Part shown: one piece after another, positions 1 through 64,000 of the stretch
How the letters are laid out: the number at the start of each line of letters is the position of its first letter
Position numbering within the stretch: the first letter of the stretch is position 1
Source: Desulfonatronospira thiodismutans ASO3-1
GTDB taxonomy: Bacteria > Desulfobacterota > Desulfovibrionia > Desulfovibrionales > Desulfonatronovibrionaceae
DNA length: 64,000 bases
Reading direction: 5' to 3'
Assembly (NCBI RefSeq): GCF_000174435.1
Contig: NZ_ACJN02000002.1
Coordinates: 997,490-1,061,489 of the forward strand
The notes under the pieces: generated by a model
Seen by the model: only the letters and a program-made list of their open reading frames with translations
Database searches by the model: none
Told to the model about the DNA's origin: nothing
Program-made: the position numbers and the translations under genes

Positions 1-212
1 ATCCAGTTGAGCTGTGTGACCTCCAAAAAGATCAGCTCAAACTGGAGAAAATCTATGGCGACCTTGGTCCCTACCTCAAGATTGAAAATTGTCCACAATG
101 CCAGCAGCGGCGGGACCAGGAAAAACCACGTCCTGATTCGGCCCGGGAGTAATGGGAGCAGCAGGCCGCCTAACAGCAGTATTAAAAAAGGAGGTATGTT
201 AAAAGTCATCAT
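1..212 (-). CDS. Mrp/NuoL-type antiporter subunit, N-terminal fragment
   Basis: Open reading frame on the minus strand that starts at an ATG near 212 (a second in-frame ATG is at 209) and runs off the left edge, so only about 70 N-terminal residues are visible. They are strongly hydrophobic (stretch PPFLILLLGGLLLPLLPG) followed by a VAIDFLQFELIF-like segment. This is the pattern at the N-terminus of proton-pumping NuoL/M/N and MrpA/MrpD antiporter subunits. It overlaps the preceding 71-aa gene by 14 bases, which suggests translational coupling and membership of the same operon. I infer a third D-type subunit; the fragment alone does not separate MrpA-like from MrpD-like. Confidence 0.6.
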   Translation of the reverse strand, partial: MMTFNIPPFLILLLGGLLLPLLPGRIRTWFFLVPPLLALWTIFNLEVGTKVAIDFLQFELIFLEVTQLNW

Positions 213-414
213 AAAACTTCTCGTCTTTTTGTATCATCAGCTTGCCCAGCCACTTGGAAAAAAAGATGATCAGTGTGCATCCAACAAACCCATAGATGAC
301 GTAAAATACTGGTATTCTGTCCCACCAGCTTGGCTGGTCGTATGGAACAAATAACTGAATGATGACTGAGATCAGGGTTAGAATAATTAGTGTTGCCCAG
401 TGCCAGGTCTTCAT
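199..414 (-). CDS. Small two-helix membrane protein of the Mrp operon
   Basis: A 71-residue protein with two predicted membrane helices, residues about 5-24 and 36-55, and a charged C-terminal tail (KLMIQKDEKFYDDF). It lies 22 bases behind one D-type antiporter gene and overlaps the next, so it is transcribed and probably translated with them. The pattern GFVGCTLIIFFSKWLG followed by a short charged tail resembles small proteins I associate with Mrp-like clusters of Desulfobacterota and Geobacter relatives. Function unknown; a structural or assembly subunit of the antiporter complex is the simplest inference. Confidence 0.65.
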   Translation of the reverse strand: MKTWHWATLIILTLISVIIQLFVPYDQPSWWDRIPVFYVIYGFVGCTLIIFFSKWLGKLMIQKDEKFYDDF

Positions 415-436
415 GAGTTTGCTCCTGTTAAAGCCT

Positions 437-1918
437 TTAACGACTTAATATCTGACTGAACTGGTAAAAAGTTTCAGGGAAAATGCCCAGAAGCACTGAA
501 ATAACGGCTGCAGCTACTATGGGCACGACCATGAACAGCGGTGCTTCACTATATTTATTCAGATCAACGCCTGGAGCGGGTGCGCCAAAAAAGGCCCTGT
601 AGATAATTTCCCCGAAATAGTAGGCGTTTAGCAGAGTACTGGCCAGCAGAGCTCCCAGAAGCACCAGGTGTCCAGTTTCCAGGCTTCCCAGGAGCAGATA
701 CCATTTGGATATAAATCCGGAAACCGGTGGTACTCCGATCATGCTTAAAGCGGCCAGAGAAAAAGCCCCAAATGTCCATGGCATTCTTCGACCGATTCCA
801 CCCAGGTTGCTGATTTTTTTCTGTTTGGTGGCAACATATATTGCACCTGCTGCAAAAAAGAGGGTGATTTTACTGAAGGCATGATGAGCAATATGCATGG
901 TACCGCCAGCTATGCTCAGTGTATTGATCATGGCAATACCGATTATTACATAGGACAGCTGGCTTACTGTTGAGTAGGCCAGCCTGGCCTTGAGATCGTC
1001 CTTGGTCATGGCAATGACAGAAGCAGTTACTATAGTAAAAGCAGCCAGGTAAGCTGTGGGAATTCCCAGGTACAAGGCATCCATGGTATCCAGTCCGAAA
1101 ATGGAAAGTATTACTCTGCTGATGCAGAAAACTCCTGCCTTTACCACTGCCACAGCATGCAGCAGCCCGCTTACAGGGGTAGGAGCAACCATGGCTGAAG
1201 GCAGCCAGTTATGAAAAGGGATAAGAGCTGCCTTGGCTATTCCGGCGATAAACAGAATATAAATAATGGTCACAACGGTGGTATTTGCATCTTCTGGAAA
1301 AATGCCCGTTGAGATATCTGTCATGTTGAAATCAAGATGGCCGACCATGAAATATGTCAGGATCAAAGCCGGGAACAGGAAAAGTTTGGAAGCTCCCAGG
1401 AGATAGATGACATATTTGCGCATGCCCAGATATGCCTCGTCATCCTCATGATGAGCAACCAGGGGGCAGGTGCAGAATGTAATTACTTCATAAAAAAGAT
1501 ACAGAGTAAAAAGATTTCCGCTGAAGGCAACGCCTACTGCTCCAAAAATTGCTACGGCAAAGCATATATAGTAGCGTGTCTGCGCATGCTCCTTCAAAGA
1601 GCGCATATAGCCGATATTATAGCTTGTGGCAAATATCCAGAGAAAAGAAGCTACCAGTGCGAAAATCAAGGACAGTCCGTCCACTGAAATCCTGATCTTT
1701 ATGCCTTCCATGAGGACCAGGAGAGTATAATCATATACCTCGCCCTCTAAAACTCCCGGCACCAGAGCAAGTACACTGGCAAAAGTGAGAATGCCCCCCA
1801 GGAAGGATACGCCCTCACGTACATTGATGTTATGTCGGGCCAGGTAAATTCCGATAGGGGTGAGGAAGGTGATAATCAGCGGAATAAGCACACCCCAGTG
1901 CTGTAGGGTATCCACCAT
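437..1918 (-). CDS. Second MrpD/NuoN-type proton antiporter subunit
   Basis: A 493-residue polytopic membrane protein with about 14 predicted helices and the proton-conducting antiporter core (proton_antipo_M, roughly residues 125-410). Recognisable family landmarks are FYEVITF (conserved membrane glutamate), KAALIPFHNWLPSAM around residue 230 and HHAFSKITLFFAAG around residue 345. It would translocate H+ or Na+ inside the Mrp complex. A clear GGAGAGGG ribosome site precedes the ATG. The 265-base gap to the upstream mrpD (1919-2183) is unusual in an otherwise gapless operon and may carry an internal promoter; a 65-codon ORF there looks spurious. Confidence 0.85.
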   Translation of the reverse strand: MVDTLQHWGVLIPLIITFLTPIGIYLARHNINVREGVSFLGGILTFASVLALVPGVLEGEVYDYTLLVLMEGIKIRISVDGLSLIFALVASFLWIFATSYNIGYMRSLKEHAQTRYYICFAVAIFGAVGVAFSGNLFTLYLFYEVITFCTCPLVAHHEDDEAYLGMRKYVIYLLGASKLFLFPALILTYFMVGHLDFNMTDISTGIFPEDANTTVVTIIYILFIAGIAKAALIPFHNWLPSAMVAPTPVSGLLHAVAVVKAGVFCISRVILSIFGLDTMDALYLGIPTAYLAAFTIVTASVIAMTKDDLKARLAYSTVSQLSYVIIGIAMINTLSIAGGTMHIAHHAFSKITLFFAAGAIYVATKQKKISNLGGIGRRMPWTFGAFSLAALSMIGVPPVSGFISKWYLLLGSLETGHLVLLGALLASTLLNAYYFGEIIYRAFFGAPAPGVDLNKYSEAPLFMVVPIVAAAVISVLLGIFPETFYQFSQILSR

Positions 1919-2183
1919 GCCTACCCTCTCCTTGCGCAGTGTTTAAAGCAGTAAGTGAAGCCGCATGAATTGGAGATTGCGACACTTTGAGCCAATATGA
2001 TTCTGTTATCCATATCGTAGCTTCCGATTGATATATTATTGCAGTCTAACATAAGTAAAAAACCTGTTTGTTTATACTGTTGTGTGTTCAAATCTAAATG
2101 TCTGTAAATTATGAGCAATTTTTCTGGTTTTTATAATTGTGCTACATTAAACTGTTTATGTTCTGCGTAAATTCAAAGGACAG

Positions 2184-3731
2184 CTACGGATTTAATTTTA
2201 AAATATCCGGAATGGCATTAGTGATCATATTGTCAATGATCCAGCCGTTATATATGCCAACCAGGATGATTATCACACTGCCTATCAGTACAGGCAGCAG
2301 CATCAGCAGGCCCATCTCCTTTCTGGGCATTGATTCAAATTCTTTTTTGCTTTCGTCCTTAGTCTCCACGGGAGTTTCAAGGACCAGCTCTTCGGACTGG
2401 ATGACTTTCTTGTCATCCGATTTTTCGTAGGGCCTGAAAAAAGCAATGTTTATCATGCGAAAGAGGTATACAAAAGCAAGAAGGGTACTCAAGATAATAA
2501 TAGCAACAAATATCCAGGCTTCAGCCTCAATAGCTCCCATTATCAGGTACACCTTGCTGAAAAAACCTCCAGTGGGAGGGATGCCCACCATTGACAGTGC
2601 GGCAATAAAAAAAGCAAGAGCTGTCCAGGGCATAACCGTCGGAAAGCCGCGCATCCTGGAAATACTGACGCTGCCCACGCTGTGCAGCATTCCTCCTGCG
2701 GACATGAAGAGCACCAGCTTCATGAGTGCGTGATTAAGTATATGCAGCATGGCTCCGATAAATGCCAGGGGATTGGCCAGGGTAACCCCGAGAACAATAT
2801 AGCCTATGTTTGCCACCGAGGAGTATGCCAGCATACGCTTGATATTGGTTTGAGCGATGGCCAGGATGGATCCGGCAACAATGCTAAGACCCGCCATCCA
2901 GGTCATGACATCCAGCAGGGGAGGAAATTCATAGATGGTCATCACCCTGATCAATATATACGCGGCTACTTTGGTTCCGATGGGAGCAATCAGGGCGGTT
3001 GCCGTGGAAGATGCGTCGGAGTAAGCATCCGGCAGCCAGTGGTGGATGGGGAAGACCCCCATTTTAATTATAATACCTACAAGAATCAGTACCAGGCCGA
3101 CTATTACCGGGCGCTGGTATTCCGCATAAGGCAGTATCTTTGCTACGTCGGCCATATTAAGGGAGCCGGTGGCTATGATGATAAACGCAACTCCCATGAG
3201 ATAGAAAATTGCACCGGCAGTTCCCAGAACAAGATAGCGGAATGCGGAGACAGGACCACGTCTGGTACCTATGGCCAGGAGACCGTAGCTGGCCAGGGCG
3301 GATATTTCCAGAAAAACGAAGAGGTTGAAAAAGTCCCCTGTTATGGCCATGCCTGCCAGTCCGCCCATAAACAGCATGCTCAGGGAATAAAACCCCATGC
3401 TGCTGCCGGGTATCTCCTGGCGCACATTGCTGTGGGCGTAAATCATGACCATCAGGGCGGATGCTGTAATAATTACACTGATGAATGCAGACAGGGGGTC
3501 AAGGACCAGTTCTATTCCCAAAGGCGGCATCCAGCCCCCCAGGTGGTAGCTGATAGAGCCGTTGGCCATAACTTCCTGTAGCCCCATTATACTTACACCG
3601 AATACCGCTACAGATGTAAGCAGGGCGATGTAAAATGAGGCCCCGGATCTGAAGTACCCTATCATGGGTATCAGCATAGAGGAGATGAGATATAGAACCG
3701 GAATAAGAGCCGGTGCGTTTTGAGTAATCAT
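2184..3731 (-). CDS. mrpD: Na+/H+ antiporter subunit MrpD
   Basis: A 515-residue membrane protein of the NuoL/M/N-MrpD family with the proton_antipo core over residues about 120-410. Visible landmarks: FNLFVFLEISAL (membrane glutamate), KMGVFPIHHWLPDAY near residue 225 and HALMKLVLFMSAGG near residue 340. It is one of the ion-translocating subunits of the Mrp (Mnh/Pha) cation/proton antiporter in the cytoplasmic membrane. The start overlaps the mrpC stop in an ATGA arrangement. The C-terminus has a charged, probably cytoplasmic, insertion (residues about 430-470, KSDDKKVIQSEELVLE) that is longer than in typical MrpD. Directly following gene is a second D-type subunit. Confidence 0.9.
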   Translation of the reverse strand: MITQNAPALIPVLYLISSMLIPMIGYFRSGASFYIALLTSVAVFGVSIMGLQEVMANGSISYHLGGWMPPLGIELVLDPLSAFISVIITASALMVMIYAHSNVRQEIPGSSMGFYSLSMLFMGGLAGMAITGDFFNLFVFLEISALASYGLLAIGTRRGPVSAFRYLVLGTAGAIFYLMGVAFIIIATGSLNMADVAKILPYAEYQRPVIVGLVLILVGIIIKMGVFPIHHWLPDAYSDASSTATALIAPIGTKVAAYILIRVMTIYEFPPLLDVMTWMAGLSIVAGSILAIAQTNIKRMLAYSSVANIGYIVLGVTLANPLAFIGAMLHILNHALMKLVLFMSAGGMLHSVGSVSISRMRGFPTVMPWTALAFFIAALSMVGIPPTGGFFSKVYLIMGAIEAEAWIFVAIIILSTLLAFVYLFRMINIAFFRPYEKSDDKKVIQSEELVLETPVETKDESKKEFESMPRKEMGLLMLLPVLIGSVIIILVGIYNGWIIDNMITNAIPDILKLNP

Positions 3732-4105
3732 TGTTCTTCTTCCGTCCGTGCCAGAAGTTCGTCTTCGTCCAGGGTGTTATAGTTGCGATATATGGCAACG
3801 GCCAGCCCGATGGCCACGCCCTTGGTGACCACTGCCACAACGATGGCGGTAAGCATCAGGGTATGGGGTAACGGGTTCAGATACAGGTCCGGATTGTCCA
3901 GGCTGATGGCCGGGTCCAGAACCGGGACCGTGGCTCCTTCTTTATAGGCGGCCAGGATCCATACCAGTATGGCTGAGCTTTGAATCATAGTCATGCCCAG
4001 TATCTTCTTGATGAAATTTTTTTTCATCATCATGGCATACAGCCCGATGACAAAAAGGAGCATCAAGAAAAAGTATGCGTAGTAGCCTTCAATTATTTCC
4101 AGCAT
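3728..4105 (-). CDS. mrpC: Na+/H+ antiporter subunit MrpC (NuoK-like)
   Basis: About 125 residues with three predicted helices, the size and topology of MrpC/MnhC, which is homologous to complex I subunit NuoK. Family landmarks are FLMLLFVIGLYAMM at the N-terminus and HTLMLTAIVVAVVTKGVAIGLA near residue 90. I chose the ATG at 4105 (protein begins MLEIIEGYYAYFF) because it matches family N-termini and has GGGA upstream; an ATG at 4129 would add eight residues. The gene overlaps the mrpB end by 17 bases and the mrpD start by 4 bases, showing tight coupling. Confidence 0.9.
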   Translation of the reverse strand: MLEIIEGYYAYFFLMLLFVIGLYAMMMKKNFIKKILGMTMIQSSAILVWILAAYKEGATVPVLDPAISLDNPDLYLNPLPHTLMLTAIVVAVVTKGVAIGLAVAIYRNYNTLDEDELLARTEEEQ

Positions 4106-4535
4106 GCTTAATTCCCAATAGGTCGTCATAGATGGCTACAAGGCCGGTCATAACGGCCATGGTAATGCCCAGTTCAACAAAAAGGATGCCGTAATACCGC
4201 AGATCCACTGCCTCGACTCCGGGCACGGGCAGATAACTGTAATCCATGAATTCGCCTCCGCCCAGTATGGCAACAAGGCCGGTGCCAGCAAAAATCAAAG
4301 CACCCAGGGCGCAGATTGCAACAGTGGTTTTGCTGGACACATGGGCCTGGCTGTGAACAGCACCCATGCCCAGTCGCATGAGCAGAACACCGGCAGCAAG
4401 GAGCACTCCTCCCTGGAATCCTCCTCCCGGTCCGTAGTGACCGTGGAAGAATACATATATGCCCAGAAGTTGAATCACAGGGGCCAGGCCACGGGCAACA
4501 ACTTCTATGATGGGACTCTGGCTCTGGGTTATCAT
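4089..4535 (-). CDS. mrpB: Na+/H+ antiporter subunit MrpB
   Basis: A 148-residue membrane protein with the MnhB family signature HGHYGPGGGFQGG at residues about 30-42 and four predicted helices. In Mrp antiporters this is the separate MrpB subunit, distinct from the MrpA C-terminal region. It overlaps the upstream MbhE-like gene by 4 bases and the downstream mrpC by 17 bases. Role: integral part of the multi-subunit Na+/H+ antiporter complex; it does not itself resemble a proton channel. Confidence 0.9.
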   Translation of the reverse strand: MITQSQSPIIEVVARGLAPVIQLLGIYVFFHGHYGPGGGFQGGVLLAAGVLLMRLGMGAVHSQAHVSSKTTVAICALGALIFAGTGLVAILGGGEFMDYSYLPVPGVEAVDLRYYGILFVELGITMAVMTGLVAIYDDLLGIKHAGNN

Positions 4536-4831
4536 GGTCTTCTCCTTAAAAAGAAATAACAGGCCATGACCCCGGCAAAAACCACCACAACCTCGCCCAG
4601 GGTATCTACGGACCGGTAGTCCGCCAGGACCACGCAGACCATGTTGGGAGTCCGGGTGTCTTCATAGGCGTTCTGGATGTAATAGGCACCCGCCACTGGT
4701 GTGTCCGCCGGGCTGACAATCTGGCTGGCCGGTGCATCCAGGTCACCGCGGGGAGGCATGTCCATCACGGTGTAGATCAAAAAGACGGCCAGCACAGCAA
4801 GCAGTAAGTATTGAAACGTTTTCAATCGCAA
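4532..4831 (-). CDS. MbhE-like subunit (equivalent to MrpA C-terminus)
   Basis: A 99-residue protein with one N-terminal helix (residues 8-24), a soluble stretch and a second helix at 78-95. The motif VVLADYRSVDTLGEVVVVF is the signature of the MrpA C-terminal domain, also found as the stand-alone MbhE subunit of archaeal membrane-bound hydrogenase. Its separation from a large MrpA shows that this cluster has the split architecture. It overlaps its upstream neighbour by 10 bases and mrpB by 4 bases. Confidence 0.75.
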   Translation of the reverse strand: MRLKTFQYLLLAVLAVFLIYTVMDMPPRGDLDAPASQIVSPADTPVAGAYYIQNAYEDTRTPNMVCVVLADYRSVDTLGEVVVVFAGVMACYFFLRRRP

Positions 4832-5067
4832 CTCTTCCTTGTGGTTTTAAATATGGCCACTACCAGGAATATCCCTACAACGCCGGCCCCGACCACAGCT
4901 TCTGTAAAGCCGACATCTACAGCACCGAGGGAGACCATGATCAGGGCCACAGTAAAGCTGTATATGGTCAAAGTAACCGTGGCCGCCAGGAGATTTTTTA
5001 AGTTTAGAGCTATCAGGGCAGCCACCAGCAGTATGATGAACAGTGGAAATTCAATTTCCCAAGGCAT
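4822..5067 (-). CDS. MbhD-like subunit (DUF4040 type)
   Basis: An 81-residue three-helix membrane protein. The segment VSLGAVDVGFTEAVVGAGVVGIFLV matches in pattern the MbhD/DUF4040 domain that in full-length MrpA lies between the NuoL-like core and the MbhE-like tail (motif APDVAxTEAxVGAG). Here it is a stand-alone gene, as in archaeal Mbh/Mrp modules. It starts 3 bases after the mrpG stop and overlaps the MbhE-like gene by 10 bases. It probably forms part of the sodium translocation path, by analogy with Mbh. Confidence 0.75.
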   Translation of the reverse strand: MPWEIEFPLFIILLVAALIALNLKNLLAATVTLTIYSFTVALIMVSLGAVDVGFTEAVVGAGVVGIFLVVAIFKTTRKSCD

Positions 5068-5070
5068 ATC

Positions 5071-5391
5071 TTAGCCCTCTTTTTTTTGTTTCCTGGTCCA
5101 GGGTTTGACCCCGTGCAGCATGGCCCTTCTGGACAGGGCATGAGCGGCTACAGGGCTGGTGAGGGCCACAAAGGCGGCCACCAGAAGCATTTTTACGCTT
5201 ACCAGGTTGAAGCCTTCAAACAGGGCCAGGCCAAGTATGAAGAGCATAATGCCCAGGGTGTCCACCTTGGTTGCGGCGTGGGCCCGGCAGTAAACATCAG
5301 GAAAGCGAAGGATGCCGATACTGCCTGCAAGCATGAACACCGCCCCTGCCAGCATAAATATAATCGCCAGAGCATCTATTATAACTACCAT
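5071..5391 (-). CDS. mrpG: Na+/H+ antiporter subunit MrpG
   Basis: A 106-residue protein with three predicted helices and the MnhG/PhaG signature IGILRFPDVYCRAHAATK at about residues 25-42, followed by TLGIMLFILGLALF. It is a small structural subunit of the Mrp complex. The C-terminus is basic (RKQKKEG) and probably cytoplasmic. It begins 3 bases after the mrpF stop, inside a gapless E-F-G block typical of Mrp operons. Confidence 0.92.
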   Translation of the reverse strand: MVVIIDALAIIFMLAGAVFMLAGSIGILRFPDVYCRAHAATKVDTLGIMLFILGLALFEGFNLVSVKMLLVAAFVALTSPVAAHALSRRAMLHGVKPWTRKQKKEG

Positions 5392-5394
5392 TTT

Positions 5395-5667
5395 TTATGG
5401 CCTCTTTACGGATGCGGTCCTGAAATAACGGGCTACCGCAATGACCCCGATAAAATTGAGCACGGCATAACCCAGAGCAATGTCTACAAACATACCCGGT
5501 CGACCATATACCAGGCCGAACAGCAGGACCAGGGTTATGATTTTGGCCCCTACCGCAGCAGCCCCCAGAAGGCGGTCGAATACAGTAGGTCCTTTCAGCA
5601 CGCGGTAGAAGGGAAGAAGCAATACCAGAACCAGGGCTGCGGATATGAGAATAAAGAAGGTCTGCAT
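5395..5667 (-). CDS. mrpF: Na+/H+ antiporter subunit MrpF
   Basis: A 90-residue three-helix protein with the MnhF/PhaF family pattern: VLKGPTVFDRLLG near residue 26 and DIALGYAVLNFIGVIAVARYF at the end. It is a small integral subunit of the Mrp antiporter. The start codon overlaps the mrpE stop codon by one base (TGATG), a classic coupled arrangement. Confidence 0.92.
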   Translation of the reverse strand: MQTFFILISAALVLVLLLPFYRVLKGPTVFDRLLGAAAVGAKIITLVLLFGLVYGRPGMFVDIALGYAVLNFIGVIAVARYFRTASVKRP

Positions 5668-6302
5668 CAGGCCTTATCCTCCTCTTGGTGCTCCATGGCC
5701 TTTTTGATCTCTTTGCCTCTTTTGAGTATGCACACGCCATTGCACATTTCTTCGGGAGTGCATCGGCGCAGGTACAGCCTGCCCACCCTGGATTCCATGT
5801 CGCCGCTTACAAGATCCTCTTCAACCTCGTCCACTATGGCGTGCACTGTAAATTGATTTTCGTATATATCCAGAGTAAGTGTGCCTGGCGTAAGGCTGAT
5901 GGAGTTGCCCAGTATGACTTTGGCTATGGGATTGGGCAGTCTGGATTCAAAGGTGACCACCATGGGATTGATGGGCATCCGGGGATGCAGGGTGAGATAG
6001 GCGACAAAAGCTGCAGACTTGGCGATCTGCCACAACAGCCAGGGAATGTAGAGTAAAAGTCTGGAGAAATAGATCTGATGGCCGGAGAGGTATTCGCCGC
6101 TGCTTAGAGGAATGTGGCGAACACCCATATTGAGCCAGACAACAAAGGCAACTGAAATGATGCCGTAAAAAATGGGTTCCGGGTAGAAGCGTCCGCTTAG
6201 TACCAGCCACAGGGCCATAAGCAGTACGGCTTGAATTATGATTCCCCTGTGCTGTACAAGGAATCCTGGATGGGATCTGTCGCCGGAGCTGATTTGAGCC
6301 AT
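5667..6302 (-). CDS. mrpE: Na+/H+ antiporter subunit MrpE
   Basis: A 211-residue MnhE/PhaE family protein, first gene of the minus-strand antiporter operon. Hydrophobic segments at about 22-40, 47-62 and 88-112 are followed by a soluble domain containing the family motif NSISLTPGTLTLDI near residue 135. Usual family length is about 160-170 residues, so the N-terminal 20 residues and the C-terminal basic, acidic tail (about 25 residues) are extra. Ribosome site before the ATG is weak. The E-F-G-first order is the reverse of classical mrpA-first operons. Confidence 0.88.
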   Translation of the reverse strand: MAQISSGDRSHPGFLVQHRGIIIQAVLLMALWLVLSGRFYPEPIFYGIISVAFVVWLNMGVRHIPLSSGEYLSGHQIYFSRLLLYIPWLLWQIAKSAAFVAYLTLHPRMPINPMVVTFESRLPNPIAKVILGNSISLTPGTLTLDIYENQFTVHAIVDEVEEDLVSGDMESRVGRLYLRRCTPEEMCNGVCILKRGKEIKKAMEHQEEDKA

Positions 6303-6369
6303 ATCGGGAACCTGTACGGTTGAAGGTTTTATCGGTTCAGGAGGTTCTCATCAGTTCGAATTAAAAGCT

Positions 6370-6398
6370 CATTTAGAGGGTTTTGTGTCGACTGTCAA
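6370..6398 (-). promoter_or_regulatory. Candidate sigma70 promoter for the mrp operon
   Basis: Minus-strand TTGACA (6393-6398), a 17-base spacer and TAAATG (6370-6375), about 70 bases upstream of the mrpE start. The -35 box is perfect and the -10 box poor. The whole divergent region 6303-6598 shows no ORF worth calling. Confidence 0.35.
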
Positions 6399-6598
6399 CA
6401 GAAAAAACTTACAAAAGCTTGACAGAATTCAGGGTTTCATCAATCCTGCCAGGGTAAAAGCCGCGTTGCCACTGGCTTTTATTGTTTTCAGGGCAAAATG
6501 ATTGACCTCTTAAATTAAAGTGATTGGTTTGCTGAATTAGTTCAGTAAATGGTGGTGCAGTACAATTTTTTAAGCAAATCAAGCAGGTAAGTTTACCC

Positions 6599-7531
6599 AT
6601 GAATATGCGAGAGATTTTTCTTGGAGCTGTTTTTCTTCTTGTTTTTACATTGCCGGCTGCAACCCCGTCACCGGCCTCGGATGAGCCCGGTGAGAAGAAG
6701 AGCAAGATAGATACTTGTACTGCCATTGACCAGAGGCTCAGCAGCGTAAGCCTTGGTGACTGCGTGGAAGGGGGGCTGCTTGAATCCGGTGCATATTCCG
6801 TGCGGGGACATCCTCTGCTGGTCAAGGAGTATCCACCACTTGAAAGGCGTGCTCCCCAGAGCCGGGTCTTAGTTGTGGGCGGAACTCACGGAGACGAATA
6901 TTCTTCCATAAGCGTAACCTTCAAATGGATGCAGATACTGGATGAGCATCATTCCGGGCTTTTTCACTGGATTTTTGTGCCCCTTCTAAATCCTGACGGT
7001 CTTTTTGAGCGCCCGGCCACCAGGACCAATGCCCGGGGAGTGGATATAAACCGCAACAAGCCCTCGCCTCTCTGGAGGGAAGTGGGTTATACCCGCTGGC
7101 AGGAAATGACGGATGAGAATCCGCGCTATTACCCGGGTCCTTATCCTGTGAGTGAGCCGGAGACGGAATTTCTGGTGCATTTGATCCGTAGTTTCAGGCC
7201 GGATGCCGTTATTTCGCTGCACTCCCCCCTGAACCTGGTGGACTATGACGGACCGGGTAACCCTCCGCGCAGTCTTGGCAGCCTGTGGCTTAGAAGGCTG
7301 GGCAACTTTCCCGGCACCCTGGGCAATTTTGCAGGCAAGAAAATGGGTATTCCGGTAATAACTGTGGAACTGGCCTCATCAGCGCGCATGCCCTCCGGGG
7401 GCGAGATTTCCTCCATGTGGCGCGACCTGGTGCGCTGGCTCATAAACGAAACCCCTGTAGAGCCAGGTCCGGGGCAGCTGCAGGCCCTGGATCAGGATAT
7501 GCAGCTTAGAAAGGAATTTTTCGGGAAATGA
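6599..7531 (+). CDS. Exported M14-family zinc carboxypeptidase / amidase-like protein
   Basis: A 310-residue protein with an N-terminal signal peptide (hydrophobic residues 7-24, Ala-rich cleavage region). The domain after residue 90 is of the M14 carboxypeptidase / succinylglutamate desuccinylase fold: GGTHGDEYSS supplies the His and Glu zinc ligands, NARGVDINRN the substrate-binding Asn-Arg pair, and VISLHSP the third zinc ligand His. A late VTVELASS segment fits the catalytic glutamate. This resembles MpaA-type murein peptide amidases, acting in the periplasm on wall peptides; the true substrate cannot be read from the sequence. It stands alone, divergent from the mrp operon and followed by repeat-rich DNA. 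Confidence 0.75.
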   Translation: MNMREIFLGAVFLLVFTLPAATPSPASDEPGEKKSKIDTCTAIDQRLSSVSLGDCVEGGLLESGAYSVRGHPLLVKEYPPLERRAPQSRVLVVGGTHGDEYSSISVTFKWMQILDEHHSGLFHWIFVPLLNPDGLFERPATRTNARGVDINRNKPSPLWREVGYTRWQEMTDENPRYYPGPYPVSEPETEFLVHLIRSFRPDAVISLHSPLNLVDYDGPGNPPRSLGSLWLRRLGNFPGTLGNFAGKKMGIPVITVELASSARMPSGGEISSMWRDLVRWLINETPVEPGPGQLQALDQDMQLRKEFFGK

Positions 7532-7855
7532 TTCTGTAAATTTGGGTTTCAGGGATTGGGGAATTCAGGTATTCGGGAATTTAGGAATTCAGGAATTTTG
7601 GGATTGGGGGATTCTAAATCAGAGGTCAGAATCAGAGATCACGGGTCAGAGATCAGAAATCAGTAGACGTTGGGGATTGGGGAATTAAGGGATTCAGGAT
7701 TGGGGGGTTGGGGGGAGGATGAATTCATAAAGAGAGCAAGATAGCCCCTATCTTTCAAAGAAGTAATGATTATTATCTTTACAACTGAAATTTAAAGTCA
7801 TAAAAAGAAATTGGAATAATTGTTTCATCAACCAGAAAAATAAGGAGCTTTTTTC
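7532..7855. repeat. Gene-free stretch with degenerate word repeats
   Basis: Behind the carboxypeptidase stop codon the plus strand is built from two kinds of short words. From about 7549 to 7612 and 7671 to 7715 there are variants of GGGATTCA / GGAATTCA / GGGGATTG in near-tandem order. Between them, 7615-7665, there are variants of ATCAGAGGTCAGA. No ORF, tRNA or terminator hairpin is seen. Similar words occur behind rpoD, ccmC and hisA in this window. A normal AAGGAG ribosome site for the next gene ends the stretch. Confidence 0.7.
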
Positions 7856-8377
7856 ATGAGCAGGGAAAATTTTAAGAACTGGGTCTGCAAGGCTGTGGAA
7901 ATGGAAGAAAAGGGCAAGGCCTTTTATGAGCAGGCAGCCAAAGAATGTACAACACAGATGGGGCAGAAGATTTTCTCCATGCTTCGCGATGACGAGATCC
8001 AGCACATACAAAGAATCCGGGAGATCGAAAAGGCCCTTGACCAGGATTCCGGACTGGAGCAGGCCTGTTGCATGGATGATATGGGAAGCGATGCTGGACA
8101 GGCCTTTAAAGAGCTTGCGGAAAAGGTCAAATCCGAAAAGCCGTGCGATTCTACTGCCAAGGCCCTCAATGCCGGCATTGATTTTGAATTGGCCCTGGTC
8201 AAGTTTTACGAAGAGGCCCTGGAAAAAGCCTCCGAGGACCTGGAGCGCGATTTCTTAAAGCGCATGATTCAGGAGGAAAAGGGGCATTACGTGCTTTTAA
8301 GCGATATGCAGTACTATTACGAGGACCCGGAAGGCTGGGCCCTGGGTAAAGCCAGGTCCGGACTGGACGGGGCATAG
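7856..8377 (+). CDS. Rubrerythrin-like ferritin-family diiron protein
   Basis: A 173-residue, mostly helical cytoplasmic protein. Four helices carry the di-iron ligand pattern of the rubrerythrin/ferritin-like fold: EMEEKGKAFYEQAA near residue 15, DDEIQHIQRI near 45 (E-x2-H), FELALVKFYEEAL near 110 and EEKGHYVLL near 140 (E-x2-H). There is no C-terminal rubredoxin Cys4 domain, so it is shorter than classical rubrerythrin. A CC pair at residues 71-72 lies in the interdomain loop. Likely role is peroxide or oxygen defence, or iron handling, in an anaerobe. It starts with AAGGAG at good spacing and is followed 7 bases later by korA. Confidence 0.78.
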   Translation: MSRENFKNWVCKAVEMEEKGKAFYEQAAKECTTQMGQKIFSMLRDDEIQHIQRIREIEKALDQDSGLEQACCMDDMGSDAGQAFKELAEKVKSEKPCDSTAKALNAGIDFELALVKFYEEALEKASEDLERDFLKRMIQEEKGHYVLLSDMQYYYEDPEGWALGKARSGLDGA

Positions 8378-8384
8378 GTTTATT

Positions 8385-10055
8385 ATGCGCCGGGAGTTGA
8401 ACATACTAATCGGCGGAGAGGCGGGGCAGGGCCTGGTCACTGTTGGAGAACTGCTGACCAGGGCCCTTATCCGTTCAGGCTACCAGGTACATGTCACCCA
8501 GAGCTACATGTCGAGAATCAGGGGCGGGCACAATACCTATGCTGTACGGGCCGGGATTGAAAATGTGCATGGCCCGGCTCAAGGAATAGATATCCTGGTG
8601 GCCCTGAACTCTGAAACCCTTGAGCTGCACCGGGAGGAGCTGACTCCAGGCGCGGTGGCCCTGAAGGACAAAAACGCCCAGGCTTCAGATTTAGAGGCAG
8701 TAGACATCCCTTTTGCAGACCTGGCCGGGTCCGCATTGTACGAAAATGTGGTGGGCCTGGGCGTTCTAAGTTATATCCTGGGCCTGGACCGGGAGATGCC
8801 GGCCGGATGCATCCGTTCTGCTTTCGAGCAAAAAAAGCCGGAAGCAGTGGACAAAAATCTGGAGGTTCTGGACAAGGCCTATGCATTTGCATCCAAGAGC
8901 GGTGTTGCCGGTTTCAACTTAGATGAGCCCAAAGGCAGTGCCGGTCTGATGCTTGCAGGCAACCAGGCTCTTGCCCTGGGGGCCCTGTGCGCCGGAGCAA
9001 ATTTCTGCTCGTATTATCCCATGACCCCTTCCACCGGTATTCCCATGACCTTGAATTCTTACGCCCGGGATTTCGGTATGGTTGTGGAACAGGCAGAGGA
9101 TGAGATTGCAGCCATAAACATGGCCCTGGGGGCCTCCTATGCCGGGGCCAGGTCCATGGTGGCCACCTCCGGAGGAGGCTTTGCTCTTATGTGCGAGGGT
9201 GTGAGCCTGTCCGGCATGACCGAGACTCCTGTTGTCATAGTGGTAGGGCAGCGCCCTGGCCCGGCTACGGGGCTTCCCACCCGTACCGAGCAGGGAGATC
9301 TCAACTTAGTGCTCTACTCCGGGCACGGGGAATTTCCAAGGGCCGTGCTGGCTCCTGCAGACCCCGGGCAATGCTTTGTCCTGGCCCGCAGGGCCTTTGA
9401 CCTGGCCGAGAAAAGCCAGGGGCCGGTTTTTATCCTCACGGATCAGTATCTGGCCGACTCCTACCGTAACGTTCACCTGCCTGATCCGGAAATCCTGGAA
9501 CCGGTTGCCTCCCCGGAAGTCTGCGGGGAAGTACAGGAAGAATATGAAAGGTACGCCTTTACCCCAAGTGGAGTATCGCCGCGCATTATACCTGCCATGT
9601 CCCGCTGCTTAGTGGTCCTGGACAGCGACGAGCATACCCCGGACGGACACATTACCGAGGATCTGCAGGTACGTAAAAAAATGGTGGACAAAAGGCTGAA
9701 AAAGGGAGATATCCTCAAGCAGGAAGTAATCCTTCCGGCATATACAGGCCCGCAAAACCCAAAAGACCTGCTGGTCTGCTGGGGCTCCACCCGGGGACCG
9801 GCCCTGGAGGCCAGGGAAATCATGGGGTCTGAAAATACTGCTGTGCTGCACTTTTCCCAGGTGTGGCCTCTGGATGCGGAGCATTTCAGGGATTACCTGC
9901 AGCGGGCGCAACGGGTTGTATTTGTTGAATCCAATGCCACGGCACAGTTCGCCCAGCTGGTGAGCAGCATGGTCCAGCCGGCTAATATGGCCTATGTGTT
10001 GCGTTACGACGGTCTGCCCCTGGATGGACAGTATATTGCAGATAATATCCTGTAA
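8385..10055 (+). CDS. korA: 2-oxoacid:acceptor oxidoreductase, fused gamma-alpha subunit
   Basis: A 556-residue protein with two domains. Residues about 1-180 are the gamma (POR_N-like) domain, GGEAGQGLVTVGELLTRAL and SRIRGGHNTYAVR. Residues about 190-556 are the alpha subunit with the pyrimidine-binding region and GANFCSYYPMTPST, the pattern of KorA/VorB-type enzymes. With KorB it oxidises a 2-oxoacid (2-oxoglutarate or a relative) with CoA, reducing ferredoxin. No ferredoxin-type delta subunit gene is adjacent, as in other KorAB pairs. The substrate cannot be fixed from sequence. The ribosome site is weak. Confidence 0.88.
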   Translation: MRRELNILIGGEAGQGLVTVGELLTRALIRSGYQVHVTQSYMSRIRGGHNTYAVRAGIENVHGPAQGIDILVALNSETLELHREELTPGAVALKDKNAQASDLEAVDIPFADLAGSALYENVVGLGVLSYILGLDREMPAGCIRSAFEQKKPEAVDKNLEVLDKAYAFASKSGVAGFNLDEPKGSAGLMLAGNQALALGALCAGANFCSYYPMTPSTGIPMTLNSYARDFGMVVEQAEDEIAAINMALGASYAGARSMVATSGGGFALMCEGVSLSGMTETPVVIVVGQRPGPATGLPTRTEQGDLNLVLYSGHGEFPRAVLAPADPGQCFVLARRAFDLAEKSQGPVFILTDQYLADSYRNVHLPDPEILEPVASPEVCGEVQEEYERYAFTPSGVSPRIIPAMSRCLVVLDSDEHTPDGHITEDLQVRKKMVDKRLKKGDILKQEVILPAYTGPQNPKDLLVCWGSTRGPALEAREIMGSENTAVLHFSQVWPLDAEHFRDYLQRAQRVVFVESNATAQFAQLVSSMVQPANMAYVLRYDGLPLDGQYIADNIL

Positions 10056-10134
10056 GCCCTCACCGGGGCTCGCCCGGGACATGACCTGAGAGTCACTGAA
10101 GGGAAATGGTCATTTAGATTCGAACCACCCCCGG

Positions 10135-10156
10135 CCCCTCCTTAGCCAAGGCGGGG
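10135..10156. repeat. Short inverted repeat in the korA-korB gap
   Basis: CCCCTCCTT and AAGGCGGGG form a 9-bp stem with one mismatch around AGCC. It lies in a 195-base gap between two genes that are expected to be co-transcribed; there is no T-tract, so it is not a convincing terminator. It could be a REP-type sequence or an mRNA-stability hairpin. Confidence 0.4.
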
Positions 10157-10250
10157 AGTAGACCGTGCTATGTATACAATGCTAAACCCTGATGACTGCA
10201 ACATGCTTAAATAATTAAGTTGAAATTGTATTTAATCAGAAGGATGATTT

Positions 10251-11099
10251 ATGGTTTCCATGGAGGATTTTGGAAGTTTTGAAACGGCCTGGTGCCCTGG
10301 ATGCGGCAATCACAGCATACTTAAGTGCGTCAAAGAGGCCCTGGTGCAGATGGAACTTGAACCGCACCAGTGTATTTTTGTCTCCGGCATCGGCCAGGCG
10401 GCCAAATCTCCGCACTACCTGCGGACCAATGTTTATAATGGCCTGCACGGCAGGGCTCTGCCTGCGGCCACCGGAATCAAGCTGGCCAACCCGCAGGCCG
10501 TGGTCATCGCCCAGAGCGGGGACGGCTGCAACTACGGCGAGGGAGGCAACCATTTCCTGGCGGCCCTGCGCCGCAATATCAATGTTACCCTGCTGGCCCA
10601 CGACAACCAGATTTACGGGCTGACCAAGGGCCAGGCCAGCCCTACCACCGCCAGGGGGCAAAAGACCAAGGCCCAGCCCGCGGGCAATCCTTCCGAGGCC
10701 TTTAACCCTGTGGGAGTGGCTGTGGCCATGCAGGCGGGGATGGTGGCCCGGGGGTTTGCAGGCATGCAGGATCACCTGACCGAGATGATAGTCAAGGCTG
10801 TCCAGCATCCGGGGTTCAGCCTGGTGGATATACTGCAGCCCTGCGTAAGTTTCAATAAAGTCAATACCTTTGCCTGGTATAAAGAGCGCTGCTATATCCC
10901 GGAAGATCATGATCCACAAAACTGGGAGCAGGCCATGGCCCTTTCCAGGCAGTGGGATGAGGGGATACCACTGGGAGTTATCTATCAGAGTCATAAGCCG
11001 ACTTTTGAAGAAAGCCTCCCCCATCCAACGGGTGAACCCCTCTTTAATAACCGGCCCTCAATACAAAAGCTAAATGAGGTAATGTCCTCTTTTGCCTGA
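10251..11099 (+). CDS. korB: 2-oxoacid:acceptor oxidoreductase, beta (TPP-binding) subunit
   Basis: A 282-residue protein, the usual length of KorB. Landmarks: WCPGCGNHSI near residue 15 (Cys residues of the family), GIGQAAKSPHYL, the thiamine diphosphate motif GDGCNYGEGGNHF near residues 88-100 and YGLTKGQASPT near 122. It pairs with the fused KorA encoded 195 bases upstream. AAGGA precedes the ATG at good spacing. It binds thiamine diphosphate and probably one 4Fe-4S cluster. Confidence 0.9.
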   Translation: MVSMEDFGSFETAWCPGCGNHSILKCVKEALVQMELEPHQCIFVSGIGQAAKSPHYLRTNVYNGLHGRALPAATGIKLANPQAVVIAQSGDGCNYGEGGNHFLAALRRNINVTLLAHDNQIYGLTKGQASPTTARGQKTKAQPAGNPSEAFNPVGVAVAMQAGMVARGFAGMQDHLTEMIVKAVQHPGFSLVDILQPCVSFNKVNTFAWYKERCYIPEDHDPQNWEQAMALSRQWDEGIPLGVIYQSHKPTFEESLPHPTGEPLFNNRPSIQKLNEVMSSFA

Positions 11100-11170
11100 T
11101 TGGTGGGCGTGTGCAGGAAACACAGTGGCAGGGTTTTAAATCAGGTTTTTAAATCAAGCAGGAGGTTAAA

Positions 11171-11719
11171 ATGAAAAGGGGAGTATGGTCGACTTTAGTT
11201 GCTTTATTTATTTGCATGGCCATGCTTGGGGCATCCCATGCCTGGGCAGAGGAAATGGACAATTTTCCGGAGGAAAACATCCAGGTACCCGAAGAGGCGG
11301 TACACCAGGATTACCTGGGAATTTCCGACAATGAAAATTTTGTAATCGGGGATGTACAGGCTGACCTGGTCCTGGTGCAGGTGTTCAGCATGTACTGTCC
11401 CATCTGTCAGAGGGAGGCCCCGGACGTAAACGACCTCTATGATATGATACATGAACAGGGGCTGGAAGAGTCCATCAAGATTTTTGGAATCGCACCCGGC
11501 AATTCCAGCTTTGAGGTCAGCGTATACCGGGATCGCTATGAAGTGGAGTTTCCTTTGATTCCGGACCCGGATTTTGTATGGCATAAATATCTGGGTGAGG
11601 TGGGAACACCTACGTATTATGCTGTAGATCCCGAAAACGGCCGCATCCTGCATTCCCATACCGGACCTTTCCGGGATGGAGTTGAGGCGTACCTGGAAGA
11701 AGTAAAGGCTCATCTGTGA
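11171..11719 (+). CDS. Exported thioredoxin-fold protein (TlpA/ResA-like)
   Basis: A 182-residue protein with a signal peptide (residues 1-26, cleavage near SHAWA-EE). The mature part is a thioredoxin fold with the redox motif CPIC at about residues 77-80 (context FSMYCPICQREAP) and a cis-Pro region GTPTYYAVDP. It is expected in the periplasm as a thiol-disulfide reductase. It has an ideal AGGAGG site and is followed 14 bases later by an exported peroxiredoxin gene, so the two may work as reductant and peroxidase. It is also a candidate for the CcmG/ResA role that is missing from the ccm operon in this window (inference). Confidence 0.78.
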   Translation: MKRGVWSTLVALFICMAMLGASHAWAEEMDNFPEENIQVPEEAVHQDYLGISDNENFVIGDVQADLVLVQVFSMYCPICQREAPDVNDLYDMIHEQGLEESIKIFGIAPGNSSFEVSVYRDRYEVEFPLIPDPDFVWHKYLGEVGTPTYYAVDPENGRILHSHTGPFRDGVEAYLEEVKAHL

Positions 11720-11733
11720 GGAGGTGACATGAT

Positions 11734-12315
11734 ATGAAAGGTATCAAGACAATTATTTTGTTCCTGGCTTTGTTTCTGGCTTCTCCGGGCCTTTCCCCGG
11801 CTGACGAAGGCGCAATCTATGATCCCGGGGAATTAAAACCCATTGACAGTGAGATAAAAGTAGAAGAAGGAGATGAGGCCATTGATTTTACCCTGCCTGC
11901 TGTGGGGGGAGAAGAAATCAGCCTGTCCCAGTACAGGGGGGAAAAGAATGTAATGCTCTCCTTTGTTCCGGCCGCCTGGACCCCTGTGTGCTCGGATCAA
12001 TGGCCGGGATACAATATTGCCAGGCATTTTTTTGATGACAACGACACCATCATTCTGGGTATTACCACAGATAATGTGCCTTCTCAGTACTCCTGGATAA
12101 AATCCATGGGTGGGCTGTGGTTTCCGGTACTTTCAGACTTCTGGCCCCACGGGGAAGTGGCTGAAAAGTACGGCATCCTGCGGGGAGACGGTACTGCAGA
12201 GCGGGCCACAATCATTGTGGACAAGGAAGGAATCATAAGATTTGCGCACGTTGAGGACATAAACAGGCGGCCTCCACTGGAGATGCTTGTTGAAGCCATG
12301 GAAAAGCTGCCCTGA
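11734..12315 (+). CDS. Exported peroxiredoxin (AhpC/TSA-type)
   Basis: A 193-residue protein with a signal peptide (hydrophobic residues 4-20) and a peroxiredoxin fold. The active-site region PAAWTPVCSDQ fits the P-x3-T-x2-C pattern, with the peroxidatic Cys near residue 87. No clear resolving Cys is visible later, so it may be a 1-Cys enzyme relying on a partner such as the neighbouring CPIC protein. An in-frame ATG-ATA-TGA just upstream is not the start; AGGAGG is spaced correctly for the ATG at 11734. Confidence 0.8.
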   Translation: MKGIKTIILFLALFLASPGLSPADEGAIYDPGELKPIDSEIKVEEGDEAIDFTLPAVGGEEISLSQYRGEKNVMLSFVPAAWTPVCSDQWPGYNIARHFFDDNDTIILGITTDNVPSQYSWIKSMGGLWFPVLSDFWPHGEVAEKYGILRGDGTAERATIIVDKEGIIRFAHVEDINRRPPLEMLVEAMEKLP

Positions 12316-12391
12316 ACGCCTTGAAAGATATAACCGCCGAATAATGTTTACACCCTGTGGAAACTACTGAACTGACATTTCCGGGGGGGCC

Positions 12392-12417
12392 GGGGGGGCT
12401 TGCCTTCAAGCCCCCCC
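12392..12417. repeat. Perfect GC-rich hairpin
   Basis: GGGGGGGCTTG, loop CCTT, CAAGCCCCCCC: an 11-bp perfect stem just before the DUF2062 gene, preceded by another G7 run. It could act as a transcription barrier or REP-type element; no T-tract follows. Confidence 0.5.
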
Positions 12418-12447
12418 AACAATTTTAAAAGGCCTTCCAGATTCTCC

Positions 12448-12927
12448 ATGTACAGCCTGAAGCGTTTTTTTCGCTTCTGGTATCTTAAACTGCTCCGCAT
12501 CAGGGAAAGCCCGCATAACGTGGCCATGGGCCTGTCCCTGGGAGTATTAGTGGGCTGTCTGCCCATCATCCCCCTGCAGACTGTTGCCGCCGTAATTCTG
12601 GCCTTTTTCTTCAAGTGCAGTAAGATCGCCGCTGCAATCGGCACCTGGATAACCAATCCCCTGTATGCCCCTTTTGTTTTTTACGGAATGTATCTGCTGG
12701 GCAGGGCGGTCATTCCTGTGGGAAAAAAAGAATTCGAGCCCGAGGATCTGACCCTGCTAAACATCGTCAACCTGGGATGGGATTTCTTTTTGCTCATGCT
12801 TGCCGGGGGAGTAATAGTCGGGCTTACTCTGGCCTTTTTGACCTATCTGGTCAGTGTGCGCATGGTTTATCTGTACCGGCAAAAAAGGTCCCTGCGCATG
12901 CAGCTTAAAAGGTTGAGGGAAAGATGA
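12448..12927 (+). CDS. DUF2062 membrane protein
   Basis: A 159-residue protein beginning MYSLKRFFRFWYLKLLRI. The family pattern SPHNVAMGLSLGVLVGCLPIIPLQT near residue 24 and a TNPLYAPFVFYGMYLLGR segment near 75 mark DUF2062. Three to four hydrophobic helices, a strongly basic C-terminus. Function unknown. A TTG start at 12400 would place the G/C hairpin in the coding region and is disfavoured. The stop codon overlaps the rsmA start (ATGA). Confidence 0.75.
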   Translation: MYSLKRFFRFWYLKLLRIRESPHNVAMGLSLGVLVGCLPIIPLQTVAAVILAFFFKCSKIAAAIGTWITNPLYAPFVFYGMYLLGRAVIPVGKKEFEPEDLTLLNIVNLGWDFFLLMLAGGVIVGLTLAFLTYLVSVRMVYLYRQKRSLRMQLKRLRER

Positions 12928-13700
12928 TTCATGCCCCGGCCAAAAAAAGCCTGGGCCAGAATTTCCTCCAGGATATGAACATAGCCCGCAAGATCGTGGA
13001 TGCCCTGGAGCCGGGACACAAAGACCGCGTCTTAGAAATAGGTCCTGGAAAAGGGGTGCTGACTGCTCTTCTGGCCGACCGGGCAGGACTGGTCCTGGGT
13101 GTGGAAAAGGATTATTTCCTGACATTTGCTCTTGACCGGTGTCCAGGACTTCAGGCAGTAAACATGGACGCACTTCAGCTTGACTGGTCCAGGCTTGACC
13201 GCTGGCCCGGACTGAAAATTATAGGCAATCTGCCCTACAACATCGCCCAGACGCTTCTCTGGGATATGGCCGCCGGATGCAGAAGCTTTGACAGGGCCGT
13301 GGTCATGGTCCAGAAGGAAGTGGCCCAGAGGATTACGGCAGGGCCGGGAGGCAAGGAATACGGGGCGCTTTCCATCTGGCTGCAGTCATTTACAACCCCC
13401 AGGGTGCTCTTTAATGTGTCTCCAGGGGTTTTCCGCCCCCGCCCCAGTGTGGATTCATCTGTTCTGGAGCTTCGCCCCCTGCCTGCAGACAAAATTTTTT
13501 TTGTCCCCCGGGATCTGGCCAGGGTGGTCAAGACCATGTTTCAAAACCGGCGCAAACAACTGGGCAGGATTCTCAAAACATACTGGAATGACAGGAGAAA
13601 AATTGCACTTGAGCAGTGCGGTCTGGACCCCCGGGCCAGGCCTGAGCAGCTGAGCCCAGAGGATTTTCAGGGGTTGTCCAAGTGCCTTTTTTCTGAATAA
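12924..13700 (+). CDS. rsmA: 16S rRNA dimethyladenosine methyltransferase
   Basis: A 258-residue RsmA/KsgA protein. SAM-binding motif I is LEIGPGKGVLT near residue 38, the catalytic motif IV is GNLPYNIAQ near residue 99, and the N-terminus KKSLGQNFLQD is typical. It dimethylates two adjacent adenines near the 3' end of 16S rRNA during 30S biogenesis. The C-terminal domain (FRPRPSVDSSVLEL and MFQNRRKQLG) is complete. Start overlaps the DUF2062 stop by 4 bases. Confidence 0.93.
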   Translation: MIHAPAKKSLGQNFLQDMNIARKIVDALEPGHKDRVLEIGPGKGVLTALLADRAGLVLGVEKDYFLTFALDRCPGLQAVNMDALQLDWSRLDRWPGLKIIGNLPYNIAQTLLWDMAAGCRSFDRAVVMVQKEVAQRITAGPGGKEYGALSIWLQSFTTPRVLFNVSPGVFRPRPSVDSSVLELRPLPADKIFFVPRDLARVVKTMFQNRRKQLGRILKTYWNDRRKIALEQCGLDPRARPEQLSPEDFQGLSKCLFSE

Positions 13701-13917
13701 ACTTCTTTCATGGCAAATTTTGTCTTGACTTGAGGCCGTTTTTTTTGTTTCACGTACTTGGCTTGCTTGCATTTACCGCCAATGAAGTGTAGAGGACTTG
13801 TCAGAATCACTGTCTGCAGGTTTTAAACAGGCAAGGTATAGTGTCGCGGGAACAACACCTGATTTTTTCTGTATAGTTTGTTTTTTATGGTTAAACCTTT
13901 GAAGGAGGAAGAAACTG

Positions 13918-14190
13918 ATGACAAAAGCCGACCTGGTATCCAAAATGGCGGAAAAGGCCAGCCTGACCAAGGCAGATTCGGAAAAAGCCCTTAATGCTTT
14001 TCTGGATTCTGTTCAGGACACATTAGTCAAGGAAGGCAAGCTGACCCTGACCGGGTTCGGGACCTTTGCCGTGGAAGAACGCAAATCCCGCAATGGCCGC
14101 AACCCCCGTACCGGAGAAGAGATCAAAATTCCCGCCTGCAAGGTGGTCAAGTTCAGACCCGGCAAGATTCTCAAGGATGCAGTCAAATAA
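13918..14190 (+). CDS. hup: HU-family DNA-binding protein
   Basis: A 90-residue histone-like protein of normal HU length. Landmarks: MTKADLVSKMAEKASLTKA at the N-terminus, GFGTFAVEERKSRNGRNPRTG at the beta-arm (residues about 46-66) and VVKFRPGKILKDAV at the end. It bends and compacts DNA. GAAGGAGG precedes the ATG. It has its own 217-base upstream region and is followed by a candidate structured RNA and a strong terminator, so it is probably a separate transcription unit. Confidence 0.93.
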   Translation: MTKADLVSKMAEKASLTKADSEKALNAFLDSVQDTLVKEGKLTLTGFGTFAVEERKSRNGRNPRTGEEIKIPACKVVKFRPGKILKDAVK

Positions 14191-14202
14191 AAAATTTCGA
14201 CA

Positions 14203-14389
14203 CATTGTAGATAACAGGCTGCCAGCAAGGATTTACTAAAACAACTGCCTGCCATGCAGGATGGTTTTCAGGCTCCACAGAGGATGGCGGGTTCCCACCC
14301 TGGCCTGATAAGAGCACAAATCATGCTCAGTTTCGCCTGACTGCTGGGCCTGGGGCAGGCTGTTTAGAATCCTTTAAGAGTCTACAGTG
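14203..14389 (+). ncRNA. Candidate structured RNA (6S-sized rod)
   Basis: The 210-base gap between the HU stop codon and the terminator folds as a long rod. CATTGTAGA (14203-14211) pairs with TCTACAGTG (14381-14389); AACAGGCTGCC (14213-14223) pairs with GGCAGGCTGTT (14354-14364) with one mismatch; CAGCA (14223-14227) pairs with TGCTG (14342-14346). Inside, CCTGC-CAT-GCAGG and GAGCA-N7-TGCTC form small hairpins on opposite sides of a wide bubble, and CAGGC/GCCTG closes a terminal arm. Length (187) and plan resemble 6S RNA, but I recognise no diagnostic 6S sequence. It could also be a structured 3' UTR of the HU mRNA. Confidence 0.4.
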
Positions 14390-14399
14390 TTTACTTGTA

Positions 14400-14431
14400 A
14401 AGAGAGGGCAAGAAATTGTCCTCTCTTTTTT
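14400..14431 (+). terminator. Rho-independent terminator
   Basis: AAGAGAGGGCAA, a GAAA tetraloop, TTGTCCTCTCTT and then a T-run. The 12-bp stem contains one G-U pair. It ends the HU transcript and the candidate RNA before rpsU. Confidence 0.85.
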
Positions 14432-14554
14432 CTTGCCAAGCAATCCAAACAGATTTATATTGTCTGTTGGTCCTAACAGGTCCGGAGGGTGTCACGCAGA
14501 TGATCCGGAAGACCAGGGCCTTTTCAAGCTTTTTTTGAAGGAGGTGTTTTTTAA

Positions 14555-14755
14555 GTGCCTGGAGTTATCTTGGGAGAGAGCGATAATTTTGATTATGCCT
14601 TGCGCAAGTTCAAAAAGCAGGTGGAAAAGTCCGGCATTCTTTCGGAATTGAAGAAGCGGCAGCATTACGAAAAGCCCAGTATTCAGAAAAAGAAGAAAGA
14701 AGCTGCTGCCAGAAAGCGCCTGATGAAGAAAATGCGCAAGATGCAGATGATGTAG
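14555..14755 (+). CDS. rpsU: 30S ribosomal protein S21
   Basis: A 66-residue basic protein beginning [19 protein letters not shown], with a C-terminal run of Lys/Arg ([19 protein letters not shown]): a typical S21. The start is GTG with GAAGGAGG upstream. It heads a plus-strand set rpsU, mutS2, dnaG, rpoD, which corresponds to the macromolecular synthesis operon, although 285 bases with a candidate promoter separate it from mutS2. Confidence 0.93.
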
Positions 14756-14819
14756 GACTTTAATCCTGGAATCTGCAGATAGTTGAATATGCAGGTCTGA
14801 CAACATTTTTTTCCGGTAT

Positions 14820-14847
14820 TTGGGATACAAAATTCTCGAAGTATTAT
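14820..14847 (+). promoter_or_regulatory. Candidate promoter upstream of mutS2
   Basis: TTGGGA (14820-14825), 16-base spacer, TATTAT (14842-14847). Only the -10 box is good. Confidence 0.3.
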
Positions 14848-14930
14848 TATAGATCCGCCGGGAAAGCTAATGTATTATCCGAGTCAGGCGTCAAGAATCC
14901 GCTTTTAGCTGGGTCTTAAAAATATTCAAG

Positions 14931-14986
14931 ACTATCCGGATAGTTAACACTTTATTATTTCAGCCAAATTTCACGCCGGGGCGTGA
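14931..14986. repeat. Two palindromes in the mutS2 leader
   Basis: ACTATCCGGATAGT at 14931-14944 is a perfect 14-bp palindrome, and TCACGCC-GG-GGCGTGA lies at 14971-14986. A third potential stem pairs GCCTCCC (about 14994) with GGGAGGC just before the mutS2 start. They could be regulatory, or an mRNA structure that limits mutS2 translation. Confidence 0.4.
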
Positions 14987-15040
14987 GCAACCAGCCTCCC
15001 TGCATGGCAAATGTGGGGAGGCCTTATCAAATCCTTTCTT

Positions 15041-17344
15041 ATGGAATCCAGGACCAACACCCTGCTGGAGTTTCCCAGAGTCCTTCAGTATTTAAGCCAG
15101 GAAGCTGTATCCAGCCCTGGACGTGACTTTTGTACCAGGATCCGTCCATTTACCGACCCCCACGAACTGGAAAAAGAGCAGGCCCTTCTGCACGAGGCCA
15201 TTTCAGCCCTGCAGGAGTACGCCGTAGTTCTGGGTTCTTTTCCGGAGCTTGACCGGGTCCTCCCCCTTTTAAAAGACCAGGATGCGGTTCTGGATCTGGA
15301 AGGGCTGTGGGGGCTGCAGAGCTTTCTGGAGGCAGCAAATGCGCTTCAATCCTCCATGCAGGAAATTGATCCCCAGGGTTTTCCATCTCTTAGAGCCACC
15401 TGGGAGAATATCTCCTGGCCGGGCACTCTCTGGTCGGCCATGCACAGGTGCATCAGCCAGTCCGGGGAGATAAAGGATGACAGTTCACCAGAGCTGCAGG
15501 ATGTTCGAGGCGAGATTCGCAACCTTCGGTCTCAATGCTCCAGAAAGGTGAACGAATCCTTGAGCCGGGAGAATTATTCCCACTACCTGCAGGACGAATA
15601 CCTGACCATATCCTCGGATCGTTACGTCCTGGCCCTGAAGAGCAATTTCAAGGGCAAGGTGCAGGGCATCATCCATGATTATTCCCAGACCGGGGAAACC
15701 TGCTATTTTGAACCCATGTTCCTGGTGGATCTGAACAACCGCTTCCAGGAACTTCTGCAGCTGCAGGCCGAGGAAGAAAGAAAGGTCCGGGCCTACCTCA
15801 CGGACCTGGCCAGAAGAAGCCTGGATGCTCTGCAGCAGGTCTATTCCTGGCTTATCCGCATGGATGTGCTGTGGGCCAGGGCCAGGATGGCCGGCCGCCT
15901 GCAGGGCAGGGTGCTCTCCCGGGAGGGCGAAGATAGCCTGGAGCTTAAAAACCTGCGCCATCCTCTGCTGGTGCTGGGTGGACACCATGTTGTGCCTGTA
16001 GATGTGAGCCTCAGACCAGGTCAGAAGGCTCTGGTCATTTCCGGGGGCAACGCCGGGGGCAAGACCGTATGCCTCAAAAGCCTCGGTCTGGCGGCTATTA
16101 TGGCCCAGAGCGCCCTGCCCGTGCCTGTGGATGAGGGCAGCAGCGTACCTTTCTGGGACAAGATATTTGTTTCCATGGTTTCTCAGCAGGGAGTGGAGGA
16201 AAGTCTTAGCACCTTTACGGACCAGATAGAGCATTTCAGCAGGTTCTGGCCCGAGGTTGATTCCAGAACCCTGGTGATTCTGGACGAGTTCGGGGTGGGC
16301 ACCGACCCGGCCCAGGGCGCGGCTCTGGCCCAGGCTGTTCTGGACGCCCTGCTGGATAAAGGGGCCTGGACAGCCACGGCCACCCATTTTCCGGCGCTTA
16401 AGGCCTATGCTCTGTCCCGGGAGGAGGTGCGTGCCTGCTCGGTACTTTTTGACCCGGAGACCAAAAGGCCGCTGTACAGGCTGGCCTATGACCAGGTGGG
16501 AGCCAGCCGGGCCCTGAAGGTGGCCCGGGAGCAGGGGCTTCCTGGGGAAATAATCGACCGGGCTCAGGAGTACCTGCTGCTGGAGGGCGAAGAACAAAAC
16601 CGTCTTTTTGAACGGTTAAACCAGCTTGCAGCCCAAAGGGAGCAGGAGCTGGCCGGTCTGAAAGAAGAAAAGACCAGGCTTGCCCGCAAGCTGGAAAAAA
16701 AGCGTCAGGATCTGGCCCGGGACCAGGAAAGGCTCATGCAGGAACTCAAAGGTCAGGGCCAGGAAATCGTCAGAAAGTGGCAGGAGCAAAAGGTCGGGCG
16801 CAAAAAGGCCCTGAAGGAGCTGTCCGAGGTAAGGCGGGCAGCAGAAGAACTGGGCACCGGGGAAAAAGATGCCAGCGAGCCGGCCGGGCTTGCCCTCGAG
16901 GATATTACTATTCATGATGCTTATTTCTACCCGGCCTGGAACCGTACCGGAACAGTCCGGGAAAAGGATGAGCGTAAAAAACAGGTCAAGATAGATTTCG
17001 GGGGCATATCCCTGTGGGTGAACCCGGGGGATCTGAAGCTGCCCCGAAAAAGCACCGGTGCAAAACCATCTGCCGGCTATTCTTCGTCCACCGGTGGTGC
17101 ACAGTCCATCAGGCTGGATATCCGGGGCAAGTACCGTGATGAAGCCCTGGAAGAACTGGAAAAGTACCTGGATCAGGCCATGCTGTCCGGCAGAAAGCAG
17201 GTGGAAGTCATTCACGGCAAGGGCACCGGGGCTTTGAAAAAAGCTGTGCGGCAGTACCTGCAAAGAAGCCCGGTTATCAAGGATTTCTCCCCCGGGGCAT
17301 CGGAATCCGCTGATGACGGAGTGACCACTGTGGAACTGCCTTGA
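15041..17344 (+). CDS. mutS2: MutS2-family endonuclease/ATPase
   Basis: A 767-residue protein with family start MESRTNTLLEFPRVLQYL; an in-frame ATG at 15011 would add ten residues. The MutS core ATPase follows a coiled clamp region: Walker A SGGNAGGKTV near residue 335, Walker B VILDEFGVGTDPAQG near 415. A basic coiled coil (about 515-615) leads to the C-terminal Smr nuclease domain, LDIRGKYRDEA and VIHGKGTGAL (about 690-767). MutS2 suppresses recombination or acts in ribosome rescue (RqcU) in other bacteria; which applies here is unknown. The usual GPNTGGKT Walker A is GGNAGGKT here. It is placed between rpsU and dnaG. Confidence 0.92.
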   Translation: MESRTNTLLEFPRVLQYLSQEAVSSPGRDFCTRIRPFTDPHELEKEQALLHEAISALQEYAVVLGSFPELDRVLPLLKDQDAVLDLEGLWGLQSFLEAANALQSSMQEIDPQGFPSLRATWENISWPGTLWSAMHRCISQSGEIKDDSSPELQDVRGEIRNLRSQCSRKVNESLSRENYSHYLQDEYLTISSDRYVLALKSNFKGKVQGIIHDYSQTGETCYFEPMFLVDLNNRFQELLQLQAEEERKVRAYLTDLARRSLDALQQVYSWLIRMDVLWARARMAGRLQGRVLSREGEDSLELKNLRHPLLVLGGHHVVPVDVSLRPGQKALVISGGNAGGKTVCLKSLGLAAIMAQSALPVPVDEGSSVPFWDKIFVSMVSQQGVEESLSTFTDQIEHFSRFWPEVDSRTLVILDEFGVGTDPAQGAALAQAVLDALLDKGAWTATATHFPALKAYALSREEVRACSVLFDPETKRPLYRLAYDQVGASRALKVAREQGLPGEIIDRAQEYLLLEGEEQNRLFERLNQLAAQREQELAGLKEEKTRLARKLEKKRQDLARDQERLMQELKGQGQEIVRKWQEQKVGRKKALKELSEVRRAAEELGTGEKDASEPAGLALEDITIHDAYFYPAWNRTGTVREKDERKKQVKIDFGGISLWVNPGDLKLPRKSTGAKPSAGYSSSTGGAQSIRLDIRGKYRDEALEELEKYLDQAMLSGRKQVEVIHGKGTGALKKAVRQYLQRSPVIKDFSPGASESADDGVTTVELP

Positions 17345-17361
17345 TAGAAGCCAGAGGACAG

Positions 17362-17485
17362 GCGTCAGGGGTCCCCGGTGAAACACCCAAGAGGCTTGCC
17401 CGGTTAACCTTCTTCCAGTTAACTGGGGGACCCCGGTTTCACGGCGCAAGCAGAAGTCAGGGGGCAGGGGTCAGGGGTCGGAGAC
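17362..17485. repeat. Inverted and word repeats between mutS2 and dnaG
   Basis: Behind the mutS2 stop, GTGAAAC and GTTTCAC flank CCCGGTTAAC-N9-GTTAACTGGG, and the palindromes GGGGTCCCC and GGGGGACCCC lie near the ends. The right part (17455-17480) is built of GTCAGGGGGCAGGGGTCAGG-like words. No ORF or terminator T-run. Confidence 0.45.
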
Positions 17486-17534
17486 TAAAATCAAAAAAGC
17501 CTGAAAAGGCTGGTGCCGGCAGGGAGTAAACCAG

Positions 17535-19232
17535 ATGTCCTTTATAGACCCCCGGGAAGTGGCTGAGATCAAGTCCAGGCTGTCCCTGGAGGATATCGTG
17601 GGCCGGTATGTGCAGCTAAAGACCGTGGGCGGACGACTCATGGGTCCGTGCCCTTTCCACCAGGAGACCAGGGCCTCTTTTTCCGTGACTCCGGACCAGG
17701 GCTTTTACTACTGCTTTGGGTGCCAGGCATCCGGCGACATTATCGAGTTTTTCAAAAACATAAACGGTCTGGATTTTAATGAAGCTGTCACCCAGCTGGC
17801 AGCCGAGGCCGGAGTAAAGCTTGCCAGGCAGGGAGGTTCCCCTGGACCTGCTTCTATGGGCCGTGCTTCAGTGTGCAGGGAGGTAAATTCCTGGAGCAAT
17901 TCTTTTTTCGGGCAGCACCTGCAGGGAAGTAACGGTCAAAAGGCAAGGCTTTACTTAGAAAAAAGACAAATAAGTCAGGAAACAGCCAAAGCTTTCGGCC
18001 TGGGCTGGAGTCCTGATGGGTGGAATAACCTCAAATCATTTCTGGAGTCCAGGGGCTTTACCCCTGAAGACGGTGTAGAGGCCGGAGTCCTTAGCCGAAA
18101 CGAGAGAGGCAGGATATATGATCGCTTCCGGGCCAGGTTGATTTTCCCCATTATTGCCCTGTCCGGTGCTGTGGTGGCCTTCGGGGGCCGGGTCATGGGC
18201 GATGATGAGCCCAAGTACTTAAACAGCAGTGAAAGCCCGATTTATACCAAGGGAGAGCATCTTTACGGGCTTTACCAGGCCCGTACGCATATCACCCGTT
18301 CCAGCCGGGTACTGCTCACCGAGGGATACCTGGATGTAATGGCCCTGCACCAGTATGGCTTTGAAAACAGCTGCGGGATTCTGGGCACAGCCCTGACTAA
18401 GGCCCAGGTGAAAAGGATGGCCGGGCTGGCCAGGGAAGTGGTGCTTATCTTCGATGGCGACGCTCCCGGGCAAAGTGCCGCGTTGAAAAGCGCGGAGATG
18501 ATCCTGCAGGCCGGGCTTACCTGCCGGGTGCTTATCCTGCCCGAGGGAGAGGATGCTCACAGCCTGCTGGTTGCCAGGGGCAGGCAGGGGCTGGAGGATC
18601 TTTTGCAAAAGACCACAGACGGTCTTGATTTTTGTCTGAAGATGCTTAGCACAAATAAATCCCCCGGGGAAACAATGAAGTGGGTTGAAAATTTTATAAC
18701 GCACTTCAAGGATCTGTCCTGGAGATCCTACTACATTCCCAGGGTGGCTCATGTCCTGGGGCTGACCGAGAAGGAGCTGCGGGAGAAGTTTACCCCTGCG
18801 GCGCAGAAAACCCCGGGTGATACCAGGGTCTGGAGCCAGCAGGGCAAGGGTGCGGAGCAAAGAGACCGCGAACTTCTTACCTTTGCGGTGTGTTTTCCCG
18901 AAGACCGGACCCGTCTTCAGAATAAAAACCTGGGCCTGGTTCTCACATCGCAGTGGGCCAGGCAGTTCTGGGACAAACTGCGGGTCATGCACCAGGATGA
19001 CTTAAGCGCTCTGAATGAAGACGAAAGCGCTTTTTTTGTGCAGAGCAAAATGCAAAGAGCACAGCTGGAAAAAGAAAAGACGCGGATTCTGGCCCAGATA
19101 GAAGAGTTTATAGACCGGTGCATGACCAGGATGAGCACCCGGAATCTAAAAACAGCCCTTTCCAGGGCGCAGCAGAGCCAGGACCAGGACGAGGTCAGGC
19201 GTATCCTGCAGCTTTTGCAGAAAAGTTTCTAA
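17535..19232 (+). CDS. dnaG: DNA primase
   Basis: A 565-residue DnaG. The N-terminal CHC2 zinc finger is visible as CPFH (Cys39, His42) and CFGC (Cys60, Cys63). The catalytic core with the TOPRIM fold carries EGYLDVMALHQYG near residue 262 and the acidic IFDGDAPGQSAA near 305. The C-terminal helicase-interaction region (about 430-565) is divergent, as usual. It synthesises RNA primers at the fork. It sits in the classical rpsU-dnaG-rpoD neighbourhood, with mutS2 inserted and a terminator plus a repeat element before rpoD. Confidence 0.95.
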   Translation: MSFIDPREVAEIKSRLSLEDIVGRYVQLKTVGGRLMGPCPFHQETRASFSVTPDQGFYYCFGCQASGDIIEFFKNINGLDFNEAVTQLAAEAGVKLARQGGSPGPASMGRASVCREVNSWSNSFFGQHLQGSNGQKARLYLEKRQISQETAKAFGLGWSPDGWNNLKSFLESRGFTPEDGVEAGVLSRNERGRIYDRFRARLIFPIIALSGAVVAFGGRVMGDDEPKYLNSSESPIYTKGEHLYGLYQARTHITRSSRVLLTEGYLDVMALHQYGFENSCGILGTALTKAQVKRMAGLAREVVLIFDGDAPGQSAALKSAEMILQAGLTCRVLILPEGEDAHSLLVARGRQGLEDLLQKTTDGLDFCLKMLSTNKSPGETMKWVENFITHFKDLSWRSYYIPRVAHVLGLTEKELREKFTPAAQKTPGDTRVWSQQGKGAEQRDRELLTFAVCFPEDRTRLQNKNLGLVLTSQWARQFWDKLRVMHQDDLSALNEDESAFFVQSKMQRAQLEKEKTRILAQIEEFIDRCMTRMSTRNLKTALSRAQQSQDQDEVRRILQLLQKSF

Positions 19233-19273
19233 GCTTCTTCCGTGACCCTGTGCGGAGAAAAAGGCCTTTTGGG

Positions 19274-19295
19274 GCAACCTTGCCGGTTGCTTTTT
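19274..19295 (+). terminator. Terminator behind dnaG
   Basis: GCAACC, loop TTGCC, GGTTGC followed by TTTTT. A short 6-bp stem, so moderate strength. It may lower read-through from dnaG into rpoD. Confidence 0.55.
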
Positions 19296-19360
19296 GTTAC
19301 AAATTTTTCAGGTCAATATCTATCAGGCCATGCCTGAACTTTGATAAATTGGACCGCTTA

Positions 19361-19522
19361 TTAACCCTGCAGCGAAACTTATGACTGACCTACGGGGACT
19401 GTCCCGCACCTACTTGGGAATGATTTCATGAAATCGCTGGAACTTGCTGAGAAATCAAGTAGGTGCGGGACTGTCCCCAATTGAGATAATATTATATTTT
19501 ATAAGTTTCGCTGCAGGGTTAA
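19361..19522. mobile_element. Nested inverted-repeat element (MITE/REPIN-like) before rpoD
   Basis: A perfect 22-bp outer inverted repeat (19361-19382 and 19501-19522, reading TTAACCCTGCAGCG inward) with imperfect extension outward to about 19350/19533. Inside it is a 23-bp inverted repeat (19394-19416 and 19456-19478) with one mismatch that begins GGGGACTGTCCC, and in the centre a palindrome GATTTCATGAAATC. No ORF of its own. The outer ends follow the same pattern as the elements at 42623 and 43545 (T-A-x-C-x2-T-x2-A-G-x-G). No target duplication could be recognised here. It separates dnaG from rpoD and ends 34 bases before the rpoD start. Confidence 0.6.
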
Positions 19523-19556
19523 GGGCGGTACAAAAACAGTCTGTAGAGGGAGCACT

Positions 19557-21323
19557 ATGCGCAGCATAAAGGATGTTCAACAAATCAAGGCGTTGATTGC
19601 AGAAGGCAAGAAAAAGGGTTTTTTGACTTTTGACGAGATAAACAAGGCCCTGCCTTCAGATGTTACCACACCTGAGCAGGTGGAGGAAATAATTTCCATT
19701 TTTGATCAACTGGATATAGCCATTGTAGACGGCAAGGCAGGCAAGACCATATCTGTCTCCTCCGAGGACACCAACTCCCTGGCTGAAACCCTGGCCCTGA
19801 ACCTGGACCGCCTGGAAGATACTGCCGAGGCGGTTTCCAGGAGCAATGACCCGGTGCGCACCTATCTGCGCGAAATGGGTGCAGTGGGCCTTCTGGACCG
19901 GGACGGTGAGGTGGTTATCGCCAAAAAGATCGAATCCGGGGAAATGGAAGTACTTTACTCCCTGGTGGAAGTCCCTGTGGCCATAGAAGAGCTTATCCAG
20001 GTGGGAGAGGATCTGAAAAAAGAAAAGATCAAGCTCAAGGACGTGGTCAAGACCATCGAAGAGGACGACCCCACAGAAGAAGAAATGAATCAGCGCGAAA
20101 GGGTCATTGCTCTTCTGGAGGAGATAAAGCAGTGTTACAAGAAGCGCAGAAGTGTCTATGAAAAACTCAATGAATGCGCCCGCCTGGACCGCCGTGTTTA
20201 CGGGCAGCAGAAAAAGATCCTGGACTACAAGTACGAGATCGTAGAGCATCTCAAGCATATCAAGCTGGAAAAGACGCTTATTGACTCCATAATCGAAAGG
20301 GTAAACGATTACGTGCGCCAGATGCACAACTGTCAGCGGGACCTGAGCGCCTATATTCTTTCCTTAGGCATGTCCCAGGATGAACTGCACAGCCTTTTGA
20401 ACAAGCTGCACAACAGGGAAATCAATCCTGTGGCAGCCGCTGATCAACTGGGTATGACCGTGGACGAGCTTTTTTCCTTCAAGGAGCTTATTTATGGAAA
20501 AATGGAGATCCAGGAAAGGCTGCAGCAAAGATGCATGCATAATGTGCATGAACTTGAGGAAATCCTGTGGAGGATAAACAAGGGCAACGAGGAAGCTCTG
20601 CGGGCCAAGCAGGAGCTTATCCGGGCCAATCTGAGGCTGGTTGTAAGCATTGCCAAGAAATATACCAACCGCGGACTGCAGTTTCTGGACCTGATTCAGG
20701 AGGGTAATATCGGCCTGATGAAGGCGGTGGACAAGTTTGAGTACCAGCGCGGCTACAAGTTTTCCACCTATGCCACCTGGTGGATCAGGCAGGCCATTAC
20801 CAGGGCCATCGCCGACCAGGCCCGGACCATCCGCATCCCTGTACACATGATCGAAACCATCAATAAACTGGTGCGTACCTCCAGGTACCTGGTCCAGGAA
20901 CTGGGCCGGGATCCAAGCCCCGAGGAAATAGCCGAGCGCATGGATTATCCCCTGGAGAAGGTCAAAAAGGTACTCAAGATCGCCAAAGAGCCCATCTCCT
21001 TAGAGACCCCCATAGGAGACGAGGAAGATTCCAGCCTGGGAGATTTTATCGAGGACAAGAAGGCGGTGGCTCCGGCGGACGAGGTAGTGAACTCCAAGCT
21101 TTCGGAGCAGATTTCCAAGGTCCTGGCCGAACTTACCCCCAGGGAGGAGCAGGTGCTGCGTAAACGCTTCGGCATCGGGGAAAAGTCTGACCATACCCTG
21201 GAAGAAGTGGGCAAACTGTTCAATGTAACCAGAGAACGTATCCGTCAGATCGAGGCCAAGGCCCTGCGTAAACTCAGGCATCCGGTGCGCAGTTCTTCCC
21301 TTAAGACCTATTATGAGAGTTGA
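19557..21323 (+). CDS. rpoD: RNA polymerase primary sigma factor
   Basis: A 588-residue sigma70 with all regions: region 1.1 (residues 1-80), 1.2 with [16 protein letters not shown] near 100, a non-conserved insert, region 2 with [37 protein letters not shown] and [11 protein letters not shown] near 355-410, region 3 and region 4 ending [23 protein letters not shown]. It directs RNA polymerase to housekeeping promoters. GAGGGAG precedes the ATG. Last gene of the macromolecular synthesis set. Confidence 0.96.
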
Positions 21324-21330
21324 TTTAAAG

Positions 21331-21385
21331 ATTATGGGATTATGGGATTGAGGGATTCAGGGATTGGGGGATTATGGGATTCAGG
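21331..21385. repeat. Tandem-like GGGATTATG/GGGATTCAG words behind rpoD
   Basis: Immediately after the rpoD stop the plus strand reads as successive variants of ATTATGGGATT, GAGGGATTCA and GGGATTGGGG, with an 8- to 10-base period. G-rich on the coding strand, as in the repeats behind the carboxypeptidase (7.55 kb) and ccmC (43.43 kb). Confidence 0.65.
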
Positions 21386-21430
21386 AGCAGGGTGCAAGTG
21401 ATGGGGCAGTAGTGGATTTAAGGACAGCGG

Positions 21431-22108
21431 ATGGGAGGGGTTATGCGAGCACGGTGGAGGGCATGTGTTTACTGGCTGTTTATTGCAATTCTGCTTCCGG
21501 GTCTGGCTCAGGCCGGGGCGCAGAACAGGGAAGTCCGGGTTGCCTGGGTGCCGGACGGAGATACATTGATCCTGGAAGACCGGGAGGTTGTCCGGATAAA
21601 AGGTATGGATGCCCCGGAAACGGCCGGCAACGGGCGTCCTGACCAGTATTTTGCCCAGGAGGCCACTGAGAGGCTGGAAGAGCTGATCAAGGACAGGGTC
21701 ATAACCCTGAAGACAGGACAGGTGCCGGAAGATCGATATGGCAGAACTCTGGCCCATGCATATTTGCCCTCTGGAGAAAACATAGGCCTCTTGCTGGTGC
21801 GCGAAGGCCTGGCCTTTTACTACCCGCACGAGGACCAGGACGAAAAGATTTCCAGGGATCTGCTCAGGGCTCAGCAAAGAGCCATTGACGAAAGTGCCGG
21901 GTTCTGGCCCGAAGTGCTTAATCAGCACCCTGAAGTGGAAACATGGGCGGGGAACAAGCGCAGCAAGCGTTTTCATCATCCAGGCTGCGGTTACGGGCAA
22001 AGAATATCCGAGCACAACCGCGAAGAGTTCGACACCCTGCGGGAGGCCTTTTACGCCGGGTATGCCCCATGCCGCAGATGCACTCCCTGGCCGGATGCAG
22101 ACAGGTGA
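21431..22108 (+). CDS. Exported thermonuclease-like protein with C-terminal zinc-ligand domain
   Basis: A 225-residue protein with a signal peptide (residues 10-30). Residues about 34-155 are a staphylococcal-nuclease-like domain: VPDGDTLIL, VRIKGMDAPE, DRYGRTLAHAYL and VREGLAFYY supply the usual Asp, Arg and Glu catalytic set. Residues about 172-220 hold a small domain HHPGCGYGQRI ... GYAPCRRCTP resembling the Ada-type zinc-binding fold (one Cys plus C-x2-C). Probable periplasmic or secreted nuclease. AAGGA is correctly spaced for the ATG at 21431; the ATG at 21443 is an alternative. Confidence 0.78.
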   Translation: MGGVMRARWRACVYWLFIAILLPGLAQAGAQNREVRVAWVPDGDTLILEDREVVRIKGMDAPETAGNGRPDQYFAQEATERLEELIKDRVITLKTGQVPEDRYGRTLAHAYLPSGENIGLLLVREGLAFYYPHEDQDEKISRDLLRAQQRAIDESAGFWPEVLNQHPEVETWAGNKRSKRFHHPGCGYGQRISEHNREEFDTLREAFYAGYAPCRRCTPWPDADR

Positions 22109-22204
22109 CCCAGCAGCTGTTCAGGACCCGGAGCTGCAGGAAAGACATTTCGAGGCCGGATGAAAAATTGAAAACACTGTAAACGGATTTGACAGGAGTA
22201 AATC

Positions 22205-22396
22205 ATGGATGACTGGGTAGAAGTAGCCAGGTTCGATTCGATGAGTGACGCAGTACACAAGGAAAAGGCCCGCATAGAAAATATGGCCTTAGACGTGGGG
22301 CTTATGCCGGAAAAGGTGGTCCAGGTGGAGGACAAGGGCAAGATTATTATTTCAGTCCACCCGGAATTCTATGACTATTACGGCCATGGGCAATAA
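22205..22396 (+). CDS. Small conserved-looking hypothetical protein
   Basis: A 63-residue soluble protein, WVEVARFDSMSDAVHKEKARI followed by a short beta-rich part (KIIISVHPEFYDYYGHG). The opening resembles DUF2007-type small alpha/beta proteins in pattern, but I cannot confirm the family. GGAGT is well placed before the ATG and a bidirectional terminator follows, so it is likely real. Function unknown. Confidence 0.6.
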   Translation: MDDWVEVARFDSMSDAVHKEKARIENMALDVGLMPEKVVQVEDKGKIIISVHPEFYDYYGHGQ

Positions 22397-22466
22397 CCGG
22401 CAATTCAAGTTCTGTTTTGCATAACGTTTCCAAGTATTTGCATGTTTTGGAGCATTTGCGCCGTAT

Positions 22467-22502
22467 AAGAAAATGCGGGGCTGCCCCCCTGCATTTTCTT
22501 TT
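22467..22502. terminator. Bidirectional rho-independent terminator
   Basis: AAGAAAATGC-GGGG, loop CTGCC, CCCC-T-GCATTTTCTT. A-rich and T-rich flanks allow it to work for both the small plus-strand gene and the convergent minus-strand gene, whose stop codon it touches. Confidence 0.8.
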
Positions 22503-23761
22503 CACCGCTCAAGCAGGTATAAAAGATGGTCCAGGGGCTGGATGAGCCGACCGTAAAGGCCTCCATATCCGGGAAAGGACCCGAAGAGTTCCAGTTTTTC
22601 CTGCTGCAGATCCAGGTCCGAGCTTGCTTCAGGGGACGAAGGAGCCAGAGACATGGCCAGGCGTTCTCTTGTGAGATAGGTTTTGAGCCTGGAAAGAAAA
22701 GAATCCAGGTGTCGGGCAAAGGACTCTTTTTCCCCCTTCCAGAATTCCTGTGCCTTGCGGCCGGGTCTTTGCCCCTGGGCGTGCCCGGCCATGGCGTACA
22801 GAAAATTCACCGGCGATCCCGGCACTCCCCTGCGCCACCCCAGAAGCCAGGGGGTGCGCCAGTAGAAAAGGAAATGGGCCCGGCCGAGCTCGATTATTTC
22901 CTCCAGACCCTGCCTGCATCGCATTAAGACATCATCTTCCCATACCGGCTCGATATTTTTGAGGTCCCAGCTGCTGACCCGGGTTTTGACTTCCCGGGGG
23001 ATATTCCAGCCAAGCCAGGTAAAAAGAAGTTCACGCAGAAGCCTGTTGGCCTGCCTGGATTGAGGGGTCTCCAGGTGGGAATAGCTCAGGACGAACTCGC
23101 CTGAACCCATGGTGCCGTGCAGTATGCATGGTTCGCTGCGGAGCAGGCCAGGGTCCAGATTGATGCCGTAGACCTTTTCCCACTTGCATATGTCTGCCTG
23201 CTTCAGGTCGCTGTAGGGCAAATCGGCCGTCCAGAAGTCCTGGTCCGGTTCCAGGTATTCTGCCAGGGCCCTGACCCCGTCTGATGCATTGTCCCCGGGC
23301 TCAAACTGGGAGGGCCACCATACCGGCAGGCAGATGTCCCGGCGGCTTTCTTTCCAGTGGGGCAGGCGTACCCTGCAGCGGACATGCCCGCTGAAATTGG
23401 GCAGCCTGTCCTGCATGGGTTTTCTGGACCAGTGGCACAGGTCCAGGCAGGGAGAACCCGAAGCAGAGCTTAGTCCCATGCCGGCCCCTCCGCAGATGCC
23501 CAGGTATTTTCCACCGGCGGAAATATAATCCCTGATGCTGGACATGCCTGCCAGGCCCAGACTGTCCGCTTTGAGTCTGGCCCATCCCCCGGGCACCAGC
23601 AGACCGGCCGGGGGGCGGGTGCTTAAAATTTCACCGCGGATGTCCTGTGAGCTGACAATTCGGGCCGGGATTTCCAGATCCTTAAGGGCCCTCCAGAGCA
23701 TCAGCCCCCAGAGGTGGGACTCGTCCCAGAGCATGTAAAAAATGTTTTCATGCCTGAACAT
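22502..23761 (-). CDS. BPL_N-type glutamine-amidotransferase-like protein
   Basis: A 419-residue protein. Residues about 1-250 look like the class I glutamine amidotransferase-like fold found at the N-terminus of eukaryotic biotin ligases (BPL_N): LLVPGGWARLKAD, then YLGICGGAGMGLSSA with Cys90 at the nucleophile-elbow position. There is no biotin-ligase catalytic domain; residues 250-419 are a helical region I do not recognise. Function unknown. It lies 61 bases downstream of metW in the same direction, so it may be read from the metX promoter. Confidence 0.65.
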   Translation of the reverse strand: MFRHENIFYMLWDESHLWGLMLWRALKDLEIPARIVSSQDIRGEILSTRPPAGLLVPGGWARLKADSLGLAGMSSIRDYISAGGKYLGICGGAGMGLSSASGSPCLDLCHWSRKPMQDRLPNFSGHVRCRVRLPHWKESRRDICLPVWWPSQFEPGDNASDGVRALAEYLEPDQDFWTADLPYSDLKQADICKWEKVYGINLDPGLLRSEPCILHGTMGSGEFVLSYSHLETPQSRQANRLLRELLFTWLGWNIPREVKTRVSSWDLKNIEPVWEDDVLMRCRQGLEEIIELGRAHFLFYWRTPWLLGWRRGVPGSPVNFLYAMAGHAQGQRPGRKAQEFWKGEKESFARHLDSFLSRLKTYLTRERLAMSLAPSSPEASSDLDLQQEKLELFGSFPGYGGLYGRLIQPLDHLLYLLER

Positions 23762-23821
23762 GGATCATCTATAACATTAAACCTGCTGAAAAGACAAATA
23801 CAACCGGGCTGCAAACATTTT

Positions 23822-24475
23822 TCATCCGCCCTGGCGCAGGCAGAAAAGGGCAACAGTGGAGCGCAGGTTGGGCCAGATATTTACCTTCCTGTTCTGTACC
23901 AGATAGTTCAGCTGCAAAAAACGCCGGCTTACAATCTCCACCTGCATCTCCCGGCATAATTCCTGGAAATCCTTGATGGTGGCCAGCCTGATTTCCGGGG
24001 ATTCGTACCATTTGTAGGGCAGAGTCTGGTTTACGGGTAAGCGGCCGGTAAGCAGAAGGTGCAGCCTGATACGCCAGTGGGCGAAGTTGGGAAATGTAAC
24101 CACTGCCCTGTGCCCGATGCGCAGGGCCTGCTGAAGCAGGGCCAAGGGGTTTTTCACCGTGAGCAGGACCTGGTTTAAAATTACCAGGTCGAAGCAGTCC
24201 CCCAGAAAATCATTGAGCCCCTCCTCCAGGTCGGCCTGAATTACGGACAGGCCCTGGGCCAGGCAATCGGCCACATGTTCGGAGTTGAGCTCTATGCCCT
24301 GTTCCCGGACCTGTTTTTCCTCTTTTAGTTTCTTTAAAAGCTCTCCCCGGCCGCAGCCCAGATCCAGGACACGTTCACCGGTACCGGCAAGCTCCATAAT
24401 GTATGGGTCCAGCTCCCTGTCCCGGTGCAGGCTCCTTTTCCAGTCAAAACGAACTTTGTCATCACTTGCCTGCAC
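23822..24475 (-). CDS. metW: Methionine biosynthesis protein MetW
   Basis: A 217-residue class I methyltransferase-like protein: ERVLDLGCGRGELLKKL near residue 32, then VILNQVLLTVKNPLALLQQ and VTFPNFAHWRIRL. MetW partners MetX in many proteobacteria. The start is the GTG at 24475 with GGGAGG six bases upstream; it overlaps the metX end by 14 bases in another frame. The longer ORF extending to 24658 is only the frame shadow of metX. Confidence 0.88.
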   Translation of the reverse strand: MQASDDKVRFDWKRSLHRDRELDPYIMELAGTGERVLDLGCGRGELLKKLKEEKQVREQGIELNSEHVADCLAQGLSVIQADLEEGLNDFLGDCFDLVILNQVLLTVKNPLALLQQALRIGHRAVVTFPNFAHWRIRLHLLLTGRLPVNQTLPYKWYESPEIRLATIKDFQELCREMQVEIVSRRFLQLNYLVQNRKVNIWPNLRSTVALFCLRQGG

Positions 24476-25634
24476 GTCTGTCCTCCCTTTCCAGTCTGGT
24501 GAGATAACCCGATACCACGTCCCCCATGCGGTTGCCGGGGAGCAGGAAGGCGTCGTGTCCCTGGTCGCTGCCGATATTGCAGTAGGATACGTTTTTGTCA
24601 GCCTGGCGCAGGCCCTTGACCAGTTCCTGAGACTGGGACGGGGGAAAGAGCCAGTCACTGGTGAATGAAATCACCAGAAATGAGCTTTTGCAGGGTTCAA
24701 AGGCGTTTTTCAGGCTGCCGTAGTCCAGGTGCAGATCGAAATAGTCCATGGCCCGGGTGATATAGAGGTAGGTGTTGGCGTCAAAGCGCTTGACAAAGGT
24801 GCTGCCCTGGTGATGCAGGTAGCTTTCCACCTGAAAATCCGCACCCAGCTTGAACCCGCGCTCTGTACCATCGATCATGCGCCGGGAAAACTTGCGCAGC
24901 ATGGCGTTTTCCGAAAGATAAGTGATGTGCGCGATCATCCTGGCCAGGGCCAGGCCGCTTTCCGGCTGCTGATCCGGCTTGTACAGCCCGTAATTCCAGG
25001 AAGGGTCGCTCATGATGGCCTGTCTGGCCACTTCGTTGAAGGCTATGGCCTGCGGGGACATACGGGCGGTGGCGGCTATGGGTATGGCTCCCAGGACCAT
25101 TTCGGGATAGCTTATGGGCCATTGCAAAGCCTGCATTCCGCCAAGGGAACCGCCGATAACCGCCAGCAGTCTGTGTATTCCCAGGTAGTCCACAAGCCAT
25201 TTCTGGACCTGGACCATGTCCCGGACAGTGTAAAAGGGAAAGTTCAGGCCATACGGCCTGCCTGTGGCCGGGTCTATGTCAGCCGGGCCGGTGGTGCCCT
25301 TGCAGCCCCCCAGAAAGTTGCTGCAGATAATAAAGTAACGGTCTGTATCCAAAGGTTTTCCCGGTCCAATGAGCATCTCCCACCAGCCGGGCTTCTCACC
25401 TGGTTTACCGGTGTGATAGCCTGCAGCATGGGCATCTCCGGACAGGGCGTGGCAGACCAGGATGGCGTTGTCCTTTTGCGGGGAAAGCCGGCCGTAGGTT
25501 TCATAGGCCACTGTAACCGGGTGCAGAGTTTTGCCGGACTCCAGCTGCAGAACCCACTCCGCCCCCCTGAAGGTGACGCTTTGGGTCTCAACCAGGCCTA
25601 CGCTGGAATGAGGTATTTCGCTTCCCCGGCTCAT
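24462..25634 (-). CDS. metX: Homoserine O-acetyltransferase
   Basis: A 390-residue alpha/beta-hydrolase-fold acyltransferase of the MetX family. Nucleophile Ser163 is in GGSLGGMQALQW; the Asp and His of the triad lie in SFTSDWLFPP and DQGHDAFLLP. The N-terminus has the family GDAHAAGYH. It activates homoserine (with acetyl-CoA, though some MetX homologues use succinyl-CoA and this cannot be told here). Followed by metW with a 14-base overlap and divergent from metY, the sulfhydrylase that would use its product. The ribosome site is GGAG. Confidence 0.92.
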   Translation of the reverse strand: MSRGSEIPHSSVGLVETQSVTFRGAEWVLQLESGKTLHPVTVAYETYGRLSPQKDNAILVCHALSGDAHAAGYHTGKPGEKPGWWEMLIGPGKPLDTDRYFIICSNFLGGCKGTTGPADIDPATGRPYGLNFPFYTVRDMVQVQKWLVDYLGIHRLLAVIGGSLGGMQALQWPISYPEMVLGAIPIAATARMSPQAIAFNEVARQAIMSDPSWNYGLYKPDQQPESGLALARMIAHITYLSENAMLRKFSRRMIDGTERGFKLGADFQVESYLHHQGSTFVKRFDANTYLYITRAMDYFDLHLDYGSLKNAFEPCKSSFLVISFTSDWLFPPSQSQELVKGLRQADKNVSYCNIGSDQGHDAFLLPGNRMGDVVSGYLTRLEREDRRAGK

Positions 25635-26097
25635 GAACGCTCCTGTAAACTGTCTGCAGATTTAAGCCTGTGTTTTCAGTTGAAAGTATCTGCCGCCGAT
25701 TATTGAAAAAATTCGACAGCTGTCAGCCAAAGTAAACATGATTACGGATGAAGGCAACATTATGCACTCAGGGGGTATAGTCAACTGTGTATGGACTGCA
25801 AATAGTTTTTGCAGGTACGAGGACAATTTATTAGAATACAAAGGCCTGGCCGAAAAATCAAATCTATCCTGGCCCTGGTCCGGCAGGCCTGTCATGCCCG
25901 GGATTTAATCCAACATGCAGGTTGTGGACCGGGAAGATTTTGCAATTTTAGCTAAAAAAGGTTATCTATTTGGCAGATGAGCAAAAGAACGACATATTCT
26001 GCAAAGAACAAGCAACTGTCAAGAATTATGCTATGCGGGCAAAAGGTCCTTGCGGCGCAAAAACCAGAGGTTCAAAGCATATAAGGAGGCAATTGTC
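25635..26097. other. Divergent metX-metY intergenic region
   Basis: A 463-base region that must hold promoters for both methionine genes. I looked for SAM-I, SAM-II and SAH riboswitch cores and saw none. Weak dyads occur at about 25895-25945 (CCCGG ... CCGGG around CAAC-N6-GTTG). No ORF is convincing; a perfect AAGGAGG ribosome site for metY ends the region. Confidence 0.5.
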
Positions 26098-27444
26098 ATG
26101 TCCCGAAAAGACTGGAAAACGGAGACCATCTCTTTGCATGGCGGGCATACCCCTGATGTGGCCACACGCAGCCGGGCGGTGCCCATATACCAGAGCACCA
26201 GTTTTGTTTTTTCCGACAGCCAGGATGCGGCTTCCCTGTTCAGCCTGAAGCCCGAAGTGTGGGCACCCAGGCTCAACCTGGACACCGAAGGCCTGAGGCC
26301 GGATGATTTCGCACCGGAAGCCACTGGAAATATCTATACCAGGATAATGAACCCCACCACTGATGTCCTGGAGAAAAGAATGGCCCTCCTGGAAGGCGGA
26401 GTGGGGGCGGTGGCCACCAGCTCGGGCTCCTCGGCCATTACCTACGCCGTGATGAACATCTGCGAAAGCGGAGATCACATTGTTTCCTCCTCCAGTCTTT
26501 ACGGTGGCACTTACAACCTGTTTCGCCATACCCTGCCCCGCTACGGAATAAGCACCACCTTTGTGGATGCAACCTCGCCGCAGTCCTTTGCAGATGCCGT
26601 AACTGACAAGACTAAGTGTATGTTTGTAGAGACTGTGGGCAATCCCGGCCTGGACACCCCGGATCTGGCAGAACTGGCTGCAACCGCCCACCGGGCCGGG
26701 GTGCCGCTTATAGTGGACAATACCGTACCTACTCCTGTACTATGTAGGCCTTTTGAGTCCGGAGCGGATATAGTGGTGCATTCCTTGACCAAGTTCTGCG
26801 GCGGACACGGCAATTCCATAGGCGGGGTCATAGTGGACAGCGGCAACTTCGACTGGAAAGCCCCGGACAGGTTTTACATGCTCACACAGCCTGATCCCTC
26901 CTACGGCGGTGTGGTCTGGTCCGAGGCAGTGGGCAGGGCCGCTTATATCATCCGGGCCAGAACCGTTCTGCTTCGCGATACAGGTGCCTGCATTTCGCCT
27001 TTCAACAGTTTTTTGATCCTGCAGGGCATAGAAACCCTGGCCATGCGCATGGAAAGGCACAGCCAGAATGCCAGGGCCACAGCACGGTATTTAAAAGATC
27101 ACCCTGCTGTATCCTGGGTCCTGTACCCGGGACTGGATAACCACCCCACCCATGAGCAGGCACGCCGTTACCTGCAGGGAGGTTTCGGAGCTCTGGTGGG
27201 ATTCGGGATCAAGGGCGGCCTGGAGGCAGGCCGCAGGTTCATAGACAGGCTCAAGCTTTTCAGCCACCTGGCCAATATCGGTGATGCCCGCAGCCTGGCC
27301 ATTCACCCGGCATCCACCACTCATGCCCAGCTCACAGAAGAAGAGCAGAAAAGCGCCGGAGTAAGCCCGGATTTTATCCGGTTGTCCATAGGCCTGGAGC
27401 ATATAGATGACATCCTGGCCGACCTGGAGCAGGCTCTGGGATAG
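26098..27444 (+). CDS. metY: O-acetylhomoserine sulfhydrylase (MetY)
   Basis: A 448-residue Cys/Met metabolism PLP enzyme. The PLP lysine is Lys232 in [11 protein letters not shown]; other family landmarks are [20 protein letters not shown] and the C-terminal [18 protein letters not shown]. It makes homocysteine from O-acetylhomoserine and sulfide, which suits a sulfide-producing cell. The ATG at 26098 with AAGGAGG is chosen over an upstream one at 26050. Residues about 50-76 ([10 protein letters not shown] to FAPEATG) look like an insertion before [10 protein letters not shown], where most homologues are shorter. Confidence 0.92.
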
Positions 27445-27446
27445 CC

Positions 27447-27480
27447 TGGGGCATAGGGCATGGGGCATGGGGCTTGGGGA
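27447..27480. repeat. GGGGCAT word repeats behind metY
   Basis: Four to five near-copies of GGGGCAT / AGGGCAT / GGGGCTT directly after the metY stop codon, again G-rich on the coding strand. Confidence 0.6.
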
Positions 27481-27547
27481 AGAAGAGGGGGAAGGCATTG
27501 GAGACTGGCTGATAAACGGCAAACATTTTATAAAGGTTTAAAATGTA

Positions 27548-28396
27548 ATGGTTACAGTGGAATGCATTACGGATCTGCTTACTCCTGAAGGAGACAGCCG
27601 GATCCGGGAACTGGTCCTGGAAGAAAAGCCGGTGGGCGTGGTCTTGAACGATGAACCTGTGGGCACGGCCATGGTCATGGCCAGGGATCTGGAAGAACTG
27701 GCTGTGGGCTACCTCTTCGGGCAGGGACTCATTGAGCCCGGGGACAAAATATTCGACATAGAGGTCTGCGAGCAGGGCCGCATCAATGTGTACGCAGAGG
27801 TAACCCCCAGGCCGGATGACGAGATGATCACCACTTCTGGATGCGGGGGCACGGGCAAAATAGCCAGGAGGCTTCTGCACGAGGATTATCCGGAACCTGC
27901 AGACTTCTGTATCTCTTTTCATGAGGTGGCAGAGCTTATCAAAAGAACTCTTGCCTGGTCATCTCTGTCCCAGGACACCCATTGCGTGCACGGTTGCGGC
28001 TACTACAGTGAGGGTGCTTTTCAGGTATGCTACGAAGATGTGGGCAGGCACAATGCGGTGGACAAGCTCATGGGGGCTATTCTGCTGGGGCGGTTTTCCC
28101 CTAGGGGAGCGGCTTATACCACGGGCAGGCTGACCTCGGACATGGTGCTCAAATGCGCCCGCATGGGCATACCTGTGGTGCTGTCCCGGACCGCGCCTTC
28201 CTCGCTGGGACTGGATATCGCCCGCAGGTCGGGCCTTACCCTGGGGTGCTACGTACGCCCGGGCCGGGTGAATGTCTTCAATGCTCCGCACAGGATTGTG
28301 CGGGAAGGCCTGTCCGACAAGTCTGACGTGTCGGACAGGTCTGACAAGTCTGACGTGTCGGACAGGTCGAACAGGTCAGACAGATCGGACAGGTAG
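27548..28396 (+). CDS. fdhD: Formate dehydrogenase accessory sulfurtransferase FdhD
   Basis: A 282-residue FdhD: EKPVGVVLNDEPVGTAMVM, DLEELAVGYLFGQGLI, the active loop TTSGCGGTGK (Cys99), EDVGRHNAVDKLMGAILLG and SRTAPSSLGLDIAR. FdhD passes sulfur from a cysteine desulfurase to the molybdenum or tungsten cofactor of formate dehydrogenase. The E. coli protein has C-x2-C in the loop; here the second position is Thr. The last 27 or so residues (SDKSDVSDRS repeats) are encoded by a 9-bp tandem array that continues past the stop codon and are probably not part of the fold. Confidence 0.92.
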   Translation: MVTVECITDLLTPEGDSRIRELVLEEKPVGVVLNDEPVGTAMVMARDLEELAVGYLFGQGLIEPGDKIFDIEVCEQGRINVYAEVTPRPDDEMITTSGCGGTGKIARRLLHEDYPEPADFCISFHEVAELIKRTLAWSSLSQDTHCVHGCGYYSEGAFQVCYEDVGRHNAVDKLMGAILLGRFSPRGAAYTTGRLTSDMVLKCARMGIPVVLSRTAPSSLGLDIARRSGLTLGCYVRPGRVNVFNAPHRIVREGLSDKSDVSDRSDKSDVSDRSNRSDRSDR

Positions 28397-28427
28397 GACA
28401 AGTCTGACAGGTCAGACGAGTCCGACA
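28311..28427. repeat. 13-copy 9-bp tandem array through the fdhD stop codon
   Basis: Thirteen consecutive 9-bp units with consensus (A/G/T)GTC(T/G/A)GACA. Units 1-9 are translated as the FdhD tail, unit 10 (GGTAGGACA, 28392-28400) contains the stop TAG, and units 11-13 are untranslated. A partial higher-order pattern is seen: TGTCGGACA recurs at units 3 and 6 and AGTCTGACG at units 2 and 5. The array ends 13 bases before the convergent pyrC stop. Confidence 0.9.
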
Positions 28428-28440
28428 GCTATGGCTGACT

Positions 28441-29721
28441 TTACAGCCGGTTGATTACTGCTGCTCCACCCAGAAAATGCGCCATGACCCTGCCCTGCAG
28501 GGTCTGTCCCAGGCAGGGGGTATTCCTGCCTTTGGAGAGCATGGTCTCCGGACCGGGGACCCACTGTTTTTCGGGGTCCACCAGGATGAAGTCCGCCGGG
28601 TCGCCGGGGGCGAAGCTGCATACTGGCAGGCGGAAGATTTCCCCCGGGTTGGAGGCCATGAGCCTGACCAGGTCCTGAGTCTCCAGGACACCCTGGCGCA
28701 CAAGATCCAGCATAAGGGACAAGGAGGTGTCCAGTCCGGAGATGCCATTGGGTGCATCGGCAAAGGGGACCTCTTTTTCAAAGTCCGCATGCGGGGCGTG
28801 ATCCGAGGCGACTGCGTCAATGATATTTTCCCGAACCGCCTGGCGCAGGGCCAGGACATCGTCCCGGGTGCGCAGAGGCGGGTTGACCCTGGCCAGGGTA
28901 TTGTAGCCGCTCACCAGTTCCTCGCTCCAGTGCAGGTAGTGGGGACAGGTCTCGGCGCTTACGGGAATGGATTTCTGCCTGGCCTGATAAATGAGCTCCA
29001 CAGAGGAGGCACAGCTTATGTGGGCCAGGTGTATGGGGGTGTTCAGGTAGGCCGCCAGCAGTATGTCCCGGCTGACCTGCAGGCTTTCGGCCACGTCGGG
29101 GATGCCTTTCAGGCCTAAGTAATCGGACATTCTGCCCTCGTTCATGACCCCTCCGGAGCTCAGGAAGCTGTCCTCGCAGTGGTCGATGACCTTGAGATCC
29201 AGATCCGAGGCGTATTCCACTGCCCTGCGAAAGAGTTCGTTGTCCTGTACCGGGAGGCCGTCGTTGGAGAAGGCCCTGCATCCGGCCTGCGCGAGCTCGG
29301 CCAGGGGAGCCAGATCCCTGCCCTTGAGCCCTCTGGTCAGGGCGCCTACAGGATGTAGAAAGGGGCCGACGGGATGATGCTCGCGGGCTTTTTGCAGCAT
29401 ATGTCCGGTAATGCCGGCGTTGTCGTTTACCGGGTCTGTATTGGCCATGGCCAGGACACGTCCGAAGCCTCCTGATGCTGCTGCAGACAGTCCAGAGGAG
29501 ATGTCTTCCTTGTATTCCAGGCCGGGATCGCGCAGGTGGACGTGGACATCAATAAGCGAGGGCAGTATATGGCAGCCCCGGGCATCAAGTTCCCGGTCTT
29601 TGTCGGCGCTGCCCGGGTCCTTGAGCCCGCCTGGAACAAATTCCTGCACCAGGCCCTCATGCAGAAACAGGGTGCCTGCGGTGCCGTTTAGTACTGCATT
29701 GCTGATGCGGGTGTAAGCCAT
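28441..29721 (-). CDS. pyrC: Dihydroorotase
   Basis: A 426-residue class I dihydroorotase of the amidohydrolase family. The metal motif is DVHVHLRDPG near residue 58; further metal ligands lie in VIDHCEDS and LAHISCASS, and the catalytic Asp is in VASDHAPH. It cyclises carbamoyl aspartate to dihydroorotate. It starts 5 bases after pyrB, the usual pairing in which the two proteins may form a complex. It converges on fdhD. Confidence 0.93.
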   Translation of the reverse strand: MAYTRISNAVLNGTAGTLFLHEGLVQEFVPGGLKDPGSADKDRELDARGCHILPSLIDVHVHLRDPGLEYKEDISSGLSAAASGGFGRVLAMANTDPVNDNAGITGHMLQKAREHHPVGPFLHPVGALTRGLKGRDLAPLAELAQAGCRAFSNDGLPVQDNELFRRAVEYASDLDLKVIDHCEDSFLSSGGVMNEGRMSDYLGLKGIPDVAESLQVSRDILLAAYLNTPIHLAHISCASSVELIYQARQKSIPVSAETCPHYLHWSEELVSGYNTLARVNPPLRTRDDVLALRQAVRENIIDAVASDHAPHADFEKEVPFADAPNGISGLDTSLSLMLDLVRQGVLETQDLVRLMASNPGEIFRLPVCSFAPGDPADFILVDPEKQWVPGPETMLSKGRNTPCLGQTLQGRVMAHFLGGAAVINRL

Positions 29722-29726
29722 GGGTT

Positions 29727-30674
29727 TTATTCCTCCGTTATTTCCTGATCAGGCTTGCTCCTGGCCAGGTACAGGTAGAGAAGGGCCATGCGTACGGCCA
29801 CGCCGGAGCCGACCTGCTCCAGGATAAGGCTGTCTGCGCAGTCGGCCAGGCCCGAGGAAATTTCCACCCCGCGGTTTATGGGGCCGGGATGCATGATTTT
29901 TACACCTGGAGCTGCCTTTTGCACATGTCCCGGCTGCAGGCAGAAGCGCGATGAGTATTCGCGAAGGTCCGGCAAAAGCCCGGCCTCCTGGCGCTCCAGC
30001 TGCAGGCGCAGGCTGATGATGGCGTCCATGCCCCGGCAGGCCTTGTCCAGGCTTGAGTACACCTCCACCGGCCAGTTGTGGATTCCCCTGGGAAGCAGGG
30101 TACGGGGGGCACAGACCCTTATGCGGCAGCCGAGCATGCTCAAGAGCTGCACATCGGACCTGGCCACCCGGCTGTGGGCTATATCTCCCAGAATGAGAAT
30201 CTTTTTGTCCTGGAAGTCCTGCCAGTGCTGAAAAAGGGTGAATCCGTCCAGGAGGGCCTGGGTGGGATGGGCGTGCCAGCCGTCACCTGCGTTTAGAACG
30301 CTGCAGTCCAGGTGGGAGGCGATAAAACCTGCTGCTCCGCTTAGGGAATGCCTGAGGACTATGGCGTCGGGGTTCATGGCCTGCAGGGTAAGCACCGTAT
30401 CTTTGAGGCCTTCGCCTTTGCTCAGGCTGCTGCCTGTGGCTGCCAGGGAAAAGCTGTCCGCGGACAGGCGCTTGGCGGCCATATCAAAGGATGTCTTGGT
30501 CCGGGTGGAAGGCTCGGCAAAAAAGAGGACCACGCTTTTGCCCTTGAGTATGGGCACCTTTTTTATGCTGCGGGAATTTATCTCCATGAACCTGGCGGAG
30601 GTATCGAAAATATGCCTGACCTCGTCAGGAGAGAGGGATTCAATATCCAGCAGGTCCTTGTGTATCCAGTTCAT
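29727..30674 (-). CDS. pyrB: Aspartate carbamoyltransferase catalytic subunit
   Basis: A 315-residue ATCase catalytic chain. The carbamoyl-phosphate loop is [10 protein letters not shown], with RHSLSGAA and HPTQALLD further on, and [12 protein letters not shown] near the C-terminus. It makes carbamoyl aspartate in pyrimidine synthesis. There is no pyrI gene next to it. The start has a ribosome site only of AGGTG type. A strong promoter lies about 75 bases upstream. Confidence 0.93.
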
Positions 30675-30757
30675 GGGGCACCTGAGAATTTTGGCGGTTT
30701 GATGGATAATGACCGTAAAAACGGCGTGGGATAGGGTCCTGTGTCAGAACCGGAAGT

Positions 30758-30786
30758 ATATTAGCCCATTTGTCAGGATTGTGCAA
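30758..30786 (-). promoter_or_regulatory. sigma70-type promoter of pyrBC
   Basis: On the minus strand TTGCAC (30781-30786), a 17-base spacer and TAATAT (30758-30763). Transcription would start near 30751, giving a leader of about 75 bases in which no PyrR site or attenuator was seen. Confidence 0.6.
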
Positions 30787-30934
30787 GGAAACATCCCAGG
30801 CACGGGTAAAAGAAGATATGGCCCGGCAGAAGGCAGAACAGGTGCTAGAGAAAAGATTGCCGTTGACAAGTAATCACCAGCATGCAGCCCTGCCCCGGCT
30901 CTTTATTTACGGTTTCAAAAAGACTGAGGAGATT

Positions 30935-32227
30935 ATGATCAAGGTGTATACTCACAGCCTGGGGTGTCCCAAGAATATGGTGGATACGGAAAATATTCTT
31001 AGCGGGCTCAAGGAACACTACTTTGCAGTGGACAGACCTTTTGAATCTGACGTGGTTCTGATAAATACCTGCGCCTTTATCCGCCCGGCAGTGGAAGAGT
31101 CCCTGGAAACAATTTTTTCGGCGGCCCAGGATGTAAAGGGCTTAAGTCAAAGGCCGCTTCTGGTGGTAACCGGTTGTCTTGTGTCCAGGTATGGAACGGG
31201 TCTTGGCCGGGAAATCCCGGAGGCGGACATGTTTGTGCCCATAGCCAGGCAGGCTGAGCTGCCAGGCAAAATACTTTACAGGCTGGGCCGCAAGGTTGAG
31301 GCAGAAGCGCCGGGTGTAAGGCATGGACCTTTTAAAAGCTTTGCTTATGTCAAGATCAGCGAAGGATGCAACAACCGCTGTGCATTCTGCACCATTCCTT
31401 CCATCAGGGGCAAACTCCGGTCAAGGCCTGAGCATGAGGTAATCCAGGAGGCCGGACACCTCATTGACCAGGGGGCCGGTGAACTGGTGCTGGTATCCCA
31501 GGACAGCACGGCCTACGGGCGCGATCTTGGATGCAGGCGGGGACTTTCCAGCCTGGCTGAAAAGCTTGCAGGGCTTGAAGGGCTTTTAAGGCTAAGGATT
31601 ATGTATCTTTACCCTTCGGGCCTGAACGATGGGCTCCTGGCCAGGCTGGCTGAGCTGGGTCCTCCTTTTGTGCCCTATTTTGACGTACCCCTGCAGCACG
31701 CCAATCCGGAACTACTTAAAAAAATGGGACGTCCCTTCCAGCAGGACCCCATGGAGGTGATCCGGCGTATCAGAAATTATTTTCCCGGGGCCGCCATCAG
31801 GACAACTTTGATCACCGGCTATCCCGGCGAAGAAGAAAGGCATTTCCGGGAACTGCTGGAATTTGTCCGCCAGGCCCGGGTGCAGCACCTGGGTGTATTT
31901 CCCTTTTACCCGGAGGAAGGAACCAGGGCAGCTGGTTTTCCAGGGCAGATCCCGGATGAGGTGAAAAATGAGCGGCAAAGGCTCATCATGCAGGAGCAAA
32001 AAAGGGTCAGCCGGGAATATTTGAAGGGTTTTCCAGGAGAAAGTCTGGACATACTTGTGGACGATCCTCATCCGGAATGGCCGGGACTCTATACCGGCCG
32101 GGCCTGGTTTCAGGCCCCTGAGGTGGACGGCCTGACCTACATAAGCGGACCCGGCGTTGGGCCGGGTAAAATGGTGCGCGCAGAGATCACGGCAAGCCAT
32201 GACTATGACCTGGAAGCCCTGGCTTGA
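30935..32227 (+). CDS. rimO: Ribosomal protein S12 methylthiotransferase
   Basis: A 430-residue radical-SAM methylthiotransferase. N-terminal MTTase domain: VYTHSLGCPKNMVDTE, INTCAF and TGCL give the three cluster Cys. Radical-SAM motif: SEGCNNRCAFCTIP (C-x3-C-x2-C). C-terminal TRAM domain with residues about 360-430. RimO modifies an Asp of S12; the KNMVD rather than KNxxE start fits RimO over MiaB. The ATG at 30935 with GAGGAG is chosen; upstream in-frame codons from 30770 lie in the promoter region shared with pyrB. Confidence 0.92.
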   Translation: MIKVYTHSLGCPKNMVDTENILSGLKEHYFAVDRPFESDVVLINTCAFIRPAVEESLETIFSAAQDVKGLSQRPLLVVTGCLVSRYGTGLGREIPEADMFVPIARQAELPGKILYRLGRKVEAEAPGVRHGPFKSFAYVKISEGCNNRCAFCTIPSIRGKLRSRPEHEVIQEAGHLIDQGAGELVLVSQDSTAYGRDLGCRRGLSSLAEKLAGLEGLLRLRIMYLYPSGLNDGLLARLAELGPPFVPYFDVPLQHANPELLKKMGRPFQQDPMEVIRRIRNYFPGAAIRTTLITGYPGEEERHFRELLEFVRQARVQHLGVFPFYPEEGTRAAGFPGQIPDEVKNERQRLIMQEQKRVSREYLKGFPGESLDILVDDPHPEWPGLYTGRAWFQAPEVDGLTYISGPGVGPGKMVRAEITASHDYDLEALA

Positions 32228-32346
32228 GAAGCAGGGCATGGAAGCAAATTGTACCAAATTTTATAAAAGCGCATTATTTTTATTGTCAATATTTCTTGGA
32301 TCTGCTAATCAGCAGCAAATTTATCAAGTGTGTTAGGGGGATTTAT

Positions 32347-34095
32347 ATGCAAAACACAAACGAAACCACTGAGCCGCAGGAAAACTTTGAAACCGAAGTA
32401 AGCTTCGAATCAGCGCTGGAGGACTATCTCAACGCTGATTTCGGCGAGGTTCAGGAAGGAAGTATCGTTACCGGTGAAGTGGTTAAAGTGGAAAAGGACT
32501 ATGTCCTGGTGGATGTCAACTTCAAGTCCGAGGGGCAGATTCCTGTTTCCGAATTTCAGGACGCGGAAGGCAATCTTACCGTGCAAGAGGGCGACAAGGT
32601 GGACGTCTTTGTCACCCAGAAGGATGAAAACGAAGGCGCTATTTCCCTGTCCCGGGAAAAGGCCAGGCGGGTGAAGCTTCTGGATGATCTGCAGGACATT
32701 ATGGACAACCAGACCACCATCCAGGGCAAAATCGTCAAGAGGATCAAGGGCGGCTACAATGTGGACCTGGAAGGTCTGGAGGCCTTTCTGCCGGGTTCTC
32801 ATGTGGATCTTCGGCCCGTACCGGACATGGACGCCCTGGTGGGCCAGGAAATGGATTTCCGTATCCTCAAGATCAACCGCAGGCGCAGCAATGTCATCAT
32901 TTCCCGCCGGGTACTCCTGGAAGAAGAACGTGAAAACATGCGCCAGGAGCTTCTGGATACCATCAAGGAAGGCCAGGTGGTCCAGGGCAAGGTCAAGAAT
33001 ATCACCGAGTACGGGGTGTTCATCGACCTGGGCGGGCTGGACGGCCTGCTGCACATAACCGACATGTCCTGGAAAAGGATACGTCATCCCAAGGAGATGG
33101 TTCAACTGGGAGACGACCTGGAACTCAAGGTTCTGGGTTTCGACTCCGAGGAAAAAAAGGTCTCTCTGGGCCTTAAGCAGCTGGTGAGCGATCCCTGGGA
33201 GAATATAGGTGAAAAATATCCCGAAGGCACCAGGATGACTGGAAAGGTCACCAACCTGGCTGACTACGGGGCCTTTGTGGAACTGGACGACGGTGTGGAA
33301 GGCCTGGTGCACATCTCCGAGATGTCCTGGACCAGGAAGCTCAGGCACCCTTCTCAACTGGTCAAATCCGGCGACGAAGTGGAAGTGGTGGTCCTGGGGA
33401 TAGATTCCGACCGCAAGCGTATCTCCCTGGGGATGAAACAGGTCAGCCCCAACCCCTGGGACGTGGTTGCGGAAAAGTATCCCGAGGGGACCATCCTGGA
33501 GGCACCGGTGAAGAATATCACCGAGTTCGGCCTGTTTATCGGCATCGAGGACGGCATAGACGGCCTTATCCATGTCTCGGACATGTCCTGGACCAAAAAG
33601 GTGCGTCACCCCTCAGAGCTCTTCAAGAACGGGGACATGGTCCGGGCCAAGGTGCTTACAGTGGACAAGGAAAACGAGAAGTTCACCCTGGGCATCAAGC
33701 AGCTTACCGAGGATCCCTGGGCAGAGGTGCCCAGGCATTACCCCGTAGGGACCACCGTTACCGGCAAAATAACCAACATTACTGATTTCGGACTCTTTGT
33801 AGAGGTGGAGGAAGGTATCGAGGGCCTGGTGCATGTTTCCGAGATGAGCCGCAAGAAAATCAAGAACCCCAAGGAATTCTTTTCCGAAGGCCAGGAAATT
33901 CAGGCCAAGGTCATCCATGTCAGTGCTGACGAGCGCAGGCTGGGCCTGTCCATCAAGCAGCACCTGGAAGAGGAGGAGAAAAAGAGCGCCCCCGCTGATC
34001 AGCGCGGTAAAAACGGCAGCGCAGCCCCGGGCAGCAACCTTGGCGATTTAATCCGACAGAAACTGGAAGAAGGGGATGGAGACAAGCAAGACTAA
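32347..34095 (+). CDS. rpsA: 30S ribosomal protein S1
   Basis: A 582-residue protein with six S1 RNA-binding domains at about 33-105, 120-190, 205-277, 290-362, 377-449 and 463-535, recognisable by repeats such as GYNVDLEG, EYGVFIDLGGLDGLLH and DFGLFVEVEEGIEGLVH, each followed by a VxLGxKQL-type ending. It helps mRNA binding to the ribosome. The start at 32347 gives the usual acidic S1 N-terminus. The gene overlaps sppA by 20 bases. Confidence 0.95.
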   Translation: MQNTNETTEPQENFETEVSFESALEDYLNADFGEVQEGSIVTGEVVKVEKDYVLVDVNFKSEGQIPVSEFQDAEGNLTVQEGDKVDVFVTQKDENEGAISLSREKARRVKLLDDLQDIMDNQTTIQGKIVKRIKGGYNVDLEGLEAFLPGSHVDLRPVPDMDALVGQEMDFRILKINRRRSNVIISRRVLLEEERENMRQELLDTIKEGQVVQGKVKNITEYGVFIDLGGLDGLLHITDMSWKRIRHPKEMVQLGDDLELKVLGFDSEEKKVSLGLKQLVSDPWENIGEKYPEGTRMTGKVTNLADYGAFVELDDGVEGLVHISEMSWTRKLRHPSQLVKSGDEVEVVVLGIDSDRKRISLGMKQVSPNPWDVVAEKYPEGTILEAPVKNITEFGLFIGIEDGIDGLIHVSDMSWTKKVRHPSELFKNGDMVRAKVLTVDKENEKFTLGIKQLTEDPWAEVPRHYPVGTTVTGKITNITDFGLFVEVEEGIEGLVHVSEMSRKKIKNPKEFFSEGQEIQAKVIHVSADERRLGLSIKQHLEEEEKKSAPADQRGKNGSAAPGSNLGDLIRQKLEEGDGDKQD

Positions 34096-34966
34096 ATTCA
34101 GCCAGAGACATCCGCTGATTTTTGGTTTCATGCTCATAATAACGGCCGTGGTCACATTCATGCTGGCCATGGCCGTTTTTAATTTTCTTTTTTTTGATGG
34201 ACCAAAATTACGAACCCAGCCCAAAATCGGGGTGGTCAATGTCAGTGGGCTTATTACCGATTCCAGGGATATTGTGGACTGGATTCAGGAACTGGAAGAA
34301 AAAGATTCCGTAAAAGGGGTGCTTTTGAGGGTCAACTCCCCCGGAGGGGTGGTGGCCCCGTCCCAGGAGGTCTTCAGGGCTGTAAAGGACCTGGCCCGGG
34401 AGAAGCCAGTGGTGGCCTCTCTGGGGTCTGTTGCGGCCTCGGGGGGATACTACGCCGCCAGTCCGGCCGGGGTGATAGTGGCCAATCCGGGAACGCTGAC
34501 GGCCAGCATCGGGGTCAAGGTCACCCTGACCAATATCCAGGAGCTTCTGCAGAAACTGGGCATCGAGGACCAGGGGGTCTACAGCGGTGAGTTCAAGGAT
34601 GCCGGGACAGTATCGCGGCCCATGACCGAGGAGGAGAGAGAATACTTTCAGGGCCTGGTGGATGATATGCACGAGCAGTTTGTACAGGACGTGGCCCTGG
34701 CCCGGGACATGGACGAGCAAAGGGTTTATGATCTGGCTGACGGCCGGGCCATGACCGGCAGGCAGGCCCTGGAGGCCGGTCTGGTGGATGAGCTGGGGGG
34801 CAGGAGCGAGGCCCTGGATATACTCTGCGAAAAGGTTCAGCTGCCCAGGGACGCAAAGCAGCTGGAAGGACCCGAGGAGAGAATGTCCATCCTGCGCAGG
34901 ATCTTAAGCGAGTTCTCCCTGGGGGACAATATCCCGGGACCAAGGTGGATTTTTACCTATGAGTGA
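34076..34966 (+). CDS. sppA: Signal peptide peptidase SppA (short form)
   Basis: A 296-residue membrane-anchored serine protease with one N-terminal helix (residues 14-40). The catalytic pair is Ser122 in AASGGYYAAS and Lys174 in YSGEFKDAG, the spacing of short SppA such as the Bacillus enzyme. It degrades signal peptides after cleavage, on the outer face of the membrane. Translationally coupled to rpsA by overlap and to mqnE by an 8-base overlap. Confidence 0.9.
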   Translation: METSKTKFSQRHPLIFGFMLIITAVVTFMLAMAVFNFLFFDGPKLRTQPKIGVVNVSGLITDSRDIVDWIQELEEKDSVKGVLLRVNSPGGVVAPSQEVFRAVKDLAREKPVVASLGSVAASGGYYAASPAGVIVANPGTLTASIGVKVTLTNIQELLQKLGIEDQGVYSGEFKDAGTVSRPMTEEEREYFQGLVDDMHEQFVQDVALARDMDEQRVYDLADGRAMTGRQALEAGLVDELGGRSEALDILCEKVQLPRDAKQLEGPEERMSILRRILSEFSLGDNIPGPRWIFTYE

Positions 34967-36026
34967 TACGGACAACATTTTAAGCAAGGTGCATGACGGC
35001 GGGCGTATCAGCCCGGAAGAGGCCCTGCACCTGGCCCGGTCCGCAGATGTGCATAAGCTTGGACGAGCGGCCCTGGCGGTTCGTACCAGGCTGTTCGGGG
35101 ATCAGGCCTTTTTCGTATACAACCAGCACTTAAATTATACCAATATCTGCAGCAACGCCTGCCGGTTCTGCGCCTACAGCAAGAGGGCAGGGGAAGAAGG
35201 CGCTTACGTCATGAGCGTGGACCAGATCCGGGTCGCCGTAAAGAGCCGGATGCATGAGCCCATTGACGAGATTCATGTGGTGGGGGGCCTGAATCCGGAT
35301 CTGCCTTATGACTATTACCTGGAAATGCTGAAGTCCATCAAGGAGATCCGCCCGGAAGTACATATCAAGGCCTTTACCGCGGTGGAAATAGCCTACCTGG
35401 CCGGGCAGTATGAAAAGACGAGAGAGCAGGTATTGACCGAGTTCGTGCAGGCCGGACTGGATGCCCTGCCCGGAGGCGGAGCCGAGGTCTTTTCCCCGCA
35501 GCTGCGCAGACACCTCTGCCCGGAAAAGCTTTCCGGAGAAGAGTGGCTCAAGGTGCATGAACTGGCCCACAGCCTGAATATACCCACCAACTGCACCCTT
35601 CTTTTCGGTCACGTGGAGTCCTGGGTGGATCGCCTGGATCATCTGCAGGCCCTGCGCGATCTGCAGGACAGAAGCAGCGGATTTCTGTGCTTTATACCCC
35701 TGCCTTATCAGCCGGGCAGAAATGAATTGCAGGCCGCAGGACCCGACGGTGTGGACCTGGTCAAGATGTGGGCTATATCGCGTATTTTCCTGGATAATAT
35801 CAAGCACATCAAGGCTTACTGGGCCTTTTGCGGTATCAAGGCCGCTCAGCTTGGCCTCTGGTACGGGGCTGATGATTTCGACGGGACCATAGTCGAGGAA
35901 AAGGTGGGCCACGCCGCAGGTGCGGATACACCCACAGGCCTTGGGGTTGATCAGCTAAAGCACCATATCCGGGCCGCGGGGATGAAACCGGTGCGCAGGG
36001 ATTCCTTTTTTCAGCCCAGGTCTTGA
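34959..36026 (+). CDS. mqnE: Aminofutalosine synthase
   Basis: A 355-residue radical-SAM enzyme. The cluster motif is Cys64, Cys68 and Cys71 in CSNACRFC, followed by the family marks HVVGGLNPDLPYDYY and TNCTLLFGHVES. MqnE joins chorismate-derived carboxyvinyl-benzoate to SAM-derived adenosine in the futalosine route to menaquinone. MqnC is similar, but the GGLNPDLPYDYY block fits MqnE best. No other mqn gene is in the window. Overlaps its neighbours on both sides. Confidence 0.88.
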   Translation: MSDTDNILSKVHDGGRISPEEALHLARSADVHKLGRAALAVRTRLFGDQAFFVYNQHLNYTNICSNACRFCAYSKRAGEEGAYVMSVDQIRVAVKSRMHEPIDEIHVVGGLNPDLPYDYYLEMLKSIKEIRPEVHIKAFTAVEIAYLAGQYEKTREQVLTEFVQAGLDALPGGGAEVFSPQLRRHLCPEKLSGEEWLKVHELAHSLNIPTNCTLLFGHVESWVDRLDHLQALRDLQDRSSGFLCFIPLPYQPGRNELQAAGPDGVDLVKMWAISRIFLDNIKHIKAYWAFCGIKAAQLGLWYGADDFDGTIVEEKVGHAAGADTPTGLGVDQLKHHIRAAGMKPVRRDSFFQPRS

Positions 36027-37300
36027 TGGCGGAAACCGGCTCTTACCAGGAAGTAATTGTAGTCGGCGGAGGTCCTGCCGGCCTGATGGCCGCAGGTCAG
36101 GCGGCGTCCAGGGGGCTGCGGGTGGTCCTTCTGGAAAAAAAGCATCTGCCGGCCAGGAAGCTGGGCATTACCGGCCAGGGGCGCTGCAATCTCACCAATA
36201 CTGCTGCCATGAATGATTTCCTGCGCTCTTTCGGCCACGGGGCAAAATTTATGCGCTTTGCCCTGGGCCGCTTCTTTAACCAAGATCTTGTTTCATTTTT
36301 TGATGCACTGGGACTTGAGACCGTCGAGGAACGAGGAGGAAGGATCTTTCCGCGCACCCAGCAGGCCTCTGACGTGGTGCGCACCCTGGTCGGCTGGGTT
36401 AAAGAGTCTGGAGTGAAAATACAGTCCGGCAGGGCGGTAAGGCAGGTGGTTGCAGAGCAGGGCCGGGTCCAAGGTGTAGTTGCCGACAGGCAGGGTGCAA
36501 AAGAAGAGTTTGTCGGGACCGACAATATCATTATCGCCACAGGCGGGGCCTCGTTTCCGGCTACCGGGTCCACCGGAGACGGCTACGCTCTGGCCAGAGC
36601 TCTGGGGCATGAAATTGTCCCGGTCTACCCAGGCCTGGTCCCCTTAGAGACGGCGGGCGACACCGCCCCTATGATGCAGGGCTTAAGCCTTAGAAACGTG
36701 CAGGCCGGGATATATGTCCAGGGCAAAAAGCAGGCGCAAGACTTCGGGGAGATGCTTTTCACCCATTTCGGGGTTTCCGGACCCATTGTCCTGACCCTCA
36801 GCAGGGAGGCGGTCCAGGCCCTGAACCGAAACCAGGAAGTCAAACTGGTCATTGATCTAAAACCTGCGGTGAGCCACACCGCCTTGAAATCCAGGATATC
36901 CAGCCGAATGCATGCCCGGGGCAAAAGAAAGATTTCCAATATTCTCAAGGAATTTCTGCCCATAAAAATGATCCCCGTCTTTCTGGAGAAATCCGGCATT
37001 GACCCGGACAAGCCCGGCAGTGAACTCACCTCCCCGGAACACAAGGCCCTGCGTATGTGGTGCAAGGAGTTATGCCTGGATATCACCGGGCATCGGTCTT
37101 TTAACGAGGCCATAATCACTTCCGGAGGGGTGAAGCTCTCTGAGGTTGATCCCAGGACCATGCAGTCCAGAAAAGTAAGCGGCCTTTACTTTGCAGGCGA
37201 GGTTTTAGACATTGATGCAGACACAGGCGGCTACAACCTGCAGGCGGCTTTTTCCACGGGCTGGGTGGCCGGCAACTCTGTTGGCGCAAAAAAAGCTTAA
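36026..37300 (+). CDS. NAD(P)/FAD-dependent oxidoreductase (HI0933/YhiN/BaiN-like)
   Basis: A 424-residue flavoprotein. FAD-binding GGGPAGLMAAGQAASRG near residue 12, then the family-specific KLGITGQGRCNLTN near 44, and a C-terminal GEVLDIDADTGGYNLQAAFSTGW FAD loop. The BaiN/HI0933 family has no settled physiological role in most bacteria. The ATG at 36026 overlaps the mqnE stop by one base (TGATG); a TTG one codon earlier is less likely. A menaquinone-linked role is not implied by position alone. Confidence 0.85.
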   Translation: MAETGSYQEVIVVGGGPAGLMAAGQAASRGLRVVLLEKKHLPARKLGITGQGRCNLTNTAAMNDFLRSFGHGAKFMRFALGRFFNQDLVSFFDALGLETVEERGGRIFPRTQQASDVVRTLVGWVKESGVKIQSGRAVRQVVAEQGRVQGVVADRQGAKEEFVGTDNIIIATGGASFPATGSTGDGYALARALGHEIVPVYPGLVPLETAGDTAPMMQGLSLRNVQAGIYVQGKKQAQDFGEMLFTHFGVSGPIVLTLSREAVQALNRNQEVKLVIDLKPAVSHTALKSRISSRMHARGKRKISNILKEFLPIKMIPVFLEKSGIDPDKPGSELTSPEHKALRMWCKELCLDITGHRSFNEAIITSGGVKLSEVDPRTMQSRKVSGLYFAGEVLDIDADTGGYNLQAAFSTGWVAGNSVGAKKA

Positions 37301-37381
37301 GCAGGGGGTGGTGAACCATTGCAGGCTTTATTCAGGTTATACTTGCCTCTGGTGCAGCCTTCTGTTAACTCTTGAGAATAT

Positions 37382-38446
37382 ATGTGGGAGCTCATCATTG
37401 CCTTCTCCCTTGCGGTGGTTGTATCCGCATTTTGTTCCATCGCCGAGGCTGCGCTTTACTCCGTTCCCTGGAGCTTTATAGAAAGGCTTAAGAAGGAAAA
37501 GAAAAAAAGCGGGGAGTTGCTGTATAAACTGCGCTCCAGGATCGACCAGCCCATTACCGCCATTTTGACCCTGAACACCCTGGCCAACACAGCAGGCGCG
37601 GCCATAGCCGGAGCTGCCGCAGCCAGTGTGTTCGGTGCGCAGAATCTTATCTATTTTTCCATTGTCTTTACCCTGACAATACTTATATTCTCAGAAATCA
37701 TCCCCAAAACCATGGGCGTAGTGTTCAACAGGCGCGTGGCACCAATTCTGGCCAAGCCTCTGGTGGCCCTGGTGTGGGTGTTAAAGCCGGTAATAGTGGT
37801 GTGCAGGTACCTGGTGGTCTTTATTGAAAGAAAAAAGGCTGGGCCAACCACTTCTGAGGAGGACCTGCTGGCCATGCTCAGCCTGACGCGCCGTTCCGGG
37901 GTCATAAAGCCTTATGAGGAACTGACCATCCAGAATATTTTATCCCTGGACAAGAAGATGGTCAGGGATATCATGACCCCCAGGATGGTGATTTTTTCCC
38001 TTCCGGCGAAAATGACCGTTTCAGAGGCCAGGGAGTACAAGACCTTCTGGCCGCACAGCCGCATACCGGTATATGAAGGGGATGATCCCGAGGATGTGGT
38101 GGGGATTGTCAGCCGCAGCCAGATCCTGGATGCACTGGCCAGAGATCAGGACCACATCAGACTGGAAGACCTTATGCGTCGGGTGGACTTCGTGGTGGAG
38201 ACCATGAGTCTGGACCGTCTGCTCATCAAATGCCTCAATTCCAGAGTGCATCTTTTTATGGTCCTGGATGAATACGGCGGTATTGCCGGACTGGTTACCC
38301 TGGAGGATGTCATGGAAGAGATTCTGGGCAAGGAAATTGTTGACGAGACAGATGAGGTGGTTGATATGCGTGAGATGGCCAGGCAGAGCAGGGCGGAGCT
38401 TAAAAGCCGGAGCAGATCAGGAGTGGGTGAAAAGGGTTCCCAATGA
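37382..38446 (+). CDS. CNNM/CBS-domain membrane protein (HlyC/CorC family)
   Basis: A 354-residue protein. DUF21/CNNM membrane domain, residues about 1-150: SAFCSIAEAALYSV, ILTLNTLANTAGAAIAGA and FSEIIPKTMGV are typical. Two CBS domains follow, with MTPRMVIFSLP and LFMVLDEYGGIAGLVTLEDVMEEILG. The usual C-terminal CorC_HlyC domain is missing; the protein ends in a basic tail. Such proteins are proposed to move or sense Mg2+ or Na+. Confidence 0.87.
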   Translation: MWELIIAFSLAVVVSAFCSIAEAALYSVPWSFIERLKKEKKKSGELLYKLRSRIDQPITAILTLNTLANTAGAAIAGAAAASVFGAQNLIYFSIVFTLTILIFSEIIPKTMGVVFNRRVAPILAKPLVALVWVLKPVIVVCRYLVVFIERKKAGPTTSEEDLLAMLSLTRRSGVIKPYEELTIQNILSLDKKMVRDIMTPRMVIFSLPAKMTVSEAREYKTFWPHSRIPVYEGDDPEDVVGIVSRSQILDALARDQDHIRLEDLMRRVDFVVETMSLDRLLIKCLNSRVHLFMVLDEYGGIAGLVTLEDVMEEILGKEIVDETDEVVDMREMARQSRAELKSRSRSGVGEKGSQ

Positions 38447-38603
38447 TACAGACCCCGGTTATCAGAAGCAAGGGCTGACACAAAATGTCTTTAATCCATA
38501 CATATTAACATAAAATTAACTTTCCCGGTTTGGGGCTGGCGGAAGCAGCATGCTGGCGCGGATATGTATCCGCACTTAGACAGTGTATGGAATTTATTTG
38601 TGC

Positions 38604-38632
38604 TTGAATGCTGAACAAAGAAGGTGTAGTAT
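38604..38632 (+). promoter_or_regulatory. Candidate promoter of the ccm operon
   Basis: TTGAAT (38604-38609), 17-base spacer, TAGTAT (38627-38632), about 100 bases before ccmE. Nearby hairpins are GCGGATA-TG-TATCCGC and CCTGCAG-TAAAT-CTGCAGG, the latter in the leader. Confidence 0.5.
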
Positions 38633-38732
38633 TTTTTTGAACTACTGACCGCGTCGCCTGCAGTAAATCTGCAGGATTATGTTCAAGGGCTTGTCACCCG
38701 GTATAGAACACGATTTACAGGAGGACTTCTGT

Positions 38733-39143
38733 ATGTCCACACAAAAAAAATCAAAATTCATGTATCTTGCGGCTTTTTTGCTGATTTTTTCCGGAGTGGG
38801 ATACCTGGTGGTTACCAGTGTGACCCAGAGCAGCACTTACTTTCTTGAGGTCTCCGAGGCCCTGGCCATGGACCAGGACAAGCTGGACCGGGCCAGACTT
38901 TTCGGTAAGGTGGCAGAGGAAGAACTTGAAAGAGACAGTGATGCCCTGGGGGTGACCTTCATGCTTCAGGACAAGGATGACAAGGACAAGGTCATCCGGG
39001 TAAGATATGCTGGAGCGGTTCCCGATGCTTTCAGGCCCGGAGCCGGGGTTATTGTCGAAGGTCAGGCCAGGCCCGAGGAAGGGATTTTCATGGCCCACGA
39101 TCTCATGACCCAGTGTCCGTCCCGATACGAGAGCAAACAATAA
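38733..39143 (+). CDS. ccmE: Cytochrome c maturation heme chaperone CcmE (Cys variant)
   Basis: A 136-residue protein with an N-terminal membrane anchor (residues 9-28) and an OB-fold domain facing the periplasm (VTFMLQDKDDKDKVIRVRYAGAVPDAFRPG, VIVEGQ). In classical CcmE heme is bound covalently by His in H-x3-Y; here the site reads Cys128-P-S-R-Tyr132, the C-x3-Y variant described for Desulfovibrio and archaea. The ATG at 38733 has AGGAGGA upstream. It is followed by a terminator-like hairpin before ccmF. Confidence 0.92.
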   Translation: MSTQKKSKFMYLAAFLLIFSGVGYLVVTSVTQSSTYFLEVSEALAMDQDKLDRARLFGKVAEEELERDSDALGVTFMLQDKDDKDKVIRVRYAGAVPDAFRPGAGVIVEGQARPEEGIFMAHDLMTQCPSRYESKQ

Positions 39144-39174
39144 AGGCTTCCCCCGTCTCAACAGCTGAACCCAC

Positions 39175-39213
39175 AAAGGCTCTGCCTGCATCCCGGGGCG
39201 GGCCTTTATTTTT
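39175..39213 (+). terminator. Terminator or attenuator between ccmE and ccmF
   Basis: AAAGGC-T-CTGCC, 10-base loop, GGCGG-GCCTTT and then ATTTTTG. The position inside the operon suggests partial termination, giving more ccmE transcript than downstream genes. Confidence 0.5.
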
Positions 39214-39247
39214 GAATTAATCAACCCTGAAACAGTAGGATTTTCTC

Positions 39248-41152
39248 ATGCACTATCTGGGTTTTTTTGCACTGCTGACCTCGCTTATCATCATGATTCT
39301 CCTGGCTGCAGCTGCTTTTGCAGGATTATGGCGTATCAGAAGTACCGGAGAGGATATAAAGATCGTGCCCTGGCTGGAGAAGGGACAGGCAGCGGTTACG
39401 GGGTTGGTTACCCTTAGCTCTCTGGTGCTTCTCTGGGCTTTTATAACCCGGGATTTTACATATTCGTACGTTTACAGGAATTCTGATGAGTTTCTACCCA
39501 TGCATTATCAGGTTTCAGCCTTCTGGGCCGGTCAGGAAGGATCTCTTCTTTTCTGGCTGTGGGTGGTGGTCATCATGGCCGGCATCTGGCTTTTATCTCC
39601 TGTGTACAAGTCCCTGGCCAGGGACACCAAGGCCTGGTTCTGGGGGATGATGTTTATTGTCCAGGCTTTTTTACTGCTCATGCTTACCGGACCGAGCAAT
39701 CCCTTTATCGTTTATGATATCCAGCCCATGGGCGGAAGCGGGCTGAATCCTCTTCTGCAGAACGTGGGCATGATATTTCATCCGCCCATGACTTTTCTGG
39801 GTTACGCCGGCTTTACCATCCCGGCCTGCCTGGCTCTGGCCGGGTGGCTGAGCGGTGATCAGCGCAGCTGGATTTTCCAGTGCCGCAACTGGGTGCTTTT
39901 TGCCTGGGTCATGCTCACCGGCGGCGCTATACTTCTGGGCGGATGGTGGGCCTATATGGAACTGGGATGGGGCGGATACTGGGCCTGGGACCCGGTGGAA
40001 AACGCCTCGCTGATCCCCTGGCTTATAAGCACGGCTTTTCTGCATACAGCCATAGTGGGCAAGCAGAGAAACGTACTGCACCGATCCAACCTCATACTTA
40101 TCAGTCTTTCCCTGCTTACCTGCTTTTTCGCCACCTACCTGGTGCGAAGCGACGTCATCGAATCCCTGCATACTTTCGGCGGCCGGGGAGTAGGGGGTCC
40201 GCTGGTGATTTTCATGCTGGCAGGCCTTGCCCTTACTCTTTTCGTGGCTATGGCCGGGCAGAAGCAGAAAAGCGCCATGGACAGCCTTTGGAGTAAGCAG
40301 GGGCTTCTCATAGTGGTCTCCTGGATTTTTCTGGCCCTGGCCGTGATAGTGGCCATGGGCACCATGTGGCCGGTTATTTCCAATATCTGGACCGAGAGCC
40401 CCATGGGACTGGGGCCGGATTTTTACAACCGGGTATGCCTGCCGCTTTTTACTGCCATGGCCTTAGTCATGTGCGTCTGCCCCTGGTTCAACTGGCGACA
40501 GGGAATTCTGGACATGCAGGGACTGCTGGCGGTGGTTCTGGTTTTTGCAGTGTCCGTTGCCGGTCTCTGGATCGGAGGCATGCGAGATTTTATGCCCCTG
40601 ATTGCGGCTTCTGCAGGCACGGCAGGAATGGTGTCCATGATCTTTTATATCCTGTCCAGACGGGAATTGCGCCGCAGCCGTAAAGGCTGGGGGCTTTACC
40701 TGGTTCATTTCGGGGTGGCCATGATTGTGCTTGGGGTGGCCTTTTCCGGTCCGTACCAGGAGGAAATCCAGGTGCGGCTGAGCCAGGGTGAAAGCACTGA
40801 GATCAGCGGTTTTGAAGTCACCTATTCCGATTTCCGGGAAGAGCACGACCCCGGGGTGTCAATCTACGAGGCCAGGCTGGACGTAACCCGGGACGGCAAA
40901 GAGGTGGGCACCATGCTTCCTCAGCGCACCCTGCACCGCAACTTTGATCAGCCCTACTCGGAGGTCTCCACCATCTTTTCCCTGGGCAAGGAGGTTTATT
41001 CCACCATAATGGGGTTTGACCAGGAGCTCAATGTCACCTTTAAAATCAGTGTAAGCCCCCTGGTGAACTGGATCTGGATAGGCAGCATCATCCTTTGCCT
41101 GTCAATTTTTCTGATAATGGGCAGAGTAAGGATCAGGTCACCGGAGAATTAA
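39248..41152 (+). CDS. ccmF: Cytochrome c heme lyase subunit CcmF
   Basis: A 634-residue polytopic membrane protein with about 15 helices. The tryptophan-rich heme-handling WWD segment is GWGGYWAWDPVENASLIPWL near residue 240; conserved His residues include the LHTAIVGKQR region. The periplasmic C-terminal part (about 520-600, FEVTYSDFREEHDP) is present. It moves heme from CcmE to apocytochrome. In textbook systems it works with CcmH, which is not in this operon. Confidence 0.94.
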   Translation: MHYLGFFALLTSLIIMILLAAAAFAGLWRIRSTGEDIKIVPWLEKGQAAVTGLVTLSSLVLLWAFITRDFTYSYVYRNSDEFLPMHYQVSAFWAGQEGSLLFWLWVVVIMAGIWLLSPVYKSLARDTKAWFWGMMFIVQAFLLLMLTGPSNPFIVYDIQPMGGSGLNPLLQNVGMIFHPPMTFLGYAGFTIPACLALAGWLSGDQRSWIFQCRNWVLFAWVMLTGGAILLGGWWAYMELGWGGYWAWDPVENASLIPWLISTAFLHTAIVGKQRNVLHRSNLILISLSLLTCFFATYLVRSDVIESLHTFGGRGVGGPLVIFMLAGLALTLFVAMAGQKQKSAMDSLWSKQGLLIVVSWIFLALAVIVAMGTMWPVISNIWTESPMGLGPDFYNRVCLPLFTAMALVMCVCPWFNWRQGILDMQGLLAVVLVFAVSVAGLWIGGMRDFMPLIAASAGTAGMVSMIFYILSRRELRRSRKGWGLYLVHFGVAMIVLGVAFSGPYQEEIQVRLSQGESTEISGFEVTYSDFREEHDPGVSIYEARLDVTRDGKEVGTMLPQRTLHRNFDQPYSEVSTIFSLGKEVYSTIMGFDQELNVTFKISVSPLVNWIWIGSIILCLSIFLIMGRVRIRSPEN

Positions 41153-41251
41153 AATCCTGGTAACAGTTCATCAGTGGTGTGCGTAGACTGTCTGTTTTTA
41201 TCAGATGGCAAAAGTTACAAATTCTGTTTTTTAGCTGGTTGCAGTTATATC

Positions 41252-41932
41252 ATGCAGGAAAAGAATAATCAGAATATGCTCCTGGAGCTGGACCGGGTCA
41301 GCCATTTTTTTGACCAGCGGTTAGTGTTCAAAGATATCACCCTGAGCCTGGGCAAGGGCCAGGTGCTGCTTCTGGCCGGCCCCAACGGCGCGGGCAAGAC
41401 CACCCTGGTTAATATCATGACCGGGTTGATCCGGCCCGTGCACGGAACTGTCCAGGCCGGCGTGCCCAGCGGGAAGACAGCCTACCTGGGGCACCATACC
41501 TTTATTTATCCCGGGCTCAGTGCCCTGGAAAACCTGCGGTTCTGGGCCGGGATGTACAGCCTGGACAGAAGCGAAAAAGAGTTTTTAGACCTGCTGGCCC
41601 TGGTGGGGCTCAAGGGCTTTGCCTATGAAAACGCGCGCACATTTTCCAGGGGCATGTCCCAGAGGCTGAGCCTGGCCAGGGTGCTCATGCTTGAGCCTGA
41701 ACTTATTTTCCTGGATGAACCGGCCACCGGCATGGACGCCCAGTCCCGGCGCATGTTAAGAGAGGAAATTGGCAAGGCCAGGCAAAGGGGTGCTTCCATG
41801 GTCTGGGTCAGTCACAGCCTGGAAGAGGATCTGGATCTGGCAGACTTTGTTTTATACCTGGAAAATAAAAAGCAGGCTTACCTCGGCCCGGCCAAGGATT
41901 TCAGAGATCACTGCAGGGAGAACCAGCTGTGA
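41252..41932 (+). CDS. ccmA: Heme exporter ATP-binding protein CcmA
   Basis: A 226-residue ABC ATPase: Walker A GPNGAGKTT near residue 46, signature FSRGMSQRLSLARVL near 130, Walker B LIFLDEPATGMD near 151. With CcmB, C and D it releases holo-CcmE. The start at 41252 lacks a good ribosome site; an ATG eight codons later (MLLELDRVSHFF) is an alternative. It overlaps ccmB by 4 bases. Confidence 0.92.
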   Translation: MQEKNNQNMLLELDRVSHFFDQRLVFKDITLSLGKGQVLLLAGPNGAGKTTLVNIMTGLIRPVHGTVQAGVPSGKTAYLGHHTFIYPGLSALENLRFWAGMYSLDRSEKEFLDLLALVGLKGFAYENARTFSRGMSQRLSLARVLMLEPELIFLDEPATGMDAQSRRMLREEIGKARQRGASMVWVSHSLEEDLDLADFVLYLENKKQAYLGPAKDFRDHCRENQL

Positions 41933-42603
41933 CCTCCAGGCCCCTGGCCCTCATGGCCAAGGATCTGCGGCTGGTGTTCGCCGACGGAGCAGGCATTGTT
42001 CAGCCGGTGCTTCTGGGTCTTATCCTGGTTTTTGTCTTCAGCCTTTCCACCCCGGTGGGTGAGGATGTATCACCGCAGGCTGCCGCAGCTATTTTCTGGC
42101 TGGCCACCAGCTTTGCAGTGATCCTGGTGTTCAACACCCTGTACAGCAGCGAGGGGGCCAATCAGTCCAGGATAGGGCTGCTTCTGGCGCCCATGCCCAT
42201 ACAGTACATATGGATGGGCAAGGCCCTGGCCGGGGGGGTGCTGCTGTTAATGGCCCAGGCGGTTTTTCTTCCGGCAATAGTGGTTTTCCTGGGACAGGAC
42301 CAGGTAGTGTCCTGGCCGGGTGGAATCGGCTCCATCCTTCTGGTGGACTGGGGCCTGGTGGCGGTGGGCTCCCTTCTGGGGGCCATGTCCCAGGGGCACA
42401 GCGCCAGGGATTCCCTTTTAAGCGTGGTTATATTTCCATTGCTTATTCCTGTTCTGCTGGCCGGGATCAGCATGGGGTCCTATTTTCTCGGGGATGGATC
42501 AGGCGACGACTTAAGATCATGGATGGGGCTGGTTCTGGCGTTTAATGCAATGTTTACCGGCGCCGCTCTGCTTCTTTTTCCGTTTATCTATGGAGAGTAC
42601 TGA
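41929..42603 (+). CDS. ccmB: Heme exporter membrane protein CcmB
   Basis: A 224-residue protein with six predicted helices and the family start LALMAKDLRLVFADGAGIVQPVLLG plus FNTLYSSEGANQSRIGLLLAPMP. The GTG start overlaps the ccmA stop. It is the membrane partner of the CcmA ATPase. The normal ccmB-ccmC junction is disturbed by a small inverted-repeat element that begins 19 bases after the stop. Confidence 0.92.
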   Translation: MTSRPLALMAKDLRLVFADGAGIVQPVLLGLILVFVFSLSTPVGEDVSPQAAAAIFWLATSFAVILVFNTLYSSEGANQSRIGLLLAPMPIQYIWMGKALAGGVLLLMAQAVFLPAIVVFLGQDQVVSWPGGIGSILLVDWGLVAVGSLLGAMSQGHSARDSLLSVVIFPLLIPVLLAGISMGSYFLGDGSGDDLRSWMGLVLAFNAMFTGAALLLFPFIYGEY

Positions 42604-42622
42604 TAAAAGGTGCTTTTAACGC

Positions 42623-42710
42623 GCAACCATTCAGGGGATGCCTCAATCGGCCTGGGGACAGTCCCCAGGCCTGTGCCAGCAATCACTACCGAGGACCCCT
42701 GAATGGTTAC
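42623..42710. mobile_element. 88-bp MITE-like element between ccmB and ccmC
   Basis: Terminal inverted repeats GCAACCATTCAGGGG (42623-42637) and its partner at 42696-42710 (reading GTAACCATTCAGGGG inward, one mismatch). The direct repeat TTTAACGC lies immediately outside both ends (42615-42622 and 42711-42718), as expected of an 8-bp target duplication. Inside is a 23-base odd palindrome centred on A42660 with core GGGGACAGTCCCC. Too short to code. GTAA ends with an 8-bp duplication recall IS66-family transposons, so it may be a non-autonomous relative (inference). Confidence 0.75.
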
Positions 42711-42727
42711 TTTAACGCCGTGAGTAA

Positions 42728-43423
42728 ATGTACAAAATGAAATACAGCGATACCGTTTCATCCCTGCTGGTCCCCCTGGCCCTGGCCGGCGGGGCGGCCA
42801 TGGCCCTGGCGCAGTATTTTATCTGGTTTTACGCGCCTGTGGAAGCCACCATGGGCCTGGTGCAGAAAATATTCTATCTGCATCTGCCGTTGGCCTGGTG
42901 GGGACTGATATGTTTTTTCACTGTGTTTTGCGCCAGCATTGCTTTTCTCGTGCGCAAAAGTCCGGTCATGGACCAGCTGGCGGTTGCGGCGGCCGAGGTG
43001 GGACTGTTACTCAGCACGCTGGCCCTGGCCACGGGCTCTCTCTGGGCCAGGGTGTCCTGGAACACATGGTGGACATGGGATCCCAGGCTCTCCACAGCTC
43101 TTATCATGTGGTTTATTTACGCCGGTTACCTGGTGCTGCGCCAGTCCATAGAGGGACAGCGCAAGATGCGCATGGTGGCTGCTGTCCTGGGTGTGGTGGC
43201 CTTTTTGAATGTACCCCTGGTATTTTTGTCGGCCCGCATGTGGCGCAGCATTCATCCCGCTGTGTTCGCCTCTGAGGGCGGCGGCCTGGAACCGGAAATG
43301 ATGACCACTGTAGTGGTCTGCGTCATAGCCATGGGGTTAGTGACTGCGGCCCTGGTCCTGATGCGCTTCAGGCAGAAAAACCTGCAGGAGCGGCTGTGGA
43401 ATCTGTATATGTACAGGGATTGA
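42728..43423 (+). CDS. ccmC: Heme handling protein CcmC
   Basis: A 231-residue protein with six predicted helices and the WWD motif WNTWWTWDPRLSTALIMWF near residue 115. Conserved His residues before (YLHLPLAWWG) and after (RSIHPAVF) the motif fit the heme-axial-ligand positions. It loads heme on CcmE. It starts 18 bases after the 42623-42710 element and its flanking repeat. Stop is followed by word repeats and a second element. Confidence 0.93.
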   Translation: MYKMKYSDTVSSLLVPLALAGGAAMALAQYFIWFYAPVEATMGLVQKIFYLHLPLAWWGLICFFTVFCASIAFLVRKSPVMDQLAVAAAEVGLLLSTLALATGSLWARVSWNTWWTWDPRLSTALIMWFIYAGYLVLRQSIEGQRKMRMVAAVLGVVAFLNVPLVFLSARMWRSIHPAVFASEGGGLEPEMMTTVVVCVIAMGLVTAALVLMRFRQKNLQERLWNLYMYRD

Positions 43424-43425
43424 GC

Positions 43426-43474
43426 ATTGAGGAATTCAGGAATTTAGGTATTCAGGGATTCAAGAATTGAGGGG
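43426..43474. repeat. GGAATTCA/GGGATTCA words behind ccmC
   Basis: Directly after the stop codon: successive variants of GAGGAATTCAG, GAATTTAGGTATTCAG, GGGATTCAAG and AATTGAGGGG. The same vocabulary as at 7.55 and 21.33 kb. Confidence 0.6.
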
Positions 43475-43544
43475 AGCATCATGTGCTTAACACGGACTTT
43501 GGAGCAATATGCCGGCAACTGATTCCCTATACCACGCATACAGG

Positions 43545-43695
43545 GTATCTGTTTAGCGCTTTGCATGTGGCATGGGGACTGGCTCTTCCGGGACCCACTT
43601 GTCCCAAAAAATGAGATATTTTAAGCACAAAATGATGCTCAAGTGGGTCCCGGAGTGCCTGTCCCCTGCTTTCCTTAAAAGCGCTAAACAGATAC
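43545..43695. mobile_element. 151-bp nested MITE-like element between ccmC and ccmD
   Basis: An 18-bp perfect terminal inverted repeat (43545-43562 and 43678-43695; GTATCTGTTTAGCGCTTT) flanked by the direct repeat CATACAGG at 43537-43544 and 43696-43703 (the next base G is also shared). Inside is a second inverted repeat of 27-28 bp (43574-43601 and 43640-43666) that begins GGGGACTGGC and contains CCGGGACCCACTTG. No coding capacity. Same plan as the elements at 42623 and 19361: variable ends, conserved GGGGAC inner stem. Confidence 0.78.
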
Positions 43696-43790
43696 CATAC
43701 AGGGCTTCTACCGGTCCCGATTCAGCACTCACTTTTGGCAATTAAGAAATACCAGAAAAAATAGTATTCAAAAGTTAGTGATGGAATAAG

Positions 43791-43861
43791 AAGAGGGCCC
43801 AGGGGGTGGTTGTATGAAGTCTTTTTCTTTTTTAAAATTTGCCTCGAAGGGTCCTCTTTTT
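43791..43861 (+). terminator. Possible terminator upstream of ccmD
   Basis: AAGAGGGCCC (43791-43800) can pair with GGGTCCTCTT (43849-43858) with one G-U pair, followed by TTT. The loop is long (48 bases), so function is uncertain. The gene-free stretch 43424-43918 otherwise holds only the word repeats and the 151-bp element. Confidence 0.35.
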
Positions 43862-43918
43862 CCGTGCAGGGTATTGGAAAAAGCCTGGTTACTAAAATAA
43901 GCAAAAGGTTGGTTTTTT

Positions 43919-44047
43919 ATGACATATCTGATTGCCAGCAACGTGGTTGTATGGTTGGGCATCGGGGGGTACTTGTTCTTTCTGGCCATGGGTCAGAAGA
44001 AGCTTGAGAAAAAGATAAGGCAGCTGGAGGTGATGCACCATGAGTAG
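43919..44047 (+). CDS. ccmD: CcmD-like small membrane protein
   Basis: A 42-residue protein: one helix (residues 8-24, VVVWLGIGGYLFFLAM) followed by a basic tail GQKKLEKKIRQLEVMHHE, the size and plan of CcmD, which holds CcmC in the CcmABC complex. It is missed by length-limited gene finders. It overlaps the next gene start by 8 bases. Identification rests on size, topology and position after ccmC. Confidence 0.7.
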   Translation: MTYLIASNVVVWLGIGGYLFFLAMGQKKLEKKIRQLEVMHHE

Positions 44048-44621
44048 CGGCCTTTTATCATCCATAAGTATTCGAAGGGCAGTGGTTGCCTTCGCCATGC
44101 TGGGGCTGGCCGTCATTTTTCTGTCCTCCATCTGGTACAGGATCGATTCACCCTCACTTGTTGAAGAGACACAGACCCGCCAGGCTGATCAGCAGATGAT
44201 GGCGCGTATAGCCGGGCTCATGCAGGAGGTGGAGCAAAACCCGGAAAATGTGGAGGCCATAACCGAGCTGGCCGGCTTTTTTATGCAGAACCAGGACTGG
44301 GATAAGGCTCTTTCATTCTGGAGAAGGGCTTTGAGTGTGGATCCAGACAACCAGCTGGCCCTGAACCAGGCAGGGTTTACCCTGTTTCAGATGCAGCGGC
44401 ATGATGAAGCCAGGGAGAAGTTTGAGAGGCTTCTTGAGCTAAACCCCGAAAACCATCAGGGACACTTCAATCTGGCCATCATTTACAAGTATTATCTTGA
44501 TGAACCGGAAAAGGCCCGGGAGCATCTGGAAAAAATTATTGAAATAGATCCTGACCACCCGGAGCTACTGGAAAGAGTACGCCAGGAACTGGAAACACCT
44601 GCTCCCGGCGAAGGAATATGA
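44040..44621 (+). CDS. Membrane-anchored TPR protein of the ccm operon (CcmI/NrfG-like)
   Basis: A 193-residue protein with one N-terminal helix (residues 13-31) and about three TPR repeats at residues 75-180 (DWDKALSFWRRALSVDPDN, RHDEAREKFERLLELNPEN, EPEKAREHLEKIIEIDPDH). The TPR part should lie in the periplasm and could hold apocytochromes for the heme lyase, as the TPR domain of CcmI/CcmH does. It has no CcmH-type L-R-C-x2-C domain. Coupled to ccmD by overlap. Confidence 0.75.
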   Translation: MSSGLLSSISIRRAVVAFAMLGLAVIFLSSIWYRIDSPSLVEETQTRQADQQMMARIAGLMQEVEQNPENVEAITELAGFFMQNQDWDKALSFWRRALSVDPDNQLALNQAGFTLFQMQRHDEAREKFERLLELNPENHQGHFNLAIIYKYYLDEPEKAREHLEKIIEIDPDHPELLERVRQELETPAPGEGI

Positions 44622-44634
44622 CAGGTGTTTTTTT
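44595..44634 (+). terminator. Rho-independent terminator of the ccm operon
   Basis: ACACCTG (44595-44601) and CAGGTGT (44622-44628) followed by seven T. The 5' arm lies within the last codons of the TPR gene. Confidence 0.65.
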
Positions 44635-44673
44635 GTCCTGGGATTTTCCGGCTAAAAGGCGTTGTTTTGGCGT

Positions 44674-44703
44674 TTGACATGGACAGGAGATTACCGCTAA
44701 CAG
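44674..44703 (+). promoter_or_regulatory. Candidate guaBA promoter
   Basis: Perfect TTGACA (44674-44679), 18-base spacer, TAACAG (44698-44703), about 55 bases before guaB. The -10 box is weak. No purine riboswitch was seen. Confidence 0.4.
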
Positions 44704-44756
44704 GAATAAGTTTTTCGAGATACTAGGGCAGTCTTTACAAACTTACTGGAGGGGTC

Positions 44757-46214
44757 ATGGAAAAGATATGGGGCCAGGGATTAACCTTTGACGATGTTTT
44801 GCTGGTGCCGGATTATTCCGAGGTCCTGCCTGAAGAAACCAGCCTCAAGACCCGGCTTACCCCCAAGATAGAACTCAATATCCCTTTGCTCAGCGCAGCC
44901 ATGGATACGGTTACCGAAGCTGAAATGGCTATCTCCATGGCCCGTTCCGGCGGAGTTGGCGTGGTGCATAAGAACATGGGCATCGAGGAGCAGAGTCAGG
45001 AGGTGGAGCGGGTAAAAAAATCCGAGAGCGGCATGATTGTCGACCCGGTTACTGTACATCCGGGCGATGATGTGGAAACAGTTCTGCGTCTCATGTCCGA
45101 ATACCGTATTTCCGGTTTGCCTGTAGAGGAAGACGGCCGGCTGGTGGGCATTGTCACCAACCGTGACGTACGCTTTGTAAGCGATCTCAGGACCAGGGTG
45201 GACCAGGTCATGACCAGCGGCGATCTGGTCACTGTCCCGGTGGGTACGACCCTGCTGGAAGCCAAGGACATTCTGCAGAAAAACAAGATTGAAAAGCTCC
45301 TGGTGGTGGAAAAAGGAGGCGGACTTAAAGGCCTTATCACCATAAAGGATATTGAGAAAATCAAGAAGTATCCCAATGCCTGCAAGGATGAAATGGGCAG
45401 GCTCAGGGTGGGAGCAGCCGTAGGCACAGGCGAGGACAAGATGGCCAGGGTGGAGGCTCTCATCAAGGCCGGTTCGGATTTTATAGTTCTTGATTCGGCG
45501 CATGGTCATTCCAGAAATATCATTCAGGGCATCAGGGATATCAAGGCTTCTTATCCGGACTGTCAGCTCATCGCAGGAAATGTGGCCACCTACGAAGGAG
45601 CAAAATCTTTGGTGGATGCCGGAGTGGATGCGGTAAAGGTGGGCATCGGTCCGGGATCCATCTGCACTACCAGGGTGGTTGCAGGAGTCGGTGTGCCCCA
45701 GGTGACTGCCATCATGGAGTGTACCAGGGCCTGCCGGGAAAAGGGCTGCTGCGTAATTGCCGACGGCGGGGTCAAGTTCTCCGGGGACGTGATCAAGGCT
45801 CTGGTGGCGGGAGCCGATACAGTGATGATGGGCAGTATGCTGGCCGGGACTCAGGAAAGCCCGGGAGAAACAATTCTCTACCAGGGACGTACGTACAAGA
45901 TTTACCGTGGCATGGGTTCCATAGACGCCATGCGCGAGGGCAGCAGCGACCGCTATTTTCAGGAAAAAAGCAGCAAACTGGTACCCGAAGGCATTGTGGG
46001 ACGGGTACCTTTCAAGGGTCCTGCCGGAGATACCGTGTACCAGCTCATAGGCGGTGTGCAGTCCGGCATGGGCTATCTGGGATGCGCCACGGTTCAGGAA
46101 CTGCATGAAAAGGGGCGTTTTCTGACCATGACCCCGGCCGGCTACCGCGAAAGCCACGTCCACGACGTAATCATCACCAAGGAAGCCCCCAACTACCGTA
46201 TAGAGAACTATTAA
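44757..46214 (+). CDS. guaB: IMP dehydrogenase
   Basis: A 485-residue IMPDH. Catalytic Cys lies in [18 protein letters not shown] near residue 302; the flap region has [10 protein letters not shown] and the C-terminus [11 protein letters not shown]. Two CBS domains occupy residues about 92-205 between the two halves of the TIM barrel. It makes XMP from IMP, the first step to GMP, and is followed by guaA 75 bases later. Confidence 0.96.
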
Positions 46215-46289
46215 GCCGGAGGCGGCGGTCCCCCGGGACTGCTTTCCCGGCGTGACAGTCACAAAATTTCTTCACGAGGCATAAAGGGC

Positions 46290-47840
46290 ATGCAAGTTCA
46301 AAACAAAGTCATTATTCTGGATTTCGGTTCCCAGTATACCCAGCTTATTGCCAGAAGAATCCGGGAATCCGGGATATATTCAGAGATTCATCCCTGTACC
46401 GTCAGCCTGGAAGATCTAAAAGCCATGCAGCCCTCGGCCCTGGTGTTGTCCGGCGGGCCTTCGAGCGTGGCTGGAGAGGAATCGCCTCAGGTGGATCAGG
46501 GAGTTTTTCAGCTGGGTCTTCCCATCCTGGGCATCTGTTACGGGATGCAGCTCATGGCCCATCTTTTCGGGGGCCAGGTAGAGCCGGCCCGCAACCGGGA
46601 GTACGGCAGGGCGAGCTTTGAGTTTGTCAGTGATTGTCCCCTGTGGGAGGGACTGGGAGACAAGGATGGACTGACGGTCTGGATGTCTCACGGGGACACG
46701 GTTCTCACACCTCCGCCGGGATTTGAAGTGCTGGGGCGCACCTCCAGCGTGGAAATAGCCGCTGTGGGCGATTCTCAACAAAAGATATACGGTCTGCAGT
46801 TTCATCCCGAGGTGGCCCACACCGAAGAGGGCTACCGAATTCTGCACAATTTTCTTTTTAAAGTGGCCGGTCTGGTTCCGGACTGGTCCATGACCTCCTT
46901 TATCCAGGACTGCATCCAGGAGATACGGGAGATGATTCCTGATGACGAGCAGGTGGTCTGCGGCCTGAGCGGAGGTATTGACTCCACTGTGGTGGCTGTT
47001 CTGCTGCACAAGGCCATCGGCAAGAGGCTGCACTGTATCCTGGTGGACAATGGAGTGCTTCGGCACAATGAAGCTCTGGAAGTGGTGGAGAGCCTGACCA
47101 AGCATTTTGACTTGAACCTGAAGCACGTAGAGGCCCAGGATCTTTTTCTTTCCCGGCTGCACGGGGTCAAGGACCCGGAGGAAAAAAGAAAGATTATCGG
47201 GCACACATTTATCGAGGTTTTTGAAAAAGAGGCCAAATCCATTCCGGATGTCAAATGGCTGGCCCAGGGTACCCTGTATCCGGATGTTATCGAGAGCGTC
47301 TCCTTTAAGGGTCCTTCAGCGGTGATAAAAAGCCATCACAATGTGGGCGGGCTGCCGGAAAAGATGGACCTGAAGCTGGTGGAGCCTCTGCGGGAGCTGT
47401 TCAAGGACGAGGTGCGCAAGGTGGCTGTGGAGCTGGGCATACCCGACACCATTGTCTGGCGGCATCCCTTTCCCGGACCCGGCCTGGCCATAAGGGTCAT
47501 CGGGACCATCACCCCGGAAAGGCTGGAAATACTGCGCAAGTCCGACCGCATTGTGCAAAACGAGCTTTTCGCATCCAACTGGTATACCCGGGTGTGGCAG
47601 GGGTTTGCCGTGCTTTTGCCCCTGAAGACGGTGGGGGTCATGGGAGACGAGAGGACTTACGAACACGTGGTGGCCCTGCGCATTGTGGACAGCATTGATG
47701 CCATGACCGCCGACTGGAGCAGGATTCCCCCGGAAATTCTGGCCAGGATCTCCAACCGGATTATAAATGAGGTGCAGGGAGTAAACAGGGTGGTCTTTGA
47801 TATTTCCTCCAAGCCTCCAAGCACCATAGAGTGGGAATAG
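46290..47840 (+). CDS. guaA: GMP synthase (glutamine-hydrolysing)
   Basis: A 516-residue two-domain enzyme. Class I glutamine amidotransferase, residues 1-195, with nucleophile Cys83 in GICYGMQ and the His-Glu pair in FHPEVAH. ATP pyrophosphatase domain with the P-loop [10 protein letters not shown] near residue 228 and the C-terminal dimerisation domain ending [18 protein letters not shown]. It aminates XMP to GMP. Same direction as guaB. Confidence 0.96.
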
Positions 47841-47859
47841 ACCCAAGGGGTAATGCGTC

Positions 47860-48270
47860 ATGTTTGGAATAGGAACGACAGAAATCCTGGTGATTCTGGT
47901 GGTGGCCCTTCTGGTCCTGGGGCCCAAGAAGCTTCCGGAAATAGCCAGATCCCTGGGAAAAACCCTGGCCGAGTTCAAAAGAGTGACTACTGACGTTAAA
48001 AGGACCATAGATCTGGAGGCCCAGGAGGAAGAGGACAAGGATCGGCAGACCAGGCTGAAAAAGAAAATGGAAAAAAAGGCGGCGAAGAAAAAGGAGGCCG
48101 AACCAGAGGAAGAAATTAAGGATCAAAGCGAGGAAAAGCCTTCACCGGAGCCGAATCCGGAAGAATCCGGACAAAAAGAACAGGCTGAGGAAAAAGCCGG
48201 CAGTGAAGAGCAGGAAGAACCGGAAAAAACCGCCAAGGAAAATGATAAAGAGGCTGAAACCAGGTCATGA
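47860..48270 (+). CDS. tatB: Twin-arginine translocase TatA/TatB-family subunit
   Basis: A 136-residue protein with an N-terminal helix MFGIGTTEILVILVVALLVLG, the family hinge GPKKLPEIARSLGKTLAEFKR, and a very long charged tail (residues 60-136) of Lys/Glu-rich low complexity. The helix-hinge-amphipathic plan and position directly before tatC favour TatB, but TatA cannot be excluded. It takes part in export of folded proteins such as periplasmic hydrogenases and formate dehydrogenases. Overlaps tatC by 4 bases. Confidence 0.85.
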   Translation: MFGIGTTEILVILVVALLVLGPKKLPEIARSLGKTLAEFKRVTTDVKRTIDLEAQEEEDKDRQTRLKKKMEKKAAKKKEAEPEEEIKDQSEEKPSPEPNPEESGQKEQAEEKAGSEEQEEPEKTAKENDKEAETRS

Positions 48271-49076
48271 CAACCGAGCACGATCAAGAGACCACTGAAG
48301 AGGAAATGCCCGAAGAAGAGGGCATGACCTTTACCGAACACCTGGAAGAGCTGCGGTACCGACTGTTTCGTATCATTATCGCGGCCTTTGTGGGATTTCT
48401 TATCTGTTACGCCTTCAAGGAAAGGCTTTTTGATATTTTAATGCAGCCTCTGGTCAAGGTGCTGCCTGAAGCCAGCTCCATGATTTTTACCGGCCTGCCA
48501 GAGGCTTTTTTTACCTACCTCAAGGTGTCCCTGGTGGCCGGGGTGTTTCTGGCCAGTCCGTACATTTTTTACCAGATCTGGCGCTTTGTGGGCCCGGGAA
48601 TGTATGAAACGGAGCGCAAGTTCATCATACCCATTGCCTTTATTTCCGCTTTATTTTTTGTGGTGGGGGCGCTTTTCGGGTATTTCGTGGTCTTTCCCAT
48701 AGGTTTTCAGTTTTTCGTCGGGTTTGCCAACGAAATGATCCAGCCCATGCCTTCTCTGCGGGAGTATTTCAGCTTTGCAGTGAAGCTTTTGTTTGCCTTC
48801 GGCATCGCCTTTGAACTGCCCCTGTTCATCTTTTTTCTGGCCAGGCTGGGCATAGTCAGTTCCAAGGGGCTTCGCAAACAGCGCAAGTACGCGGTACTGG
48901 TCATTTTTCTGGCGGCGGCTTTTCTGACCCCTCCGGATATCATCAGCCAGGTGCTCATGTCCGGCCCGTTGATTCTTTTGTACGAGGTGAGCATCTGGGT
49001 GGCCTATATCTGGGGCCGGGAGCGAAAATTCCGGGGTAAAAAAGAAGATGATGACCAAGACGATGATGAGCCCTGA
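48267..49076 (+). CDS. tatC: Twin-arginine translocase subunit TatC
   Basis: A 269-residue protein with six predicted helices. The N-terminal signal-recognition motif is MTFTEHLEELRYRL near residue 20, with FLASPYIFYQIWRFVGPGMYETERK near 95-117 and FGIAFELPLFIFFLARLGI near 175. An acidic N-terminus (about 18 residues) and an acidic C-terminus frame the core. Receptor for twin-arginine signal peptides. Coupled to tatB. Confidence 0.95.
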   Translation: MTTEHDQETTEEEMPEEEGMTFTEHLEELRYRLFRIIIAAFVGFLICYAFKERLFDILMQPLVKVLPEASSMIFTGLPEAFFTYLKVSLVAGVFLASPYIFYQIWRFVGPGMYETERKFIIPIAFISALFFVVGALFGYFVVFPIGFQFFVGFANEMIQPMPSLREYFSFAVKLLFAFGIAFELPLFIFFLARLGIVSSKGLRKQRKYAVLVIFLAAAFLTPPDIISQVLMSGPLILLYEVSIWVAYIWGRERKFRGKKEDDDQDDDEP

Positions 49077-49095
49077 TAAAAAATAGAGAGATAAT

Positions 49096-49686
49096 ATGCG
49101 GCAGGCAAGTATTCACAGGAAAACGCTGGAGACTGATGTAGAGCTGGATCTGGTTCTTGATGCCGGGGAAAAGCAGGGCGTCAAGGTCCAGACCGGGGTG
49201 GGCTTTTTCGACCATATGTTGACTCTAATGGCGCATTGGGCAGGGTTCGGCCTGAGCGTGCAGTGCCGGGGCGATCTGCATGTGGATGCCCATCACAGCC
49301 TGGAAGACGTGGGAATCTGCCTGGGGCAGGCCCTGGCAAAGGCTCTGGGGGACAAAAAGGGCATAAACCGGGTGGGCCAGGCCAGTGTGCCCCTGGACGA
49401 AGCCCTTTGCCGGTGCGTGCTGGACATTTCCGGGCGGCCATACCTGGTGTATCACGGGGAGCAGATACTCCCGGCGATAGTGGCTGGAGAGGAAAAAGAT
49501 GTATACAGAGAGTTTTTCAAGTCCCTGGCCTGCAACAGTGCAATGAATCTGCACCTGTGTTTTAATTACGGACAAAACGGACACCACCTCATGGAAGCAG
49601 CTTTCAAGTCCCTGGGGCTGGCACTGCGTCAGGCGGTTGCCCTGGACAGGACCGAGCTTCTAAGTACCAAGGGGGTCCTGGATTGA
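49096..49686 (+). CDS. hisB: Imidazoleglycerol-phosphate dehydratase
   Basis: A 196-residue IGPD of the mono-functional type. Metal-binding motifs FFDHMLTLMAHWAGF, DAHHSLEDVGICLGQAL near 65-80 and NGHHLMEAAFKSLGLALRQA near 158-177 are complete. It dehydrates imidazole glycerol phosphate in histidine synthesis. It stands with hisA but the two are separated by a lipoprotein gene that overlaps both. Confidence 0.95.
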   Translation: MRQASIHRKTLETDVELDLVLDAGEKQGVKVQTGVGFFDHMLTLMAHWAGFGLSVQCRGDLHVDAHHSLEDVGICLGQALAKALGDKKGINRVGQASVPLDEALCRCVLDISGRPYLVYHGEQILPAIVAGEEKDVYREFFKSLACNSAMNLHLCFNYGQNGHHLMEAAFKSLGLALRQAVALDRTELLSTKGVLD

Positions 49687-50315
49687 TTCAGAGATGCATA
49701 ATCCTCATTACAGGAGTGATTATCCTGGCCCTTACGGCCTGTGCTCCCAGGGAGCCGGTGCATTACCCTCCTGAGGATGCAGTAGTGGCTGTGGCCGGTT
49801 TCAGCCAGCCCAAGCATCGCTGGGAGATGATCACCAACCATATTACTGTTGACCAGAAAAAAATCGACAAGGACGTCATAGAAAAGCTGGACAGTGATCT
49901 GGCCGCTTTGCTCAGGCAAAGCCGGCAGAAGATCGTTTACCCGGAAATGGTCAAGCAGTGCAAAGAGCTTGTGGCTGCAGACACCCGCCCTGAAAGCTCG
50001 GCCTTTCATTTCTGGGTCCAGGTGGGCAAGTGCATTCCTGCTGATTATATTCTGGTGCCCTTTGTTTTTGAGTGGAGGGAGCGCATCGGTGGACCTCTGG
50101 GGGTCCAGGAACCGGCCGCGGTGGTGATGGAACTGAATCTTATAGACCTGCAGGACCTGCAGTTGCAGAGGTTCTTTTTCGATGAAAGACAGTTTGCACT
50201 TCTCGAGGATCTTTCCAGCGCGGGCAAGTTTTTCAGGCGTGGAGGCAAGTGGATATCAGCCAGGCAGCTGGCCAACGAGGGACTGGAGCAAGGAGTAAGG
50301 GAGCTTGGACTATGA
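49683..50315 (+). CDS. Putative lipoprotein of unknown function
   Basis: A 210-residue protein starting with TTG (overlapping the hisB stop as TTGA). The N-terminus [20 protein letters not shown] is a lipoprotein signal with lipobox LTAC, Cys20 being the lipidation site. The mature part is a mixed alpha/beta protein with [14 protein letters not shown] and a repeated hydrophobic/acidic pattern ([18 protein letters not shown]). I do not recognise the family. It overlaps the start of hisA by 4 bases, so its translation is coupled to histidine genes although its product is exported. Confidence 0.75.
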
Positions 50316-51046
50316 TTATTTTTCCGGCGATAGATATCAAGAATGGCCAGTGTGTGCGGCTGAGGCAGGGTCTGGAAAACGAGGTGACCGTCTTTTCCGC
50401 AGACCCGGGGGCCATGGCCGAGCACTGGGAGAGGCTGGGGGCAAAGTGGCTGCATCTGGTGGACCTGGACGGGGCTTTTTCCGGGAAGCCAGTCAACAGA
50501 AATCTCATAGCGGACATCTGCTCCAGGATCAAAATCCCGGTTCAACTGGGCGGAGGCATAAGGGATCTGGATACGGCCCAGGCTTACATTGATGCAGGAG
50601 TGAAAAGGCTCATCATCGGGACCATGGCCCTGGAGGAAAAGGATGGGTTCAGGGAGCTTAGCAGCAGTTTTCCGGGCCGGATTGGCGTTTCCCTGGATGC
50701 CAGGGACGGCAGACTCAAATCCAGGGGCTGGGTTGAGGATACCGGCCTGGATGTGGACCAGGTCATCCCGGAGCTGGAGTCCATGGGAGCCTCGTTTTTC
50801 ATCTATACGGACATCGCCCGGGATGGCATGCAGTCCGGGGTGAATGTTGCAGCCCTGGAACATGTACTCAAGCTTACAGACAGGCCGGTCATAGCTGCCG
50901 GAGGGATCTCCACCCTGGAAGATATCCAGGAGATCCATCACCTGGGGCCCAAGGGCCTGGAAGGAGTCATCACCGGCCGGGCCATCTACAGCGGCAGCCT
51001 TGATTTCAAGACTGCGGTGGACTGGATTGCAAAGCAGGAGACATAA
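50312..51046 (+). CDS. hisA: ProFAR isomerase HisA
   Basis: A 244-residue TIM-barrel protein beginning [20 protein letters not shown], with catalytic Asp residues in AIDI and YTDIARDGM, and phosphate loops [10 protein letters not shown] and GGISTLEDI. It converts ProFAR to PRFAR in histidine synthesis. The ATG at 50312 matches family N-termini; upstream in-frame codons belong to the lipoprotein region. Ends in repeat words 16 bases before the convergent gene. Confidence 0.95.
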
Positions 51047-51068
51047 ATCAGAGGTCAGTGATCAGAGT
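51044..51068. repeat. TAAATCAGAGGTCAG word at the hisA stop codon
   Basis: The 15-mer TAAATCAGAGGTCAG at 51044-51058 includes the hisA stop and is identical to 7615-7629. It continues TGATCAGAG into the stop of the convergent gene. Confidence 0.65.
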
Positions 51069-52159
51069 TGCCCCTTTTTGGCCAGCCTGTCCTGCAGGCC
51101 CTTGATGAGAATGGGCCAGGCAATGGTGGCGTCTGAATAGATTTCCGCGTATTTGCCCCCCTGTTCCCTGGGGGTGAATTTGCCCCAGGATACCCCTTCC
51201 TGGTAGGTACAGCCGGAGAGTCCCCCCCAGTGCACCGGTTCCGGACAGATGCGAACTCCGTATTGAAACCTGCGCAGCGGCAGTTCCAAGTTTTCCAGGC
51301 GCTGGCTGGCAATCTCCAGGAAAGGACTGACCTGCTGGGCCCAGTTCCTGGGTACGCCGCCGCCTATGGTGAACAGACCTATCTTTTTGCTTTCAGTAAT
51401 CTTTTTGGTGTAGCTGAACAGGTCCAGAAAGGGATTGAAGGGAAAGGGCGGATAAGTATCCGGCTCCAGGGTGGGGCCTTTTTCCTGCTGGCGCAGGATA
51501 TGGGTGGCAATGTCTAAGGCCAGCTCCGAGTCGGTAAAGGCTGGTATGTATACCGGAGTGTTTTGCTGGTAAGCGCTTTTGAGTATGCCGGGTCCGGGAA
51601 TGTTTTCATCCAGGTAGCGCCCGATCTTGCGGCAGAGGATTTCAGAACTTAGCTGCTCTTCTTTGTCAATGCCCTGCATCACCTGATGAACGATGTCTTC
51701 GGCCCGCATAAAATTTATTTCCGGCTCCAGGGTATCGTAAACCCTGTTGAAGCCCATTTTGAAAAGCTCCTGGTCATTCATTCTGTGCTTTTCATACTTG
51801 TAGTGCTTTAGCCCAATGGATTCGATAAAGCCGTGGGCCATAAGCGCCCCGGTGGAAATGACCACATTGATCCAGCCCTCATCTATCATCTTGCACAGGA
51901 GCTTGCCCATTTTGGCCACGGTCATGGCCCCGGAGAAGGTTCCCACCACCAGGCAGTCCGGATCCGTAACCATCTCCTGGAGTACATTTAAAGCCTCTCC
52001 CAGGCTGCGGCCGCTGAAGGCAGTTTTTTCCATGGCCTGCAGGAGCTGGTCAAAATCCTGGATGTTGTCCGGGTCAAGGGGCTCAAGGGCTTTAAACCCC
52101 AGCTCATCGGGGTTCTGCAGTTTGTCAATGGGGCGGATGTCGTGTTTGGTCATGGTCAA
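51062..52159 (-). CDS. Deoxyhypusine-synthase-like protein (probable homospermidine-type synthase)
   Basis: A 365-residue DHS-family protein. Active-site block HWGGLSGCTYQEGVSWGKF near residues 309-328, with Lys327 at the place of the catalytic Lys329 of human DHS; NAD-binding regions VVGTFSGAMTVAKMG, VVISTGALMAHGFIE and LFTIGGGVPRNW are present. Bacteria have no eIF5A, and bacterial DHS-like enzymes studied make homospermidine or related polyamines from putrescine. Here it follows arginine decarboxylase and agmatinase genes, which would supply putrescine, so that role fits. The operon is on the minus strand. Confidence 0.82.
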   Translation of the reverse strand: MTMTKHDIRPIDKLQNPDELGFKALEPLDPDNIQDFDQLLQAMEKTAFSGRSLGEALNVLQEMVTDPDCLVVGTFSGAMTVAKMGKLLCKMIDEGWINVVISTGALMAHGFIESIGLKHYKYEKHRMNDQELFKMGFNRVYDTLEPEINFMRAEDIVHQVMQGIDKEEQLSSEILCRKIGRYLDENIPGPGILKSAYQQNTPVYIPAFTDSELALDIATHILRQQEKGPTLEPDTYPPFPFNPFLDLFSYTKKITESKKIGLFTIGGGVPRNWAQQVSPFLEIASQRLENLELPLRRFQYGVRICPEPVHWGGLSGCTYQEGVSWGKFTPREQGGKYAEIYSDATIAWPILIKGLQDRLAKKGQL

Positions 52160-52185
52160 CTCCGCAAGGTTAGATATTGGGGGTA

Positions 52186-53052
52186 TTAAATTGTCCTGAA
52201 GTAGCTAAGCAGGACCCTCAAAATGCACTTGACCCCCACGGACTCGGACAAAACGCTGCCCGGCCGCGGAGCCAGCTCGCAAAAATCCATTCCCACCAGT
52301 CTGGGACCGGGCCAGAAATGTTTCCAGAAATCGTTTATCCAGGTGTACTCGAGCCCCCCAGGCTCAGGAGTGCCCGTACCGGGCATGATGGACGGGTCAA
52401 GGCCGTCTGCGTCAAAGGTGAGATATACAGGGCCGGAGCCGATAAAGTCCTTGACTGCTTCAGCCGCCTGTGCCGGCGAGGGCAGGTTCCAGGGATGCAT
52501 GGCCATGATCCGGCATGGACTGTTTTTTATGATTTGAGCCTGGTCCCGGTCCATACTGCGAATGCCCAGGGAGGCGGTCTTGAGGCCCAGGTCCCTGACC
52601 CGGGACATGACGCAGGCATGGGAATAAGGGCTGCCCTGAAAGTCTGATCTCAGGTCGGCATGGGCATCCACCTGAAGAACCGTCAGGTCCGGATAAGCCC
52701 TGGAATAAAACCGGATCAGGGGGAAGGCTATGGAATGCTCTCCCCCCAGGGTCAAAATAAAATCTCTACAGGGATCAAATTTTTCCAGGAAAAAATCCAT
52801 TTCCTGCTGCAGCTGACCGGGTCCGGAGACCACAGGCCTTTGAAAGGGAAGCGTTTTGAAACTGCAGTAATCGCTTATGTCGGCATCCAGTTCCGGGTCA
52901 TAGGGCTCTATCTGGTAGCTGGCCTTAAACAGGGCCTCGGGCCCGTCCTTGGTGCCGGTGTCGAAACTGACCGTGCCCTGGTAGGGTACCGGCCAGACGT
53001 GGACGATATTGTCCCCGCCGCTGCCTTCAAGGTCCAGAAAATCATCAAACAT
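52186..53052 (-). CDS. speB: Agmatinase-family ureohydrolase
   Basis: A 288-residue arginase/agmatinase-fold protein. Metal ligands are seen in LGGEHSIAFPL, VDAHADLRSDF and TFDADGLDPSIMPGTGTPEPGG. The start at 53052 (MFDDFLDLEGS) is chosen because upstream codons overlap pdaD. With the arginine decarboxylase gene next to it, agmatine is the probable substrate, giving putrescine and urea. The usual SxDxD reads TFDADGLD, which keeps both metal Asp. Confidence 0.88.
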   Translation of the reverse strand: MFDDFLDLEGSGGDNIVHVWPVPYQGTVSFDTGTKDGPEALFKASYQIEPYDPELDADISDYCSFKTLPFQRPVVSGPGQLQQEMDFFLEKFDPCRDFILTLGGEHSIAFPLIRFYSRAYPDLTVLQVDAHADLRSDFQGSPYSHACVMSRVRDLGLKTASLGIRSMDRDQAQIIKNSPCRIMAMHPWNLPSPAQAAEAVKDFIGSGPVYLTFDADGLDPSIMPGTGTPEPGGLEYTWINDFWKHFWPGPRLVGMDFCELAPRPGSVLSESVGVKCILRVLLSYFRTI

Positions 53053-53062
53053 GGTGTCCGCC

Positions 53063-53617
53063 TCAGGGCAGAAATACAGCCACAGAAATGGTGGTGGTCC
53101 ACAGGCCGGCCACACCGGTGGTTACACAGGGGGCCGAGGCAGAGTCAACTATCTGCCCGCTCATCATGTATATCTGCCTTCTTTCATCATAGTCCTTTTC
53201 CGGGTCGAAATCGATGCCCAGGGTGGTAGCCAGCATTGTGGAGGCCAGATCTTCGGCGAAGTCGCCGATCTCTGTTTCATCGGCCCCGAATGCGTGATGC
53301 TCGGAAATATATCCGTACTGACTTTCATCCGCCGGAAAGGCCATGCCCACTGCAGACCCTACCAGGCGTCCTTTTTCATTGGTTGCGTTTCTGGCCATGA
53401 CGCAAAAAGTCAGTTCCCCGGGCAGAAGTTCGCTTATGCCCTCCTGTACAGAGATCATTTTACAGTAAGGCGGATATATACTGGAGACATAAACCAGGTT
53501 CTGTTTTTCGATACCCGCATCGCGCAGGGCCAGCTCAAAGGATTGCAGCTTGTTCTTGTGTCTTCCTATGCCGCGGGTAAAAAAAGCGCGGGAAGGAACA
53601 AAAGGTCTTTGGAGCAT
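53063..53617 (-). CDS. pdaD: Pyruvoyl-dependent arginine decarboxylase
   Basis: A 184-residue proenzyme. Self-cleavage should occur between Ser45 and Ser46 in [13 protein letters not shown], giving the pyruvoyl-carrying alpha chain; the C-terminal part has [17 protein letters not shown] and the DYDERRQIY segment. It decarboxylates arginine to agmatine. The ATG at 53617 has AGGAGG nine bases upstream; a TTG two codons earlier is less likely. First gene of pdaD-speB-DHS-like, a three-step route from arginine to a putrescine-derived polyamine. Confidence 0.92.
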
Positions 53618-53741
53618 AGGCAAATTCCTCCTGATTGATTGGCTGAAATGTCAGGTTTCAACCATGCGTCAAACCTATAAAAATATTCAAAGCATGCCGG
53701 CAAGTCAATGCGAATGTTGGCTGTGAACTGTACTGGACAAT

Positions 53742-53772
53742 AAAAAAGGCAGGGCGTTGACCCTGCCTTTTT
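53742..53772 (-). terminator. Terminator of rplM-rpsI
   Basis: AAAAAGGCAGGG, loop, CCCTGCCTTTTT: a 12-bp perfect stem with A/T runs on both sides. On the minus strand it ends the ribosomal protein operon before pdaD. Confidence 0.85.
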
Positions 53773-53804
53773 GAGTGCGAAGCTTCTGCTGGCCGGTGCT
53801 GTGG

Positions 53805-54197
53805 TTAGCGCTTGGAGTACTGGAATTTGGCCCTGGCGCCTCTCTGGCCGTATTTCTTTCTTTCCTTGACCCTGGCATCCCTGGTAAGCAGGCCGGCTTT
53901 CTTGAGTACAGGCCGGTTGTCCTGGTCCACCTGCAGAAGGGCCCTGCTGATGCCGTGGCGCACTGCCTCGGCCTGCCCGGCCAGGCCGCCGCCATCGACG
54001 TTGATCTTGATATCGAACTTGCCTGTGGCCTGGGTGAGCTTCAGGGGCTGATTGATGACCATCTGCAGTGTGGCCCTGGGGAAATACTCCTGGTAGGGCC
54101 TTCCATTGACCAGTATCTGCCCGGACCCGCTGTAGAGCCTGGTCCTGGCTGTAGAAGTCTTGCGCTTGCCTTTGCCGTAAAAGTATTCTTCCTTCAT
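53805..54197 (-). CDS. rpsI: 30S ribosomal protein S9
   Basis: A 130-residue S9, beginning [20 protein letters not shown] and ending with the typical [17 protein letters not shown], whose last Arg reaches the P-site tRNA. The central [22 protein letters not shown] is conserved. Follows rplM by 20 bases as in most bacteria. Confidence 0.96.
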
Positions 54198-54217
54198 CTT
54201 TTTTGCTCCAAAAAGTA

Positions 54218-54646
54218 TTAATCCTGGATGACTTTGGGTTGCTGGGCGGCATGGGGGTGTTCGGGGCCGGAGTAGACTTTAAGCTTTTTAAGGAGCTTGC
54301 GGCCCAGTTTGTTCTTGGGCAGCATGCGGCCTACTGCTTTTCTAATGACTTCTTCCGGCTTTTTCTGCAGCATCCTGTCCAGTGAGTTTTCCTTGATGCC
54401 GCCGGGATAACCGGTGTGGTAGTAGTATTTCTTCTGTTCCAGCTTGTCTCCGGTTACCTTGATCTGCTGGGCGTTGACCACCACCACAAAATCGCCCATA
54501 TCCATATGCGGGGCGAATTCGGGCTTGTCCTTGCCTCTGAGTTTGGTGGCTATCCGGGTGGCCAGTCTGCCCAGAATCTTGTCCTGGGCATCTACCACGT
54601 ACCAGTCTCTTTTGATATCTTCAGGTTTGGGGCTGTAAGTCTTCAT
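54218..54646 (-). CDS. rplM: 50S ribosomal protein L13
   Basis: A 142-residue L13, [21 protein letters not shown], the same length as the E. coli protein. [26 protein letters not shown] and [13 protein letters not shown] are family marks. The start at 54646 with GGAG is chosen; an ATG 15 bases upstream would add MEQQT. First gene of rplM-rpsI. Confidence 0.96.
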
Positions 54647-54682
54647 TGTTTGCTGCTCCATAATCGTTTTGGCAAAATAGTA

Positions 54683-54712
54683 TTCTTAGACGATTTTTTC
54701 CCCTGCTGTCAA
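54683..54712 (-). promoter_or_regulatory. Candidate rplM-rpsI promoter
   Basis: Minus-strand TTGACA (54707-54712), 18-base spacer, TAAGAA (54683-54688), about 37 bases before the rplM start. The -35 box is perfect, the -10 box weak. Confidence 0.4.
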
Positions 54713-54766
54713 CAGTAAAAATTGAGATTTCCCATCCCGGTTTTTTTCTGGTTCTGCAAGTTTATC

Positions 54767-54794
54767 TTGACACGCATGCAGGGGGTTACATAAA
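54767..54794 (+). promoter_or_regulatory. Candidate promoter of the amino acid ABC operon
   Basis: TTGACA (54767-54772), 16-base spacer, CATAAA (54789-54794). The predicted start point falls at or just before the dyad at 54803-54819. Confidence 0.45.
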
Positions 54795-54802
54795 AAAACA
54801 TG

Positions 54803-54819
54803 TCCGGGTTGAACCCGGA
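54803..54819. promoter_or_regulatory. 17-bp dyad, possible operator
   Basis: TCCGGGTT-G-AACCCGGA is perfectly symmetrical. It lies at the predicted transcription start of the ABC operon, where a repressor would act. On the minus strand it is followed by CATGTTTTTTT, so a weak terminator is the alternative reading. Confidence 0.45.
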
Positions 54820-54889
54820 TCTTCTGCCGTAAAGACAATTTTCCTGAGCGTCTGTAAAACCTGTCCAATCATTTTCGGACCAGATCAAC

Positions 54890-55681
54890 GTGGAAAACGA
54901 GCCTTCTTCAGAAATAGCCCGGGCAGCCCTGGGCGTGAGAAACCTGCACAAAAGCTTTGGTTCCCTGCACGTACTCAAGGGTGTTTCCTTAACAGCCCGT
55001 GAAGGGGACGTAATCTCCATGATCGGCTCCAGCGGATCCGGCAAGAGTACCCTTCTGCGCTGTATCAACCTGCTGGAAATACCCACATCCGGCGATATAT
55101 TCGTGGGCGGAGAACAGATCCGTATGCAGGTCAACCGGCACGGAGTACCAGTGCCGGCAGACCGCAGACAGGTGGACCGCATCCGGACCAGGCTGGGAAT
55201 GGTCTTTCAGCATTTCAATCTCTGGACCCACATGAGCGTTCTGGACAATGTCATGGAAGCCCCGGTGCATGTTCTGAGAGTTCCCAGAAAGGAGGCCAGG
55301 GAGAGGGGGATGGCTTATCTGGAAAAAGTGGGCATAGCCGACCGCTCGCATTATTATCCGGCCCAGCTTTCTGGAGGGCAGCAGCAAAGAGCGGCCATAG
55401 CCAGGGCCCTGGCCATGGAGCCCAGGGCCCTGCTGTTTGATGAGCCCACTTCCGCCCTGGATCCGGAACTGGTGGGCGAGGTGCTTTCGGTGCTGCAGGA
55501 ACTGGCCCGGGAGGGCCGGACCATGATTCTGGCCACACATGAAATGAGCTTTGCCCGGGACGTATCTTCCCAGGTTATATTTCTGGATGCCGGGGTCATT
55601 GAAGAACAGGGACCGCCGGGAGAGGTTTTTACCTGTCCCCGTTCTGAGCGGTGCAAGCAATTTCTGTCCAGATTTTTTTAA
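54890..55681 (+). CDS. Polar amino acid ABC transporter, ATP-binding protein
   Basis: A 263-residue ATPase of the HisP/GlnQ group: Walker A GSSGSGKST near residue 45, signature LSGGQQQRAAIARAL near 162, Walker B LLFDEPTSALDPE near 185, and the HisP-like long insert MQVNRHGVPVPADRRQVDRI after the Walker A region, found in basic amino acid importers. GTG start with a weak ribosome site. Promoter-proximal gene of an ATPase, binding protein, permease, permease operon. Confidence 0.9.
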   Translation: MENEPSSEIARAALGVRNLHKSFGSLHVLKGVSLTAREGDVISMIGSSGSGKSTLLRCINLLEIPTSGDIFVGGEQIRMQVNRHGVPVPADRRQVDRIRTRLGMVFQHFNLWTHMSVLDNVMEAPVHVLRVPRKEARERGMAYLEKVGIADRSHYYPAQLSGGQQQRAAIARALAMEPRALLFDEPTSALDPELVGEVLSVLQELAREGRTMILATHEMSFARDVSSQVIFLDAGVIEEQGPPGEVFTCPRSERCKQFLSRFF

Positions 55682-55723
55682 GTGCTTATCATGATCAATA
55701 TCAAACACAAAACAGGAGGAGAC

Positions 55724-56506
55724 ATGAGAAGGTTTTTTTACATCACGGCTCTGGTTTTGCTTGGATGCATGCTGCTGGCAGGTACGTCCCTGGCCCGGGA
55801 CAAGGTGCGCATCGGTACCGAGGGTGCTTATCCCCCCTTCAACTACATGGATTCGCAGGGCAACCTCAAGGGTTTTGACATTGATATCGCCAAGGCCCTG
55901 TGTGAAGCAGCCAACCTGGAATGCGAGTTCGTGACCCAGAGCTGGGACGGCATTATCCCGGCCCTTCTGGCCAGGGACTACGATGCCATCATAGCCTCCA
56001 TGAGCATTACCGAGGAGCGCAAAAGAAGGGTGGACTTCACCGAAAAATACTACCAGACCCCGGCCAGGTTCGTTAAGCACAAGGACCGGGATATAGAGAT
56101 CAGCAAGGATGATCTGGAAGGGTTGTCAGTGGGCGTTCAAAGAGCCACAGTCAGCGCCAACTTCATCAATGACAATTTTGATGATGTCCTGGACATCCGT
56201 TCCTATGCCACCCAGGAAGAAGCCAACATGGACATCGTATCCGGGCGGGTGGATCTGCTCTTTGCCGATGCTGTGGTACTCCAGACCGGTTTTCTGGATT
56301 CCGAGGAAGGTCAGAATTACGAGTTTGTCGGACCCAGCTACACAGATGAGGAATGGTTCGGAGAAGGCATTGGTATAGCGCTGCGCCAGGGAGATGATGA
56401 TCTGCGCGAGACCTTCAACCAGGCCATTCAGGATATCCGGGAAGATGGAACCTACCAGGAAATAAACGACAGCTACTTTGACTTCGATGTTTACGGTGAC
56501 GAATAA
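55724..56506 (+). CDS. Periplasmic amino-acid-binding protein
   Basis: A 260-residue family 3 solute-binding protein. Signal peptide residues 1-23 (LLGCMLLAGTSLA). Mature start KVRIGTEGAYPPFNYMDSQGNLKGFDIDIAKALC is typical of lysine/arginine/ornithine- or histidine-binding proteins, as are SWDGIIPALLARDYDAIIASMSIT and the acidic GQNYEFVGP lobe. AGGAGGA precedes the ATG at 55724. A terminator-like hairpin after it would favour its expression above the permeases. Confidence 0.9.
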   Translation: MRRFFYITALVLLGCMLLAGTSLARDKVRIGTEGAYPPFNYMDSQGNLKGFDIDIAKALCEAANLECEFVTQSWDGIIPALLARDYDAIIASMSITEERKRRVDFTEKYYQTPARFVKHKDRDIEISKDDLEGLSVGVQRATVSANFINDNFDDVLDIRSYATQEEANMDIVSGRVDLLFADAVVLQTGFLDSEEGQNYEFVGPSYTDEEWFGEGIGIALRQGDDDLRETFNQAIQDIREDGTYQEINDSYFDFDVYGDE

Positions 56507-56526
56507 CTCCTCAACATGAGCAGACC

Positions 56527-56571
56527 GGGCCGGTACCAGGAGATAGTTGTCCTGGGGCCGGCCTGTTTTTT
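56527..56571 (+). terminator. Attenuating terminator after the binding-protein gene
   Basis: GGGCCGGTACCAGGA pairs with TCCTGGGGCCGGCC, two central mismatches, followed by a run of six T. Its position between binding protein and permeases is typical of differential expression in such operons. Confidence 0.65.
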
Positions 56572-56589
56572 CCAGGGATCATAGCTTGT

Positions 56590-57285
56590 ATGTCCTTTTT
56601 TGACCTGCATGGTTACGGCTGGCTTTTGCTCCAGGGGGCAAAGCTGACCCTTTACGTGGGACTCTGTTCCATGGTCCTGGCCATGGGTCTTGGGCTTATC
56701 GGGGTGCTGTGCAAGTTTTCAAGGTCCTCTCTGGTGCGCTTTGCAGCCGACACCTACACCACGGTTATCCGCGGTATCCCGGAACTTATCCTTATCCTGC
56801 TGGTCTATTACGGGGTGCCCACCCTGATTCAGGATGTATCCGCCAAGTTCGGCCAGCCGGTTTACATCTCCTTTGATCCCTTTGTGGCCGGGGTGGCCAC
56901 TATAGGGTTTATTTACGGGGCTTTTTCCACCGAGGTTTTTCGCGGGGCCTACCTGGCCGTGCCCAGGGGGCAGGTGGAGGCGGCCCGGGCCTGCGGTATG
57001 AGCCCGGCCCTGACCTTCAGACGGGTTGTCCTTCCCCAGATGATGCGCTTTGCCCTGCCGGGCCTGGGCAATGTGTGGATGGTGCTGATAAAGGCCACGG
57101 CCCTAATTTCCGTTATCCAGCTGCCGGAACTCATGCGCAACGCAGACATTGCAGCCAGGGCCACGCGGGAGCCATTCACCTTCTTTTTTGCGGCTTCCCT
57201 GATCTATCTCTTTATCACCATAGGCTCCAACCTGGTCCAGCAATGGGCTGAAAAACGCGCCAGCCGCGGCATAATTACCGACTGA
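56590..57285 (+). CDS. Amino acid ABC transporter permease (HisQ-like)
   Basis: A 231-residue permease with five predicted helices. The EAA loop, contact site for the ATPase, is VPRGQVEAARACGMSPALTFRRVVLPQMMR near residues 127-156. The YTTVIRGIPELILILLVYYG segment is typical of the HisM/HisQ family. Partner of the next gene. Confidence 0.9.
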   Translation: MSFFDLHGYGWLLLQGAKLTLYVGLCSMVLAMGLGLIGVLCKFSRSSLVRFAADTYTTVIRGIPELILILLVYYGVPTLIQDVSAKFGQPVYISFDPFVAGVATIGFIYGAFSTEVFRGAYLAVPRGQVEAARACGMSPALTFRRVVLPQMMRFALPGLGNVWMVLIKATALISVIQLPELMRNADIAARATREPFTFFFAASLIYLFITIGSNLVQQWAEKRASRGIITD

Positions 57286-57292
57286 GGCGGAC

Positions 57293-57982
57293 ATGGAAAT
57301 CATCATTGAAAGTCTGCCCAGGCTCCTTGGCGGTGCAGTAATCACCCTGGAAATCACTTTCTTAAGTGTTCTGCTGGGATTCGTCCTGGCCGTCCCCCTG
57401 GCGGTGATGCGGGTCTCCAGGCTGCGCTGCCTGTGGATGCCGGTTTATGCCTTCACTTTTTACTTCAGGGGAACTCCACTGCTGGTGCAGATTTTTCTCA
57501 TCTATTACGGAAGCGGGCAGTTCCAGGTCTTTCTGGACTCGGTGGGACTGTGGCATTTTTTCAAAAGTCCCTGGTTCTGCTCTGTGCTGGCCCTTACCCT
57601 GAACACTGCAGCCTATTCAGCGGAGATTTTCCGAGGCGGAATCCAGGGAGTCCCCCGCGGTGAGGTGGAGGCTGCCCGGGCCTGCGGCATGTCCGGGCTT
57701 CTTCTTTACCGCCGCATTGTCATTCCCAAGGCCCTGCGCATCGCCTGGCCGGCCTACACCAACGAGGTCATTTTTCTGCTTCAGGCCTCCTCCCTGGTAT
57801 CCATCATCACGGTCATGGATATCACCGGAGTGGCCAGGGAGATATCCGCACGCAGCTTTGCCTTTTACGAACTCTTTCTGGCTGCTGCGGCAATATACCT
57901 GGTCCTGGTCTATGGCATCCTGTGGATATTCAAGAGAATTGAAAACCGCATAAACGCCTACCTGCAAGTGGGTCAGCATTAG
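57293..57982 (+). CDS. Amino acid ABC transporter permease (HisM-like)
   Basis: A 229-residue permease with five helices; YFRGTPLLVQIFLIYYG and the EAA loop VPRGEVEAARACGMSGLLLYRRIVIPKALR near residues 120-149. It forms the heterodimeric channel with the preceding permease. Four bases separate it from the EamA gene, so that gene may be in the same transcript. Confidence 0.9.
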   Translation: MEIIIESLPRLLGGAVITLEITFLSVLLGFVLAVPLAVMRVSRLRCLWMPVYAFTFYFRGTPLLVQIFLIYYGSGQFQVFLDSVGLWHFFKSPWFCSVLALTLNTAAYSAEIFRGGIQGVPRGEVEAARACGMSGLLLYRRIVIPKALRIAWPAYTNEVIFLLQASSLVSIITVMDITGVAREISARSFAFYELFLAAAAIYLVLVYGILWIFKRIENRINAYLQVGQH

Positions 57983-57985
57983 TCC

Positions 57986-58921
57986 ATGTCCTGGAAAAAT
58001 CATCTCCGGGGCGATCTGCTGCTCCTTTTGACAGCCCTTATCTGGGGCTCGGCCTTTGTGGCCCAGAAGGTGGGCATGGACCACATGGGCCCTTTCATGT
58101 ACACGGGCATCCGCTTTGCCTTGGGGGCACTGGTCCTCACCCCGCTGATTCTTTATTTCGGAAGTCTCAGGCCGCCGTCCGCCGCCGGGCAAAAGAGCCC
58201 TTCCATTCTCCTTGCCGGTCTTTTGTCCGGAACTATTTTGTTCGTGGCCAGCATTCTGCAGCAGGTGGGCATAATCTATACCACCGCTGGAAAGGCCGGA
58301 TTCATCACCGGGCTTTACGTGGTCATAGTCCCCCTGATAGGCTGTCTGTGGGGGTTCAGGCCGGGTGCCGGAGCCGGGGTGGGGGCGGTCCTGGCTGTGA
58401 CCGGGCTTTATCTGCTGACCATTACCGATGGTCTGACCATCAGCCTGGGAGACAGCCTGGTGCTGGCCTGTGCTTTCATGTACGCCCTGCATGTCCTGGC
58501 CATAGGCTGGATGGCTCCCAGGATGGATGTCCTGCGTCTGGCGGCCCTGCAGTTCTGGGTCTGTGCGGGGCTGAGTCTTCTGGTGGGCCTGGCCCTGGAA
58601 GAGCTTACCTGGAACATGGTAAGAAGTGCTGCAGTGCCCATTCTTTACGGAGGAGTGCTTTCGGTTGGCGTGGCCTTTACCCTGCAGGTGGTGGCCCAGA
58701 AAAGGTCTCCGCCAACGCATGCAGCAGTGATTTTGAGCTTAGAGACGGTTTTTGCAGTTTTCGCCGGGATGATCATCCTGGGAGAGGCCTTAAGCCCCAG
58801 GGGATGGGCCGGGTGTGCCCTGATGCTGGCCGGGATGCTTGCTGCCCAGCTGGATTCTGTATATCCTGTAAAAAAAGTACTGGTGGACAGAATACGCAGG
58901 CTTTTTAAACAGACCCATTAA
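57986..58921 (+). CDS. EamA/DMT-family transporter
   Basis: A 311-residue protein with ten predicted helices in two EamA repeats (residues about 10-150 and 160-290). ALIWGSAFVAQKVGMDHMGPF at the N-terminus and LSLETVFAVFAGMIILGEALSPRGWAGCALMLAG near the end are typical. Family members export amino acids or metabolites. Placement behind an amino acid importer suggests an amino-acid-related substrate, but this is inference. Confidence 0.85.
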   Translation: MSWKNHLRGDLLLLLTALIWGSAFVAQKVGMDHMGPFMYTGIRFALGALVLTPLILYFGSLRPPSAAGQKSPSILLAGLLSGTILFVASILQQVGIIYTTAGKAGFITGLYVVIVPLIGCLWGFRPGAGAGVGAVLAVTGLYLLTITDGLTISLGDSLVLACAFMYALHVLAIGWMAPRMDVLRLAALQFWVCAGLSLLVGLALEELTWNMVRSAAVPILYGGVLSVGVAFTLQVVAQKRSPPTHAAVILSLETVFAVFAGMIILGEALSPRGWAGCALMLAGMLAAQLDSVYPVKKVLVDRIRRLFKQTH

Positions 58922-58932
58922 GAGGTACGAAT

Positions 58933-60189
58933 ATGCATGAACAATATCCCAGCGTGCGCAAGGGGCTTTTGCAGCTCATTTTTTCCGGGTCCTTCATGAA
59001 ACGCTGGAACGACAAGCTGCGTCCTGTGGAACTGGTGGAGGTGGACAAGCAGGCGCACAAGATGTTTGTGGCCTACATTCTTTATCTTCTAAATTCCAGG
59101 GACATGCCTGCTGATGACAGGCTTCGCCTGGGCGAAGAGGTTATCCAGGGAGGGATTTATGAATATCTTTACCGGCTGGTGATCACCGACATAAAGCCCC
59201 CCATTTTCTACCGTATAAAATCCAATCCTGAGCACTATCAGCAGCTTACAGAATGGGTCCTGGAGCAGTTGCAGCCCCGCGTACAGCCTTTGGGGGCCCA
59301 TTTCTGGCAGGGACTTTGTGCATACCTGCAAAAACCTGACGACACCGGTCTGGCGGGCAAGATCCTCAGCGCCGCGCATATCTTTGCCAGCAGCTGGGAG
59401 TTTGGCCTTATCAAGGGGGTAAATCCCGGTGATGATGAGCTAAAGGATATTGAGGCCAATTTTGAAGAGCTGTTAAAAGAGCACTTTGATTTAACAGGCA
59501 TGCGCGAAATCGCAGGGGGTTCGCGAAACGGCCTGGGAGGGCTGGTGAATCTTTGCGGAAGGCTCAGATTCCAGAAGAGGTGGTCCCAGACCCCGCGCAT
59601 TCCGGAGACATCGGTTCTGGGGCATATGTTCATCGTAGCCTGCCTGGCCTATTTTTTCAGCTTGTCCGTAGGTGCCTGTTCCAGCCGCAGGCAGAATAAT
59701 TTTTATGCAGGTCTCATCCATGACCTGCCGGAACTTTTGACCCGGGACATTATTTCCCCTGTCAAGCAGTCGGTGCAGAGGATCAAGGACCTTATCCGGG
59801 AATACGAACAAAGGGAACTGGAGCAGAGGGTCTTCAGCCTCCTGGATGAACCGGGCTACAGCGAGCTCACCGCCAGGCTGCGTTACTACCTCGGGGACCA
59901 GGATTATTCCGAGTTCGACAACACTGTGGTGGATAAAGGCAGGGTGCTCAGTCTGGATGCTGATGAACTGCACCAGAACTACAACCGGGACGAATTTGAT
60001 CCCAGGGACGGGCATCTGCTCAAGGTGTGCGATAATTTAGCGGCGTTTATCGAGGCCTATACCGCCACCAGAAACGGCATTACCAATGAACAGCTGCAGC
60101 AGGCGCAATGGAAGATACGCAACCGCTATCAGCGCGAAAACCTGCTGGGACGGCTGCACATAGGTGCCCTGCTGGCGGATTTTGATTGA
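58933..60189 (+). CDS. HD-domain protein of unknown substrate
   Basis: A 418-residue soluble protein. An HD phosphohydrolase domain lies at about residues 230-370: SVLGHMFIVACLAYF gives the first His, FYAGLIHDLPELLTRD the His-Asp pair, and LLKVCDNLAAFIEAY a late metal Asp. Residues 1-60 include a short HD-like stretch (HKMFVAYILYLLNSR) without a clear HD pair. Family relatives are nucleotidases such as YfbR. Substrate and role unknown. It starts 11 bases after the transporter gene. Confidence 0.75.
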   Translation: MHEQYPSVRKGLLQLIFSGSFMKRWNDKLRPVELVEVDKQAHKMFVAYILYLLNSRDMPADDRLRLGEEVIQGGIYEYLYRLVITDIKPPIFYRIKSNPEHYQQLTEWVLEQLQPRVQPLGAHFWQGLCAYLQKPDDTGLAGKILSAAHIFASSWEFGLIKGVNPGDDELKDIEANFEELLKEHFDLTGMREIAGGSRNGLGGLVNLCGRLRFQKRWSQTPRIPETSVLGHMFIVACLAYFFSLSVGACSSRRQNNFYAGLIHDLPELLTRDIISPVKQSVQRIKDLIREYEQRELEQRVFSLLDEPGYSELTARLRYYLGDQDYSEFDNTVVDKGRVLSLDADELHQNYNRDEFDPRDGHLLKVCDNLAAFIEAYTATRNGITNEQLQQAQWKIRNRYQRENLLGRLHIGALLADFD

Positions 60190-60262
60190 ACCCGCCAGAG
60201 TGACTTACAAAGTTAATACGTTCTGGTGGCAAGAACAATAGAAGTTATTCACTGAAAGGTGC

Positions 60263-60465
60263 GCCAGTAGTCCGGGGGTTCGGCAAACAGGACGTAAAAA
60301 CTCGCTCCAAGGCAGCGTAAATCAAAACCTCTACAAGTTTTTTTTATCCAGAATATTTTCTTTATTATGCTTTGAATCAAGTTCGGTGTTTTACGGTTTT
60401 GATTAACGCTGCCTACGTCGCTCAGACAGTTTACGCCCAGTTTGCCGAACCCCCGGCCCCTGGCT
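60263..60465. mobile_element. 203-bp long imperfect hairpin between convergent genes
   Basis: Outer perfect 17-bp arms CCGGGGGTTCGGCAAAC (60272-60288) and complement at 60440-60456, extended by GCCAG on both sides; inner arms GGCAGCGTAAATCAAAACC (60311-60329) and complement at 60395-60413 with one mismatch; a 65-base AT-rich loop contains T8. No ORF. It fills the 349-base gap between the HD gene and lon and could be a MITE or a large bidirectional termination structure. No target duplication is obvious. Confidence 0.55.
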
Positions 60466-60538
60466 ATTAGCCGAAGTGAGGTTTGCCCAATTGTATCAGG
60501 TGGTGAATTGTTCAAGCGACAACACGTATCCTTTCTTC

Positions 60539-62956
60539 CTAATCCCTGGCTATATCCAGGATGGGCCAGATCTGGTCCATATTTTCCACTGTTTTGACCT
60601 GGATAGTTTTCCTGAGCTCCGGAGGAATTTCATTGAAATCGCGTTTGTTGGAGTCCGGAATAATCACTGTCTTGACCCCGGAAGCCACTGCAGCCAGGAT
60701 TTTTTCCTTGATGCCCCCCACAGGCAGCACTCTGCCGCGAAGGGTGATCTCCCCGGTCATACCTATATCCCCGGGCAAAGGCCTGTCCAGCAGGGCCGAA
60801 ACAAGCGCGGAAACCATGGTCAGCCCGGCTGAAGGACCGTCCTTGGGGGTGGCCCCGGCCGGTACGTGAATGTGTATATCGCGTTTGTCCAGGAGGTCTT
60901 CGTCCAGACCAAGTGTTTTGGCCCGACTGCGGGCGTAGCTTAGAGCCGCCTGGGCGCTTTCCTTCATGACCTCGCCCATCTGGCCGGTGAGTATGAGCTT
61001 GCCCTTGCCCGGCATGAGGCTTACCTCCACATGCAGGATCTCCCCGCCGTAAGCGGTCCAGGCCAGGCCTATGGCCACGCCTGCAGGCAGTTCCTTTTCC
61101 CGGTCCTCGGGCATATACTTGGGTACGCCCAGGAGCTTGTCCACCTTTTTCCTGGTGATGCGAAAGGGGCCTTTTTTGCCTTCAGCCACCTGTCTGGCGA
61201 TTTTGCGGCATACTGCGCCTATTTCGCGCTCCAGGTTCCTGAGGCCCGCCTCCCGGGTATAGTTGCGGATAATCTCTTTTAAGACGCCGTCGCTAAGGGA
61301 GATGTCCTTTTCCTTGAGCCCGCTTTCCTTTATCTGCCTGGGCAGGAGGTATTTACGGGCGATATGCACCTTTTCCTGTTCGGTATAGCCGGGGATGCGG
61401 ATAACCTCCATGCGGTCCAAAAGGGCCGAGGGTATGGTGTCCAGGATATTGGAGGTGCAGATGAACATGACCTTGGACAGGTCGTAGGGGACATTGAGGT
61501 AATGGTCGGTGAAGGAGTGGTTCTGCTCCGGATCCAGAACCTCCAGCAGGGCCGAGGAGGGGTCGCCTCTGAAGTCCGCGCCCACCTTGTCTATTTCGTC
61601 CAGCATAAAGACCGGGTTGACAGAGCCGGCTTCCTTCATGCTCTGGATGATACGTCCGGGCATGGACCCTATGTAGGTCCTGCGGTGGCCGCGAATCTCA
61701 GCCTCATCGCGCATTCCACCCAGAGACATGCGCACGAACTTTCTGTTCAGGGACCTGGCGATGGACTGGCCCAGGGATGTCTTGCCCACGCCGGGGGGGC
61801 CCACAAAGCAGAGGATGGGACCCTTCATCCTGGGGTTCAGCTTGCGCACGCTCAAGTATTCCAGGATCCTTTCCTTGACCTTTTCCAGGTCGTAGTGGTC
61901 ATCGTTTAATATTTTCTGGGCCTCTTTTATATCCAGGCGGTCCTTGGTCTTCTTCTTCCAGGGGATTTCCACCAGCCATTCCAGGTATGTCCTGGCCACA
62001 GTGGACTCGGCTGAATCGGGGTGCATGTTTTCCAGCCTCTGGAGCTGTTTTTCTGCCTCTTTCATCACCTTGGCCGGGAGCCTGGCCTTTTTGAGGGACT
62101 CGCGCAGCTGCTCCAGGTCATCACCGCTCTCGGTGACATCGCCCAGTTCCTTGCGGATGGCTTTTAGCTGCTCCCGGAGGAAATATTCGCGCTGGGCCTT
62201 GTCCATGCCCTCCTTGGCCATGTTCTGGATCTTGGCCTGCATTGAGGCCACCTCCACCTCGCGCACCAGCTGCTCGTTGACCATCTTCAGGCGCTGCAGA
62301 GGATCGTCGCACTCCAGGATCTGCTGGGCATCGGCGGGCTTCATCCTCAGGTTGGAGGCCACAAGGTCGGCCAGGCGGCCCGGATCGTCCACACTGTTTA
62401 AAACGGCCATGATCTCTGAAGCATCCACACCGCGAAGACCCAGGAGCTTTTCACTCTGCTCCCGGGCGGCCCGCAGAAGGGCTTCGGACTCGGAAGTGGG
62501 ATCGGTAAATTCCTTGTCCTTGATCACGTCTATTTCCACGATATCCATGGGATCCGTCTGGACGAATCTGCGGATCCTGGCCTTGTTGATGCCCTGGACC
62601 AGGACCTTGAGGCGGCCGTCGGGCATTTTCAGCATGCGCATGATCATGACCACGGTACCGGTCTGGTACAGGTCGTCCGGACCAGGATTTTCCACCTGTT
62701 CATCTTTCTGGGTGCTGATAAGCAGGTAGCGGTTGTTGTTCAGGGCGTGGTCAATGGCCTGGATGCTTTTGTCCCGCCCCACGAAAAGGGGAAGGATCAT
62801 GTAGTTGAAAACCACAATATCGCGCACCGGCAGAAGCGGCAGGCTGGAGGGTATCTCCAGCTCTGACTCCTGGCCCGAGCTCTCAGACTTTGGGTTGTCT
62901 TCCGCGGGATTAACTATCTCCCCGGGTTCGGCGAAAAATATCTTATCATCGCTCAT
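60539..62956 (-). CDS. lon: ATP-dependent protease Lon
   Basis: An 805-residue LonA. N-terminal substrate domain (PLLPVRDIVVFNYMILPLFVGR), coiled middle, AAA+ ATPase with Walker A GPPGVGKTSLG near residue 385 and Walker B FMLDEIDKV, and the protease domain with catalytic Ser in TPKDGPSAGLTM near 695 and Lys in GGIKEKILAA near 740. Cytoplasmic quality-control and regulatory protease. CAGGAG precedes the ATG. No CIRCE or HrcA site was seen upstream. Converges on the HD gene. Confidence 0.96.
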   Translation of the reverse strand: MSDDKIFFAEPGEIVNPAEDNPKSESSGQESELEIPSSLPLLPVRDIVVFNYMILPLFVGRDKSIQAIDHALNNNRYLLISTQKDEQVENPGPDDLYQTGTVVMIMRMLKMPDGRLKVLVQGINKARIRRFVQTDPMDIVEIDVIKDKEFTDPTSESEALLRAAREQSEKLLGLRGVDASEIMAVLNSVDDPGRLADLVASNLRMKPADAQQILECDDPLQRLKMVNEQLVREVEVASMQAKIQNMAKEGMDKAQREYFLREQLKAIRKELGDVTESGDDLEQLRESLKKARLPAKVMKEAEKQLQRLENMHPDSAESTVARTYLEWLVEIPWKKKTKDRLDIKEAQKILNDDHYDLEKVKERILEYLSVRKLNPRMKGPILCFVGPPGVGKTSLGQSIARSLNRKFVRMSLGGMRDEAEIRGHRRTYIGSMPGRIIQSMKEAGSVNPVFMLDEIDKVGADFRGDPSSALLEVLDPEQNHSFTDHYLNVPYDLSKVMFICTSNILDTIPSALLDRMEVIRIPGYTEQEKVHIARKYLLPRQIKESGLKEKDISLSDGVLKEIIRNYTREAGLRNLEREIGAVCRKIARQVAEGKKGPFRITRKKVDKLLGVPKYMPEDREKELPAGVAIGLAWTAYGGEILHVEVSLMPGKGKLILTGQMGEVMKESAQAALSYARSRAKTLGLDEDLLDKRDIHIHVPAGATPKDGPSAGLTMVSALVSALLDRPLPGDIGMTGEITLRGRVLPVGGIKEKILAAVASGVKTVIIPDSNKRDFNEIPPELRKTIQVKTVENMDQIWPILDIARD

Positions 62957-63018
62957 GGCAAGTTTTCTCCTGAAAAAATGTATACCGGGTGTCCGGTTTC
63001 TGGACGCAAAAAACTGTG

Positions 63019-63051
63019 ATCAGGCCCTGCAGGCGCTCAGCCGGGCCTGAT
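63019..63051. repeat. Inverted repeat upstream of lon
   Basis: ATCAGGCCC and GGGCCTGAT separated by 15 bases. On the minus strand the stem is followed by CACAGTTTTTT, so it may end the acylphosphatase transcript. Confidence 0.4.
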
Positions 63052-63157
63052 TTTCAATTGTAAGCTGTATCGGGCATTAGTCAAGCTCGTCAGCGCAAAT
63101 ATCGCACTGGACGTGCTTCAATGCAAAGAAGCTTTTTTTCTCGAGGATGATGCAGGC

Positions 63158-63427
63158 TTACCTGATCTCGAATTTGGAATAGGTCTTGTCGTATTCCATG
63201 TCCTCGCACTTGATGTCTTTTACTTCGCTCATGGAAGAGCCCTGGATAAGTCTTTTCTTGAATTCGGCCAGGGCATTCTCATCCCCCTGGGCCAGGACTT
63301 CCACCCGGCCATCGTGCAGGTTTCTTACCCAGCCTTTTACTCCCAGGCTTTGAGCCTGTTCTTGGGTCCAGGATCTGAAAAAAACGCCTTGAACCTTGCC
63401 GCTGAGTATACAATGCATGGAATTCAT
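63158..63427 (-). CDS. acyP: Acylphosphatase
   Basis: An 89-residue protein with the acylphosphatase signature GKVQGVFFRSW (catalytic Arg18) and GVKGWVRNLHDGRVEVLAQG (catalytic Asn). It hydrolyses carboxyl-phosphate bonds. AGGAGA precedes the ATG at 63427. It lies between radC and lon on the same strand, with short gaps. Confidence 0.92.
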   Translation of the reverse strand: MNSMHCILSGKVQGVFFRSWTQEQAQSLGVKGWVRNLHDGRVEVLAQGDENALAEFKKRLIQGSSMSEVKDIKCEDMEYDKTYSKFEIR

Positions 63428-63511
63428 AGATTTTCTCCTGTTGGTTTTTGGCGTTGGACAAATTGAGGGGCCTGCAGCAGTCTGCTGACCGGCCCGGGCT
63501 ATTGAGAGTTA

Positions 63512-64000
63512 TTAAAGAAAACCGTGTTCCTGAAAACTGAAAAAACTGTCCTCGGAAATAATCACATGGTCCAGAAGCCTTACTCCCAGGGCTGTTGATA
63601 CCTCCCTGATTTTTCTGGTCAGTTCCCGGTCCTGAAAAGAGGGGTGCGGGTCGCCACCGGGATGGTTGTGCAGCAGAATAACCCCGCTGGCCCTTTTTTC
63701 CAGGGCAACCGTGAGGATTTCCCTGGGGAAGACCGGAGCCTGATCCACTGTGCCCCGGCTCATTTTTTCAAAGTCAATCAGCCGGTTTTTATTGTCCACC
63801 ATGATGGCCCAGAATTCTTCTATGGACTTGAATTGAAGCCTGGACCGGGCCAGGCGGGCCACCTTTTCCGGGGAGTCCAGGGTGCTTCTGGTACTAAGTC
63901 CGGACCTGTCCGTCCTGGCCCAGAATTCTCCCCAGAGTCTAAAAAATGTAATAATACCCGGACCGATGCCGTCAATAGCCTGCAGGTCGCCGGGCCTTGC
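63512..64000 (-). CDS. radC: RadC-family protein, N-terminally truncated by window edge
   Basis: The frame is open from the right edge to the stop at 63512 (162 residues visible). A helix-hairpin-helix remnant LQAIDGIGPG lies at the visible N-terminus and the JAB/MPN metalloprotease-like domain at the end, with ILLHNHPGGDPHPS as the metal motif and an upstream Glu. A GTG at 63862 is an internal codon, not the start. RadC proteins were once linked to DNA repair, but their role is unsettled. Confidence 0.9.
   Translation of the reverse strand, partial: ARPGDLQAIDGIGPGIITFFRLWGEFWARTDRSGLSTRSTLDSPEKVARLARSRLQFKSIEEFWAIMVDNKNRLIDFEKMSRGTVDQAPVFPREILTVALEKRASGVILLHNHPGGDPHPSFQDRELTRKIREVSTALGVRLLDHVIISEDSFFSFQEHGFL

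Follow-up and report, generated by a model that had tools for sequence, protein, structure and literature searches.

The 151-bp element inserted between ccmC and a ccmD-like open reading frame of Desulfonatronospira thiodismutans ASO3-1 is in all likelihood a non-autonomous MITE that is probably moved in trans by an IS66 transposase, carries a separate hairpin core of a kind shared across MITE families, and is probably nearly neutral in the ccm operon. The element lies in a window of 64,000 nucleotides, the whole stretch of DNA that was analysed, and its parts and neighbours are collected in Table 1.

Table 1. Parts of the family-B element, the surrounding ccm genes and the other MITEs of the window.
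Feature	Position	Strand	Remarks
Left target-site duplication, CATACAGG	43537-43544	.	
Left terminal inverted repeat, GTATCTGTTTAGCGCTTT	43545-43562	+	IS66-type end
Inner core, left arm	43574-43601 (28 nt)	+	opens GGGGACTGGCTCTTCCGGGACCCACTTG
Inner core, loop	43602-43639	.	most variable part across 151-bp copies
Inner core, right arm, CAAGTGGGTCCCGGAGTGCCTGTCCCC	43640-43666 (27 nt)	+	
Right terminal inverted repeat	43678-43695	-	exact reverse complement of GTATCTGTTTAGCGCTTT
Right target-site duplication, CATACAGG	43696-43703	.	
Whole family-B MITE, 151 bp	43545-43695	.	100% identity to at least 13 other genomic copies
ccmB	41929-42603	+	Pfam PF03379
ccmC	42728-43423	+	Pfam PF01578, Cytochrom_C_asm
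ccmD-like 42-aa ORF	43919-44047	+	position and translation alone
Family-A MITE, 88 bp, single-stem form	42623-42710	.	between ccmB and ccmC
Family-A duplication, TTTAACGC	42615-42622 and 42711-42718		
Family-C MITE	19361-19522	.	ends [TTAA]CCCTGCAGCGAAACTTAT, TTAA both sides, GGGGACTGTCCCGCACCTACTTG stems

Read directly from the sequence, the element is exactly 151 bp long and ends in perfect 18-bp terminal repeats, which were scored by program as 19 bp because the last G and the first C of the flanks pair by chance. Flanks identical at 8 of 8 positions at such a spacing occur with a frequency of about 1e-4 in the 64-kb window, and the match seen here is not due to chance. Both the terminal repeats and the flanking duplications that an earlier note on this DNA had described are thereby confirmed, as is its first element in the same operon, the duplication-flanked family-A MITE. 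The inner 27-bp inverted repeat starting at GGGGAC was correctly recognized as a stem, opening GGGGAC and closing GTCCCC, but not as a perfect one: 15 bp are perfectly paired (43587-43601 with 43640-43654), and the outer part contains three mismatches and one bulge. Folded as RNA, the element is predicted to form a single long hairpin (-84.8 kcal/mol, z = -12.5). No plausible gene was found within its 151 bp, and it is thus short, non-coding and bounded by terminal inverted repeats, as MITEs are. It begins about 120 bp past the ccmC stop and ends about 220 bp ahead of the 42-aa ORF; of the two genes between which it had been placed, ccmC is backed by its Pfam domain, and the 42-aa ORF, for which no Pfam match was found, can be called ccmD by position.

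Collecting the genomic copies and comparing their outer and inner parts, as the earlier note had proposed, showed that the duplications recur and that the family to which the element belongs, here family B, is homogeneous with one fixed outer end. The B end motif has 114 matches at no more than three mismatches in the 4.1-Mb genome, versus 3 for a reversed control, and the family is present in about 55 copies. Pairing of ends within stretches around the end-motif matches yielded 44 distinct elements, so that the family has the many copies expected of a MITE; 35 of the 44 are exactly 151 bp long. A perfect 8-bp duplication flanks 33 of the 44 paired elements, and five more match at 7 of 8 positions, which bears out the claim that the element is mobile and that its direct repeats recur elsewhere. 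The 151-bp copies (n = 35) share a mean identity of 98.7%, and 15 of them have the same sequence. The window element is a young MITE, and the spread of its family appears to reflect a recent burst. Family B also occurs in Desulfonatronospira and Desulfonatronovibrio assemblies, with up to 99% identity in another genus.

Integration into a formerly uninterrupted site can be followed for one B copy (L399:2041), whose site is cleanly unoccupied in Desulfonatronospira CSSed11_143 (locus L260; 93.9% identity over 505 bp across the junction). Target duplications and an empty site, both expected of MITEs, are therefore found for family B. The copy in the ccm operon has its duplication and no empty counterpart; in the nearest relative, about 380 bp of surrounding sequence are missing. 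B insertions avoid genes: 4 of 36 lie within an ORF of at least 150 aa, whereas random positions fall in such ORFs at 83% across the window and at 38% in the vicinity of B loci.

The neighbouring element belongs to family A, and its site is empty in the closest relative (genome G002, locus L345), where the target is present once and identity over the 500 bp spanning the junction is 89.6%. The ends of this family, GTAACCATTCAGGGG, have 443 genomic matches, and about 220 copies are present. In a sample of 93 paired copies, which is not a whole-genome count, perfect 8-bp duplications flank 46 and duplications matching at 7 or more of 8 positions flank 64, with element lengths from 48 to 457 bp. 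Family A is older than family B; mean identity in its 165-182 bp class is 70%. Three forms can be distinguished, a two-stem form of about 175 bp, a single-stem form of about 90 bp to which the window copy belongs, and a core-less form of 62-66 bp. Intact duplications flank some copies of all three, and the shorter forms may have arisen when sequence between GGGGACTGTCCCC or GGCC repeats was deleted. Across 28 A copies, the ends are conserved at 98/96% and the GGGGACTGTCCCC boxes at 93/98%, versus 73-76% in between; when the stems were checked for compensatory changes, the boxes proved nearly invariant and therefore uninformative.

Some A elements contain further modules. At six loci (L132, L421, L427, L430, L439 and L450), a second palindromic module, TCACGCCTCTGGCGTGA, adjoins the GGGGAC core, as though various small palindromes could be fitted between the same ends. 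Six A elements flanked by 8-bp duplications and 258-457 bp long (L023, L037, L050, L431, L435 and L453) have a different interior with CAGCCGTGAGCGGC...GCCTTCAGGCTTC palindromes, either next to the GGGGAC core or in its place. Two other repeat arrangements were seen in the window: nested inverted repeats at 60272-60456 (outer 27 bp, CCGGGGGTTCGGCAAACAGGACGTAAA; inner 20 bp, AGGCAGCGTAAATCAAAACC), possibly a MITE or a relic, and short repeat units of alternating orientation around GTCGGACAGGTC at 28309-28393.

The 8-bp duplications of family B have the length produced by IS66 transposition (PMC11946415, PMC3281130). Two elements with IS66 transposases from other genomes of the phylum, L391 and L392 (1757 and 1758 bp; PF03050 in L392, E 1e-45), are flanked by perfect 8-bp duplications and end in GTAACTATTCAG, which the first 12 bases of family A (GTAACCATTCAG) match at 11 and those of family B (GTATCTGTTCAG, the C variant of the end) at 10 positions. 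A B variant with the end GTAACAGTTTAG is intermediate between the two. The outer ends of A and B, which the earlier note had reported as different, do differ but are not unrelated; to judge from these alignments, they are divergent versions of one terminal motif. It is important to note that this agreement of 10 to 11 of 12 bases is with L391 and L392 and not with the classical GTAAGCG with which reference IS66 ends begin (PMC11946415); the B ends begin GTAT, not GTAA.

A non-exhaustive search of this genome revealed no autonomous element ending like B or A, and no unpaired B end could be followed into a transposase gene that is part of the B element. The ends of family B are thus not seen to be shared with an autonomous element of the same genome, a feature that is usual for MITEs and not obligatory. 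Loss of the parent is common, so that a missing partner is no bar to MITE status. Several candidates were considered and set aside. Those of this genome's own IS66 copies that could be bounded end in GTAAGCGTCCATTT.... Comparison of copies showed that the DruA/ISAs1 element at L143/L159 was itself inserted into a B copy, with duplication of GGTATCTGTT, and an IS66-DruA element at L198/L318 (ends GTAACTTCTCAATAG, 8-bp duplication) lies inside a B-variant relic and has ends unlike those of B. At L232, a chimera that starts with a B end and closes with an A end might have shown that one enzyme acts on both families, but it has no matching duplication.

Together, the similarities in ends and duplication length suggest that A and B are moved by an IS66 enzyme. 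A DDE transposase of this family, acting in trans on GTAnCnnTTnAG-type ends, would join the element to targets staggered by 8 bp. Its IS66 partner may have been lost from this genome, or may be present there unrecognised; the autonomous parent would be expected to combine an IS66 transposase with GTATCTGTTCAGCGC or GTAACCATTCAGG ends. Mobilization by another transposase family that likewise duplicates 8 bp, such as ISAs1, is unlikely: the genome does contain a multi-copy ISAs1-DruA element, and a partner with B ends was not found in it, yet the ISAs1-DruA ends here start CAGGGCC and do not match B, and it is IS66 elements of other genomes that agree with the MITE ends.

As an aside, this genome has 15 DruA (PF14236) genes (L151-L160, L070-L074, L196, L198 and L159), many of which accompany IS66-type or ISAs1-type transposases (IS66 with DruA; DruA with DDE_Tnp_1_assoc), and one DruA-bearing element in a relative is clearly flanked by an 8-bp duplication. 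In this setting, DruA has the look of an accessory gene of transposons.

A third family connects the ends to the question of the core. Family C has ends (C)CCTACAGCGAAACTTAT, 4-bp TTAN duplications and GGGGAC stems. Arms of the type GGGGAC[TA]G-(GCTCTCC or GCACCC)-CCGCACTTATTTTT occur within B ends (31 counts) and within C ends (24 counts). Over about 80 bp, from GGGGAC to GTCCCC, the cores of B variants and C are 94-96% identical, versus 36-50% in the adjacent 25 bp on each side, the level of unrelated sequence, and the identity breaks at GGGGAC and GTCCCC. Comparably high core identity is found between two elements of the ASO3-1 genome, L055 (a B variant) and L136. These comparisons indicate that the inner core is a separate module, conserved apart from the ends and shared by B variants and family C. 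The exchange concerns the CCGCACTTATTTTT core type; the window copy carries another type, with CCGGGACCCACTTG arms. The A and B elements of the operon taken alone would not show exchange, because their cores, at most 74% identical, have in common only the GGGGAC/GTCCCC boxes; the comparison of B with C does.

Nested insertions, which are frequent, may offer a route for such exchange. At L016, a B copy is inserted in an A element between two copies of GAAGGATC, a C element is nested in B at L270, and B/C chimeras, with one family's left end and the other's right end around a core, were found at five loci. The simplest route may be that one MITE lands inside another and that recombination between near-identical palindromic cores then passes the core between families. 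Ends and core would thereby form two layers, the ends setting which transposase moves the element and the core being traded between families. In this genome, an A left end and a C right end also occur around a core at L426:600.

The earlier interpretation of a modular family was thus partly supported. The exchangeable core holds in the B-C comparison, with its unrelated flanks, but the two elements of the operon represent two families rather than one family with swapped ends, and of the inner stem that they were said to share, the boxes are common to both and the cores diverge. The GGGGAC...GTCCCC core could even be a mobile module of its own, REPIN-like and riding on unrelated MITE families (IS66-type and TTAN-type) between which it passes; this is a tentative proposal, somewhat less probable than its negation. 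If it is true, a single hairpin has two transposition chemistries to spread it in addition to that of its own RAYT.

A REPIN-like character had also been assigned to the core. The box GGGGACAG forms the left border of a multi-copy unit with a Y1 (RAYT-like) transposase in this genome, and GGGGACAG or GGGACAG precedes the intact R92/R87-class Y1 genes tested, at a position of about -85 to -101. The box-bearing genes form two subfamilies with about 45% mutual identity, and the box is absent upstream of all tested members of two other Y1 classes. By definition, a RAYT gene has REPs on either side (PMC2817692); here the box was observed solely 5', with none 3' of the R92/R87-class genes, and inverted boxes flanking a RAYT gene were thus not observed. 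Two inverted boxes around a variable spacer, as in REPINs, are present in family A (boxes 93-98%, spacer 73%). The doublet is not itself the dispersed unit: at 29 of the 30 loci with the GGGACTGTCCCGCAC stem it lies inside A or C ends, and the thirtieth is a one-mismatch match without a paired stem or ends. Most GGGGAC stems without visible ends turned out to be decayed copies or the second, inner arm of an A element.

Because the tested stem was not found outside a MITE, the core is no self-standing REPIN here. The boxes upstream of one Y1 class make the term REPIN-like reasonable and support a RAYT-type origin. A transposase unit of the RAYT type (HUH, Y1) probably supplied, in its end sequence, the ancestor of the core, which would be a REPIN-like passenger; at most, the core works or worked like a REPIN. 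That the whole element is a REPIN (REP doublet) mobilised by a RAYT, its outer inverted repeats being merely an extended hairpin, is very improbable. The inverted GGGGAC box pair with its variable spacer and the fixed site of the box upstream of a RAYT-like gene class fit such a reading, but the repeating unit is bounded by 18-bp ends and 8-bp duplications, which contradicts a REPIN for the whole element; the GGGACTGTCCCGCAC stems are confined almost entirely to MITE ends, and there are core-less elements flanked by duplications (L049, L452 and L207).

At the same place in the ccm operon, the element is missing from genomes G002, G003 and G005, and in G006 the ccmC-ccmD gap is occupied by a family-C MITE instead. 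Neither a terminator-like site nor an Rfam match was found in the element. Most probably, the insertion is intergenic and nearly neutral, and it likely gives the ccmC-ccmD transcript an additional hairpin of 151 nt. That this hairpin was co-opted as an RNA element for the processing or attenuation of ccm transcripts, with selection preserving its structure, is very unlikely, since its strong fold, the presence of two MITEs in this operon and the C-family MITE of G006 are set against the missing terminator and Rfam matches, the lack of a counterpart in three genomes and the identical copies at many unrelated loci.

The usual account of a MITE is that it is what deletion has left of a single parent IS. 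The present data suggest ends and cores that evolve separately, which makes it testable whether REPIN-type hairpins can persist by hitch-hiking on other transposons. Desulfonatronospira, a soda-lake sulfate reducer with several hundred such elements, many of them near-identical, is a good place to watch this process.

Among known systems, the elements resemble IS-derived bacterial MITEs such as RUP, the Correia elements, MITEAba12 and the P. syringae MITEs in being short and non-coding with inverted ends, target duplications, many near-identical copies and a hairpin fold. Unlike these, they have IS66-like ends with 8-bp duplications and a core that is separately conserved across MITE families. 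A literature search combining MITE, IS66 and target duplication returned no paper, which is weak evidence of novelty. With the IS66 family the window element shares 8-bp duplications and the 10/12 match to the GTAACTATTCAG ends of L391/L392; it differs in having no transposase gene, in its first four bases, GTAT rather than GTAA, and in that no partner was found in the same genome. Like REPINs and REPs with their RAYTs, the cores have two inverted conserved boxes around a variable spacer, and GGGGACAG borders a RAYT-like unit; unlike REPINs, they lie inside MITE ends rather than dispersed alone, and the box is found only 5' of RAYT-like genes. A further parallel is the MITEtron, a MITE-intron composite of Ca. 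Thiomargarita nelsonii, which likewise joins mobile modules of two kinds in a DR-IR-x-IR-DR layout and in which the partner is a group I intron (PMC4853749) and not, as here, a REPIN-like hairpin common to several MITE families.
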